From contig AP014719.1 in NCBI GenBank assembly GCA_001549895.1, positions 2,356,001 through 2,420,000 of the forward strand: 64,000 nucleotides of DNA. The letters are read 5' to 3'. The position numbers and the translations under genes are program-made. This document shows, piece after piece, positions 1-64,000 of this stretch (positions are counted from its first letter, which is position 1; every line of letters begins with the position of its first letter). Source of the stretch: Arthrobacter sp. Hiyo8. Its GTDB lineage: Bacteria; Actinomycetota; Actinomycetes; Actinomycetales; Micrococcaceae. The notes under the pieces are model-generated. The model searched no databases and had not been told where the DNA came from. It saw nothing but the letters and a program-made list of their open reading frames with translations.

Positions 1-1919
<1,919 letters not shown>

Positions 1920-2242
1920 TTCGCCACACTCCTAGCTACGACGTACTTTGATGCTACGTGGCAACGCTCGAATTTTGGGCGTGTTCGCCACAGGGGAAAC
2001 ATGGCCGCACCCGGGAATAAGTTCGCTCAACCCGTCCGCCGGCCCAGGACCGCGGCGGAGACCGCATCCGGGCTTCCCAATCAGGCGCCGCTTCGGCCGG
2101 CACCCCCGCGAGCCGGCCGGCCGCCGTCGTTCTTCACCGCGAAAGTGGTGACTGCCTACCGGAAACGCCCAGTCGACTCCAAGGCTTCCCCGGAATAGTG
2201 GTGCACAACACCGTTATCCCGACGAGCCGGGCAGTTAAATGA
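1920..2242. promoter_or_regulatory. clpC upstream region, no gene
   Basis: About 320 bases between clpC and the lsr2 terminator. No convincing gene is visible on either strand. It must hold the clpC promoter. I looked for a CIRCE element, a HAIR inverted repeat and a ClgR-type site and could not point to a clean match to any of them. Confidence 0.4.
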
Positions 2243-2272
2243 CAATACCCCGGCCGTAGGGCCGGGGTATTG
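2243..2272 (-). terminator. lsr2 terminator
   Basis: Perfect 13-base-pair hairpin (CAATACCCCGGCC paired with GGCCGGGGTATTG) with a four-base loop, ten bases past the lsr2 stop. The T-tract that follows on the minus strand is short and interrupted (TCATTT). Confidence 0.85.
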
Positions 2273-2282
2273 ATACTTGGTG

Positions 2283-2609
2283 TCAGGAATTGGCCTTCTG
2301 GTAGGCTTCCTGAATTTCGGCCTGAATGCGGCCACGGCTGTTTACGGTATAACCGTTCTCGCGCGCCCATTGACGGATCTGTGCCGAGTCCTGGTTTCTC
2401 CCTGCGGCAACGCGGCTACGCGTTGCACGGCCGGTCGATGTCTTGCGTGCCTTGGCTACAAATGGCCCCAGAGCGTCCCGCAGCTTCGCAGCGTTGGCAC
2501 TGGACAGGTCCATTTCGTAACTGACTCCATCAAGGCCAAAGCGGACAGTTTCATCCGCAGAGCCCTCATCCAGGTCGTCAACGAGGATAATTTTGACTTT
2601 CTGTGCCAT
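2283..2609 (-). CDS. lsr2: Lsr2, nucleoid-associated xenogeneic silencer
   Basis: Complete 108-residue Lsr2, the actinobacterial analogue of H-NS that bridges DNA and silences AT-rich genes. It begins MAQKVKIILVDDLDEG, the usual N-terminal dimerisation strand, and has a basic linker. The C-terminal DNA-binding domain contains the AT-hook-like RGR core (NSRGRIQAEI) that inserts into the minor groove. Length and both domains match the family. The gene is monocistronic by appearance: a strong hairpin follows it, and a weaker hairpin separates it from the lysS transcript upstream. A short purine stretch (AGAGAG) precedes the ATG. The reading frame is unbroken. Confidence 0.97.
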   Translation of the reverse strand: MAQKVKIILVDDLDEGSADETVRFGLDGVSYEMDLSSANAAKLRDALGPFVAKARKTSTGRATRSRVAAGRNQDSAQIRQWARENGYTVNSRGRIQAEIQEAYQKANS

Positions 2610-2723
2610 GAAAAGACTCTCTTTTGGAGGGGTCGGATATGCAGAATAGCTAGACTACTAATTAAAGATTATCGTCCAGCGCATGGCACCCCGTCAAAGG
2701 CTCCGTCAAAGGCACTATTAAAT

Positions 2724-2743
2724 CTTCGGGAGCGGCCCCGAGA
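2724..2743 (-). terminator. possible terminator after the lysS unit
   Basis: A short GC-rich hairpin on the minus strand (CTCGGGG ... TCCCGAAG) followed by GATTTAATAG, a few bases past the stop of the small membrane protein. The stem includes a G-T pair and the T-tract is weak, so this is tentative. Confidence 0.4.
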
Positions 2744-2748
2744 AAGAG

Positions 2749-2925
2749 CTATTTGGCAGGTGTTGAGCCGTCGCCCGCAGGCTTGGCAATTCCGAATCCG
2801 GCTTCTTCCTGGGCGCGGGCTTCTGCTTGGCGCTCTGATTTGTCCGCGTTGAAGATAGCCTTCATGGCAAACCAAAAGAGAAGTCCGACAACAACGGACG
2901 GTGCAAGAACGGCAATGTATTCCAT
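2749..2925 (-). CDS. 58-residue single-pass membrane protein following lysS
   Basis: A small gene that starts two bases after the restored lysS stop codon (TGACCATGG). The predicted product begins MEYIAVLAPSVVVGLLFW, which is one hydrophobic N-terminal helix. It continues as a charged tail rich in Glu, Ala and Lys (KSERQAEARAQEEAG) and ends TPAK. The N terminus is probably outside or in the membrane, with the polar tail in the cytoplasm. Small proteins of this type downstream of lysS are familiar in actinobacteria but have no assigned function that I know of. Tight coupling to lysS suggests co-expression. The frame is intact, which supports it being real. Confidence 0.8.
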   Translation of the reverse strand: MEYIAVLAPSVVVGLLFWFAMKAIFNADKSERQAEARAQEEAGFGIAKPAGDGSTPAK

Positions 2926-2927
2926 GG

Positions 2928-4456
2928 TCAGTGCCCTTCGGGCTTGAGGAGTGGGAACAAGATGGTTTCCGGATGCCTGCTCCGGTGAACAGCATGACCA
3001 AGCGGTCGATGCCTAGGCCGATGCCGCCCATGGGCGGAGCACCGTACTCGAGGGCGCGCAGGAAGTCTTCATCCAACTGCATTGCCTCGACGTCGCCGGC
3101 GGCCGAACGACGCGACTGCTCCGTGAGGCGTTCGCGCTGGATGACGGGGTCGATCAGCTCGGAGAAGGCCGTGCCGCGTTCCATGCCGCCAATGATGAGG
3201 TCCCAGGCCTCGATCAGGCGGCCGTCCTCCCGGTGCGGGCGGGCAAGGGGCTGCGCGGAGGGTGGGTAGTTGTAGACGAAGGTCGGGTTGAGCAGGGTCG
3301 GCTCGACGATCTCGCCAAACAGTTCCACGACAAGCTTCTCGGCGTCCCACTTCGGATCCACCTTGACCTCGTGCTTGGCGGCAATGGCCTGCAGTTCCGC
3401 CACCGTGGTGTCGGGGGTGATCTCTTCCCCGATCGCCTCGGAGAGCCCCGGGTAGACAGCAACCCAGGCCCATTCGCCGTCGAGGTCGATCTCTCCGGCG
3501 TCAGTCTGGATGGTGCGGGTGCCCACGACGTCGGCGACGTTCAGGATGATTTCCTTCATGCGTTCGGCCATGACGAACTGGTCCGCCCACGCCTCGTAGC
3601 ATTCCAAGGTGGTGAATTCAGGGCTGTGCGTGGAGTCGACGCCTTCGTTGCGGAACACGCGGCCCATGTCGTAGACGCGATCGATTCCGCCCACCACGGC
3701 ACGCTTGAGGAAGAGCTCTGTGGCGATGCGCAACGTCATCTTCTGGTCGAAGGCGTTCATGTGCGTCTCGAACGGCCGGGCCGTGGCACCACCGTGGACG
3801 AGCTGCAGGATGGGGGTCTCCACCTCCACATAGCCGCGGCGGTCCAAAGTGTCGCGAACCGAGCGGGTAATCGCCGCGCGGGTGTAGACCATTTCCCGGG
3901 CTTCGTCACGGACCATCAGGTCCACATAGCGCTGCCTGACACGGGTTTCCTCATTCAGCTCGGCGTGCAGCACCGGCAACGGGCGCAAGGCCTTGGAGGC
4001 CATGGACCAGGAATCAGCCATGACAGAGAGCTCGCCACGCCTGGAGGAAATGACTTCGCCCTTGATGAAAACGTGGTCTCCGAGGTCCACCAGCGCTTTC
4101 CAGTCCGCGAGGGTTTCCTCGCCGACGTTTGCCAGGCTGAGCATCGCCTGCAGGCGCACGCCCTTCCCGTCCACACCGCCCTCCTGGAGGGTAGCGAAGC
4201 AGAGCTTGCCGGTGTTGCGCACGAACACCACACGGCCGGTGACGCCCACGATGTCGCCGGTGGTTTCGTCAGCCTCGAGATGTGCGTACTTCTCGCGGAT
4301 CTCGGCAAGGGAATGCGTCCGCTCAACACCCACCGGGTAGGCCTCGGTGCCGCGCTCAATCAGCTTGCTGCGCTTTTCCATGCGGATGCGCATCTGCTCG
4401 CTGGCGTCGGCAGGCTCGGCGGCGGTGTGCGGGGATGGGGTGTTTGCGGAAGTCAC
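2928..4456 (-). CDS. lysS: lysyl-tRNA synthetase, class II (one frame break near the C terminus)
   Basis: Charges tRNA-Lys in the cytoplasm. An N-terminal OB-fold domain carries the RVVFVRNTGK region. The class II core follows, with motif 1 (RRGYVEVETPIL), motif 2 (FRNEGVDSTHSPEFT) and motif 3 (GGIGLGIDRLVML). After motif 3 the frame goes wrong. Adding one G near base 2970 gives the expected ending IRETILFPLLKPEGH and a stop at 2928. The repaired protein is 509 residues, normal for LysS. The start is placed at a GTG (4456, VTSANTPS). A TTG twelve bases upstream with AAGGA ahead of it is an alternative. The gene is divergent from the hydrolase genes. Confidence 0.95.
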
Positions 4457-4533
4457 AATCCACAAGTTTACCGGGGATTCCTTGGAGTTCCCTATCTTCC
4501 CCTCCCGCCCCCGCGGCAACATAGACTCGGGCT

Positions 4534-5432
4534 GTGGAGACATGGACAGTTGAAACGGACGACGACGGCGGGCACCTCGAGGTGCACTCCTTCCGGCCGG
4601 CGGCTGAGGCGTCCATTCCGGGCGCGTCGGGCGCTACGGAGGAGCCCGGCGTCGTGCTCGTTCACGGCACCTTGGTGACCGACTCCCTCTACTGGCCATT
4701 CGCCCGGAACCTGAGCGTCCTGCTAGGCCGGCCGGTGCATTCCTACAATCGGCGCGGCCGCGGCCGATCAGCGCCGCAGCCGCCCGGCTACTCCGCCGCA
4801 ACGGAGACCAGCGACTTGCTTTCCGTGATGGAAGCGAGCGGATCCACCGATGTTGTCGGGCACAGCTATGGCGGATTCGTCGCGCTCCAGGCCGCGCTGC
4901 GCGCCCCCATTTCCCGCCTCGTCACTTACGACGCCGCGGTTTCCCTCTCCGGCAACTTGAACGGGCGCTGGCGGCCGCAATTGGAAGAGGCCGTCACCGC
5001 CGGCCAGCTCGACAACGCATGGGCGCATTTGGTCCAGGGGCTTGGCACGGCCGGCCCGATTTCCTATTTGCCGCTCGGGGCACTGCGGGTGCTCAGCATC
5101 CTCTCCGCGAAGACGAGGTTGGGTTCCGAGATGAGGGAATTGCTGCCGACGGCGGTTTTGGAGATGCGGGCGATCATTGACGCCGACTCGCACATCCAAG
5201 ACTATGCGGAGTTGAAGACGCCAACCCTGATGCTCAGCGGCGGGTGGAGCCGGCGTACTTTGCCGAAACCGGCCGGCAGCTTGCGGCCGCCATTCCTCCG
5301 GTGGACTTTGCGGTAGTTCCATTGCAGTTCCACGAGGGTCCCCTCCGGCCGGGCAAACAGCTCGCTGTGAGAATTGCCCGCTACCTGGCGCGGGGACGGC
5401 GAAGGCGCCGTCCCCCTAGGATGAAGCGGTGA
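4534..5432 (+). CDS. alpha/beta hydrolase, copy 1 of 3 (one frame break)
   Basis: First of three tandem paralogues. The alpha/beta hydrolase fold is shown by the oxyanion segment VLVHGTLV, the strand SYNRRGRGRS and the nucleophile elbow GHSYGG (Ser nucleophile). The frame breaks in a G run near 5243. One added G gives LSGGVEPAYFAETGRQL and a total of 299 residues. The GTG start overlaps nothing upstream and lies 77 bases from the divergent lysS start. The stop overlaps the next hydrolase start (GTGA), so the two are translationally coupled. The substrate cannot be told. The family includes esterases, haloperoxidase-like enzymes and signalling hydrolases such as RsbQ. Confidence 0.8.
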
Positions 5433-6281
5433 GAGAACGTGAGGTCCCGACGCCCGACGGCGGCAAGCTCGCCTTGTACAGTTACGGCTCGGTGGACGCG
5501 CCAGGAGAACGCCGCGTGGTGCTCATTGGGGGCGCATTCCTGACCGCGCTCATCTACCGGCCCTTTTCCATGGCGCTATCGAAGGGACTCGGCGAGGGCT
5601 GGGCAGTCGACGTCTACGATCGCAGGGGTCGCGGCAGCTCTTCGGAACTACCCGCGAACTACTCGATGGACACGGAGATAGCGGACGTCCGCAGCATTTT
5701 GGACGCCACCGGCGCCAGGAACCTCCTCGGCCACAGCCTTGGCGGATCCGTGGCATTGAATGCCGTCCAGGAGTTTGCGGGAACAAGCTACGAGCCGGAC
5801 AAACTGGCTGTGTATGACGCGGCCGTGAACATCGACGGGAGCATGGACACGGGCTGGCTGGACGGCTTTGCCCAATCCGTGGACAGCGGGAATGTGGGGC
5901 GTGCCATGGCCAGGATGAAGCGGGGAATGCAGCCTGGCACCGCTTTGGCGCGAATCCCGGAGCCCATCCTGGCGGGACTCATGGCCCTTGTTTCCCGCAC
6001 CAAGGTCAACAAGGTCCTCAGGGGACTCATGCCAACGGGCGTGGCCGAACTCAAGGCCGCCTACGACGAAGCCGCGCATCCCCGGGACTTCTCGGTGCTC
6101 CCCGGAGCACGCGATTCATCGTGGGTAGCAAAAGCCCCGAATACTACAAGGTCACCGCAGAGCGGCTATACGCAGCCGTCCCGGGAAGCACGCTGGTGTA
6201 TCGCCGAAAGGCTTCCACGGATCCATTCCTGCCGCGGTCAAGGAACTCGTGACGGACATTTCCAGCTATTTCAAGGACTGA
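5429..6281 (+). CDS. alpha/beta hydrolase, copy 2 of 3 (two frame breaks)
   Basis: Same architecture as copy 1: VVLIGGAFLTALIYRPF at the oxyanion strand, VYDRRGRGSSSE, and nucleophile elbow GHSLGG. The C-terminal third is scrambled by two missing bases (near 6103 in a C run and near 6205). Repair restores RSTRFIVGSKSPEYYKV and then RPKGFHGSIPAAVKELV, which brings back a probable catalytic His (KGFHG). The stop is then at 6279-6281 and the length 284 residues. The GTG start overlaps the copy 1 stop by four bases. A 31-base gap separates it from copy 3. Confidence 0.75.
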
Positions 6282-6312
6282 CGGAACCCCGCGGCTCCGT
6301 TAGGCTCGAAGC

Positions 6313-7146
6313 ATGACGCGCGAGAACATCACAACGGCCGACGGCGGAACCCTCGAGCTCTTCACGACGGGCGGTGAGCTTGCCAACGGCGGCTCAGGCG
6401 TCGTCGTCGTGCCCGCATCCATGGTGACCGCCGCAGACTATTCCAAGTTCGCCCAGAAACTCAGCGCCGCCTTGCGCCGCCCGGTCCACACCTTCAACCG
6501 CCGGGGCCGTGGTGAATCATCGCCCCAGCCCGAGGACTACACCCTCGACGTCGATATCCGGGATCTTTCCGAAGTCATGAAGCACACGGCCAGCACCGAC
6601 GTCTTCGGCCACAGCTTCGGAGGCGCCGTGGCCCTGCACGCGGCGCGTACGCTGCCGGTGGAACGCCTGGCGGTCTACGACCCCGCTGTCTCCGTCAACC
6701 ACAGCGTGAAGGCGGACTGGACGGGCGAATACGAACGCGCGACGGCGGCTGGAGACTTTGACCGCGGGCTTGCTGTGCTCGTGAAGGGCGTCGAAACAGA
6801 GGGCGCCTTCGCGCGGATGCCGCTGTCCATGCTGACGCTCGTCACGAAGCTGACCTCAGGCACCCCCATGGGCAAACAAATGCGGGAGCTCATGCAGGCC
6901 GGCGTGCGTGAGATCAAGGCAGTCATCGCCGCGGACATGCCCGCAGAGCCTTTCCTTGAGCTGCCGCTGGAGACGCTCATTGTGGTCGGGGAAAAGAGCC
7001 CCGCCTACTTCGGTGTGGCGTGTGGCCAGATCCACGACGTCCTGTCCGGATCGAGCTACACCATCCTGCCCGGCCACGGCCATGATGGTGTGATCCGCGC
7101 ACCGGACAAGCTCATCGCCGAGCTCTCCGACTTCTTCTCGGGGTAG
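6313..7146 (+). CDS. alpha/beta hydrolase, copy 3 of 3
   Basis: Intact 277-residue paralogue of the two genes before it. It has VVVVPASMVTAADYSKF in the place of the oxyanion strand, HTFNRRGRGESSPQP, nucleophile elbow GHSFGG and a C-terminal LPGHGHDGVI that supplies the likely catalytic His. Copies 1 and 3 share the RRGRG-S-PQP segment almost exactly, so the cluster arose by duplication. The TAG stop runs directly into the tandem repeat array that follows. Function is not established; the substrate is probably a small hydrophobic ester or related compound. Confidence 0.8.
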   Translation: MTRENITTADGGTLELFTTGGELANGGSGVVVVPASMVTAADYSKFAQKLSAALRRPVHTFNRRGRGESSPQPEDYTLDVDIRDLSEVMKHTASTDVFGHSFGGAVALHAARTLPVERLAVYDPAVSVNHSVKADWTGEYERATAAGDFDRGLAVLVKGVETEGAFARMPLSMLTLVTKLTSGTPMGKQMRELMQAGVREIKAVIAADMPAEPFLELPLETLIVVGEKSPAYFGVACGQIHDVLSGSSYTILPGHGHDGVIRAPDKLIAELSDFFSG

Positions 7147-7370
7147 ACGCCCGCTCACATATAGGGGTTCTGAGCGGACGCCGGCTCACATATACCGGGT
7201 TCCGGCGGGACGCCCGCTCACGTATGGCGGCTCCCGGCGGGACGCCCGCTCACATCTAGCGGGTCCCGGCGGGACGCCCGCTCACATCTAGCGGGTCCGG
7301 CGGGACGCCCGCTCACATATAGCGGGTCCCGGGGGGACGCCCGCTCACATCATGTGAGCGGGGGTTGGCT
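7147..7370. repeat. tandem array of about seven 31-33 base units (ACGCCCGCTCACATATA core)
   Basis: Seven copies of a unit with the core ACGCC(C/G)GCTCAC(A/G)T followed by ATA-GCGGGTCCCGGCGGG or a variant. The first begins at the base after the hydrolase stop. The last copy folds back on itself as CCCGCTCACAT-C-ATGTGAGCGGG, an almost perfect palindrome. The array fills the gap between a plus-strand gene and the 3' end of a minus-strand rRNA operon. Related units occur at 16.75-16.93 kb and 56.38-56.53 kb. Confidence 0.85.
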
Positions 7371-7403
7371 CGTGTGTCGTGTGTTGGGGTGTGTTAAGTG
7401 GGT

Positions 7404-7432
7404 CAGGCCCCGACACGGTGTGTCGGGGCCTG
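7404..7432 (-). terminator. rRNA operon 1 terminator
   Basis: Perfect 13-base-pair hairpin (CAGGCCCCGACAC / GTGTCGGGGCCTG, loop of three) a dozen bases beyond the 5S 3' end on the minus strand. The same hairpin follows the second operon, where one C of the stem is missing. Confidence 0.85.
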
Positions 7433-7444
7433 GCCGGTGAATGG

Positions 7445-7564
7445 TTGTCCGGCGGTGTCCTACTCTCCCACACCCTCCCGGGTGCAGTACCATCGGCGCT
7501 GTGGGTCTTAGCTTCCGGGTTCGGAATGGGACCGGGCGTTTCCCCACGCTATGACCGCCGTAAC
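7445..7564 (-). rRNA. rrf: 5S ribosomal RNA, operon 1
   Basis: About 120 bases with the usual 5S landmarks on the minus strand: GTTACGGCGGTCATAGCG at the 5' end, CCATTCCGAACCCGGAAGC in loop B/C and GGGAGAGTAGGACACCGCC near the 3' end. It has one C fewer than the second copy in the GTGGGGGAAACGCC region, which looks like a homopolymer error. Confidence 0.97.
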
Positions 7565-7744
7565 CCTGTTACCCGTCCCCGCGCACACGTGGGTGCGGGT
7601 GGGAAGATACGTGGTTACAACTTGTCCGGACCCGGTGAAGGGTTCGGTGGTGTTGTTATTCAGTTGTTGGTTCCATGGAACACACCCGGTGGCGGGTTGT
7701 TGTTCGGGAACCACATAGTGGACGCAAGCAGTGATCGTGTTTGT

Positions 7745-12970
<5,226 letters not shown>

Positions 12971-13391
12971 GTAAAACAAAAACAGACACAACCACAACCA
13001 CCGGAAATAACGGCGACCAGGCTGCACAAAATTTGAAACCAGCTGAAAACCAGACCCCACCCACAGGGGCGGACAAGGCCCGGCAAAATCAACCAATTCA
13101 TAAAAACAAATCGGTATCAACAAACTTGGCACACTATTGAGTTCTCAAACAACAGACACACCCGGCACCACCCAAACCCACCAAAGGCCCAGACTCGCTC
13201 CGGAGCAACTTTCCAAACTTACCCGAACCACCATCGCTTTGCAAATCAGTATCTCAACCAATTTCACGATTACAATTCGAATTTCCCTCAAATTGCGGCG
13301 CACGAAGCACCAGCCTTTTAGGCTCAATTCGAAGGGGTTGGCCACCCGTGGTTCCCAGCTCTAGGCTGTCTCCCTCGCGGCGACTTAGAAG
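12971..13391 (-). promoter_or_regulatory. rRNA operon 1 leader
   Basis: About 420 bases between the promoter and 16S. It includes TTGAGAACTCAATAGTGTG (near 13130-13150), the standard actinobacterial leader element for antitermination and RNase III processing. The first 250 or so bases upstream of 16S are shared with operon 2; beyond about 13222 the two leaders are unrelated. No protein gene. Confidence 0.7.
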
Positions 13392-13420
13392 ACATTACAC
13401 GGCTTCTGTGCCGCGCGCAA
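13392..13420 (-). promoter_or_regulatory. candidate rRNA operon 1 promoter
   Basis: On the minus strand, TTGCGC, 17 bases, TAATGT. The same arrangement (TTGCGT, 17 bases, TAAAGT) occurs upstream of operon 2 in otherwise unrelated sequence, which is the main support. Confidence 0.5.
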
Positions 13421-13529
13421 ATCCAGCACTGACGCCCCGCCGTACCCCGCACCTCAGAGGGATCCACAGCGCCCGATCGGACCGCCGCGGCGACGTCGAC
13501 GGCGGAACGCGGGTTCCGGCGTCGGGCCC

Positions 13530-14689
13530 CTAACGGAACGCGGCGATACCAGTGAGCTTGCTACCCAAGATCAGGGTATGGACTTCGTCGGTGCCTTCAT
13601 ACGTGCGAACGGATTCCAGGTTGTTGGCATGCCGCAAGGGTGAGTGGTCCAGCGTTATTCCGTTGCCGCCAAGGATTGTGCGGGCTTCGCGGGCAATCTT
13701 GATGGCCTCGCGGCAGTTGTTCAATTTGCCCACCGAAATCTGGTCCGGCTGCAAGGTGCCGGCGTCCTTCTTGCGCCCAAGGTGCAAGGCCAGGAGGAAT
13801 CCCTTATTGATCTCCAGGGCCATATCAACCAACTTCTGCTGGGTCAGCTGGTAGCCGGCCAGCGGCCTGCCGAACTGCAGGCGGCCCTTGGAGTAATCGA
13901 GGGCTACCTCGAACGCATCGCGAGCAGCGCCCATGGCGCCCCAGATGATCCCGTAGCGGGCTTCGTTCAGGCATGAGAAGGGCCCTTTGAGCCCGACGAC
14001 GTTTGGCAGCATTGCGCTTTCGGGTAGTCGCACGTTGGACAATTCGATGTCGCATTGGATGGAGGCCCGCATGGAGAGCTTAGGCTTGATCGGCGTCGCC
14101 GTGAATCCAGGTGTCTCGGTTGGGACTACAAAGCCGCGGACGCCGCCGTCGGTCTGGGCCCAGATGATGGCGACTTTGGCGACCGACGCTAGGCCGATCC
14201 AGCGTTTTGATCCGTTGAGGATCCAGTCGCCTCCGTCGCGGTGCGCAAAGGTAGTCATGCCACCCGGATCCGACCCCGCCGTCGGTTCCGTCAGCCCGAA
14301 GCAGCCGATCGCTTCCCCGCGGCCATCGCAGGCAGCCATTCGGCTTTCTGTTCATCCGAACCGTGCTTGTAGATGGCGCTCATCGCCAGTGAGCCCTGCA
14401 CCGAGACGAAGGTCCGCAGCCCGGAATCGCCAGCCTCAAGTTCCGCTCCGGTCAGGCCGTATTCGACGGCGGATCGGCCGGCGCAGCCGTAACCCTTCAG
14501 GTGCATGCCGAGCAGGCCCATCTTGGCCAGTTCAGGGACAAGTTCCAGCGGGAAAACGGCCCTTTCATACCAAGTTGCGATGTGTGGCCTGACTTCGCTA
14601 TTCACGAAGGCCCGCACCGAATCGCGCAGTGCACGCTCATCCGCGCTGAGGAGGGAATCAAAGTCAATCAGATCGCTGATATCGGACAT
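13530..14689 (-). CDS. gcdH: acyl-CoA dehydrogenase, glutaryl-CoA dehydrogenase type (one frame break)
   Basis: FAD enzyme of the acyl-CoA dehydrogenase family. The features visible are the flavin-binding GLTEPTAGSDPGGM segment, SKRWIGLA, and near the C terminus RTILGGNGITLDHSPLRH followed by SVRTYEGTDEVHTLILG. The Glu of YEGT is at the position of the catalytic base, and this ending is the pattern of glutaryl-CoA dehydrogenases, which oxidise and decarboxylate glutaryl-CoA to crotonyl-CoA. One G is missing near 14316; repair joins AMAAG-EAIGCFGLTEP and gives 386 residues, as expected. The ATG directly follows the stop of the CoA-transferase gene (TAGATG). Substrate assignment rests on the family plus that partner. 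Confidence 0.85.
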
Positions 14690-15891
14690 CTATGTGCCTT
14701 TCGCGGATGTGTTTGGAGGTCGGACTGCGAAGGTAGACCCTTGGTGCTCGCCAATGTCCGGGGAATTTGCCTGTAGCTCGGCGCCGACGCGGACAGCCGG
14801 ATCGGGTTGGTCAACTGCCGGGAGCTGCGACCTGTGGCGGGGTCAGTGACAATGATCGACGGTTCCAGCCCCAGGCGCTCTGCCAGTTCGAAAGCCTCGC
14901 CGACGCTGTTGACCCTCCCCGCAGGAACACCGGCGGCGAGCAATTTCCGTTGCCAATTCGCAGCAGTGTCAGCATCGAGCGCAGTCTCGATCACAATCCG
15001 CAGCTCCTCTCGGGACGCTACACGGCATTCGTTAGTGAAGAACCTCGCTTGCTCGGGCAATCCCTCGAGTCCCAGAACTGACGCAAGGGCCGCAAATTGC
15101 CGGTCGTTACCGACCGCGATAGCGAGCGTGCCGCCGCCAGTGCGGAATGTCTCATAAGGGGCAATGCTGGGGTGTGCATTACCTAGCCGGGCAGGCGAAC
15201 AGCCCGTGGCCAAAGTGGCCGTGGCTTGGTTGACCAGGGCTGCCAGGAGCGAGGAAAAGAGGTTGATCTGCACCTGCTGGCCGGTCCCTGAGGCATCGCG
15301 CACCCGCAAGGCCATCAGGATCCCTGCCAGGGCATTCTGTCCCGTGAGGACATCAACCAGGGCAACCCCCACCTTGCTGGGTTCTCCGTCCGCTTGGCCG
15401 GTAATACTCATCAGACCGCCAAGTGCCTGCACGAGCAGGTCATAGCCAGGCAGATCCGCGCCGGCGCCAGCCCCGAAGCCAGAGATCGAACAGTAGACAA
15501 TATCCGGCCGGCTCTCGGAGACGGTCTGATAATCCAGCCCGAATTTCGCCATGACTCCCGGGCGGAAGTTTTCGATAACGACGTCGCAGCCGGCCACGAG
15601 CGCTCGGGCATAGCTCAATCCCTCATCGGACTTGAGATCGGCTACCACTGATCTCTTGTTCCGGTTGACGCTTGCAAAATAGGTGCCGGTGCCGTCGATG
15701 TCCATAGGTGGGACCCAGGCCCGGGTATCGTCGCCGGCAGGACTCTCTATCTTGATAACGTCCGCACCGTAATCGGCCAGCATCATGGAGCACAGCGGTC
15801 CGGCTAGAACCCGCGAAAAGTCCGCGATCCGTATTCCAGCCAAGGGCTGAGGCAGACCGCTTCGGCTGTCCGCTGTGGATTCCACGACCAT
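14690..15891 (-). CDS. class III (CaiB/BaiF) CoA-transferase, probably glutarate:CoA transferase (one frame break)
   Basis: Family III CoA-transferase. The N-terminal region has PLAGIRIADFSRVLAGP and ADYGADVIKIE. The active-site region is LPGYDLLVQALGGLMSITG, with the Asp of GYD at the usual nucleophile position. One C is missing near 14760. Repair gives the conserved ending QIPPDIGEHQGSTF and a stop immediately before the gcdH ATG, with a total of 400 residues. Paired with a glutaryl-CoA dehydrogenase, the likeliest reaction is transfer of CoA from succinyl-CoA to glutarate, as in the human SUGCT enzyme. A palindromic operator lies just upstream. Confidence 0.8.
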
Positions 15892-15909
15892 CTCCCTCGA
15901 TAGTTGTAT

Positions 15910-15921
15910 GTTGCATGCAAC
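15910..15921. promoter_or_regulatory. palindromic operator GTTGCATGCAAC upstream of the CoA-transferase
   Basis: A perfect 12-base palindrome, inside a wider AGTTG...CAACT inverted repeat, 19 bases upstream of the CoA-transferase start and just past the regulator stop. GntR/FadR-type regulators commonly bind short palindromes of this kind. A near copy (GTTGCATGCTAC, 16683-16694) sits at the start of the regulator gene itself. Confidence 0.55.
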
Positions 15922-15969
15922 TGTAAGGGATTGTCTTCAGCTTGTAAACAATTCCTCGCCGTATTGGAG

Positions 15970-16697
15970 TCAGCCGCGGAGTTTCGTCAGCTGATCCAGC
16001 TTCGCCAGATAAGCATCAGAGGACAGCCCCGGCGTCTTCGCGCAAACGCCCGTAATGAGAAGCCGGGCGGTACGGGTGACATGTTCTCGAACCGCGGCCG
16101 ATGCAGCCTGCGGGTCCTTTCGCTCCAATGCCTCGAGAATGCCTCGACGGTCGTCCGCCAAGTCCTGGCTGCTTCGGATTGAAGGGATGGTCACCAACCC
16201 TTGCGCGAGAACGAGATTGCGGAGCTCGCCGTCCAGGGTCGTTAGGCGGGATTACCCGCCAAACCCATGAGGAACAGATGGAATTCCTTGTCCGCCTGCA
16301 GGGTGCCGGGACCGTCCTCGCCGGCCGCAGCGTCCAGGATCCGCCCGTGCAACAACCGGAAATGCTCCAAGTCGTCCTTGGTGATGACCTCGGCGGCCCT
16401 AGCCGCTGCCGGGGGCTCAAGAAGAATTCGGATCTGGAAGATCTGCACAATCTCATCAAGTGAAATCTGGAGCACGCGGACGCCGCGGTTCTTCTCGATC
16501 CGGACAATGCCCTCCTTTTCGAGCAGCTGCAGGGCCTCACGTACCGGAGTTCTGGACACGCCGAGTCTTTCGGCTAGTCCGATGGCGGAATAATGCTCCC
16601 CGGGCGTCATCTCACCGGACGTGATTGCCGCCCGAAGCATCTCTGTGGCCTGCGCTGTCAGCGACACTCCGGGAGTAACCTGTTGCATGCTACTCAT
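15970..16697 (-). CDS. GntR-family regulator of the FadR/FCD type (one frame break)
   Basis: Residues from about 10 to 75 form a winged helix-turn-helix (SAIGLAERLGVSRTPVREAL, the classic GntR signature). The rest is an all-helical FCD ligand-binding domain, with the metal/ligand-site residues in QADKEFHLFL and the C-terminal REHVTRTA. One C is missing near 16250. Repair links LAGNP-RLTTLDGELRN and gives 242 residues. Start at 16697 (MSSMQQV); an internal ATG at 16688 has AGGA at better spacing. Longer upstream extensions only translate repeat DNA. It is first in the regulator-transferase-dehydrogenase unit and probably responds to glutarate or its CoA ester. Confidence 0.8.
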
Positions 16698-16739
16698 CCT
16701 GACATTGTAAGGGTCGACGCCGACCTGCTCTCGGAGGGT

Positions 16740-16932
16740 GCGTATGTGAGCCCGGGGTTTGGGATTTCGAGGCCATATCCGAGCGGGGTTTGGGATTTCC
16801 AGGCCATATCTGAGCGGGGTCCGGGGAAACCGGGTCATGGGTGGGCCGGGGTTGGATGCCCGGACCGCCGCTCAGTAATAAAGGGTTTTCGTGGGACGCC
16901 CGCTCACGTATGCGGGGTTTTCGTGGGACCCT
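16740..16932. repeat. second repeat array (GAGCGGGGTTTGGGATTTC and GACGCCCGCTCAC units)
   Basis: Three tandem units beginning GAGC(C/G)GGGG, two of them with GTTTGGGATTTC and AGGCCATATC. They are followed in opposite sense by CCGCTCAGTAATAAAGGG, GACGCCCGCTCACGTATGCGGG and a decayed GACCCTCGCTCGTG. The GACGCCCGCTCACGTAT unit is the same element as in the 7.15-7.37 kb array. It lies between the 3' end of rRNA operon 2 and the FadR-type regulator, so both rRNA operons have such an array at their 3' side. Confidence 0.75.
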
Positions 16933-16969
16933 CGCTCGTGTGCCGTGTGTTGGGGTGTGTTAAGTGGGT

Positions 16970-16997
16970 CAGGCCCGACACGGTGTGTCGGGGCCTG
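16970..16997 (-). terminator. rRNA operon 2 terminator
   Basis: The same CAGGCCC(C)GACAC / GTGTCGGGGCCTG hairpin as after operon 1. One C of the run is missing in the left arm. Confidence 0.8.
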
Positions 16998-17009
16998 GCC
17001 GGTGAATGG

Positions 17010-17130
17010 TTGTCCGGCGGTGTCCTACTCTCCCACACCCTCCCGGGTGCAGTACCATCGGCGCTGTGGGTCTTAGCTTCCGGGTTCGGAATGGGACCGG
17101 GCGTTTCCCCCACGCTATGACCGCCGTAAC
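17010..17130 (-). rRNA. rrf: 5S ribosomal RNA, operon 2
   Basis: Same gene as in operon 1 with one more C in the run near 17110 (121 bases). The longer form fits the 5S structure better, so the operon 1 copy is the one likely to be short. Confidence 0.97.
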
Positions 17131-17300
17131 CCTGTTACCCGTCCCCGCGCACACGTGGGTGCGGGGTGGGAAGATACGTGGTTACAACTTGTCCGGACCC
17201 GGTGAAGGGTTCGGTGGTGTTGTTATGTAGTTGTGGTTTGTTCCTGAACGGGTTGTTGTTCGGGAACCACATAGTGGACGCAAGCAGTGATCGTGTTTGT

Positions 17301-22523
<5,223 letters not shown>

Positions 22524-22945
22524 GTAAAACAAAAACAGACACAACCACAACCACCGGAAATAACGGCGACCAGGCTGCACAAAATTTGAAACCAGCTGAA
22601 AACCAGACCCCACCCACAAGAGCGGACAAGGCCCGGCAAAATCAACCAATTCATAAAAACAAATCGGTATCAACAAACTTGGCACACTATTGAGTTCTCA
22701 AACAACAGACACACCCGGCACCACCCAAACCACCAAAGGCCCAGACTCGCTCCGGAGCAACTTTCCAAACTTACCAGACACGCCCTCTCCGCACAACTCC
22801 CGAATCCGGGAACCGCGTCGGACAAAACACCATCCGTGACACCCGGAAACCACACCGGAACGCAAGAAAGCGAACCAAGAATTTGGTTTCCATTTGAAAG
22901 GGGGTCGGTCGCAATTTTTCCGCATCAGCGGCGGCGACTCGATCT
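22524..22945 (-). promoter_or_regulatory. rRNA operon 2 leader
   Basis: About 420 bases. The part near 16S is shared with operon 1 (two substitutions near 22619 and one run-length difference) and includes TTGAGAACTCAATAGTGTG. Upstream of about 22773 the sequence is unique. No protein gene seen. Confidence 0.7.
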
Positions 22946-22974
22946 ACTTTACACACCCCAAAGACCCCACGCAA
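22946..22974 (-). promoter_or_regulatory. candidate rRNA operon 2 promoter
   Basis: TTGCGT, 17 bases, TAAAGT on the minus strand. It has the same spacing and the same TTGCG -35 as the candidate for operon 1, in otherwise non-homologous DNA and at the same distance from 16S. Confidence 0.5.
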
Positions 22975-23153
22975 ATCACCCCACAGCACCATCCTGCGCT
23001 TCAAAACCCGCTACAACACGGCAATTCCGCGCCCAGTGCCACCTGAGTGAAAGCCTTTAGGGCCGCCAGCCAAAAACATGCCGTGCGTCACAAACAAGCG
23101 GCGCGGTGCCGCCACCCAGCCGTGCAGCCACCCAGCCGCGCCGCCACCGAGAG
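22975..23153. other. spacer between the MFS gene and rRNA operon 2
   Basis: About 180 bases with no gene. Short direct repeats of GCCACCCAGCCG lie near 23110-23140. No clear terminator for the MFS gene was found, so readthrough toward the rRNA promoter cannot be excluded. Confidence 0.4.
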
Positions 23154-24601
23154 TCAGTGCCCGGCTGCGCCCTCGGTTTTGCGCATCATGGTGGACAGCA
23201 CTACGGCAACCACCGCAATCAAAGTGGCCGTCAGGAATGCGGCCTGCATCCCGGCAACAAAGCCGGACGCAGCCGAGACCACCGCGAAGATCGAAACCAG
23301 GAGCGCAGTCCCCGCGGCACCCGCCACCTGCTGCAGTGTGCTCATGATGGCCGAGCCGTGCGAATAGAGGTGCGGCGGAAGCGGGTTGAGGCCAGTGGTG
23401 AACGCCGGCGTGAACAGCAAAGCCAACCCCAGGCTAAGCACTGCGTAAAGGACCACGACCCACCACAGGGGGCTGCTCGCGTTGAGCATTGAGAACTGCC
23501 ACAGCGTGAGCACCAGCAGGATGGAACCCGTGACAGTCAGTGGAAGCGGGCCTATCCTGTCGAACAATCTGCCGACCACCGGACCGAGCAGGCCCATCGC
23601 CAAGCCGCCCGGAAGGAGCGCAAGGCCGGTCTCCATTGGCTGCAGGTGGAGAACGTTTTGCAGGTAGAGCGGTAGCAGGATCACTCCGCCGAACAGGGCC
23701 ATCATGGCAACCACCATGAGCAGGACCGAGACCGTGAACATGCGGAAGTTGAATGCCCTGAGGTCCAGCAGGGGCGCGTCGGACTTCTGCAATTTGAGCT
23801 GGCGGAAGACGAACGCCACCATGCACAGGACGCCGATCACGAGTGCAGCGATCGGAACGGCGGTTGCTCCGGAGTGGCCGCCGATCTGGCTCAGTCCATA
23901 GACCAGCCCGCCGAAGGCAGGAACGGTCAGGACCACCGAGACGAAGTCCAACCTGACGTTGCCGCGTTCACCGACGTTGGTCAGGAACTTGGCGCCAATG
24001 CCCATCGCCAACAAGGCCACCGGCAGTACGAAGACGAACATGAATCGCCACGAGAAGTGGTCAAGGATGATCCCGGAAACCGTGGGGCCCAAGGCCGGCG
24101 CAACCGAGATGGCAATGGTCACGTTGCCCATCACGGCACCGCGTCGGGACAGAGGCACCAAGGTCAAGATGGTCGTCATCAGCAGCGGCAGCATAATTGC
24201 CGTGCCGCCCGCTTGGACGATGCGCGCCAACAAGAGCACTCCAAAACCCGGGCCAGTGCCGCGAGCAGGGTACCGCCGCTGAACAGTCCGATGGCCAGGA
24301 GGAACGCAGCTCGAGTGGTGAGCCTCTGGAGGATGAAGCCGGTGGTGGGGATGACCACGGCCATGGTCAGCATGAATCCAGTGGAGAGCCACTGGACAGT
24401 AGGCGCGTCGACATTGAGGTCCGTCATGAGCCGCTGCAAGGCGACGTTCATGATGGTCTCGTTGAGGATCACTACGAAGGTGGCCACAAGGAGCGTGACG
24501 ATGACGGTGACAGACTCGCGCGACATCCTGTCGCTGGCTTGCTGTGTCCCTGTTTCCGGCATGGGGTTGCCGTGCGCGTCGGATGTGACGTCGGTAGACA
24601 T
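23154..24601 (-). CDS. MFS transporter, DHA2 (EmrB/QacA) family (one frame break)
   Basis: Proton-driven drug or metabolite exporter of the 14-helix DHA2 group in the cytoplasmic membrane. The first helix carries VIVTLLVATFVVILNETIMN, with the acidic residue typical of DHA2. The loop after it has VQWLSTGFMLTMAVVIP. Motif C in helix 5 is seen as SVAPALGPTVSGIILDHFSWR. One base is missing near 24245; repair reads ALARVFGVLLLARIVQAGG and gives 482 residues. No linked TetR or MarR regulator is visible, so the substrate is unknown. Upstream is a 138-base gap to panC on the same strand. Confidence 0.88.
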
Positions 24602-24739
24602 GAGGATCCCTCAGCTTTGGGTGCGATGGTTTCCGGCGCTCGTCACCGGTGAAGATTGCAACAGTCTAAGCCTCAACGGCATTCCCGTCAGCAGCTTAAT
24701 CCAAACGTTTGCGTACTGGCATCCGGAAGTTAAGAGACT

Positions 24740-25641
24740 TCAGGAACCCAGCGGCAGGTTGTCGATCAACCGCACGGGCCCGACCTTCGCCGCAATGATC
24801 GCAAGCCCTTCGCCCCGGAAGGGAGTTTCCTTGCAGTTTTCGGCGAGCGGTTCCAGCGTGCGGGGATCGACGACGTCGAAATAGTCCAGCTTCACGAGGG
24901 GCTGCGATTCAACGAGCGCGACGGCGGAGTCCAGCTCGAGCGGCTCGTTCGCCAGGGCACGGGACTCGAGCAGGCGGAGGGCGCGGGACAGAACCAGCGC
25001 CGCTTCCCGCTCTTCGTCGGAAAGGAAACGATTCCTGCTGGAAAGGGCCAGCCCGTCCGCGTCACGCACAGTAGGTACGGCCACGATGTCCACCGGAAAG
25101 CTGAGATCTGCCACCATCCGCTTCACGAGCGCCAACTGCTGGGCATCCTTCTGGCCGAAGTACGCGCGGTACGCGGCAGCACCGCCGTCGGCTGCTGGAC
25201 CGCCCGGCAGTCCGTAGTGCAACAGTTTGGCGACCACCGTTAGGCCCCGTCGAAGTGGCTGGGGCGCGAGGCGCCCTCCCATTTCTCGCCCAACGGTCCC
25301 GAAGTCACCCGGACCAGCGGCTCCCCACCGGGGTAAACCTCTTCTACGGAAGGGGCGAAGACGAGATCCACGCCCTCGGCGTCCAGGAGGGCCATATCGG
25401 CATCAAGCGTGCGCGGGTAGCGTTCGAGGTCCGCGGCCTCGCCGAATTGCAGAGGGTTCACGAAGATGGAGGCCACCACTACGTCGTTCTGTTCGACGGC
25501 GGTGCGGGCCAGCGTCGCGTGACCCGTGTGCAGCGCTCCCATCGTCGGGACGAGGCCCTGCGAGCTCCCGCGCTTTTCCGCGAGCAACCGCGCGCTTTCT
25601 GCCCGCAATTCCGCTGCAGTGGTCACAAGTTTGATGGCCAT
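24740..25641 (-). CDS. panC: pantothenate synthetase (one frame break)
   Basis: Joins pantoate and beta-alanine with ATP to make pantothenate, a step toward coenzyme A. The signature is complete: [14 protein letters not shown] (the HIGH-like site), [23 protein letters not shown] and [13 protein letters not shown] (KMSKS-like). One C or T is missing near 25247. The break falls just after RPSHFDG and before LTVVAKLL, a conserved stretch, and repair gives exactly 300 residues. The start lies three bases past the stop of the DUF2520 gene, an arrangement often seen in actinobacteria. Product certain. Confidence 0.95.
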
Positions 25642-25643
25642 TC

Positions 25644-26591
25644 TCAGTTTCCTTCCTGCGTCCCGGCAGCGTCGTTGCCTGGACGGTCTTCACCGTTGTC
25701 CGGCGTACCCGAGGTGTCCAAGGCGTTGTTGATGTCGCCAAGCTGGCCCTCTTTGAGCAGTCCGCGATTGACAGCCCGGCGGGCCGTGGCGCGGGCCATG
25801 GCCCGGTAGGCGGCGAGGACATCGCCGCCGGCACCGCCGTCGTACTCCTTGAGGGCCTCCGCGTGGGCGGCGACGGTCCCACATCCCCGCGGGCCACGGG
25901 CCCGGTCAGTGCCGATTCGCCTGAGGCCAGGGCGTTCTCCAAGGTGGCGCGGAGCAAGGGCCGAGCATGCGTTCCGGCGCGTCGACGCCGATATCCCGGA
26001 GCAATTGGGAGGACTGGGCCACAAGGGTGACCATATGGTTCGAGCTGTGCGCGAGGGCCGCGTGGTAAAGCGTGCGATCGGCCTCGGCAATGGCCACCGG
26101 TTCAGCGCCCATCTCCACCACGAGGGCTTGGGCGATGGGCAGCATCGCAGCGTCGGCGGTGACCCCGAACGTGCAGTCCATGAGCCGGGTGAGGTCCAGG
26201 CTCATGCCCGTGAACGTCATGGCCGGGTGGAGGGCGAGCGGAATGGCGCCTGCGGCGCGGACCGGTTTCAGTATTCCGACGCCGAAGCGGCCGGACGTGT
26301 GCGCCACGAGTTGACCGGGCTGCCATGCGCCGAGCTTGGCCAGTCCCGCCACGAGTTCGCCGAGGGCATCGTCCGGAACGGCAAGGAGCACCAACTCGGA
26401 CCGCTCCACGATCTCCTGGATTTCGAGGATCGGGACCCCCGGCAGCAGCGACTCCGCCCGCTCCCGGCTCGCCTCCGACACTGCGGAAACCCCGACGACG
26501 GCGTGCTCGGCCCCGCGCAGGCCGCACCCAGTACGGCACCCACCTTGCCGGCGCCAATGATTCCTACGCCGAGTCGTCCTGGCCTAGCCAT
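25644..26591 (-). CDS. Rossmann-like/DUF2520 protein (three frame breaks)
   Basis: An NAD(P)-binding N-terminal domain ([18 protein letters not shown]) is followed by a DUF2520 helical domain ([27 protein letters not shown]). The overall form resembles 6-phosphogluconate dehydrogenase-like or ketopantoate-type reductases. The family normally sits next to panC and has been suspected of a role in pantothenate metabolism, but its reaction is not established to my knowledge. Frame breaks near 26521, 25959 and 25880 each need one base; the repaired protein has 316 residues. The start overlaps the end of the PH-domain gene upstream by eight bases. Confidence 0.85.
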
Positions 26592-28073
26592 GGTCGGGTT
26601 CCTCCTGGGTTGATGCACGCCGCATGGCAGGCGTGGCGGGCGGGCCGGCATGGCGGCGGACGGAAGTTGCGCCAACCATTGCTCGGAACTTTGCAGTTTG
26701 CGGGCTTTGCGGGCCCGGGCCGCCTGCTGGTCGAACAAGCCGACTGCTTCCTCGGTGGCTGCCTGGATGAGGCGGGGCGCTACCGGTCCCGGAGTCGTAT
26801 GCAACACGAGGTCGGCGACGCCGAAGAGCCGGCCAACGGACCTTGGTGGAGGGCGATCGACTGCGTTCGTTGATGCGGGACCATCACCAACTTCCGCCAC
26901 AAGCGGCCGGAGCGCAGCAGCAGTGCCGTGTCCGTTGAAAGGAAGCCGTTGCGTCGCCAGCCCAACGGGGAAAGAATCCAGGCACGCTTGGGGTAGTGAC
27001 AAAGCCGGCGCCTGAATCCAGTCCGGTCAACCCGGCGGTGAACACCCGTTCAGGATCGGCGGTACCAGGATCGGGCAGGACGAGCGAGAGCATCATCATC
27101 ACTTCAGGCTTCCGGCCGACCGGAAGCAACAGGGTCCGGTGCTCGCCTTCGCTGCGGTGGTGTTCACCGTAGCCGGCAACGTTCACGTGGATCCTGTACC
27201 AGCCGAGAATCCGCCACAGCGGCGGCTGCGTGACCTTGAGGGCCTGGATGCGGCCGGGAGGCACGGTTTGGGCCCGGGTGTCCAGGAGCCCGTAGCGCAG
27301 GCGGATGCCGTCCGGGGAAACTGCCGCCGTAAAGTTGTAGCCCGTGTTGAACGATCGCCAGTAGGCGGTTCCCAAGCCGAGGATTGCCGGAATCAAGTAG
27401 AGGATGAAGGCCCGGGACTCGGTCAGCACTGACACCAACACGGACGCGATGGCGCTGAGCACAATGAAGAGGCTCTGCTCGCTCAGGATGAGCGAACCGA
27501 CAAGCCGTCCAGGCGGCACGTAGAGCACCACCTGCTCGGGGGCCTCGGGCACGTCGACCGTTTCGCTCCCGTCAGCAATGCCGGCGGCCCGGCCCAGGAT
27601 CGTGGCACGGAGCTGTTTGGCCTGGGCGAGCCTGAGGTAAGAGAGCCGCACGGCCGAATGGCCGGCGTCGGCCACCTCGAACTTCAGCTCCGCGAGCCCG
27701 AAAATACGGGCAAGCAGGGGCTGCACGATGTCGATGGCCTGGACCCGGTCAAGCCGCGCCTGGCGCTGCTGCTTGAACAGGAAGCCGGTGTTGACCCTTA
27801 CGTAGCCTTCGGCAAGCTGGTACCTGGTGAAGTACCAGCTGAGGACGAAAGAACCCAAAGCAAGTAACAGCACGACGCCGCCCCGGCCAGGAGCCAGAGC
27901 GTCCGTTCGTTGAAGTTGTCGCCTATGGTCCCGCGGCCTTGGAGGGCCCGTTCGAAGGTATCGCGGCCGAAGAAATAGACGATCGCCGCCAGTGCCACCC
28001 ATCCCCGCACGAAGGGCGACGCCGGGTGGACGCGGTGCCAGTCGCCGTCGACGACGGTGTGTTCCTGGGTCAC
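26584..28073 (-). CDS. YdbT-like membrane protein with bacterial PH (bPH2/DUF304) domains (four frame breaks)
   Basis: Paired membrane segments (for example GGVVLLLALGSFVLSWYF) alternate with bPH2 domains. Landmarks are RVNTGFLFKQQRQARLDRVQ, AVSPDGIRLRYGLLDTRAQT and, after repair, RAWILSPLGWRRNGF with LVMVPHQRTQSIALHQGPL. This is the layout of Bacillus YdbT, about 490 residues; the repaired protein is 497. Breaks near 27882, 26990, 26830 and 26640 each need one base. The GTG start overlaps the stop of the small PH gene (GTGA). YdbS/YdbT pairs are linked to resistance to bacteriocins in Bacillus; here the role is unknown. Confidence 0.8.
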
Positions 28074-28582
28074 AGCCCGGCCAGCCTCGCTTCGCCGCGG
28101 GCCGAAAGCTGCTCGCGCAGCCGTGCGCCTTCAGCGGCGGGAAGTCCGGGAAGGTGGGCGTTGGTTCCGGCTGAAGCGGTGTGGAGTTTGAGGGTGCACA
28201 GCCCAAGGACCCGCTCGACAGGTCCAACCGCAACGTCGACGTATTGCATCCGGCCGTAGGGAACCACCATGGTCCGCTGGAAGAAGATGCCGCGGCGGAT
28301 CAGCAGGTCGTCGTCACGTTCCGCATAGCCGATGGCCCTCACTTGCCTCGGAATCAACACAAGCCGCCACAGGCCAACCAGCAGAAAGGCCGCGGGAACG
28401 GCGACGGCGAGCCACAGCGGTGGCCACTTCCACCATCCCAGTTCAACGAAAAGCAAGGGCAAGCTGAACAGGCCGATCGTGATCACGTTGCCAATGGCCC
28501 ACTCGACAATCCGCACGGTCACGTATTTCCGCGAAACGCGCAGCCACTGGAGGCCAGGAGGATCAATCGCCGCGGTATGCAT
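28070..28582 (-). CDS. YdbS-like PH-domain membrane protein
   Basis: 170 residues starting MHTAAIDPPGLQWLRVSRKY. Two hydrophobic helices (VITIGLFSLPLLFVEL and LAVAVPAAFLLVGLWRLV) are followed by one bPH2 domain (DLLIRRGIFFQRTMVVPYGR, QYVDVAVGPVERVLGL). It is the partner of the larger YdbT-like protein downstream. As given, the frame runs on from the DUF3180 gene. However, a good ribosome-binding site (GAAGG, five bases before the ATG) marks a separate start, and a missing G at about 28618 explains the fusion. The stop overlaps the next start. Confidence 0.8.
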   Translation of the reverse strand: MHTAAIDPPGLQWLRVSRKYVTVRIVEWAIGNVITIGLFSLPLLFVELGWWKWPPLWLAVAVPAAFLLVGLWRLVLIPRQVRAIGYAERDDDLLIRRGIFFQRTMVVPYGRMQYVDVAVGPVERVLGLCTLKLHTASAGTNAHLPGLPAAEGARLREQLSARGEARLAGL

Positions 28583-29083
28583 ATTCGCCTTCGCCCTTGG
28601 CCTCGCCACGACGTGGATCCCTGACGCCGGGCCGCCTTCCAGGTCTTCCGGAGGGATTCGGCAGAACCGCTCCACCACGAGGCCCACGATGGCCATGATG
28701 AGCCCGCCGCCGCCCATGATGAGCGCGAGCCACAAGATGCCTTGGTCGCTCCGGAAGCTCCAGAGCCGGAGTTGCTCAATCACGATTCCCACATGCCAGC
28801 CCAGCAGCACCGCGCCGGCATAGGCGCAGGCCTGGGCCAGGATCAGGGTTCGCGCCGCCAAGATGGGGTTGAGCATGGTCTTTTTCTTGCCGTTGCGCCA
28901 CCGCAGGACGCGGATGCCCATGATCAAGGTCAGCACGGCGATGAAGCCCATGGTTATCAACGCGGAAGGAGGAAGAACCGGCGTCGCCATGCTGTAGCGC
29001 GTAGTGAGCACGGTGGTCAGCCAGCCGATGGCGGCAAGAACGACGGCGATGATCGCCAACAAGAGCGGTCGCATGGCCTTCAT
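28563..29083 (-). CDS. DUF3180 membrane protein (one frame break)
   Basis: Four predicted membrane helices: LLLAIIAVVLAAIGWLTTVL, LITMGFIAVLTLIMGI, AQACAYAGAVLLGWHVGIV and LALIMGGGGLIMAIVGLVV. This is the form of DUF3180 proteins, which sit just after folK in many actinobacteria and have no known function. After GGPASG the frame runs into the next gene. Restoring one G near 28618 gives a polar tail (DPRRGEAKGEGEYAYRGD) and a TGA at 28563, with a total of 173 residues, normal for the family. It begins three bases past the folK stop. Confidence 0.75.
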
Positions 29084-29086
29084 GGA

Positions 29087-29626
29087 CTATTCCACCGCTC
29101 CCGCGGCAGCGACGCTGCCGGATCCATCGAAACCGTCGAAAGGCCGAAGCCCGGGAAAGTCCTCGGCTTTGGCGGCCAGCTCGGCGACGCTCTCACCGTT
29201 GAGCCGCGCAGCAGGGTCCAGGAGGGCCCACGGATAGAGCACGAAGGCCCGCTCCGCAGCCCGCGGATGCGGCAGGGTCAGTGTTTCGTCGTCGCTTCTG
29301 AACTCGCCATAGACGATGATGTCCACGTCCAATGTGCGGGGGCCCCAGCGGACCTCGCGGACCCGGTGGTGCATTTGTTCGACGTCGTGGCAGTGTTGCA
29401 ACAGTTCCAGCGGCGTAAGCGTGGTCTCAATGGCGATCACCATGTTGAGGAAATCCGGTTGCCCCACAGGCCCGCCCACGGCTTTCGTCTGTACCACCGG
29501 GGAGACTCCGAGCAGGCGGATTTCCGGGCGGTCAACGAGGTCGGCGACCGCGGTGGAGAGGGTGTCGTTCCGCTCACCCAGGTTGCTGCCCAAGGCCAGG
29601 ATGGCTTTCGTGAAACGGGAGGTCAT
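29087..29626 (-). CDS. folK: 2-amino-4-hydroxy-6-hydroxymethyldihydropteridine diphosphokinase
   Basis: Transfers pyrophosphate from ATP to hydroxymethyldihydropterin in folate synthesis. Intact, 179 residues. Signature elements are AILALGSNLGERNDTL, the central WGPRTLDVDIIVYG with the two magnesium-binding Asp residues, and LPHPRAAERAFVLYPW. The ATG overlaps the folB stop by four bases, so the two are coupled. Confidence 0.96.
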   Translation of the reverse strand: MTSRFTKAILALGSNLGERNDTLSTAVADLVDRPEIRLLGVSPVVQTKAVGGPVGQPDFLNMVIAIETTLTPLELLQHCHDVEQMHHRVREVRWGPRTLDVDIIVYGEFRSDDETLTLPHPRAAERAFVLYPWALLDPAARLNGESVAELAAKAEDFPGLRPFDGFDGSGSVAAAGAVE

Positions 29627-30006
29627 GCACGCTCCCTGTGGACACTGACGGTGACGTCACCGAAGGGTACCTCGATGGGGGCCTTGGGTTTGTGGACCGT
29701 GACATCGACGGCGGCAACGTTGAAGCCAGCCAGGATCCCCTCGGCGATCCGTACGGCGAGGGCCTCGATCAGGTTGAGGGGTTCGCCCGTAATGAGGGAT
29801 GTGATGTACTCGGCCACTTCGCCGTAGTGCGCCGTGAACTGCAGGTCATCGGTTTCCGCTGCCTTGCTGAAATCGGTGTACAGCACCGCGTCGACGACGA
29901 ACGGCTGTCCGTCCCGGCGCTCGAAGTCGAAGACGCCGTGATGCCCGACGGCGGTCACGCCGGTCAGTGTGATCCTGTCCAAACCGGTTCCTCCCCCTTT
30001 GTCCAC
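29623..30006 (-). CDS. folB: dihydroneopterin aldolase
   Basis: Cleaves dihydroneopterin to hydroxymethyldihydropterin. Intact, 127 residues. Expected motifs are present: GHHGVFDFERRDGQPFVVDA, with the substrate-binding Glu near the start, HYGEVAEYI, and NLIEALAVRIAE followed by VHKPKAPI, whose Lys is the catalytic residue. It lies between folP (five-base gap) and folK (four-base overlap). Confidence 0.96.
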   Translation of the reverse strand: MDKGGGTGLDRITLTGVTAVGHHGVFDFERRDGQPFVVDAVLYTDFSKAAETDDLQFTAHYGEVAEYITSLITGEPLNLIEALAVRIAEGILAGFNVAAVDVTVHKPKAPIEVPFGDVTVSVHRERA

Positions 30007-30011
30007 GAAGC

Positions 30012-30917
30012 TTAGTGTCTGATGCGTGCGGCAACCTTGACGGCGTCAAGGCTGGGGCCGACGTCGTGGACGCGCACGGCCCAGGCGCCGTTCGCGGCAC
30101 TGATAGCCGTGATGGCAGCGGTTGCATGATCGCGCTCCTCCGGTGCCGCCGCCTTGCCGGCCACCGTCAGGAGCGTCCCGAGGAAACGCTTGCGGGAAGC
30201 TCCAATCAGGACCTTGTGGCCAAGTTCATCCAGCTTGCCGATGTACTTGAGGAGTTGCCAGTTCTGGTCCTCGTCCTTGGAGAAGCCCAGGCCTGGATCC
30301 ACAATGATTTGCTCCGGTGTGACGCCTGCCGCGTAGAGCTTGTCGCGGACGCCCTTGAGCTCTTCGATGACTTCGTCAACCACATTGCCGTAGTCGGCAA
30401 GGCTGTTCATGGTCTCGGCGTCGCCCCGGCGATGGGTCAGGACATAGGGCACTTTGGTGCGTGCAACGAGTTCGGCCATCTCAGGTTCGAGGCTCAGCCC
30501 TGAGACATCGTTGATGATCGCGGCTCCTGCCTCCACGGCCGCGGCGGCCGTCGACGCATGTGTCGTGTCGATGCTGACGAGCGCTCCCGCCTTCACGAGT
30601 GCCTGAATCACCGGCAAGACCCGGCGCTGTTCTTCTTCCGGGGAGACGGGCTCGGCGCCCGGGCGGGTCGATTCGCCGCCGACGTCGATGATGTCCGCTC
30701 CCGCGTACAACATGCGCAATGCGTGGGCGATGGCGGTGTCCGCCGTCGGGTGCTTTCCGCCGTCGCTGAATGAATCCGGCGTGACGTTCAGAATTCCCAT
30801 GACGAGCGTGCGGTCGGCCGGCAGGTCCGCGAAGCGGGCAGCTGGACGGGGTTTGCGGAGAATGGGCAGGGGGCTGGTAGCCGGGCCCGTTCCTGGTGCT
30901 GCTGCGAGGGAATCCAT
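30012..30917 (-). CDS. folP: dihydropteroate synthase
   Basis: Condenses the pterin pyrophosphate with p-aminobenzoate; the target of sulfonamides. Intact, 301 residues. Both family signatures are seen: MGILNVTPDSFSDGG and ADIIDVGGESTRPGA, with IIVDPGLGFSKD and the phosphate-binding LIGASRKRFLG further on. The N-terminal 30 residues are a Pro/Ala-rich extension that may be partly untranslated if a later start is used. It begins eight bases past the folE stop. Confidence 0.96.
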   Translation of the reverse strand: MDSLAAAPGTGPATSPLPILRKPRPAARFADLPADRTLVMGILNVTPDSFSDGGKHPTADTAIAHALRMLYAGADIIDVGGESTRPGAEPVSPEEEQRRVLPVIQALVKAGALVSIDTTHASTAAAAVEAGAAIINDVSGLSLEPEMAELVARTKVPYVLTHRRGDAETMNSLADYGNVVDEVIEELKGVRDKLYAAGVTPEQIIVDPGLGFSKDEDQNWQLLKYIGKLDELGHKVLIGASRKRFLGTLLTVAGKAAAPEERDHATAAITAISAANGAWAVRVHDVGPSLDAVKVAARIRH

Positions 30918-30925
30918 GGTCTTTG

Positions 30926-31593
30926 TTACCTTCCGAGTATGAGGCTCATGGCTTCGGCGCGGGTGGCCGGGTCATGAAGTTGCCCGCGCACTGCGCTGGT
31001 GACGGTCTTGGCGCCGGGCTTGCGGATGCCACGCATGGACATGCACATGTGTTCGCATTCGACGACGACGATCGCGCCCCTGGGCTTGAGGTGGGTCACG
31101 AGCGCTTCGACGATCTGGGTGGTCAGGCGTTCCTGCACTTGGGGCGGCGGGCATAAATGTCGACGAGGCGGGCCAGCTTGCTCAGCCCCGTCACTTTGCC
31201 GTCGTGGGAAGGGATGTATCCAACGTGCGCGACGCCGTGGAACGGCACCAAATGGTGCTCGCACGTGGAATAGAACGGGATGTCCTTGACCAGCACGAGT
31301 TCCTCATGGTCGAGGTCGAACGTGGTGGACAGGACATGTTCGGGATCCTGGTGCAGGCCCGCGAACACCTCGGCGTAAGCCTTGGCTACGCGCTTCGGCG
31401 TATCCACCAGTCCGCCACGGTCCGGGTCCTCGCCCACCGCAATGAGGATCTCGCGGACGGCCGCCTCGATGCGGGGGCGGTCGACCTTATATGAGTGGTG
31501 GCCGTGGCCGTGGCCACCTGATTTTCCCCCGGAGGCGTCGCCAAAGTCGTCACTGGCGGCACCGCTGAAGTCGTCGTCGTCGATGTGAGTCAC
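30926..31593 (-). CDS. folE: GTP cyclohydrolase I (one frame break)
   Basis: Opens the folate pathway by converting GTP to dihydroneopterin triphosphate. The zinc and active-site motifs are present: [17 protein letters not shown] and, after the break, [19 protein letters not shown]. One C is missing near 31152; repair reads [12 protein letters not shown] and yields 222 residues. The N-terminal 35 residues are Asp/Gly/His-rich ([13 protein letters not shown]). The GTG start (31593) falls ten bases past the restored ftsH stop. In the raw frame the two genes appear fused, which I take as an artefact. Confidence 0.93.
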
Positions 31594-31603
31594 AGCAGAA
31601 AGC

Positions 31604-33669
31604 TTAGCCTTGATGCGAAACGTCGGTGCCTGCGTCAGGTCCTTGACCAGTGAATGACTCCTGGCTGCCGACTCCCTGCGGGTGCGGGGCTGGGCGTCCA
31701 AAGGCTCTTCGAGACGAGCTGCCTTGGCTTGTTCCTGGGCTTCGCGCTCGGCCTTCTCCGCACGGGATTCCACCGGAGGGATGGTCTGGACCGGACGGGA
31801 CTCCTTGGAGAGCCATACCTCGCGGAAATCACGCTTGCGGATGTCGCGGAAGATGTGGGCGATCTCGGCCTGGTTCAGCGTTTCGCGCTCAAGCAGCTCA
31901 AGGGCCAACTGGTCCAGGACGTCGCGGTTCTCGGTCAGGATGGCATAGGCCTCGTCGTGGGCCTGATCGATCAGGCGGCGCACTTCCTCGTCAACGATGT
32001 ACGCCACCGAGTCCGAGTAGTTGCGTTCCTGTGCCATGTCCCGGCCGAGGAACGGCTCGCCGCCGCCGGCGCCAAGCTTCACGGCGCCGATGCGCTCGCT
32101 CATGCCGAACTGGGTGACCATCTTGCGCGCAGTTCCAGTGGCCTTTTCGATATCGTTCGAGGCGCCCGTGGAGGGGTCGTGGAAGACGATTTCCTCTGCA
32201 ACGCGGCCACCCATGGCATAGGCCATCTGGTCGAGGAGTTCGTTGCGCGTGATCGAATATTTGTCGTCCTCGGGAACGACCATCGTGTAGCCGAGTGCGC
32301 GGCCTCGGGGCAGGATGGTGATCTTCGTGACAGGGGCTGAATTGCGCAATGCCGCTGCCACCAGGGCGTGGCCGCCTTCGTGGTAGGCGGTGATCTTCCG
32401 CTCCATTTCCTTCATGACGCGGCTGCGCTTCTGCGGGCCGGCCATGACGCGGTCGATTGCCTCGTCCAGGGCGCGGTCGTCAATCAGGTTGGCATTGGAC
32501 CTGGCCGTCAGGAGTGCGGCCTCGTTGAGCACGTTGGCAAGGTCGGCACCCGTGTAGCCCGGGGTCTTCTTCGCGACGCCTTTGAGGTCGACGCCGTGGC
32601 CATCGGCTTGCCCTTGGCGTGGACATTCAGGATCTGTTCACGACCAATCAGGTCCGGTGCCTCAACAGTGATCTGGCGATCGAAGCGGCCCGGACGGAGC
32701 AGGGCAGGGTCCAGGACGTCCGGACGGTTGGTTGCCGCGATCAGGATGACGTTGGTCTTGACGTCGAAGCCGTCCATTTCGACGAGGAGCTGGTTAAGGG
32801 TCTGCTCGCGCTCGTCGTTGCCGCCGCCGATGCCGGCGCCACGGTGACGTCCGACGGCGTCGATCTCGTCAACGAAAATGATGGCGGGCGCATTGGACTT
32901 GGCTTGCTCGAAAAGGTCGCGGACGCGCGAAGCACCGACGCCTACGAACATTTCGACGAAGTCCGAGCCCGAGATGGAGAAGAACGGGACGCCGGCCTCG
33001 CCTGCGACGGCGCGGGCCAGGAGGGTCTTGCCGGTGCCCGGAGGCCGTACAACAGCACGCCCTTGGGGATCTTCGCGCCGACGGCTTGGAACTTCGCCGG
33101 TTCTGCGAGGAATTCCTTGATCTCCTGGAGCTCTTCGACGGCCTCGTCCGCACCGGCAACGTCAGAGAAGGTAACCTGCGGCATGTCCTTGTTGACCAGC
33201 TTGGCCTTCGACTTTCCGAACTGCATCACCTTGGAACCGCCGCCTTGCATGCGGGAGAGCAGGAACCAGAAAAGCACACCCAGCAGGAGGACGGGGATGA
33301 GGAGGGAGAACAGCCCGGAGAACCAGTTGTTCTCGACGGGCTGGTCCGTGAAGCCACCGGATGGCTGGGCGTTGGTGACGGCCTTGACGACATCCCCGGC
33401 TCGCGCGGTGACGTAGAAGAACTGGACGTTCTTGCCTTTGTCCTGGCCATCGATGACGAGGTTGTCTTTCAGCGTCAGGTCAACGCGGTTCTCGGCATCG
33501 TAGATTTTGGCCTGGTCCACCTTGCCGCTCTGCGAGAGGATCGCGAGGCCCTTGTCGGTGTCGATACGGGTGGATCCGCCGGGGCAAGGGTTGCAAATGC
33601 CACCAGGAGCAAGCCGACTACGACAACAATCCAGATGCCCGGGCCCTTGAAGAAACTCTTAGCTTTCAT
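31604..33669 (-). CDS. ftsH: FtsH, membrane-bound AAA+ zinc protease (about four frame breaks)
   Basis: Two N-terminal membrane helices ([17 protein letters not shown] and [16 protein letters not shown]) flank an external domain. The AAA+ domain has Walker A GPPGTGKT (after repair), Walker [12 protein letters not shown] and the SRH region [19 protein letters not shown]. The protease domain has the zinc site [11 protein letters not shown]. Missing bases near 33585, 33040, 32605 and somewhere near 31680-31700 account for the fragments; the repaired length is 689. The last break is placed only roughly. It is inferred because a single added base leads to a stop at 31604, ten bases before folE. 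Quality control of membrane proteins. Confidence 0.93.
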
Positions 33670-33905
33670 CTGTTCGGGGCTCCGCCCCGTCCCTCCTGGT
33701 AGTGCTGCACGGCGCAGCTTCTGCGCGCGTGTGGTGCTGCGTCAGTTTCTAGCTTTACACCGTTCGGAGTGATTCACGCACAGTGAGAGGCAAAAGTTCC
33801 CTCTAGGCGTACATGAACACGGAATTCCGGAAGTTCCCGGGGGAAATCCACCGTTCTTTCAGGATCCCGCGCAGCGGGTCGAACGCAATCGTCGAACGGT
33901 TGCAA
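33670..33905 (-). promoter_or_regulatory. spacer between the secretion module and ftsH
   Basis: 236 bases without a gene. It should hold the ftsH promoter; a candidate is TGCGTG, 17 bases, TAAAGC, near 33755-33785 on the minus strand, which is weak. No strong terminator for the module upstream was recognised. Confidence 0.35.
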
Positions 33906-34434
33906 CTACTGCACGGTACAGGCCGGGTTGGCGCCCGCCAGTCCCATGGATGCGTTTGCCGTGGCCAAGGAGGAGACCCACCCCGAGCCGTCCTTCGTCT
34001 GCAGATAGACACCGTAGGAGCCCCCCAGCAAACCGCCCAGCACGCCCGACTTGAATTGCGTCGTGTACACGCCTCCGACAGGGCCCGTCGTGGAGAGGTT
34101 GGTTCCCAGCACCACGCCTGTCAGATTCGGGAGAAGTCCCCCGTTGGCTACGTAGTAGTTCACGTTGGCGGGCGCCGCATACGCGGTTCCCGCCGGGAAT
34201 CGCCAGTTGACGGTGATCACGGGGCTGGTCCCGGCGACCCCGGGGCTGAGCGTACACGGGCCGATCATGACCGGCGGGGAACCGTGAGCGCGTTCAGTGT
34301 ACCGGAGCCAACTTCGGAGGCGGACCAGCTCGCGTCCGTGGTCCCCGTTCCGCCGGGACCACAAACAGTGCGGCCGCGACCCCGGCCACCGTGAGCAGCG
34401 ATCGCAGGCGATGCGGCTTCGAAGGTGTTGCCAT
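33906..34434 (-). CDS. SipW-dependent exported protein 3 (two frame breaks)
   Basis: The N terminus reads MATPSKPHRLRSLLTVAGVA, a basic region and hydrophobic core. It is followed by TTDASWSASEVGSGTLNALT, which is the pattern of SipW-type signals (Trp-x-Asp/Ser-x-Glu region just past the cleavage site). The mature part is about 140 residues, rich in Gly, Val, Thr and Asn. It has two Cys (GPCTL and NPACTVQ) and looks like an extracellular beta-sandwich. Two missing bases (near 34350 and 34275) are repaired to 176 residues. The ATG overlaps the stop of the LADTG protein (TGATG). It closes the five-gene module. No specific function can be assigned. Confidence 0.7.
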
Positions 34435-35134
34435 CAGTCCCAACCCGGATCACGGGCGGGCGCGATTCCGTCGGCCGCCGCACGGGCGCCGGCGAGCTTG
34501 GACGCGAGAGCCCCGGCCAGGACAGTCCCAAGGCCCAGAAGGGCAAAGATGCCCAGGCGGAAGCCGGTATCCGCGAGAGCGGTGCCGGGAAAGTCGTGCG
34601 GCCCGGCTGGCTCGCCGGCGGCGTCCACCCTGGCCGTAATTCTGGTTGAAAGCCCCTGCACGCTGTTACCCGCCGACGGCGAAAGCGTCACCTCAAGCAG
34701 CAGTTCGACGCCGGCCGGAATTCCGCCGTCGGGATTTGCAAGACTGGTCGCACCACCCAAGGAGGAAAGCGTCGTCGTCGGGATGACGGTGTTTTCACCG
34801 GACCGGCAGACCTCCGCCGCCCAGGCGGTGGTGCAGCTGCGGACACCTACCGTGACGACTCGTGCCGACTCATCCGATGCGGCAAGCTCCATAAGTGGGC
34901 CGTCCGCAAGCAGCCGCATCCTCAATTCGTGCAGGGTCACGGCCCTGGCGGTCACCCCGATACTCCATCGGCTGGTAGATCCGGGCGCAAGGACGGCCGG
35001 CGGATTGCTCCCCCGTGTGTCAGGATCAGGTCCGGCCCGTCTGTCGCCGCCGACGCCGGAGCGGAGCAGAGCAGACCCAGCGATACCAAGGCGACTGTCG
35101 CCGCGTAACGCCTGAGGCTCCCGTGTCCGATCAT
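34434..35134 (-). CDS. secreted protein with C-terminal LADTG sorting signal (one frame break)
   Basis: Begins MIGHGSLRRYAATVALVSLG and has a normal Sec signal ending SAPASA before ATDGPD. The mature region is about 150 residues with two Cys and no domain I recognise. The end has all parts of a cell-wall sorting signal: LADTG, a hydrophobic stretch (LGIFALLGLGTVLAGALA) and basic residues (SKLAGAR). The LAxTG form is the one recognised by class E sortases of actinobacteria. One G is missing near 35008; repair reads LTHGGSNPPAVLAPG, total 233 residues. It lies between sipW and the third exported protein, with overlaps at both ends. It may anchor the exported proteins to the wall, by analogy with TapA in Bacillus. 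Confidence 0.7.
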
Positions 35135-35698
35135 CGCCTCGCCTTGATTCGGGCCGCGGGGCCCTCTCGGGCGGGGCCACAGCGCCCAGGTCACCAACGC
35201 GGACACGGCAACCGTAGTGCCGCCAAGCACCCAGGGGCTCGATGCTCCCGCAACAACGTAGGCAATACCCGGCACCGAATAGAGCACCGTGCGGACTTTG
35301 GAGACGGTGTACGGTGCGGGATCCTCCACGGGATTGGCGTCGCCTTTGAGCGTGAGGACGGCCGTGGCGCCGTCGACCATCCGGGAGGATGTGACCCGGT
35401 GGGTGACGGGCAATTGTCCCGGCCGGTCCACGGTGACAACGTCCCCTGTCCGCACTTCCGACGCCGGGACCTCGCGGACTATGGCCAAGGATCCAGCAGG
35501 GATCCCGGGAGACATCGAGCCGGTCTTGAACATGATGAGCGTGATGTGGAAAAAGACGGCGGCCAACGTCAGGAGGATGCAGATGGCGCCGCCGATCGCC
35601 GCGAGGTTAAGCAACGTCTCGCGCACGACGTCGGCGAGGCGCCTGCGGTTGTCGGCCGTCCGTCGTCGGGACCCCACCGGCTCAAGCACCGTCCTCAT
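35131..35698 (-). CDS. sipW: SipW-type signal peptidase I (C-terminal end uncertain)
   Basis: ER-type signal peptidase. After a basic N terminus comes one membrane helix (NLAAIGGAICILLTLAAVFF). The catalytic Ser box is KTGSMSPGIPAGSLAIV. PVTHRV follows, where His takes the place of the Lys used by ordinary bacterial enzymes, then GDANP. A second helix (VLGGTTVAVSALVTWALW) lies near the end. The start overlaps the stop of the exported protein before it (ATGA). The raw frame runs into the next gene. Two missing bases in the GC-rich stretch near 35160-35190 would give an ending ARIKARR and a TGATG overlap (189 residues). It should process the three exported proteins around it. Confidence 0.85.
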
Positions 35699-36324
35699 GA
35701 GTCGGACGTTCCCTTGATTTCCCAGGTTGCCGTCACGCTGGCCCCTGCAGGGAGTTGTCCGCGGAGGCAAGCATCGTGACCTCGAAGCACATCTGGGTGG
35801 GGCTCAGCGAGTTCGCAGCCACCGCTGTGGCGGCACCGGCCGTGGTGAGTGGCACCGTCGACGCCGAGGTCCCGACAAGGTAGCTCGCCCCGGCCGTGAA
35901 CTGGCTCGAGTCGCACGATCCGGACGAGTACCTGACCACGCGATAGGCCAGGGCAGCGGCCAGGGCGGCGTTGTTGTTGCTGGCTCCTTGGAGCGTCAAG
36001 GTTCCGGAAAGCGACCCCGCAGTAGTCCGGATCCAGATGGGAGCGTAGTTGACGGTGCTTGGTGACATTCCTGCCGCACTGAATGCCATGGTGGCAGCGG
36101 ATCCCGACGTGGGATGTGCCAGCCATGCACCTCCTGAGTTGACGGAGGATTCGATCTGGAACGAGCTGGCGGTGAATGTTCCTGCCGCGAACTCGGAATC
36201 GTTCCAGGCAGCGAGGGTCAGCGTGCATCCGGCACCGAGGACAAGGCCCCGGCCAAGATGGCGCGCACACGGAGGAAGCGCTGGCGGCCCGCTCAGGCCG
36301 ACGAGTCGCCCTGCGTCCGGTCAT
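35695..36324 (-). CDS. SipW-dependent TasA/camelysin-like exported protein 2 (three frame breaks)
   Basis: Repaired N terminus: MTGRRATRRPERGRQRFL, very basic, then VRAILAGALVLGAGCTL as hydrophobic core, then AAWNDSEFAAGTFTASSFQ. The AAWNDSEFA-GTFTA element is shared with exported protein 1 and corresponds to the post-cleavage motif of TasA-like proteins. The mature part is a Ser/Thr/Ala-rich beta-type domain of about 165 residues with two Cys (SGSCDSSQ and TQMCFEV), ending ASVTATWEIKGTSDS. Breaks near 36290, 36244 and 35748 each need one base; the repaired length is 210. It starts nine bases past the stop of protein 1 and overlaps sipW by four. Confidence 0.75.
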   Translation of the reverse strand: MTGRRATRRPERAASASSVCAPSWPGPCPRCRMHADPRCLERFRVRGRNIHRQLVPDRILRQLRRCMAGTSHVGIRCHHGIQCGRNVTKHRQLRSHLDPDYCGVAFRNLDAPRSQQQQRRPGRCPGLSRGQVLVRIVRLEPVHGRGELPCRDLGVDGATHHGRCRHSGGCELAEPHPDVLRGHDACLRGQLPAGASVTATWEIKGTSDS

Positions 36325-36333
36325 CGCGGCTGG

Positions 36334-36917
36334 TCAGGAGGTGGATGCCGCAGCGAACTGCCACGTGGCCGTGCCGTTTTGCCCTTGGACCAAGCCGGCG
36401 GCCGCAGTCACTTTGAAGCAGAGGAAGACCGCGTCACCGGGATCGCTCGCGGGGCTGCCGGGCTGAGGGTAAACGTGACTCCGCTCAGCGCTCCATTGAG
36501 AGCGGTACCCGCCTGCACCAATTCGGTTCCCGTGGTGCTGCTGGAGCATCCGAAGGACGTGGGCTGGACAAGTTCATAACTCAGGTTCGCAACCGACCCG
36601 GTGGCGGTGGCTGTATTCACCGTGACAGTGGAGCCTGTAGTGGTGTTGGCCGCCAGCCGCACCGCGAAGGGCGCGTAGACGGTGTCCCCCGGCGCCAGAT
36701 TGGTCGGGTTGAGGGTGAATGGCAAGGTGGCGCCAGGGGAGGCAGCGTGGTCCGTGTACGACGCGCCGTCTGTGCTTCCTTGAAGATTGAAAGTGCCCGC
36801 CGTGAATGTTCCGGTGGCGAACTCGGAATCGTTCCACGCGGCCAACACAACCGCCGCGCCGACCCCCAGGACCAATCCGCCGGCCAAAAGCGCCCGCATC
36901 TTTCCGCGCTTTGACAT
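36334..36917 (-). CDS. SipW-dependent TasA/camelysin-like exported protein 1 (one frame break)
   Basis: First gene of the module. MSKRGKMRALLAGGLVLG is followed by AVVLAAWNDSEFATGTFTAG and TFNLQGS, the closest match here to the TasA pattern (D-x-E then TF-x-AGT-x-x-L). The mature domain has a Pro-Gly-Asp turn (NLAPGDTVYAPFAV), one clear Cys before the break and one after (SFGCSSS, VFLCFKV), and ends TATWQFAAASTS, like protein 2 (TATWEIKG). The two are paralogues. One base is missing near 36430-36450; repaired, 194 residues. The start may instead be a TTG 24 bases upstream, which has a GGGGG site. Likely secreted and possibly able to form fibres. Confidence 0.75.
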
Positions 36918-37030
36918 TGAAACTGAACTCGTACTCAAAATGCCCCCACAGGTCAAGTCAAACGACTAATGAGCTGAACGCTAACACGCAAATCCCCCAT
37001 TATCGGCAGCCCTCCCCTAATGAGTTAAAA

Positions 37031-37068
37031 AGAGAAGTCGGCCTCCCAATGGGGCGGCCGACTTCTCT
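37031..37068 (-). terminator. hpt terminator
   Basis: Perfect 13-base-pair stem (AGAGAAGTCGGCC / GGCCGACTTCTCT) with a further CCC/GGG pairing in the loop. On the minus strand it is followed by TTTTAA, a classic intrinsic terminator. It ends the tilS-hpt transcript and so makes the exported-protein module a separate transcription unit. Confidence 0.93.
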
Positions 37069-37103
37069 CGCTTTCATTTGCGTCTAGGACGCGAAATGAA
37101 AGG

Positions 37104-37658
37104 CTATTCGTAAACGTGCGGGGCGAGGGTTCCCACAAAGTCCAGGTTGCGGTATTTCTCGGCGTAATCGAGACCGTATCCGACGACGAATTCGTTGGGA
37201 ATGTCATAGCCGACATACTTGACGTCGATCTCGACCTTGGCGGCCGTGGGCTTGCGGAAAGCGGTGCAGATTTCCACCGAGGCGGTGCCTCGCGATTCGA
37301 GGTTCGTCTTGAGCCAGGAGAGGGTCAGGCCGGAATCGATAATGTCTTCGACAATCAGGACATCCTTGCCCATGAGGTCGGTATCAAGGTCCTTGAGGAT
37401 GCGCACGACGCCGGACGACTGGGTACCGGAGCCGTACGAGGACACCGCCATCCAGTCCATGCTGACATGGCTGTGCAGCGCACGCGCGAGGTCTGCCATG
37501 ACCATGACGGCACCCTTGAGCACGCCGACGATGAGCAGCTCGCGGCCCTCGTAGTCCTTGTCAATCTGTGCAGCAAGTTCGGCGATCCGTTGCTGGATCT
37601 GCTCCTTGGTGTAGAGAACGTGTTTGAGGTCTGCCTGGACGTCGTTTGAATCCACCAA
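37104..37658 (-). CDS. hpt: hypoxanthine phosphoribosyltransferase
   Basis: Purine salvage: converts hypoxanthine or guanine with PRPP to IMP or GMP. Intact, 184 residues. The PRPP-binding motif is [30 protein letters not shown] and the C-terminal [15 protein letters not shown] complete the active site. It starts 28 bases past the tilS stop, as is typical. The strong terminator after it cuts it off from ftsH, which is its usual neighbour in related genomes. Confidence 0.97.
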
Positions 37659-37686
37659 TGGCTCCTGTGTTGATGCGTGGGTGCGG

Positions 37687-38844
37687 CTACTGTTGGGGCG
37701 ATCTTTGATGCCGGAATACTAGCTTCCCACAGCCGCCGCCTTCGCGGGGAACGGCAGTTCCCCCGGCTGCGGCCTCCCGCTCCAATTCGCTCAGGGATAC
37801 GCGGTAGACGCTGACGCTACCGGGAAGCTGCACGGGGCCGCGGATCCCTGGCGACGCAGCAAGCCTTCGGCGGCCTGAAGCCGCCCGTAGCCGGGCTGTT
37901 GGCCCCCGACGTCGGCCGCCGCCTTGGCGATCACGCGGAACCTCAGCGCGGGGACAATTCCCTCAAGCGGTCTTCCGGGAGCCAGACCCCGTCGTCGCTC
38001 CGGTTCACGAGGCCCGCATAGCTCTCAGCGGCAAGGTGCTCCAGGAAGTCGGCATCCTGTTGCAGGATCGCTGCGGTGCGGGCGAGTGATTCGGCCACCC
38101 CGGGCCCCAGCTTGTCCTCAAGCAAGGGCATCACCTCAACCCTGGTCCGCGAGCGGGCGAAGGCGGGGTCAGCGTTACTGGGATCGTGCCAGGTTTCGAG
38201 TTCCTCGACCTCGCAGATTTCGAGCGTTTCGGCGCGGCGAAGCCCGAGGAAGGGACGAAGGAGCTTGCCGCGGGCGGGCCGCATCCCGGCGAGGGAACGC
38301 GTTCCCGAGCCCCGGGCCAGGCCCAGCAGCACCTGTTCGGCCTGGTCGTCCAGCGTGTGCCCGAGCAGGATTGCTCCGCAATCAAGTTCGGTGGCGGCGC
38401 TTCGAGGGCCGCGTGCCGGGCGTCCCGGGCTGCCGCCTCGGACGAACCCGGTAGCTGCCACTTCCACGGTCCGCAGCTGGACGGGCGAGAGTCCCAGCCC
38501 TTCAAGGATCGCCACGGTCCGTGCCGCGACCTCAGCCGAGCCTTCCTGCAGTTGATGGTCAACCACGACGGCGGCTACGCTCACGGGGCGGCCGTGAACG
38601 TGGCCACGCCGGGCAAAATAGGCTGCCACTGAGGCAAGCGCCAAGGAATCCGGCCCCCGCTGCAAGCCACCAGGATTCGCTCGGGGTAGCCCGCGGAGGC
38701 CAGCGCGTCCTGCAACATATTCCGTGCTTTGCCGACGACCGGCGCCAAACGCCCGGGACGCCGTCGTCCACTGCTTGGAGCGCTTTCAGTGCTTGGCGGG
38801 TTTCTACTGCTTCCGCCCTGGCCCGATGTGGTGCCTGCGGTCAC
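37687..38844 (-). CDS. tilS: tRNA(Ile)-lysidine synthase (three frame breaks)
   Basis: Modifies C34 of the tRNA-Ile with CAU anticodon to lysidine so that it reads AUA. The PP-loop motif is [17 protein letters not shown] (joined across a break near 38650). [20 protein letters not shown] and [16 protein letters not shown] follow, with the [20 protein letters not shown] region typical of the family. Breaks near 38650, 37960 and 37845 each need one base. The repaired protein has 386 residues and ends at 37687. The GTG start overlaps the stop of the metalloprotease gene (GTGA). Essential in most bacteria, so real inactivation is unlikely. Confidence 0.92.
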
Positions 38845-39943
38845 AGCCCCATCCGCTCAAGCCACAGCTTGGAGTCGTGGATCTCGGTCTCCGTAGGCAG
38901 TTTGTCGGCCGATTCCCAGACCCGGTTGAGGCCCTCCATGCCCGCCACCGCAACCACTTCGCGGACAAACTTGGCTCCGTCGCTGTACTGGCGCATCTTG
39001 GCATCCAGGCCGAGGATGTTGCGGATGAACTTCTCGATCACGCCCGGTCCTTGCCCCGTGCGTTGAAGCGCTGCCTGATGGTCTTCACTGAAGGGACAAG
39101 GGTGGAATCGACGGCGTCCATCACCACGTTGGCGTGGCCTTCAAGCAAGCTCATGACAGCTGTGAGATGCGAGAGCGAGGCCTTTTCCTCAGGGTTCTGG
39201 AGCAGGTCCAAGATGGCCCCGCGGCCGGGTGTGGCGCCGGTGGAGCGATCGCGCAGGGAGCGCGCGGCGGCAGTAGCGCGATCCATGATGGAGTCCACAT
39301 TGCCGATGAGATTGGCGCTGAGGCGCTCGATTTCCTCGAGCATGTGGGTCCGGAGCCAGGGAGCCGCGGCGAACTGCACCCGGTGGGTCTGCTCGTGAAG
39401 GCAGACCCAGAGCCGGAAATCGTCTGGATCGACGTTGAGCTCGCGCTCCACGGAGATGATGTTCGGAGCCACCAGCAGGAGCCGGCCCGCAGGCGGTGCT
39501 TTCGAGTCCGGGGCGAGCGCGGCGAAGGGATCGTATTGGCCCAGGACTTTGCTCGACAAGAAGGCAAGCACAGCCCCGAGCTGGCTGCCGGTGATGGCGC
39601 CGCTCGCGGCCGCCGCTGCCGGTGTCATCGCCGGACCCCGCCGGGAATCCAGCATTTGTTTAAGGGCCGGCTGGAGCATCACCGCAAAACTCTGGGTATT
39701 GGCCTTCGCCCACGACGCCCGGTCAACCACGAGCACATGGGAATCGCGGAGATCGCGCGCGGCTTCCAAACCGGTGATGTCATGCACATGCGGTACCGAA
39801 ATGTCCGCACTGAAGCGCAGGCTGTCCACGGCTTTGCCGATCTGGGCCGGACTCAGTACGGGACCGGGGGGAGCGAGCCGGGCGGCCGTGGAGGCGGCCA
39901 GCTCCCAGTTGATGAGGGACTGGGCTTGCTGCTGAGACTCCAT
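38841..39943 (-). CDS. zinc-dependent metalloprotease (DUF2342 family) (one frame break)
   Basis: Actinobacterial zinc metalloprotease family sometimes labelled as F420 biosynthesis-associated. The zinc site is seen as LWVCLHEQTHRVQFAAAPWL, an HExxH motif. GRLLLVAPNIISVERELNVD lies before it. A long helical C-terminal part ends WLERMGL. One G is missing near 39040; repair joins ARGKDRG-VIEKFIRNILG, giving about 367 residues. The start is not certain: ATG at 39943 (MESQQQ) or at 39952; longer frames run back into dacB. It is usually found between dacB and tilS, as here. Its substrate is unknown. Confidence 0.82.
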
Positions 39944-40020
39944 ACGAACCATCAGAACACAACAGTCTGAATCTGCACCCTTAAGTTCGCTCAGCGGCGA
40001 ACGCCAGGCAGCGGCAAAGG

Positions 40021-41560
40021 TCAGCCGGCGCGGCAACCGCATGACGCGAGGGCCGTCGCGGACCTGTCCAGCGCCACTTTGTTCCCCGCCGCGCCCGGCG
40101 TCAGCCCGTTGCCGATAAAGGAAAAGACCAGGAGGCGGCCGTTCGCGTCCACCACATAGCCGCTCAGAGCGATCACCGAATTCAAGGTGCCGGTCTTGGC
40201 CCGCACCAATCCAGCCCCTTGGGAGGTGGTGGCGTCTGCGTAGCGGTCGCCGAGCGTCCCGGTCAGCCCGGCAACGGGGAACCCGGCGAGGGCGGCACGG
40301 AGGCGAGTGTCCGGTCCGGAGGTAATCGCCCGCACCACATCCGCGAACTGCCGCGCGGACACCTGGTTGCCCAAGGCAAGGCCGGACACGTCCGCCAAGT
40401 GCATGGAGTCCGTGGCGATCCCCAGTTCCCCCACCTGGGCGCTCACGGCCGCCGTCGCGCCGTCATTGGATCCCGGCTTTCCAGCGGACAGCGCGGCCAT
40501 CCGGCCGAATACCTCGGCGAGGTAGTTGTCCGAGGTTTCCAGCATCAAGTCCACCTGCTCGCGGACGGTCGCAGAAGCCACGCTGGCAAGGACGTCCTGC
40601 TTCCCTGCCGGAGCGGCGGCGCGTTCCACACCGGGGACCACCGTGAATCCGGCAGCGGCGCCCGCGGCTTGGAGTTTCCCGGCGAAAGCCTGGGCGGCGG
40701 TGAGCGCGGCGTCCTGCGGACGCGGACCGGTGGTTGCCCCCGGGCTTGTCCGGGCCGAGTTCAGGGCGAGCGGAAAGATCGGCGCGGTTTCACCGGCAGC
40801 GACGTCGTCGAGGCTCCACGCCGGATTCAAAGCCGGACCGGTGAACAGTCCATCGTCCAACTGGACTGTGACCGGACCCTTCACACCGCGATCCTGAAGC
40901 GCTTTCGCCGCATCCGCCGCGAGGGTCTCCAGGCCGGCATGGCCAAGCACTTCGCTTGGCTGGGACGGGCCGTCGCCGAGCAGGACGTCACCCCCGGCGC
41001 TCAAGATGATCGTCGACGGCGAAGGTCCCGTCAGGACCCGCGTGTCGAAGCGGGTCTCCGGGCCGATCGCCCGCAGCGCCGCGACCGCCGTCAGCAGCTT
41101 CATGTTGGACGCCGGCACCCGGTTCTTGGCGCCGTCGCGATCGTAAAGCGGAAGTCCGGTCAACGCATCTTCAACGACGCCGGTGAAGTCTCCCCGCCGT
41201 CGGGCGTCAGGAGGGCGTTGAGCTGGCTGGTGACATCGGCCGGCAGCGGGACCGGGGCGGAAGCGTCCAAGGGCGCAACGATCTGGGTGCGGCTCAGTTG
41301 CTTGGGGACCTGTTGCCAGGCCGGCACCTGGGCGCGGGCGCAGCGGCTACCCCGAAGAAGCCGGGTGCGACTCCGAGGCCCATCGGCACGGCCAAGGCCG
41401 CGATGACCGCGGCCAACAAAACCAGTGGCAGAAAGCCGACGACACCCTTCGGTTCCGGCCTCGCGGGCGTCCCGGGTCTGGGCTTCCGGGGCCTGAGAAC
41501 GGGATTTTCCTGCTGTTCCGGAGAGTGGTTGTCAGCCCCCGCCTCGTTAACGCCCTTCAT
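40021..41560 (-). CDS. dacB: D-alanyl-D-alanine carboxypeptidase/endopeptidase, PBP4 type (two frame breaks)
   Basis: Trims or cuts peptidoglycan cross-links outside the membrane. An N-terminal anchor helix (FLPLVLLAAVIAALAVP) is followed by the penicillin-binding domain with SxxK (ASNMKLLTA), SxN (ETSDNYLAEV) and KTG (VRAKTGTLNS), and the large insert of class C enzymes between SxxK and SxN. Breaks near 41340 and 41185 each need one base; repair reads DGGGDFTGVVEDALTGLPLY and gives 513 residues. It is divergent from ppa with about 135 bases between the starts. Confidence 0.92.
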
Positions 41561-41696
41561 GCAGCTTTAGTCCTCAAAGTCTTGAATGTCCCCACCGTTT
41601 CAAGAAACTTGGGCCTCTCGCTATATCCTCAATAGTAGTCGGCGGCGTCGGCTGCTCTGTTGCCGCGCCCATGCCAATACCGTCAAGGAGCATTCC

Positions 41697-42185
41697 ATGA
41701 AGCACGACGTCACGATCGAGATCCCCAAGGGGTCGCGCGTCAAGTACGAAGTTGACCACGAGACCGGCCGCGTCCGCCTGGACCGCGTCCTGTTCACCTC
41801 CATGCAGTACCCCACGCACTACGGGTTCTTCGAGAACACCCTTGGCGAGGACGGCGACCCGCTGGACGCACTGGTCCTCCTGCAGGACTTCGACCTTTAC
41901 CCGGGCGTCATCGTTGAATCCCGCCCCATCGGCGTTTTCAACATGACCGACGATGGCGGCGGAGACGCAAAGGTCCTCTGCGTTCCGGCCGACCCGCGCT
42001 TCGACCACATCCAGGAAATCTCCGATGTCAGCGAATTCCTGATCAAGGAAATCGAGCACTTCTTCACCCGTTACAAGGACCTTGAGCCGGGTAAGTGGGT
42101 CAAGGCTGAAGGCTGGGCCGACCGCGCCGCCGCCGAAGCCGAGCTGGAGGCTTCCATCAAGCGTTACGTTCCGGTCTCCCACTAG
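41697..42185 (+). CDS. ppa: inorganic pyrophosphatase, family I
   Basis: Hydrolyses pyrophosphate from biosynthetic reactions. Intact, 162 residues. Metal and substrate residues are in [35 protein letters not shown] (the D-x-DPxD-like signature) and [16 protein letters not shown] strong AAGGAG site precedes the ATG. It is followed by a long hairpin terminator. Product certain. Confidence 0.97.
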
Positions 42186-42207
42186 TCCCCACTACCTCCC
42201 CACTTCC

Positions 42208-42251
42208 GACGGCGGCGGGTGCGGTTCCATGCGAACCGCACCGCCGCCGTC
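42208..42251 (+). terminator. ppa terminator
   Basis: Long hairpin: GACGGCGGCGGGTGCGGTT pairs with AACCGCACCGCCGCCGTC, with a seven-base loop and one bulge. The arms resemble those of the hairpin at 53295-53349. Confidence 0.85.
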
Positions 42252-42372
42252 GTTAATGGGGGGCCCGACGCGGAACGGACCACAATCGCCGGGCACCCGC
42301 CGTCGTAACGAGAAGTTGGCTCTGGATTAACCGCTTGAAAGTCAGCTACCTGCCGGTAATGTTTGATCCACA

Positions 42373-42972
42373 ATGTTCACCCTGACCATCAACCAACGCG
42401 ACAGCCGCGGCGACGGAGACCTCGTACCGCAGCTGCTCAAAGACCTGCGCCACGTCCCGGCGTGCTTGGACTTTGACCGCTCGGTGGAGGACGAAGTCCA
42501 GGGCATCGTGGAATTCCCACATCAGGCCGTGGATTCAGCGCTCATCGCCTTGAGGAGCGGACAGTGGTACGTGGGAATCGGCGTGGGACCGGTCAACGAA
42601 CCCCTGCCGCAGCAAATCAAAGACGCCTCCGGACACGGCCTGGTCTACGCACGCCGCGCCGTGGACCGCTTGCGGAACGGCAAAGAGCGGGTCCCTGTGG
42701 CAGTCGAGGGGCCGATCGCTGCCCTCGCTGCCGAATCGGAGGCCGTGCTGCGGCTCCTGGGGCACATTGTGCAGCATCGGAGCGTTGCCGAGTGGCGCGT
42801 CCTGGACCTGCTGACGCCCGGCGTGCGTGGGCAGCAGAAGGCCGTGGCCCAGGAACTGGGGATCAGCACCCAAGCCGTGAGCAAGGCCCTGGCACGCGCC
42901 CAATGGGTGGAGGAGCACGCCGCCCGGCCGGCCGCGGCGCGCTTGCTGCAGTTGATCCTCGACGTTTACTGA
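42373..42972 (+). CDS. SatD-like protein with C-terminal HTH
   Basis: Intact, 199 residues. The first 115 or so residues look like the SatD family: a V-x-GIGVG strand (WYVGIGVGPVNEPLPQ), then GLVYARRAVDRLR, a form related to nucleotidyl cyclase folds without obvious catalytic residues. The last 60 residues are a helix-turn-helix (QQKAVAQELGISTQAVSKAL), so the whole is probably a DNA-binding regulator. SatD-like proteins have no well-defined activity. It lies between ppa and the FUSC transporter, on the same strand as both, with about 70 bases to the latter. It could regulate that transporter. Confidence 0.6.
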   Translation: MFTLTINQRDSRGDGDLVPQLLKDLRHVPACLDFDRSVEDEVQGIVEFPHQAVDSALIALRSGQWYVGIGVGPVNEPLPQQIKDASGHGLVYARRAVDRLRNGKERVPVAVEGPIAALAAESEAVLRLLGHIVQHRSVAEWRVLDLLTPGVRGQQKAVAQELGISTQAVSKALARAQWVEEHAARPAAARLLQLILDVY

Positions 42973-43039
42973 TTGCGTCAGCCCGCGTTCATCCATATTG
43001 TCCTCGACACGTCCGTTCTTCCCGGCCTACCTTGAGTCC

Positions 43040-44121
43040 ATGATCTCCGAGCCAAAGCTTGGCGGCTTCTTCCCGCTCTCAGGCAGGCCGTCACAGGCCA
43101 CCGACTCCTGTTTGCCGCAAAGACGGCCGTCGCGGCGGGGGTGGCTTGGTACCTCGCGCCGCTCATGCCTGGGACAGCCGCCGCCTATCCCTATTACGCT
43201 CCCTTGGGCGTCCTGGTCAGCATGCACCCCACTGTTGCGGCTTCCGCCAAGCATGGGCTGCAAAGCCTGCTGGGACTCGGATTGGGCATTGCCATGGCCT
43301 TCGCCGTGACCACGGTCACCACCCCGAACGCGCTGGCGGTGGCCGTCGTCGTCGGCCTGGGCGTGGTTATCGGCGGCCTGCCAAGGCTTGGAAGCGCCTC
43401 CGAATGGGTTCCCATGGCGGCGCTGTTCGTGCTGGTCCTGGGTTATTCGAATGCGCAGGGATTCTCTTTCGCGTACGTCCTGCAAATGGCTATGGGCGTG
43501 GCCGTCGGATTCGCGGTGAACTGGCTGGTCTTCCCTCCCCTTCATCTTGAAGGCATCGATCCCGCCATCGACGGACACCAACGGGCATTGTCCAAGCAAC
43601 TCAAGGACATGGCCAGCGCCATGACGGAATCCTGGCCACCGGACCATGAGGAATGGGCGAGCCGCAGCGGCGAGCTCGCACGTACCGCGACCGACGTGCG
43701 GGCAGCTGTCCAAGCGGCGAAGTTGAGCGCAAAAGCGAACCCGCGGTCCCGCCGTCGAGCCCGCCGGCTGCCCGCCGACCTGGCCGGTTTGCGAACGCTG
43801 GAACGGCTGACCTTTCACGTCCAGGACATCACGGACGTCCTGGCAAGCGTCATCTGGGAAGAGGACGCGGGAACGGTCATTCCGGAGGGTGTCCCGCCAA
43901 ACCTGGCTGAGGCGCTCGACGACGTAGCAACAGCGATTCGGCAATGGAGGCACGGAGATTCCGGAGACTTCCGGGATGCCCTGGACGAAGCCCGGGACAG
44001 TGTGGCAGCACTAAGTGACACCGTTACGGAAGCAGCCGCCGGCCAGGAGTCCGTGAACGCCACCGCATCGGTCGCCATGAGCCTCCGCCGGATCATCACT
44101 GTGGTCTCCGACGACGCCTGA
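43040..44121 (+). CDS. FUSC/aromatic acid exporter-like membrane protein (one frame break)
   Basis: N-terminal membrane domain with about six helices (LLFAAKTAVAAGVAWYLAP after repair, GLQSLLGLGLGIAMAFAV, ALAVAVVVGLGVVIGGL, VPMAALFVLVLGYSN, MAMGVAVGFAVNWLVFPP). A long cytoplasmic helical domain follows (HQRALSKQLKDMASAM, ATDVRAAVQAAKLSAKA). This is the half-size FUSC type linked to export of aromatic acids in some bacteria. One C is missing near 43077; repaired, 360 residues. The ATG at 43040 keeps the usual ISEPKLGGFFPALRQAV start. Substrate not known. Confidence 0.78.
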
Positions 44122-44135
44122 GCTAGCAATGGGGT

Positions 44136-44158
44136 GTAGCCCCGCTGCGCGGGGCTAC
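44136..44158 (+). terminator. terminator between the FUSC gene and the HAD gene
   Basis: Perfect 10-base-pair hairpin (GTAGCCCCGC / GCGGGGCTAC, loop TGC) between convergent genes. It is followed on the plus strand by TTCAGTT; it may serve both directions. Confidence 0.85.
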
Positions 44159-44190
44159 TTCAGTTGCGCAGGTTCAGTTGAGCAGGGCTA

Positions 44191-45033
44191 TTACAGCAGG
44201 CGACGCAGGATGAGGGCCGCACCGTCGTCGTACACCGAAGCGGTGACCTCGTCCGCGACGGCGATGACTTCCTCAGGCGCCTGGCCCATGGCGACACCGC
44301 GCCCGCCCAGCTGAGCATTTCGATATCATTGCGGCCGTCCCCACTGCCACCGTGTGGCGCGGGTGCGTGCCAAGCCGCCGGCGCAACTGCTCCAAAGCGC
44401 TGGCCTTGGTGACCCCGGCGGCGGCGATATCCAGCCAGGCCGTCCAGCCCACCGAATAGGTGACCCCGGACAGCCCGATCTTGCGAATGGCTGTGGAAAA
44501 TTCTTCGGCCGTGTTTTCGCTGCTGAACACCACGACACGCACCGCAGTGGCATCGAGCATGGTCTGGAAATCGACGCCGATGGCCTCAACGCCGAAGCTG
44601 GCGTCCTGGAACCGCTCCGTGGAGAGGAAGTTCCCGTCCTCGTCCTCAAGCGCGTATTTGGCGGACGGAAGCTGCTCGCGAAGAGCCATCAACGCCGGGG
44701 CGGGATCGAATGTGGCCTTGTGAATGATCTCGTAGCCTGCGTCCAGCTGGGGGTCGAGCCGCAATGTGACACCACCGTTGCAGCACACGGCATATCCCCG
44801 TTCCAGCCCTATCTGCTCAATAATGGGCAACGTGGCGTTCAACGAACGGCCGTGGCGATCAGGACGTCGTGGCCGTGGGCTACAACCGCCCTTGCGGCGT
44901 CGCGGACACCAGGTGACATGTGGCCATCGTGATCCACGAGGGTTCCGTCGACGTCCAACGCCACCATGAGTTTGTGATTCACATTCCGCTGGTCATCGAT
45001 GCCAGCGACTGAGGTACCAGTCAAAATAGTCAT
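44191..45033 (-). CDS. HAD-superfamily phosphatase, Cof type (three frame breaks)
   Basis: Motif I is LMVALDVDGTLVDHDGHM (nucleophile and acid Asp). The IIB cap domain has CNGGVTLRL. The Lys motif is VTKASALEQL, and motif IV after repair is VAVGDGRNDIEMLSWAG. Missing bases near 44850, 44333 and 44300 are restored to 281 residues ending ALILRRLL. Cof-type enzymes dephosphorylate sugar phosphates, FMN or similar small molecules; the substrate is not predictable. The start is placed at 45033 (MTILTG), although GGAGG lies only one base from it; a TTG ten bases further in is possible. Confidence 0.85.
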
Positions 45034-45333
45034 GCCTCCAGTGAAGCAGACCCCACCCACGCCAGCTAGGACGCAGGCCACAGCAAGGGATTAACACGCG
45101 GTGAATACTCCCACGTTGTCCACAGTGTGAATATTAACTTGAGGCCTTGCCGCGAGGCCGTAGTCCGGCGCGCAGGAGCTTCTGCCGAAGACGGCCCGGC
45201 TGTACGACTCCCCACTGATTCGGCCTTCGTGTGGGCCAAGCTCGCGATGCGGAGTGCTCTGTGTTTGGTGGCATCAGCCACGATCCCGTCCAGTGCCCCG
45301 GTTGTGGAGGACCGCTCCACCCCGCCCACTGAG
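45034..45333. other. 300-base spacer between the HAD gene and serS
   Basis: No gene supported on either strand. Just before the HAD start there is a moderately AT-rich stretch (near 45100-45140, with TGAATATTAACTTGAGG) that could hold the promoter. A tRNA-like TAGCTCAGTGGG on the minus strand overlaps the serS stop but does not make a full tRNA. Confidence 0.4.
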
Positions 45334-46614
45334 CTACAGAACGGGCAGGACCTCAAGGCCTCCGATGTACTTCTGGAGGGCCTTGGGGACGTTGACCGAG
45401 CCATCCGGGTTCTGGTGGTGCTCCAGGATGGCCACGATCCAGCGGGTCGTGGCCAGCGTGCCGTTCAGGGTGGCCACGGCGCGCGTGCCCTTCACTACGC
45501 CGTCCTCGTTGACCGCGCGCTCACGGATGTTCAGGCGGCGGGCCTGGAAGGTGGTGCAGTTGGACGTCGACGTGAGCTCGCGGTACGCGTTCTGCGTGGG
45601 AACCCAGGCTTCGCAGTCGAACTTCCGGGCCGCGGACATGCCGAGATCGCCCGCCGCGGTGTCGATCACGCGGTACGGGAGCTCAACCTTGGCCAGCATT
45701 TCCTCTTCCCAAGCCAGGAGCCGCTCGTGCTCGGCGGCGGCCTCTTCAACTGTGGTGTAGATGAACATCTCCACTTTGTTGAACTGGTGGACGCGGATGA
45801 TTCCGCGGGTATCCTTGCCGTGCGAACCCGCTTCGCGGCGGTAGCAGGAACTCTGCCCCGCGTAGCGGATAGGCCCGGCCGACAGGTCCAGGATCTCGTC
45901 CGCGTGGTAACCCGCGAGGGCCACTTCCGAGGTTCCCACGAGGTAAAGGTCGTCTTCGGCGAGACGGTAGATCTCGGCGTCGTGCTTTACATCGAACCCG
46001 GTGCCCTGCATGGTCTCCGGACGCACCAAAGTGGGGGTGATCATCGGGACGAAGCCGGCCTCGATGGCTTGGTCCATGGCCATCTGCAGCAGGGCCATCT
46101 CCAAGCGGGCGCCGACGCCGCGGAGGAAGTAGAAGCGCGCGCCTGAGACCTTGGCGCCGCGTTCCATGTCGATCGCGCCAATGAGTTCGCCGATTTCCAG
46201 GTGGTCCTTCGGCTCGAAGTCCGGAAATTCGCGCGGGGTGCCGACCGTCTTGACCACGACGTAGTCGTCCTCGCCGCCCTCAGGCACGCCGTCCACAATC
46301 AGGTTGGGAATGACCCGCAGCAGCTCTTCCTGCTTGGCCTGGGCTGCGTCGGCTTCGGCGGAGGCAGCCTTGACGGAATTGGCCAGTTCCTTGACCTCGG
46401 CCAGCAGCGCCTGTTTTTCCTCGCCCTTGGCCTGTGCCACCTTCTTGCCGAAGGCGTTCTGCTCCGCACGGAGGTTTTCGTAGCGGATCAGGGCCGCGCG
46501 GCGGTCCGAATCGGCGGAAATGATCGCGTCCACCACGGACTCGTCGGCGCCGCGGGCGCGCTGGCTGGCACGGAACTTGTCCGGGTTTTCGCTGAGGTCT
46601 TTTACGTCGATCAC
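45334..46614 (-). CDS. serS: seryl-tRNA synthetase
   Basis: Charges tRNA-Ser. Intact, 426 residues. The N-terminal coiled-coil arm ([20 protein letters not shown]) reaches the tRNA variable arm. The class II core has motif 2 ([20 protein letters not shown]) and motif 3 ([18 protein letters not shown]). The start is a GTG ([14 protein letters not shown]), which matches the family better than the longer frame upstream. It is divergent from the diacylglycerol kinase-like gene, with 110 bases between starts. Confidence 0.97.
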
Positions 46615-46724
46615 CAGACAAGAGTATCGAATGAGCGCGCAGCTCCGCGGCCAATGCCCGACGGCGGCCGGCACCCCTTCCGCCGTGCACCGCCGCGCCT
46701 GCAGCGGGATAGGGTTGAAGCACC

Positions 46725-47771
46725 ATGAGCAACTGGATCCTGTACGTGATTCTGGCTGGGGGCGTGGTCTTCGCCGTCTCCAGTTGGTGGGGCGTGCGCC
46801 GGCTCAGGGCCAGGCATACCCGCAGCGCTGTGCATGAAGACGCACACAAGCCGGAAGCCGGCCTGCAAAGGGTGGCCGTGGTCCTTAACCCGGTCAAGGC
46901 GAAAGCCGAGGACGCGCGGAGGATCATCCGGGAAGCCTGCCATCTTGCGGGCTGGGACGAACCCCGTTTCTTCGAAACCACCGCAGACGATCCCGGCCAT
47001 TCGCAAACCAAGGCGGCACTCGCGTATAAGCCCGACGTCATACTCGTCGGCGGCGGCGACGGCACCGTGCGCGTCGTGGCTGAGGCCCTCGCGCACACCA
47101 ACGTCGCGATGGGCTTGATTCCCCTGGGAACCGGAAACCTGCTGGCACGCAACGTGAACCTGGATGTCAACGATCTGCGGGGCAGCGTCCACACAGCGCT
47201 CTTCGGCCACCAGCGCTACATCGACACCGCCCGAATGGCGATCCACAACGAGCTGACAGGCGCCTCTTCCGAGCATGCATTCCTGGTGATCGCCGGCATG
47301 GGACTCGATGCCGAGGTTGTGGGCGATACCAACGACGGGCTCAAGAAGGCAGTCGGCTGGCTGGCCTACACCGAGGCGGGCGTCCGCCACCTGCCCGGCC
47401 GGCGCAAAAAGGTCACCATTGCCATGGACGACGAGCCCGAGCAATCCCGGAAAATCCGAAGCGTCTTGTTCGCCAACTGCGGCCTGATTCCGGGCGGCAT
47501 CGACTTCATCCCCGGTGCGATGATCGACGACGGCGTGCTGGACGTTGTGGTCATGAGCCCCCGTAGTGCCATCGGCTGGCTCGCGGTGTACGCCAAGATC
47601 CTGTTCAAGCACAACCGGAACCTGCCGGTCATGAATTACTACCGTTCGGGCAAAGTGGTCATCAGCAGCAGCGAACCGATGGCCACGCAACTTGACGGTG
47701 ATCCCTCGGGCGAGGCCACGAAGGTCACCGTCAAGGTGGAGCCGCGTTCTCTCCTCGTGCGCGTCCAATAA
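46725..47771 (+). CDS. diacylglycerol kinase-family lipid kinase
   Basis: Intact, 348 residues. An N-terminal membrane helix ([20 protein letters not shown]) precedes the DAGK catalytic domain: [17 protein letters not shown], the nucleotide-binding loop [30 protein letters not shown], and the C-terminal [18 protein letters not shown]. It phosphorylates a lipid such as diacylglycerol, or a sphingoid or polyprenyl-type acceptor. The location between serS and pheA is standard in actinobacteria. Confidence 0.9.
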
Positions 47772-47817
47772 ACCGGTACTCGTGCAACTACCGGTGCGCG
47801 CGCGACGGCGCTACGCG

Positions 47818-48035
47818 CTATTTGGCGTTCTTCGCCGCTTCCGTTGCTTTGTGTTCTGCCAAGGCTTTGGCGGCTGCGCGCGCTTCCGATTGCTCGCGAA
47901 TCATCGCCTGTTCTTCCTCAAAGCGCAGCCGATCGGCCCGGTCGGCGTCGTCGCCGTCCCAGTCCTGGTTGTCCGCCTTGGCTTGGGATTGACGATCATT
48001 CCCTGGCCGCTGGTGTCATTGCTATTTCCTGACAT
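47818..48035 (-). CDS. small charged hypothetical protein, 72 residues (one frame break)
   Basis: A short gene with GGAGGG at good spacing before the ATG. Starts MSGNSNDTSGQGMIVNPK. After one restored base near 47978 it continues as an acidic, then Ala/Lys/Glu-rich helix: DNQDWDGDDADRADRLRFEE, ARAAAKALAEHKATEAAK. No domain is recognised. The composition suggests a soluble, coiled or disordered cytoplasmic protein. It is convergent with the lipid kinase gene. Confidence 0.55.
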
Positions 48036-48164
48036 GGCCCGCTCCCTCCGTTAGGGGCATGCGTCCATCAATTGTGGATCAAGCAAGCATACGCACAGTT
48101 TTATCCACGCGATAGGGGTTGAAGAGTCAATTATCCAACGCTTTGCGAAGCGGATTCGGGCCGG

Positions 48165-49112
48165 TCAAGCGCCCGGTTCCCCACCCAAAATGGCCCGGAC
48201 CCAGGCGTGCGCGGATGCGAACGCGGCGTCGGAGGTATGCGGAGCCACGAAGGCTTTCTGCTCGTCCGCCCGCGCATAAGACCCCAGGAAGCGGGTGGCC
48301 GGGCTGATCCGGTGCAGGCCTGCCAAGGCGTCGGCTACCCGGGCGTCCGACGCGTGGCCGTCGGCGTCGATACTGAAGAAATAGTGACCCAGATACTGGC
48401 CTGTGGGCCGGGACTCGATACGGCTGAGGTTGACTCCGCGGGTGGCAAACTGGTCCAGGATTTCCATCAGGGCGCCCGGGCGGTCTTCGGGCAGGGGCAC
48501 GACGACGGTGGTCTTGTCGGCACCCGTGCGTTCAGTCAGTGCGCCGGGACGGCTGACCAGGACGAAGCGCGTAACCGCGCCGGGGTTGTCTCCAATGTTC
48601 TCCGCAAGGATATTCAGTCCCGGCCGCTCGGCCGCGACAAGGGGTGCGCAGATGGCGGCGTCATAGTGCACATCACCCTCGAGAAGCCCGACGGCGGCCG
48701 CTGCCGTAGAGGATCCCGGCACATATTCCGCATTTGGGATATTTTCGTCGACCCACAGCCGGCACTGGGCCCAGGCATGGCCATGGGTGGAGACCCGGCG
48801 GATGTCCGAGATCTTCACTCCGGGCCGGGCAACCAGCACGAACGTGATGGGAACGAGGGCTTCGCGGATGATCCGCAGCTCGGTTCCGGTGGCAATAGCA
48901 TCCAGGGTGGCGGTCACTCCACCTTCCACCGAGTTCTCGATCGGCACCATGGCCGCATCCGCCTCGCCTTGGCGAACCCTCTCCAAAGCCGTGTTCACAT
49001 TGGTGCAAGGGACCCTGTTGGCATCGGCCGCTCCGGGGACCTGCAAGAGGGCAGCCTCGGTAAAGGTGCCTTCAGGACCGAGGAACGTGTAGGTGAGCAC
49101 GGATCCCGACAT
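48165..49112 (-). CDS. pheA: prephenate dehydratase
   Basis: Converts prephenate to phenylpyruvate for phenylalanine. Intact, 315 residues. The N-terminal catalytic domain has YTFLGPEGTFTEAAL, MVPIENSVEGGVTATLD, and GAVTRFVLVSRPG, which contains the conserved Thr-Arg-Phe. The ACT regulatory domain follows (GALMEILDQFATRGVNLSRI, with the ESRP phenylalanine-binding motif: RIESRPTG). A further 30 residues end EPGA. The rhodanese gene lies 31 bases upstream. Confidence 0.97.
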   Translation of the reverse strand: MSGSVLTYTFLGPEGTFTEAALLQVPGAADANRVPCTNVNTALERVRQGEADAAMVPIENSVEGGVTATLDAIATGTELRIIREALVPITFVLVARPGVKISDIRRVSTHGHAWAQCRLWVDENIPNAEYVPGSSTAAAAVGLLEGDVHYDAAICAPLVAAERPGLNILAENIGDNPGAVTRFVLVSRPGALTERTGADKTTVVVPLPEDRPGALMEILDQFATRGVNLSRIESRPTGQYLGHYFFSIDADGHASDARVADALAGLHRISPATRFLGSYARADEQKAFVAPHTSDAAFASAHAWVRAILGGEPGA

Positions 49113-49143
49113 GTATATATTCCTTAGGTGTTATGCGTTGGGG

Positions 49144-49470
49144 CTACAGGACGACCGGCTTGAGGCCGTTCTCAGATACCATCGGGCGGCCGGTCTCGAA
49201 CCACATGTCCATGCCTCCGGCTATATTGGTGGCGGTGTAACCCTGCCCCACCAGCCACTGGACCGCCCGGTAGGACCGTCCGCCCGTACGGCAGATGACA
49301 TACAAGTCATCGTCAGGATCAAGCTCGTCAAGGCGCGCCGGGATCTGGTCAAGCGGAATATGCAGCGCACCCTCGGCGTGGCCCGCTACCCATTCGTAAT
49401 CCTCCCGGACATCCAGGATTTTCGCGTCGGCCGGAACATCGCCGACAGGCACGGTCTCGAAATCGCTCAC
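49144..49470 (-). CDS. single-domain rhodanese
   Basis: Intact, 108 residues. Sulfurtransferase fold with the active-site loop VICRTGGRS (Cys nucleophile), DVREDYEWVAGHAEGALHIP before it and GGMDMWFETGRP near the end. These short rhodaneses move sulfane sulfur in the cytoplasm. It precedes pheA by 31 bases and may be co-transcribed with it. Confidence 0.92.
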   Translation of the reverse strand: MSDFETVPVGDVPADAKILDVREDYEWVAGHAEGALHIPLDQIPARLDELDPDDDLYVICRTGGRSYRAVQWLVGQGYTATNIAGGMDMWFETGRPMVSENGLKPVVL

Positions 49471-49553
49471 GTGGGTCCCTTCCAGTTGATTCAGATCTCC
49501 AATCCAGCCTACCGTTGCAGGGACCGAGACCGCTCAAGGCAAAAGGAGGCGCC

Positions 49554-50297
49554 ATGGCTGCCGACGGGCCCACCATCCTGGCAACCTCCGGTGGCTATAA
49601 GTCCGGGCATCGCACCAGGATGGAGTTCGACCTCCTGGTTCACCACGCCGTCGAACTCTCCGGGGTCAGCGGACGTGCGCCGCGAGTGGCGCATATTGGG
49701 ACGGCCTCCGGAGACCAGCGTTGGTTCGCCGCGGAATTGGACCAGGCCGCCCGGGTTTCGGGCTTCGATTTCAGCCACCTGAACCTTTTCACGATGCCCA
49801 ACTACGGCGATCCCGAGGCCTACCTTTTGGAACAAGACGTGGTGTGGGTCAACGGTGGTTCCGTGGTCAATCTTCTGGCCGTATGGCGCGCCCACGGACT
49901 GGACAGCATCTTGAGGCGCGTCTGGGAACACGGTGTGGTGCTGGCAGGGGTGTCCGCGGGCTCGATTTGTTGGTTCCAGGGCGGCACTACGGATTCGTAC
50001 GGCCCTGAATTGCGCGCTGTGACCAACGGACTGGACTTCCTCCCCTACGCCAACGGCGTCCATTATGACTCCGAGCCGGGCCGCCGCCCCCTGGTCCACC
50101 AGTTGGTGGCGGAGGGCGTGCTGGGCGAAACGCACTGCACCGACGACGGCGTCGGGCTGGTTTACAGGGGCACGGAACTTGTGGACGTGGTTGCCGAGGT
50201 CAGGGGCAAGGCTGCCTATCGCGTCACCGCGACTTCCAGCGAACCGGCCGATAGCGTTGCCGTGGAAGAGCGCTTGGAGGCCCGCTTCCTTGGCTGA
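49554..50297 (+). CDS. pepE: peptidase E-like serine hydrolase (family S51)
   Basis: Type 1 glutamine amidotransferase-like fold. The nucleophile elbow is VLAGVSAGSICW (Ser), with the preceding WVNGGSVVNLL strand and a candidate His in GVHYDSEPGRRP. PepE cleaves Asp-Xaa dipeptides; related S51 enzymes include cyanophycinase. The start at 49554 has AAGGAGG at ideal spacing; a longer frame from 49515 lacks one. 247 residues, intact. Its last codons overlap the amidase start, and a peptide transporter follows, so the three probably serve peptide or amide use. Confidence 0.85.
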   Translation: MAADGPTILATSGGYKSGHRTRMEFDLLVHHAVELSGVSGRAPRVAHIGTASGDQRWFAAELDQAARVSGFDFSHLNLFTMPNYGDPEAYLLEQDVVWVNGGSVVNLLAVWRAHGLDSILRRVWEHGVVLAGVSAGSICWFQGGTTDSYGPELRAVTNGLDFLPYANGVHYDSEPGRRPLVHQLVAEGVLGETHCTDDGVGLVYRGTELVDVVAEVRGKAAYRVTATSSEPADSVAVEERLEARFLG

Positions 50298-51744
50298 CAT
50301 CCACGAGCTCGGCGCGGCCGGGTTGCGCCAAGCCTTGGCCGCCGGCGAGCTCTCGGCAACCGAGGTGGCGGAGCACTTCCTCGCGAGGATCGGACAGCTG
50401 AACCATACGCTGGGCGCCTTCGTCACGGTGACGGCGGACCAGGCCATGCTCGACGCCGGGGCCGCGGACGCAGCTTACGTCCGCCGACGCAGCGGTGGCC
50501 CCGGCTTCCCCTCCTGCACGGCGTGCCGCTGGCTTTCAAAGACCTCACGGATGTTGCCGGAGTAGTGACCACCCATGGCAGCGGTGCCCTGGACCGGAAG
50601 CCCGCCCCGGAGGACGGAGCCCTTGCCGCAACGCTCAAAGGTGCGGGTGCCATCTCACTGGGCAAGACTCAGGTTCCGGAATTCGGACTTACGGCCTACA
50701 GCGAAAACCGCATCGCACCGCCGTCGCGCAATCCATATGCACTGAGCCGCAGCTCCGGCGGCTCTTCCGGAGGCAGTGCTGCCGCGGTTGCGGCGGGCTT
50801 GGTTCCCTTCGCGCCCGGGAGCGACGGCGGCGGCTCCATACGTATTCCCGCTGCGGCATGTGGACTGCTGGGGTTGAAGCCGGGCCGCGGCCTGGTGCCG
50901 GCCGGCGAGAGCGTCGGGGACGCGGCACGCCTTGTGGTGGCCGGCCCTTGACTCGCTCCGCGGAGGATGCTGCTCTCATGATGGATGCCCTGGTGCCACC
51001 CGGAATCCGTCCGGAAGGTGGCTACCTAGCGGGCCTTGAGGAACCGCCCGCCGCATTGCGCATCGGCGCGAGCCTGGATAGCCCGTGGTCCACCACTTTC
51101 CCGTTCACCCCGGAGCGGGAAGCCCTTGATGCCTTCGCCAAAGGCATCGCACTGCTGACGGACGCGGGCCATTCAGTGCTGGATGCCGAGGTCCGCTATG
51201 ACAATCGCTATCCGGAAGCGTTCACCACCGCCTGGACTGCCGGCGTTGGGAGCGCCCGGATCCTGCCGCAGCGCGAAGCCCTGCTGACCCCGCTGACCCG
51301 GACCTTCCGGCGTCGGGCGCAACAGCGGAGCGCAGCCAAGGTCAACGAAGCGCTCGGTTTCCTGCGGCAGTTCACGCACGACACCGTCACCCAGTACGCG
51401 CAGTGGGACCTCGTCCTGACGCCGTCGCTGGCACAGACGCCACGGCCCGTGGGCTGGTTCACCGGCACAATGCCCGGAGGCGAGCAATGGCCGGCCCCGA
51501 CTGGCCAGGCGACGCGGACGACGACTACCGCAAGCAATGCGAGTTTGCGCCCTGGTCCTCAATGGTGAACGTGTGCGGCCTGCCGGCGATCACGGTGCCG
51601 GTTCATTGGACCGGCCCGACGCCCGGAACGGGGCTTCCGATGGGCATCCAACTCATCGGAAAACCGGGATCCGAGCTGCTGCTCCTGCGGCTCGCGAGGC
51701 AGCTTGAGAGGCAGCAAAAAGCGGCGCCCCACCCCGGCAAATAG
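50290..51744 (+). CDS. amidase, amidase-signature family (three frame breaks)
   Basis: The catalytic Ser-Ser-Lys set is visible: Lys in GVPLAFKDLTDVAG, and the Ser pair in SSGGSSGGSAAAVAAGLVPF with the following GSDGGGSIRIPAA. The rest of the fold ends in CEFAPWSSMVNVCGLPAI and GLPMGIQLIGKPGSE. Missing bases near 50515, 50945 and 51510 are restored to 485 residues. The only start that fits is a TTG overlapping the peptidase E gene by eight bases. The substrate is unknown; the neighbours suggest small amides or peptide derivatives. Confidence 0.88.
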
Positions 51745-51773
51745 TTGCTCGAGGCATCTAAATGATGTGACAA

Positions 51774-53273
<1,500 letters not shown>

Positions 53274-53294
53274 TCACGTGACCGAGCTGGAGCG

Positions 53295-53349
53295 CGACGG
53301 CGGCCGGTGCGTTCGGCGGGTTTCCCGCCAGGCGCACCGGCCGCCGTCG
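53295..53349. terminator. bidirectional terminator between the POT transporter and DUF4190 genes
   Basis: Stem of 17 base pairs (CGACGGCGGCCGGTGCG / CGCACCGGCCGCCGTCG) enclosing a second small hairpin (GGCGGG TTT CCCGCC). The outer arms share CGACGGCGGC and GGTGCG with the ppa terminator. Confidence 0.88.
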
Positions 53350-53355
53350 TTGTCG

Positions 53356-53952
53356 CTAGTAGTTGTAGTTGTAACGCGAAGCCGTGGCGGCAAAAATCGC
53401 GACAAAGACCCAGAAGATGGTTACGGCAACAATCCCCAGGTATCCCAGTACAAGGCCCGCGATGGCCATGCCCTTGCCGGCTGGTTCCTTCCTGAGGGCC
53501 ATGTGGCCGAGGATCACCGCGGCAATCTGGGGCAGGACGAAGAAGCCAAGGCCCACGAAGACCGCGATCCCGCAGCACATGCTCGCAATGCTCAGGCCCT
53601 TCGGCTCGACCGGCATGCCGTAGTAGGCGGGCTGGCCGTAGGGACTGGCCGGCTGCCCGTAGCCAGGCGGTCCTTGGGGAGGTTGTTGACCATACGGCGA
53701 AGCGGGCTGGCCGTAAGGGCTGGCCGGCTGCTGGCCATAGGGCGGCTGGACGTACTGAGCCGGACCACCCTGGGGCTGTTGCGGCTGTGGTTGGCCGTAG
53801 GGGCCGGAAGCCGCCGGCGAGGCAAACGGCTGCTCGCCATACGGGTTCTCACCGGCTTGGGGTGCAGGCGGAATGTACGACGGTGGCTCGTAGCCCTTGG
53901 GCGGTTCGTCACCCTCGGGAGCGTTCTCGGGTTTAGCTGGCTGGTCGGTCAT
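53356..53952 (-). CDS. DUF4190 membrane protein with PYGQ repeats
   Basis: Intact, 198 residues. The N-terminal half is low-complexity, rich in Pro, Gly, Tyr and Gln, with repeats of PYGQPASPYGQ type, and is likely disordered and cytoplasmic or surface-exposed. The C-terminal half has two helices (SIASMCCGIAVFVGLGFFVL and IAGLVLGYLGIVAVTIFWVF) around IAAVILGHMALRKEPAGKG, the DUF4190 pattern. Function unknown; common in actinobacteria. Confidence 0.85.
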   Translation of the reverse strand: MTDQPAKPENAPEGDEPPKGYEPPSYIPPAPQAGENPYGEQPFASPAASGPYGQPQPQQPQGGPAQYVQPPYGQQPASPYGQPASPYGQQPPQGPPGYGQPASPYGQPAYYGMPVEPKGLSIASMCCGIAVFVGLGFFVLPQIAAVILGHMALRKEPAGKGMAIAGLVLGYLGIVAVTIFWVFVAIFAATASRYNYNY

Positions 53953-54160
53953 GGAATATCCCCCTTGCGAGTCTTTGTGCCCAGCCTACCGCCGAGCGAA
54001 GGCGCACATAAGCTCGCAGAGCCCCGGCTCCGCAACGCCATGCCGCACTCCGGTAAACGGGCAGTGAATCTTCGTCGATCATGCGGAAATACGAAGTCAC
54101 AGGCCCCGCAATAGTCGGTTTTCTCTTCTAGCGCACCGGGCGGTCTGGCATGCTGGGTCA

Positions 54161-55824
54161 ATGGCTAGCCGTGCGGGCACTGTTGCCCTTCCCCAGGACC
54201 TTGTAGACATCACCGCTCTTCTTGACGCGTACTACGACGTGACGCCGGATCTTAGTGATCCCGCACAACGCGTTGCCTTCGGCACCTCCGGGCATCGGGG
54301 GTCGAGCCTCAAGGCCTCATTCAATGAAGGGCATATCCTCGCCATCACCCAGGCGATCGTGGAATACCGCGCCGGCAAGGCATCACCGGCCCACTCTTCC
54401 TGGCCAAGGACACCCACGGGCTCAGCGAACCGGCGCAGAATTCCGCCCTTGAGGTCCTCGCCGCCAACGGTGTCAACGTACTGATCGACGCGCGCCACGG
54501 CTACACGCCCACCCCCGCCCTGAGCCACGCGATCCTGAAATACAACAACGAAGCCGGCCCCGGGCAGCCCCAGGCAGACGGCATCGTGGTCACCCCGAGC
54601 CACAACCCTCCGGCCGACGGCGGTTTCAAGTACAACCCCCCGCACGGCGGCCCTGCAGACACCGACGCCACCGGCTGGATCGCCAACCGCGCCAACGAGC
54701 TCCTGGAAAACGGGCTGCGCGGCGTCAAGCGGATTCCGTTGAACGACGCCCTCAAAGCGGATGGCACGGGCAAGTTCGATTTCCTGAGCAGCTACGTGGA
54801 CGATCTCCCTTCCGTCCTGGACCTCGATGCGATCCGCACCGCCGGCGTACGCATCGGCGCGGACCCCATGGGCGGCGCATCCGTGGACTACTGGGGTGAA
54901 ATCGGCGAACGCCACCAGCTCGACCTGACCGTGGTCAACCCCACCGTGGACCCGCAGTGGGCTTTCATGACCCTCGACTGGGATGAGAAGATCCGCATGG
55001 ACTGCTCCTCGCCGTCGGCCATGGCCTCACTCATCAAGCGCATGTCGGACAGTGCTTCGGCCGGAACGGGCGCCTTCGACGTTGCCACCGGAAACGACGC
55101 CGACGCCGACCGCCACGGCATCGTGACGCCCGACGGCGGCTTGATGAACCCGAACCACTACCTCGCCGTCGCGATCGACTACCTATACCGCAACCGCACA
55201 GGCTGGAACCCGGAGTCCGTCGTCGGCAAGACCCTTGTCTCCTCCTCCATCATCGATCGCGTTGCCGCGGGGCTGGGCCGCAAGCTCGTGGAAGTTCCCG
55301 TGGGCTTCAAGTGGTTCGTTCCCGGCCTGCTCTCGGGCGAGGGTGCCTTCGGCGGCGAAGAATCCGCGGGCGCCTCCTTCAACAAGCGCGACGGAAGCGT
55401 CTGGACCACCGACAAGGACGGCATCCTGTTGGCCCTCCTGGCATCGGAGATCACGGCCGTCACCGGCAAGTCGCCGTCGCAGCTCTACAAGGGCCTCACG
55501 GACCAGTTCGGCGCGCCCGTCTATGCCCGGATCGACGCCGCTGCGACGCGGGAGCAGAAGGCCAAGCTCGGCAAGCTCTCCGCCGCGGATGTCACAGCCA
55601 CCACGCTGGCGGGCGAGGACATCACCGCCAAGTTGACCGAGGCTCCCGGCAACGGCGCCTCGATCGGCGGGCTCAAGGTTGTCACAGAGAACGCCTGGTT
55701 CGCGGCCCGTCCGTCGGGAACCGAGGACGTCTACAAGATCTACGCCGAGTCCTTCAAGGGAGCCGACCACCTCAAGCAGGTCCAAGAAGAGGCCAAGGCG
55801 CTCGTGGACGGCGTGATCTCCTAG
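54161..55824 (+). CDS. pgm: phosphoglucomutase, alpha-D-glucose specific (one frame break)
   Basis: Interconverts glucose 1- and 6-phosphate. The active-site Ser loop is [20 protein letters not shown]. The metal site is [12 protein letters not shown]. The sugar loop is [15 protein letters not shown], and the phosphate-binding end is [18 protein letters not shown]. One base is missing near 54380; repair joins [19 protein letters not shown] and gives 554 residues, the usual size of the longer bacterial Pgm. It is a stand-alone gene with its promoter in the 200-base gap upstream. Confidence 0.94.
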
Positions 55825-55830
55825 ACCTCG

Positions 55831-56331
55831 CTAGTTTGGCTCCGCCGGGAGGCGCCACACTTTCAGGATCCGCCGGATCGTGTGGTTGCCTTCCGGCGCC
55901 ATGTCCACCAGTGCGATCTGATCGAGCACGACGGCGTCACCCGGCTTGGGGCGCTTGCCGTCGTGATGCGAAATGTGCGGACGGTAGTTCTCCATGACGT
56001 ATCGCGGGGTTGCCGCGCGCCCACCGACACTCTCCATGGCTTCGAACAGTTCCTCATGCAGACCCTGCAAAATGGGATGGTGTTCCACCAGGCTGACCGG
56101 GATGGACCCTTGGTGACCGAATCCGGCGTCGGGCCCCACCGTCAGTTCAGCCCCGAGGGCGCCCATCGCGGGGGCCGTCACAAGCTCGCTGAGGCGCGCG
56201 GCGACGTCGACACCATCGGAGGGCTCGACGTCGAACCTCAACAGGGTGATGTGCAGCGGCCAGTCACTGCGTGGGAAGACGAGCCCGTCAGCCACGGCTT
56301 CGACGAACGCCACGAGAATGAGGTTCCGCAT
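55831..56331 (-). CDS. 2'-5' RNA ligase/phosphodiesterase-family protein
   Basis: Intact, 166 residues, LigT-like 2H fold. Two His-x-Thr/Ser motifs about 90 residues apart are visible: PLHITLLRF and RPHISHHD. Such proteins act on 2'-5' or cyclic phosphates in RNA or nucleotides; the exact substrate is unknown. It is convergent with pgm, with six bases between the stops. Confidence 0.75.
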   Translation of the reverse strand: MRNLILVAFVEAVADGLVFPRSDWPLHITLLRFDVEPSDGVDVAARLSELVTAPAMGALGAELTVGPDAGFGHQGSIPVSLVEHHPILQGLHEELFEAMESVGGRAATPRYVMENYRPHISHHDGKRPKPGDAVVLDQIALVDMAPEGNHTIRRILKVWRLPAEPN

Positions 56332-56379
56332 AAGGAAATTTTGCCACCGCGACGCCCTCCCCCGGCGACGATCATTCCC

Positions 56380-56530
56380 AAAGGTGAGCGAGGGTCGCTC
56401 GAAAAGGCGCTAAAGGTGAGCGAGCGTCGCTCGAGGACAACGCCCGCTCAGATATACCGCCTTAAGCGCGAACGCTCACTCACAAGAGTGAGCGAGCGTC
56501 GGCGGAAAAGGCCCTAAAGGTGAGCGAGGG
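56380..56530. repeat. third repeat array (GGTGAGCGAGGGTC / AACGCCCGCTCAGATATA units)
   Basis: Units of (A)AAGGTGAGCGAG(G/C)GT occur near 56383, 56414, 56489 and 56518. Two end in CGCTCGA, forming small hairpins. Between them are AACGCCCGCTCAGATATACC and AACGCTCACTCAC in the opposite sense. It is the same family as the arrays at 7.15 and 16.75 kb. It ends exactly at the stop of the nitroreductase gene (GAGGGTTAG). Confidence 0.75.
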
Positions 56531-57136
56531 TTAGACGGTACGGACGACATCCTCGTACGCGAACTTCGGCTTGGCTTCGCCGAAGGCGTCCGGACCCGGC
56601 TGGCCGATGTTGACCACGAGGAAGCTCTTCTGGTCACCGGCGGGGAAGAACTCGGCGTCGATCGCAGCGAAGTCGGCACCGGTCATGGGGCCGGCGGCGA
56701 AGCCGAGGGAGCGGACGGCGAGGATGAAGTAGCCGGCCTGCAGGTGGGCGTTGTTGTTGCCCGTAGTTGCGGTGAACTCGGGGTTGGCGTCGTACATGGC
56801 CTTCGGGGCAGAGTAGACCGGGAGGAATTTGTCCCACTGCTCGTGCCAGGCGGTGTCGTAGGAGAGCACGGCGACCAGCGGAGCAGAGGCGGTCTTGGCC
56901 TTGTTGCCCGGAGAGAGGGTCTCGACGAGCTTGGCGCGGGCCTCGTCCGAACGGACGTAGGTGACGCGCAGCGGCTGGGAGTTGAACGCTGTCGGGCCGA
57001 ACTTGGTCAGTTCGTAGATGGCCTGTGCTTGCTCGTCCGAGACCTCACCGGCAAAGGAGTTGGCAGTGCGGGCTTCGGCAAAGATGGCGTCGACTGCTGC
57101 GGCGTCAATCACTGCTTCTTCGTGGGCGATCGTCAT
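56531..57136 (-). CDS. nitroreductase-family protein, RutE-like
   Basis: Intact, 201 residues. FMN-binding nitroreductase fold: ARTANSFAGEVSDEQAQAIY, KFGPTAFNSQPLRVTYV, and GYFILAVRSLGFAAGPMTGAD. The form matches the RutE/HadB group, which reduces malonic semialdehyde in uracil breakdown and can act on other small carbonyls. It is divergent from a uracil permease, which fits that role. The start MTIAHEEAV has AAAGG eight bases ahead. Enzyme specificity is inferred from family and neighbour only. Confidence 0.8.
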   Translation of the reverse strand: MTIAHEEAVIDAAAVDAIFAEARTANSFAGEVSDEQAQAIYELTKFGPTAFNSQPLRVTYVRSDEARAKLVETLSPGNKAKTASAPLVAVLSYDTAWHEQWDKFLPVYSAPKAMYDANPEFTATTGNNNAHLQAGYFILAVRSLGFAAGPMTGADFAAIDAEFFPAGDQKSFLVVNIGQPGPDAFGEAKPKFAYEDVVRTV

Positions 57137-57324
57137 TCGCGTACCTTTCGCTGTGCCCGCAGCCATCGACGGCCGGGCGCTTATGCTTTCCATGGTTGCA
57201 ACTTCAACTTCCCTCCGCCTCTTCCCGTGAAGCCACGTGACGTTCCACACAGCGGAATCGGCAGGCCGTACGGGCGGTAAGGTTGCACCCGGACAATCAC
57301 AACTTTCAGGGAAGGCTCCCGCAG

Positions 57325-58676
57325 ATGAGCAGGCTCGGAACCAAATGGAAGCTGCACGGCAACGGCAAGACGATCCGGCCGGGACACGTGGTGGCACCCG
57401 AGGAGCGGCTGGCATGGCCGCTGACCATCGGCGTCGGCATGCAGCACGTCGTCGCGATGTTCGGAGCCACCTTCCTTGTGCCCATCATCACGGGCATGCC
57501 ACCGGCCACCACACTGCTCTTTTCCGGCATCGGCACCCTGTTGTTCCTGGTCATCACCAAGGGGCGCGTACCGAGCTACCTCGGTTCGAGCTTTGCCTTC
57601 ATAGCCCCCATCCTGGCGTCCCAGCAGCAGTTCGGCGTTCCCGGCGCGCTCGGCGGAGTGGTGCTTGCCGGCGTCGTACTGGCGCTCGTCGGCGCGGTGG
57701 TGCAGAAGTTCGGCGCTGAGTGGATCAACCGGACCATGCCACCTATTGTCACGGGCGCGATCGTCGCCCTGATCGGCCTCAACTTGGCGCCAGCCGCAAA
57801 AGCCAACTTCGATAAGGCCCCCGTCACCGCCCTCGTGACGCTGGTGACGATCATCCTGGTGAGCGTCCTCTTCCGCGGCATTCTGGGCCGCCTGAGCATC
57901 CTGGTGGGCGTGGTGGTGGGCTACCTCACCGCCATGACGCGCGGCGAAGTGGACTATTCCAAGATGGACGCGGCGTCGTGGATCGGCCTGCCGCACTTCC
58001 AGACTCCGGAGTTCCACCTCGGCGTCGTGGGCTTGTTCGTACCGGTCGTCCTGGTGCTGGTGGCCGAGAACGTAGGGCACGTGAAGTCCGTGGCCGCGAT
58101 GACGGGACGCAACCTCGACGACGTCTCCGGGCGCGCGTTGATGGCCGACGGCGTCGCGACCGTCCTCGCCGGGTTCGGCGGCGGCTCCGGCACCACCACC
58201 TACGCGGAGAACATCGGCGTCATGGCGGCGACGAAGGTCTATTCGACGGCGGCCTACTGGGTTGCCGGTGCCTTCGCCATCCTCTTGAGCTTCTCGCCCA
58301 AGTTCGGCGAACTCATTGCCACCGTTCCCCCCGGCGTGCTGGGCGGTGCCGCGACCATGCTCTACGGGATGATCGGCGTCCTGGGCGTGAAGATCTGGGT
58401 GCAGAACAAGGTCAACTTCTCCAACCCGATCAACCTGACCACAGCCGCCGTCGCACTGATTATCGGGATCGCGGACTATACGTGGACCATCGGCGAATTG
58501 AAGTTCACGGGCATCGCGCTGGGTTCGGCCGCTGCCCTGGCGGTCTATCACGGCATGAAGGGTCTGGCCCGTTGGCGCGGGACGGTTGCCGAGCCGGAGA
58601 TGGAGACGGCGGACTGCCGCCGGCGGCCAAAGCAGCGATGAACGCCGCGGCAAAGAGGAGTGGGAAGAAGCGGTAA
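57325..58676 (+). CDS. uraA: uracil permease, NCS2 family (one frame break)
   Basis: Uracil:proton symporter with 14 helices. Motifs are IGVGMQHVVAMFGATFLVPI at the first helix, SSFAFIAPIL, the substrate-site VLVLVAENVGHVKSVAAMTG (Glu of AENVGH), and FGGGSGTTTYAENIGVMAAT. One base is missing near 58607, after EPEMET; the repaired tail is GGLPPAAKAAMNAAAKRSGKKR shortened or extended only slightly, total about 450 residues. The start at 57325 has GGGAAGG nine bases ahead; a longer frame begins at 57283. Confidence 0.92.
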
Positions 58677-58701
58677 GGGGCCGCCCAGCGCAATTCATGC
58701 A

Positions 58702-58732
58702 TTCGGCGGGGAGGGCAACCCTCTCCGCCGAA
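58702..58732. terminator. bidirectional terminator between uraA and the YqeY gene
   Basis: Fourteen-base-pair hairpin (TTCGGCGGGGAGGG / CCCTCTCCGCCGAA, one G-T pair, loop CAA) between two convergent genes. Confidence 0.85.
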
Positions 58733-58759
58733 CACAGCTCGCTAGCCGAACACCGGTAG

Positions 58760-59224
58760 CTATGAGAGGCGACTACGCACAATCTCGCTGACCGCCTTGC
58801 CGTCGAAGCGGCCGGCGACCTTTTCGGTGACCGGTTTCATGACATAGCCCATGTGCATCAGGGACAGCTCCACGCCTTCGGCCTTGAGTGAGGCGATGAC
58901 CTCGTCAACGATGGACTCGACCTCGGCGGCGGTCAGTGGTTCCGGCAGGTAGGCCTCGATGACCTCGGCATCCGCAATCTCCGTGGCGGCCCGCTCGGAC
59001 TCTCCGGCCTCCTCGTAGAGGCGGGCGACCTCGTGATATTGCGCGGCCTCTTTCTGCAACATGGCCGTGATCTGGGCGTCGTCCAAGTGGATCGGCGCCT
59101 GTCCGGCCTTCTCACGGGTATCGATCTCGCTCAGGACGTTGCGCGTGGCGTTCAGGGCTACGCGGTTGCCATCCTTCATATGGCTGACGACGTCTGCGTG
59201 CAGCCGCTCTTTCAAGGTGGACAT
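58760..59224 (-). CDS. GatB/YqeY domain protein
   Basis: Intact, 154 residues. All-helical YqeY domain related to the tRNA-binding tail of GatB: LKERLHADVVSHMKDGNRVA, RNVLSEIDTREKAG, IEAYLPEPLTAAEVESIVDE and MGYVMKPVTEKVAGRFDGK. Strong GAGGAG site before the ATG. A role in tRNA-dependent amidation has been proposed for the family but is not proven. Confidence 0.92.
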   Translation of the reverse strand: MSTLKERLHADVVSHMKDGNRVALNATRNVLSEIDTREKAGQAPIHLDDAQITAMLQKEAAQYHEVARLYEEAGESERAATEIADAEVIEAYLPEPLTAAEVESIVDEVIASLKAEGVELSLMHMGYVMKPVTEKVAGRFDGKAVSEIVRSRLS

Positions 59225-59411
59225 GGTGTGCTCCTCGATTCGATGGTGCCGTGCTGGCCGGCTGCCAGCCCGGCAGGCGGTGACGGCGTCCCGGGCGGGG
59301 TCGTCGCATCGTGGATGCATGGCAGAAGTCAGAGCCATGCTTTGTAGGTTAATTATCTGCCCGGACGACGCCGAGTAACCCCGCTGGGCATGTCCCTGGG
59401 TGGACGGGAGC

Positions 59412-60553
59412 CTAGACCCCTTCGAGCACCTGGCTCGTGGCCCACGCGAGGTACTTGGCTGCGTTCGCCACGGCGTCGGCAATATCCGGCACGCCGTCCC
59501 GACGCTGTGCGACGTCGAGCAACTGCGCCGCGGCCACCACGCCGTGGCCGGCCAGTTCCTCCGGTGTCACCAGGATCCGGCCCGCCACCACAATCACCGG
59601 AATTCCATGCCCTTGGGCGGAATCCGCGAGAGCGATGGGTGCCTTGCCGGTCAGCGACTGCGAGTCCATGGATCCTTCGCCGGTGATCACCAGGTCAGAG
59701 CCGGCGAGCTGTTCGGGAAGCCCAGTCAGGCCCGCCACCAGGGCGAACCCGCCTTCCAGCGTCGCTTGGGCGAAGGCCAGGAACGACGCCGGGAATCCTC
59801 CAGCCGCTCCGGCCCCGGGAACGTTGACGTCGTGACCGCCCGCTTCCCGAAGCAGCGACGCCCAGTTGCGCAGGCCGGCGTCGAGCAGCTCCACCGCGTC
59901 CTCGTCCGCCCCCTTCTGCGGGCCGAAAACATGCGCGGCGCCGTCGCTGCCATAGAGCGGGTTCCGGACGTCGACGGCGATCCGGAACCTCACCGCGGTC
60001 AGCCGCGGATCCAGCCCGGAGACGTCGAGGGATACGACGTCGGCGAGCGAGCCTCCGCCGAGTGGAACCACGTTCCCGGCCGCGTCCAGGGGCTTCAGCC
60101 CGAGCGCACGCAAGGCGCCGCTGCCGCCGTCGGACATCGCGGAACCACCCACGCCGAGCACGATCTCGGTGGCTCCGGCGTCAAGGGCGGCGGCGATGAG
60201 CTGGCCGCAACCGTAGCTGTGGGCGCGCAGGGCGTTTTCCGGAGTCGGCTCCATGTGTGCCAGTCCGGAGGCTTGCGCCGTTTCGATCACCGCAGTGGCT
60301 CCGTCAAAGGCATTTTGCCGGATGGCCCACGCAGCGCCTACCGGCTTGAGGATGGGACCGACGACCGCATTGATCCGCTCTTCGTAGCCCGCCGCCACGG
60401 CTGCTTCCAGTGTTCCTTCGCCACCGTCGGCGATCGGAAACTGCGTCACCACGGCGTCCGGATAGACGCGCAATGCCCCTCGGCCATCGCTGAGGCTGCT
60501 TCGGCGGCGGTGAGGGAGCCTTTGAACTTGTCCGGGGCAATCAGGATGCGCAT
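59412..60553 (-). CDS. glxK: glycerate kinase (one frame break)
   Basis: Phosphorylates glycerate with ATP. Signature elements are MRILIAPDKFKGSLTAAEAA at the start, QFPIADGGEGTLEAA, EIVLGVGGSAMSDGGSGAL and SDLVITGEGSMDSQSLTGKA. One G is missing near 60478; repair joins SAMAEGALRVYPDA, giving 380 residues. It is divergent from the DGPF gene with 132 bases between starts, which hold both promoters. Confidence 0.93.
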
Positions 60554-60604
60554 GTTCCCATCCTGCCAGCGGGGCTAAGCTTTTCGCAGATTCGTGCGCG
60601 GAGA

Positions 60605-60633
60605 TGTCGAAAACAGCCGGCGCCGTTCGTATA
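60605..60633 (+). promoter_or_regulatory. candidate ECF42 promoter of the DGPF-sigma factor operon
   Basis: TGTCGA, 17 bases, CGTATA, 53 bases upstream of the DGPF start. A TGTCGA-type -35 is what I recall for promoters of ECF42 sigma factors, and the family commonly controls DGPF genes. The match is by eye. Confidence 0.5.
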
Positions 60634-60685
60634 GAGGGTGAGACGCGGGCACGGTGCCGGCGCCACATCCCAAGGAGGAACAGTC

Positions 60686-61035
60686 ATGCCACGTTATCTG
60701 CTCAGCATCTACCAGCCCGACGGCCCAGCCCCGGAGCCCGAAGTCCTCAACAAAATCATGGCCGATCTTGACGTCCTGAACCAGGAAATGCGCGACGCCG
60801 GCGCCTGGGTTTTCACGGGTGGCCTGCACCCTGCCAGTACCTCCACAGTGGTGCGTGTGAACGACGGCGAGGTTCTCACCACGGACGGCCCCTTCGCTGA
60901 GGCCAAGGAACACGTGGGCGGCCTGTGGGTGATCGAAGCCCCGGACCTGGACGTGGCACTTGGCTGGGACGCAAAGCCGCCCAAGCCACCACGCTGCCTA
61001 TCGAGGTCCGGCCGTTCGCGGGCTACCGGGAATAG
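60686..61035 (+). CDS. YCII-related DGPF-domain protein (one frame break)
   Basis: 116 residues after repair. The dimeric alpha-beta fold of YciI proteins is shown by YLLSIYQPDGPAPEPEV at the start and by the signature LTTDGPFAEAKEHVGGLWVI, which contains the DGPF tetrad. One G is missing near 60968; repair gives KAAQATTLPIEVRPFAGYRE and a TAG seven bases before the sigma factor start. Strong AAGGAGG before the ATG. Genes of this type are the regular partners of ECF42 sigma factors. Their biochemical role is unclear, perhaps in oxidative or chemical stress. Confidence 0.88.
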
Positions 61036-61042
61036 TTTCCCC

Positions 61043-62313
61043 GTGGTCCATATTTCGGAGATCGCACGAATATTCCGTGAAGAGTATGGACGATCCGTGG
61101 CGGTCCTGGTCCGCGTTCTGGGCAGCATCGACGCCGCCGAGGACGCGGTCCAGGACGCCTTCACCGAGGCCGTAGCGCGCTGGCCCGACGACGGCCTGCC
61201 GCCGAGCCCAGCGGGCTGGATCATCACCACCGCCCGCAACCGGGCTATCGACCGGTTCCGCCGCGAGGCCTCCGGTTGGGAGAAACTCGTCCAGGCCGCG
61301 ATCCTGCACGGTGATGAACACAGCGATGAACCCGAAGAGGTGGATACCGTGGAGGACAACCAGCTCCGGCTGATCTTCACCTGTTGCCACCCCGCCATCA
61401 ACCGGGCCGCGCAGGTGGCCCTGACACTCAAGCTCCTGGGCGGGCTCACCACGGCGGAGATCGCCCACGCTTTCCTGGTCCCCGAGGCAACCATGGCCCA
61501 GCGCCTGGTGCGGGCGAAAGGGAAGATCCGCGACGCCCGCATCCCCTACCGGGTACCGAGCGGCGCCGAGCTTCCTGAGCGTTTGAAGTCGGTGCTGGCC
61601 GTGGTCTACTTGGTCTTCAACGAGGGCTACGCTGCGAGTTCAGGGGCTGGGCTGGTGCGCGAAGACCTCTGCCACGAGGCTGTTCGCCTCGGCCGGCTCA
61701 TCATGGAACTCATGCCTGATGAGCCCGAAGCCAAAGGCCTGTTGGCCCTCATGCTTCTGCTCAATGCCCGCCGTGACGCCCGGACGACTCCCGACGGCGG
61801 CCTGGTGCTCCTCGCGGACCAGGACCGCAGCGTCTGGGACAAGGACCAAATTGCGGAAGGGCAATTATTGGTGCGGCAATGCCTGAAGCGGAACCAGCCC
61901 GGACCGTACCAATTGCAAGCCGCCATCAACGCGGTCCACAGCGACGCCGCACAGCCCGCAAGCACGGACTGGCGGCAGATCCTGGCATTGTACGGACAGC
62001 TCCTGGCCATGGAGCCGACGCCGGTGGTCGCCTTGAACAGGGCCGTTGCCCTCGCGGAGGTGGAGGGACCCGCCTCGGGTCTTGCCGCCGTCGACGTCCT
62101 TGAACTGGGCAACTACTATCTTTTCCACGCAGTGCGGGCGGATCTGCTCCGGCGCCTGGGACGCAACAATGAAGCTGTCTCCGCCTACCGGGAAGCGCAG
62201 GAGCGCACGGACAACGACGCCGAGCGAGACTTCCTGGCGTCACGCATCCGGGCGCTCACCACCACTGGCCCGGACCTGCAGCACCGACTTCAGACCATCC
62301 GCTCGGTCGGTGA
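61043..62313 (+). CDS. ECF42-type RNA polymerase sigma factor with C-terminal extension (end uncertain)
   Basis: Sigma region 2 is seen in IFREEYGRSVAVLVRVLGSI and AVQDAFTEAVARWP with GWIITTARNRAIDRFRRE. Region 4 is QVALTLKLLGGLTTAEIAHA followed by FLVPEATMAQRLVRAKGKIR. A 200-residue TPR-like extension follows (LVFNEGYAASSG, ALNRAVALAEVEGPASGLAA), with the spacing seen in ECF42, whose extension is needed for activity instead of an anti-sigma factor. The frame as given runs to 62611 over the GDPD gene. One added base near 62270 gives a stop at 62311-62313 and 423 residues. The GTG start lies seven bases after the DGPF stop. Confidence 0.88.
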
Positions 62314-63040
62314 CGATCCCGTCCACGCCCATATCAAGCAACCTGGCCATCTCGGCCGGATCATTGACCGTCCAGACGTGAACCTGCAGCCCAAGCCGAT
62401 GCGCCCGCCGCAGGAAACCGGGGGTCACAACGGCCAGGGGTCCGTAGCGGACCGGCACTTGGAGGGCATCGACGTCGTGCAGGATCTTCCGCAGCCAGCG
62501 CTCGGGAAGAAACGGTCCCAAGAGGGTGAAGGCGGCGTTGCAGGCGATGCCTGCCGAGGACGCCGTGCGACGGCGGAGCAGGCGCAGGACGGCCCGACGC
62601 CGGCGATCTGAGAAGCTCGCGATCAGCACCCGGTCATGGGCGTCGAGTTGTTCAATGACTCCAGCGAGGGGTTTGACGGTATGCCAATCCTTGACATCAA
62701 TGTTCAGCCGCGCCTCGGGAAATTCCTTCAGGACATCTGCCAAGTGGGGAATTGCTTCGCGGCCACCGATCCAGGCCTTGGCGATCTCGGCGGCACTGAG
62801 ACTGGAGATGGAGCCATGGGCATCCGTGACACGGTCAAGGGTGTCGTCGTGGAAAAGGAGCACCACGCCGTCGGCAGTGGCGCGGGCATCGGTTTCAAGA
62901 TGCGTGAAGCCGAGCTCAAGCGCCGCCCTGAATGCCGCGGCCGAGTTCTCAAGGCCATCCGGCGAAAATCCGCGGTGCGCGAACGCAAGCGGAGCGGGTT
63001 GTCCGTCCGGGCGGCTGAAGAAAGGCAAATTCGGGCTCAC
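62256..63040 (-). CDS. glycerophosphodiester phosphodiesterase (C-terminal end uncertain)
   Basis: TIM-barrel GDPD: PLAFAHRGFSPDGLENSAAA (catalytic His and Arg-Gly), THLETDARATADGVVLLFHDD (Glu, Asp and second His), LNIDVKD and VHVWTVNDPAEMARLLDMGV. It cleaves glycerophosphodiesters to glycerol 3-phosphate and alcohols. The raw frame ends at 62240. The same base that repairs the sigma factor (near 62270) gives a stop at 62256 and 261 residues. It is convergent with the sigma factor gene; the two overlap by about 58 bases. Confidence 0.9.
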
Positions 63041-63078
63041 ACGGGTAGCGTAACCCGGCTGCGCCTCCCGCGAGCCCG

Positions 63079-63326
63079 TCAGGATTCCTGCCGGACGATC
63101 TCCACGCCGTCGCCGCAGTGCACCAGCGTGCGGCCGCGGCCGCCGTCGAGGTTTACCCAGACCACGCTGTGGTCACTCGACACGGCGTCCACCTGGCCGG
63201 GGTTCTCAAACCCCGGCGCACGCTTGACGCTCACGCGGTCTCCGCGGCGCAATTGCTTCCAATGTTCAGCCGGCACTGCGCGGCGAACGGGGCCTCGGGC
63301 CACCCCGTCGTCTTTCTCTTGGCCAT
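63079..63326 (-). CDS. small basic conserved hypothetical protein, 82 residues (one frame break)
   Basis: After one restored G near 63303 the protein reads MAKRKTTGVARGPVRRAVPA, then EHWKQLRRGDRVSVKRAPGF, then QVDAVSSDHSVVWVNLDGGR and ends GDGVEIVRQES. It has a very basic N-terminal tail and a small beta-rich, SH3-like core of the kind seen in proteins that bind nucleic acid or ribosomes. No family name can be given with confidence. It lies 38 bases upstream of the GDPD gene on the same strand. Confidence 0.6.
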
Positions 63327-63413
63327 CATGTCCCCTGTGATCGGCATCGAATACGACAAGAGACTACGAGGAGTAGTTGAACGGCAGTTGGACTGAAGCT
63401 GTGTAATGGGTGA

Positions 63414-63489
63414 GCGGTCCCAACCAACTAGCAATCGTTGTCGTTTAGAGGCCTGAAAACGACATTAACTGCGAGTCGGTTGGGACCGC
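63414..63489 (-). terminator. 76-base imperfect palindrome downstream of hexulose-phosphate synthase
   Basis: Outer arms GCGGTCCCAACC / GGTTGGGACCGC match perfectly over 12 bases. An inner pair (GTCGTTT / AAACGAC) flanks AGAGGCCTGA. The middle is only partly paired. It probably ends the hps transcript, but the structure is larger than an ordinary terminator and may be a small mobile or repeated element. Confidence 0.6.
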
Positions 63490-63505
63490 CGGCTGGGAGG
63501 TGGGC

Positions 63506-64000
63506 CTAGATGATGGCGGCGCGCAGTTGCTTCGCGGCCAGTGCGGGGTCGTCGGCACCGTAGATGGAACCGCCGACGACGGCGACATCCGCTCCGGCGC
63601 GCTGGACGGCTCCGATCGTGGACAGGTTCACGCCACCGGCCACGGAGAACGGCACGCGGGCTTCCTCGCCGGCGCTCAGGAGCACATCCAGGTTGTAGCC
63701 CGGCTTTGCCTGCTCGTCGAGGCCGGCGTGGAACTCGATGAACTTGGCACCGAGGGCCCGGGCTTCCTTGGCACGGGTTACTTTGTCCGCAACGCCGATC
63801 AGGTCAACCACGATGCCCTTGTTGTGGGCCTTCGCGGCCTTGACTGCACCCGCGATGGTGGAGTCGTCTGCGCCGCCAAGCACGGAGACCAAGTCTGCGC
63901 CCGCCTTGAAGGCGATGTCGGCTTCAAGTTCACCGGCATCCATGGTCTTGAGGTCGGCAAACACGACCTTGTCCGGGTGGGCATCCTTGATGGCCGTCAC
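63506..64000 (-). CDS. hxlA: 3-hexulose-6-phosphate synthase (5' end outside window)
   Basis: The last 164 residues of a (beta/alpha)8 enzyme of the OMP decarboxylase superfamily: VVFADLKTMDAGELEADIAF, AGADLVSVLGGADDSTI, AKFIEFHAGLDEQA, PFSVAGGVNLSTI and ADVAVVGGSIYGADDP. DLKTMDAGE and the H-x-GLDEQ stretch are characteristic of hexulose-phosphate synthase, which adds formaldehyde to ribulose 5-phosphate. The partner isomerase is expected nearby, outside the window. The closely related 3-keto-L-gulonate-6-phosphate decarboxylase is the main alternative. Confidence 0.88.
   Translation of the reverse strand: MTAIKDAHPDKVVFADLKTMDAGELEADIAFKAGADLVSVLGGADDSTIAGAVKAAKAHNKGIVVDLIGVADKVTRAKEARALGAKFIEFHAGLDEQAKPGYNLDVLLSAGEEARVPFSVAGGVNLSTIGAVQRAGADVAVVGGSIYGADDPALAAKQLRAAII

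Follow-up and report, generated by a model that had tools for sequence, protein, structure and literature searches.

REP-like repeats, whose function is still argued, have been described mostly in Proteobacteria, as far as the text of one paper on them goes (Di Nocera 2013, PMC3733652), and in its main text the words 'arthrobacter' and 'actinobacteri' are absent. According to the same source, REPs of the GTAG and CGTC classes are short extragenic repeats found chiefly on the downstream side of genes, where the neighbours are convergent or co-directional; inverted pairs are common, head-to-tail pairs are rare, and an outer unit or terminus may supply a stop codon. Each consists of a single palindromic unit of 20–40 bp with an unpaired GTAG or CGTC tag, and the CGTC families are without a transposase. 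The BIME-2 elements of E. coli are arrayed in tandem at gene ends and are enriched for gyrase cleavage. Gyrase and its cleavage are also concentrated downstream of rRNA operons, an attraction that the available text of PMC6379681 describes as driven by transcription and not hard-wired. The motif of the enzyme has a G+C period of 10.75 bp (PMC6379681).

Here we analyse a repeat family of Arthrobacter that came to light in the window, the whole stretch of 64,000 nucleotides examined. A first-pass annotation of this stretch had noted a resemblance to REP/BIME-type elements, which stands for location and fails for build. Like REPs, the Arthrobacter repeats are extragenic, lie at gene 3′ ends between convergent or co-directional genes, face each other in inverted pairs and may reach into a stop codon. 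However, the unit is non-palindromic, with hairpins at array centres only; its end, RAC[G/C], is paired in those centres rather than forming an unpaired tag; and head-to-tail repetition on a strict 32-bp lattice dominates. The likeness to BIME-2 lies in the tandem arrays at gene ends, but whereas in E. coli it is gyrase that concentrates downstream of rRNA operons, in Arthrobacter the arrays themselves are found there, at all operons of the window's own genome (G000) and of G012. We know of no sequence relation between E. coli BIME-2 and these arrays.

The family is restricted to one lineage and apparently undescribed. In agreement with the first-pass annotation, no description was found in the open literature, most subscription journals being outside that scope; among the matches listed, the letters of the core occurred in unrelated papers only. 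The RepRanger paper (PMC12306157) gives putative REP counts, that is, of extragenic palindromes, for Arthrobacter livingstonensis, a member of the same genus; its available text holds counts only, with no sequence family, lattice or array, and the word 'tandem' is absent from its main text. Among the tandem repeats given in the available text of a VNTR paper on the relative Renibacterium (PMC4029610) there is no such unit.

Three arrays in the window

Array 1 lies on the plus strand at 7146–7352 and consists, as originally claimed, of seven tandem units of about 32 bp each, starting at 7146, 7177, 7209, 7241, 7273, 7304 and 7336 and followed by an inverted half-unit on the minus strand (7350–7366; 13.2 bits in the profile scan). 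Tandem Repeats Finder gave a period of 32, 6.5 copies and 88% matches, and the window holds 11 core matches with at most one mismatch, against a mean of 1.78 and a maximum of 6 in 100 shuffles. The units of array 1 scored 13–27 bits in the profile scan, of which the weakest are not significant alone, since chance scores reached 18.4 bits (best of 12 shuffled strands). The array was also said to start at the stop of the third of a series of hydrolase genes and to end in a nearly palindromic unit, and both descriptions are accurate. The last base of the TAG of an alpha/beta-hydrolase-like ORF (6313–7146, plus strand; named by resemblance alone) is the G of the first unit, giving a one-base overlap, and the last unit and the mirrored half-unit form the 23-bp palindrome CCCGCTCACAT-C-ATGTGAGCGGG (7340–7362; 11-bp arms, 13 of 15 arm positions paired).

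At its opposite end the array is faced, across about 80 bp, by the 3′ end of the 5S gene (7447–7562) of rRNA operon 1, which continues with the 23S (7745–10881) and 16S (11448–12969) genes, all on the minus strand. Since array 1 faces the 3′ end of this operon as well as that of the hydrolase ORF, it separates two transcription units that converge. Between it and the 5S gene stands a separate hairpin, CAGGCCCCGACACG-G-TGTGTCGGGGCCTGG (7403–7433; 13 of 15 arm positions paired), whose place beside the 5S 3′ end suggests that it is the rRNA terminator hairpin. Array 1 had no match in phage and plasmid collections, and an origin from either was rejected; an Rfam search gave three matches, all under the gathering score. 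The three hydrolase-like ORFs are consecutive at 4534–7146 of the window, and by eye the end of the third adjoins an rRNA operon in G012, G022 and G269 too. The lysS-like ORF (2669–4543) and the second hydrolase ORF (5429–6316) seem to enter frame-shifted tails.

The core recurs at two other places in the window, in both orientations and beside 3′ ends, as had been reported. Array 2 comprises minus-strand units at 16753–16822, with a variant core (CCCGCTCGGATAT / CCCGCTCAGATAT) and a period of 31, and plus-strand units at 16862–16937 (best unit 16895–16911) beside the 5S gene of rRNA operon 2 (17012–17128, minus strand); the site (16775–16911) is at the 3′ end of that operon and also 5′ of a GntR-like gene. 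Array 3 (56380–56532) has minus-strand units at 56380–56396, 56412–56428, 56484–56500 and 56516–56532 and one plus-strand unit at 56439–56455. It lies at the 3′ end of a nitroreductase-like gene (56531–57136; named by resemblance), the TAA stop of which is overlapped by the last unit, AACCCTCGC (56516–56532).

A 17-bp core repeated on a 32-bp lattice

The consensus of 648 units from 13 genomes (640 once the window array, also present as L145, is counted once and not twice) is a 17-bp core, RACSCYCGCTCACNTAT, with a 15-bp spacer that has no fixed base and is G+C-rich at positions 19–22, A+T-rich around 23–26 and G+C-rich again at 28–30. Spacing of the units is strict. With the window array counted twice, 332 of 361 same-strand gaps below 40 bp measure exactly 32 bp, and a further 24 deviate by one base (31 or 33 bp); with it counted once, 350 of 355 close same-strand neighbours are spaced 31–33 bp. 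These 350 head-to-tail steps compare with 67 inward-facing and 31 outward-facing pairs within 160 bp (the window array being counted twice in the latter two classes). The spans of inward-facing neighbours peak at 63 and 95 bp, values that equal 32n−1, so mirrored units stay on the lattice; for outward-facing neighbours the commonest distance is 10 bp. Outward-facing units are 88 bp apart in four cases; in related loci a second dispersed element, about 80 bp long and built on a core that is GGACTGCCGCCGTCG-like, stands between such units.

The length of the unit is close to three 10.75-bp periods. A 10.7-bp period in the A+T profile of the unit was not significant (permutation fraction 0.16), and a gyrase-like wrap is therefore unsupported by the sequence.

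Pairing is concentrated at array centres

The consensus of core and spacer has no self-complementarity and no pairing signal at the spacer positions, and an RNA hairpin formed by a single unit was ruled out because the spacers carry no internal pairing signal. At array centres, by contrast, the outer end of the unit, RAC[G/C] (complement [C/G]GTY), is paired with the other arm; in centres of other types CTGCAG or CTTCAG replaces GCTCAC. A covariation test was run on 102 centres that were chosen with no regard to arm match. Agreement between the two arms exceeds chance from position −3 to 12; at stem positions 7–9 the match is 0.69–0.77 against 0.42–0.50 expected (z 6.4–8.4), and among freely varying positions z reaches 8.4, at position 8 (0.77 versus 0.47). 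In the same 102 centres, pairing is at chance level for flanking units and for most spacer positions, and weak signals (z 2 to 3) appear at −17, −16, −14, −13 and −27. Since the arms match at centres only, array centres tend towards genuine hairpins or dyads, beside flanking units that do not pair with each other; such a centre is not required, as all units have a single orientation in 50 of 112 arrays.

This covariation argues that the centre has a single-strand or mutational role, and it counts against a reading of the arrays as a lattice bound by protein. Because the centre covaries and the region of array 1 folds better than shuffled sequence (z −4.75), the main rival to that reading is an element acting at the RNA level, in which transcribed arrays would fold into hairpins that stop transcription or shield mRNA ends, working both ways where genes converge. 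The bias of arrays to gene 3′ ends, described below, would suit such an element, as would compact elements, one each in G245, G287 and G298, that are near-perfect long palindromes with their spacers included. However, beyond the chance-level pairing of flanking units and spacers and the many one-oriented arrays, array 1 itself has the hairpin of an intrinsic terminator but not the T-tract (this comparison concerns the window array), a scan of 6900–7700 having found no T-tract terminator there and a single site at 7626–7647. In addition, arrays at rRNA operons begin, by eye, about 70–150 bp past the 5S gene and beyond a separate hairpin. We regard an RNA-level element as unlikely, although it has to be taken seriously.

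Cores stay nearly intact while spacers diverge

Mean identities of core and spacer were 0.88 and 0.51 for units within one array, 0.84 and 0.45 for orthologous arrays of other species (33 pairs, hand-chosen from the flank-comparison list) and 0.82 and 0.35 for non-orthologous arrays. The core identities are inflated, since units are recognised by their core, and gaps in the lattice provide a better test: if cores drifted, degraded units should leave neighbours two lattice steps apart. Almost none exist. With the window array counted once there are 350 single steps (31–33 bp) and 3 missed units, and evenly sampled stretches alone (40 stretches of 20 kb in each of G000 and G012, about 17% per chromosome) give 53 single steps and no missed unit. 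The likeness of spacers within arrays suggests local duplication and conversion, by which new units seem to arise, while distant spread looks slow or finished. CRISPR arrays were rejected, judged on spacers alone, because spacers are more alike within arrays than between non-orthologous ones.

The sites are also retained between species. When the flanks of 114 arrays were compared across species, an array was present at the subject site in all but 13 of the 134 directional comparisons listed, most subjects having been retrieved because they bear arrays. Restricting the comparison to evenly sampled subjects and excluding rRNA flanks left an array at 10 of 11 sites (by reading); the lone empty site had been recognised through ISL-85, and L213, among the ten, lacks one of two adjacent arrays. 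Array sites are kept at flank identities of 76–98%, and in aligned examples the position is fixed and the unit number, orientation and spacers change.

Turnover at fixed sites, and a copy number that is clade-restricted and patchy, would be compatible with functionless extragenic repeats (REP/MITE-like or minisatellite), tolerated behind genes, whose likeness slippage, conversion and template switching would maintain. Template switching can perfect palindromes. Functionless repeats would not readily explain why cores remain at the family consensus while the spacers of the same arrays diverge, why sites are kept across species, or why five of five rRNA operons carry an array in each of two species. 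Nor did a REP-associated transposase, which the first-pass annotation had suggested looking for, turn up in the carriers covered. The RAYT Y1 transposase domain (PF01797) has no match in nine carriers (G000, G001, G002, G008, G011, G012, G022, G043 and G045), and genes bracketed by two arrays show none by eye, which led us to reject RAYT/IS200-type mobility. We consider the functionless alternative improbable, if still a serious one.

Copy number and taxonomic range

In G000 the degenerate core (at most one mismatch) has 140 forward and 134 reverse matches, 274 in total, compared with 17 (7 and 10) for a reversed control of the pattern. The family is therefore dispersed through the genome and its relatives, far beyond the three places seen in the window. 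A tandem form of the pattern matches 50 times in G000 and is present in 11 of 119 genomes, its own included, all 11 in one genus. A scan of named genomes gave at least 94 stretches; among the matches listed, 86 were from Arthrobacter or Paenarthrobacter and 8, including L125 and L134, were from unrelated bacteria and were dropped. The exact core pattern was found in 6 of 295 genomes of the taxonomic family, a figure that is too low since loci with single matches held whole degenerate arrays. A two-unit sequence profile detected family members in 20 of 197 genomes, belonging to 2 of 32 genera (g1 and g54); this search took 30 candidates per genome under strict filters, so that the counts for single genomes saturate and weak carriers may have escaped it. 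Compact elements occur in the second genus, among them the long palindromes mentioned above. One simple history would be the growth, in one Arthrobacter branch, of a compact palindromic gene-end element into long arrays. At 54%, the G+C content of one stretch of G000 (L153; C1, 4230001–4250000) is lower than that of the remaining sampled stretches (about 64%), and the stretch is a possible recent acquisition.

The even strand counts over the whole genome speak against a strand of the repeats that follows the replichores, and they also bear on whether the arrays are marks of the origin half of the chromosome, like nucleoid-occlusion or macrodomain sites. The dnaA gene lies at 2.488 Mb, close to parS-like sites (2.49–2.50 Mb). 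In the even samples, array-bearing stretches are more frequent in the near than in the far half (7 of 20 versus 2 of 20 in G000; 5 of 20 versus 1 of 20 in G012), and G012 is without a tandem match at 1.83–3.40 Mb among the best 33 of its 45 matches. However, taken by itself neither gradient reaches significance (Fisher p 0.13 and 0.18; Spearman p about 0.06 each). Arrays also occur well away from the origin in G000, at 0.41 and 4.50 Mb, and the matches in G245 are scattered along the contig. Domain marking of this kind is very unlikely. Contig C1 of G022 also contains, in frames of 294 aa, five weak DnaA-domain matches of identical score, which we take to be probably a repeated IS ATPase.

Arrays are placed towards gene 3′ ends

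Our home-made gene caller, finally trained on G012, covered 62% of G000 and 80% of G012. This low coverage and the frame-shifted ORF tails indicate that the assembly of G000 probably has indel errors, and because G000 looks frameshifted gene context was drawn from relatives and G012. After exclusion of 37 edge arrays, 75 arrays of at least two units were placed in the relatives, none of them inside a called gene: 27 lie between convergent, 42 between tandem and 6 between divergent gene pairs, whereas the intergenic lengths of the G012 sample predict 10.9, 45.9 and 18.1 (chi-square p 1e-7). Of the 42 arrays between co-directional genes, 36 are closer to the 3′ end (median 48 versus 147 bp, p 3e-6). 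At gene 3′ ends the stop codon is reached by 14 of 96 outer units, whereas at 5′ sides 1 of 55 comes equally close to the start (the 55 include L125, which is left out of the 96). About 5% of gene 3′ ends have an array of at least two units within 500 bp (29 of 623 in G012, 31 of 628 in G000), and the same rule gave 21 of 571 and 25 of 597 gene 5′ sides, respectively. Since these counts are nearly alike on both sides, the 3′ bias rests on the distances and the orientation classes, both of which bear out the relation to gene ends suspected in the first-pass annotation.

The DNA uptake sequences of Neisseria and Haemophilus have a fixed core and occur as inverted pairs at gene ends. The Arthrobacter arrays resemble them in both respects, and their free flanks and restriction to two genera would also suit uptake sequences that a bias in uptake had enriched in a competent actinobacterium. 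Against this, all 75 placed arrays lie outside called genes, the units are in tandem and they number only a few hundred; known uptake sequences, to our knowledge, do not form tandem arrays and are often inside genes. Even though the relative Micrococcus luteus is naturally transformable, according to the available text of, for example, PMC8467076, we regard this explanation as extremely improbable.

Arrays lie past rRNA operons in several species

For rRNA operons we counted arrays of at least two units within 500 bp past the 5S gene, by which the operons of G000 were located. All five G000 operons have an array, of 5 to 14 units with up to 3 mismatches, as do 5 of 5 operons in G012, 4 of 5 in G022, 3 of 5 in G011, 3 of 6 in G345 and 2 of 5 in G001; none was found past the 5S gene in G269 (0 of 6), G245 or G298 (0 of 5 each). 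The total is 22 of 47 operons, compared with 2 of 47 in a reversed-sequence control. No p-value is given, because rRNA copies are homologous and five of five are not five independent events. The lack of arrays in G269, G245 and G298 indicates that the array is dispensable at rRNA ends. The site matching array 1, recognised by eye from the hydrolase end, has 3 units in G012 (L285), 2 in G022 (L313) and none in G269 (L284).

Other repeats occur at similar positions. Past the 5S gene in G001, L281 and L289 have another core, GACGCGCCATCA, on about the same lattice, possibly a dialect of the family, and past an rRNA operon in G345, L280, L296 and L311 contain another tandem repeat, which is CGGAAACGACCGGGTA-like.

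Discussion

The steady core, the strict lattice of three helical turns, the indifference to strand and the location at rRNA ends and between convergent genes would fit arrays that are bound along their length. We tentatively favour, at rather less than even confidence, the reading that they form a lattice for a putative DNA-binding factor at the ends of transcription units and that they buffer or bound transcription. The core would be the recognition site of the factor, which would load side by side, one per unit, the 32 bp corresponding to three helical turns. Loading would take place where transcription ends and positive supercoils meet, at the ends of rRNA operons and between converging genes, on arrays whose units often converge from either side on a central hairpin. 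The bound lattice may then buffer or bound transcription, by analogy with what has been proposed for gyrase at E. coli BIME-2. It is a more doubtful possibility that the arrays are a docking lattice for a putative protein peculiar to the Arthrobacter lineage, or else for gyrase, one that would mark the busiest transcription-unit ends, those of rRNA operons above all, and would have held its 17-bp recognition core across species as the DNA in between drifted.

The argument over REP-like repeats can now draw on an actinobacterial family of a different build, with a 32-bp lattice and an undecayed core, that lies past every rRNA operon in two species. The rRNA ends with 2 to 14 units, together with relatives that have none, form a natural series for testing what repeats do at busy genes, and the site of array 1, with 3, 2 or no units in three relatives, is part of that series.
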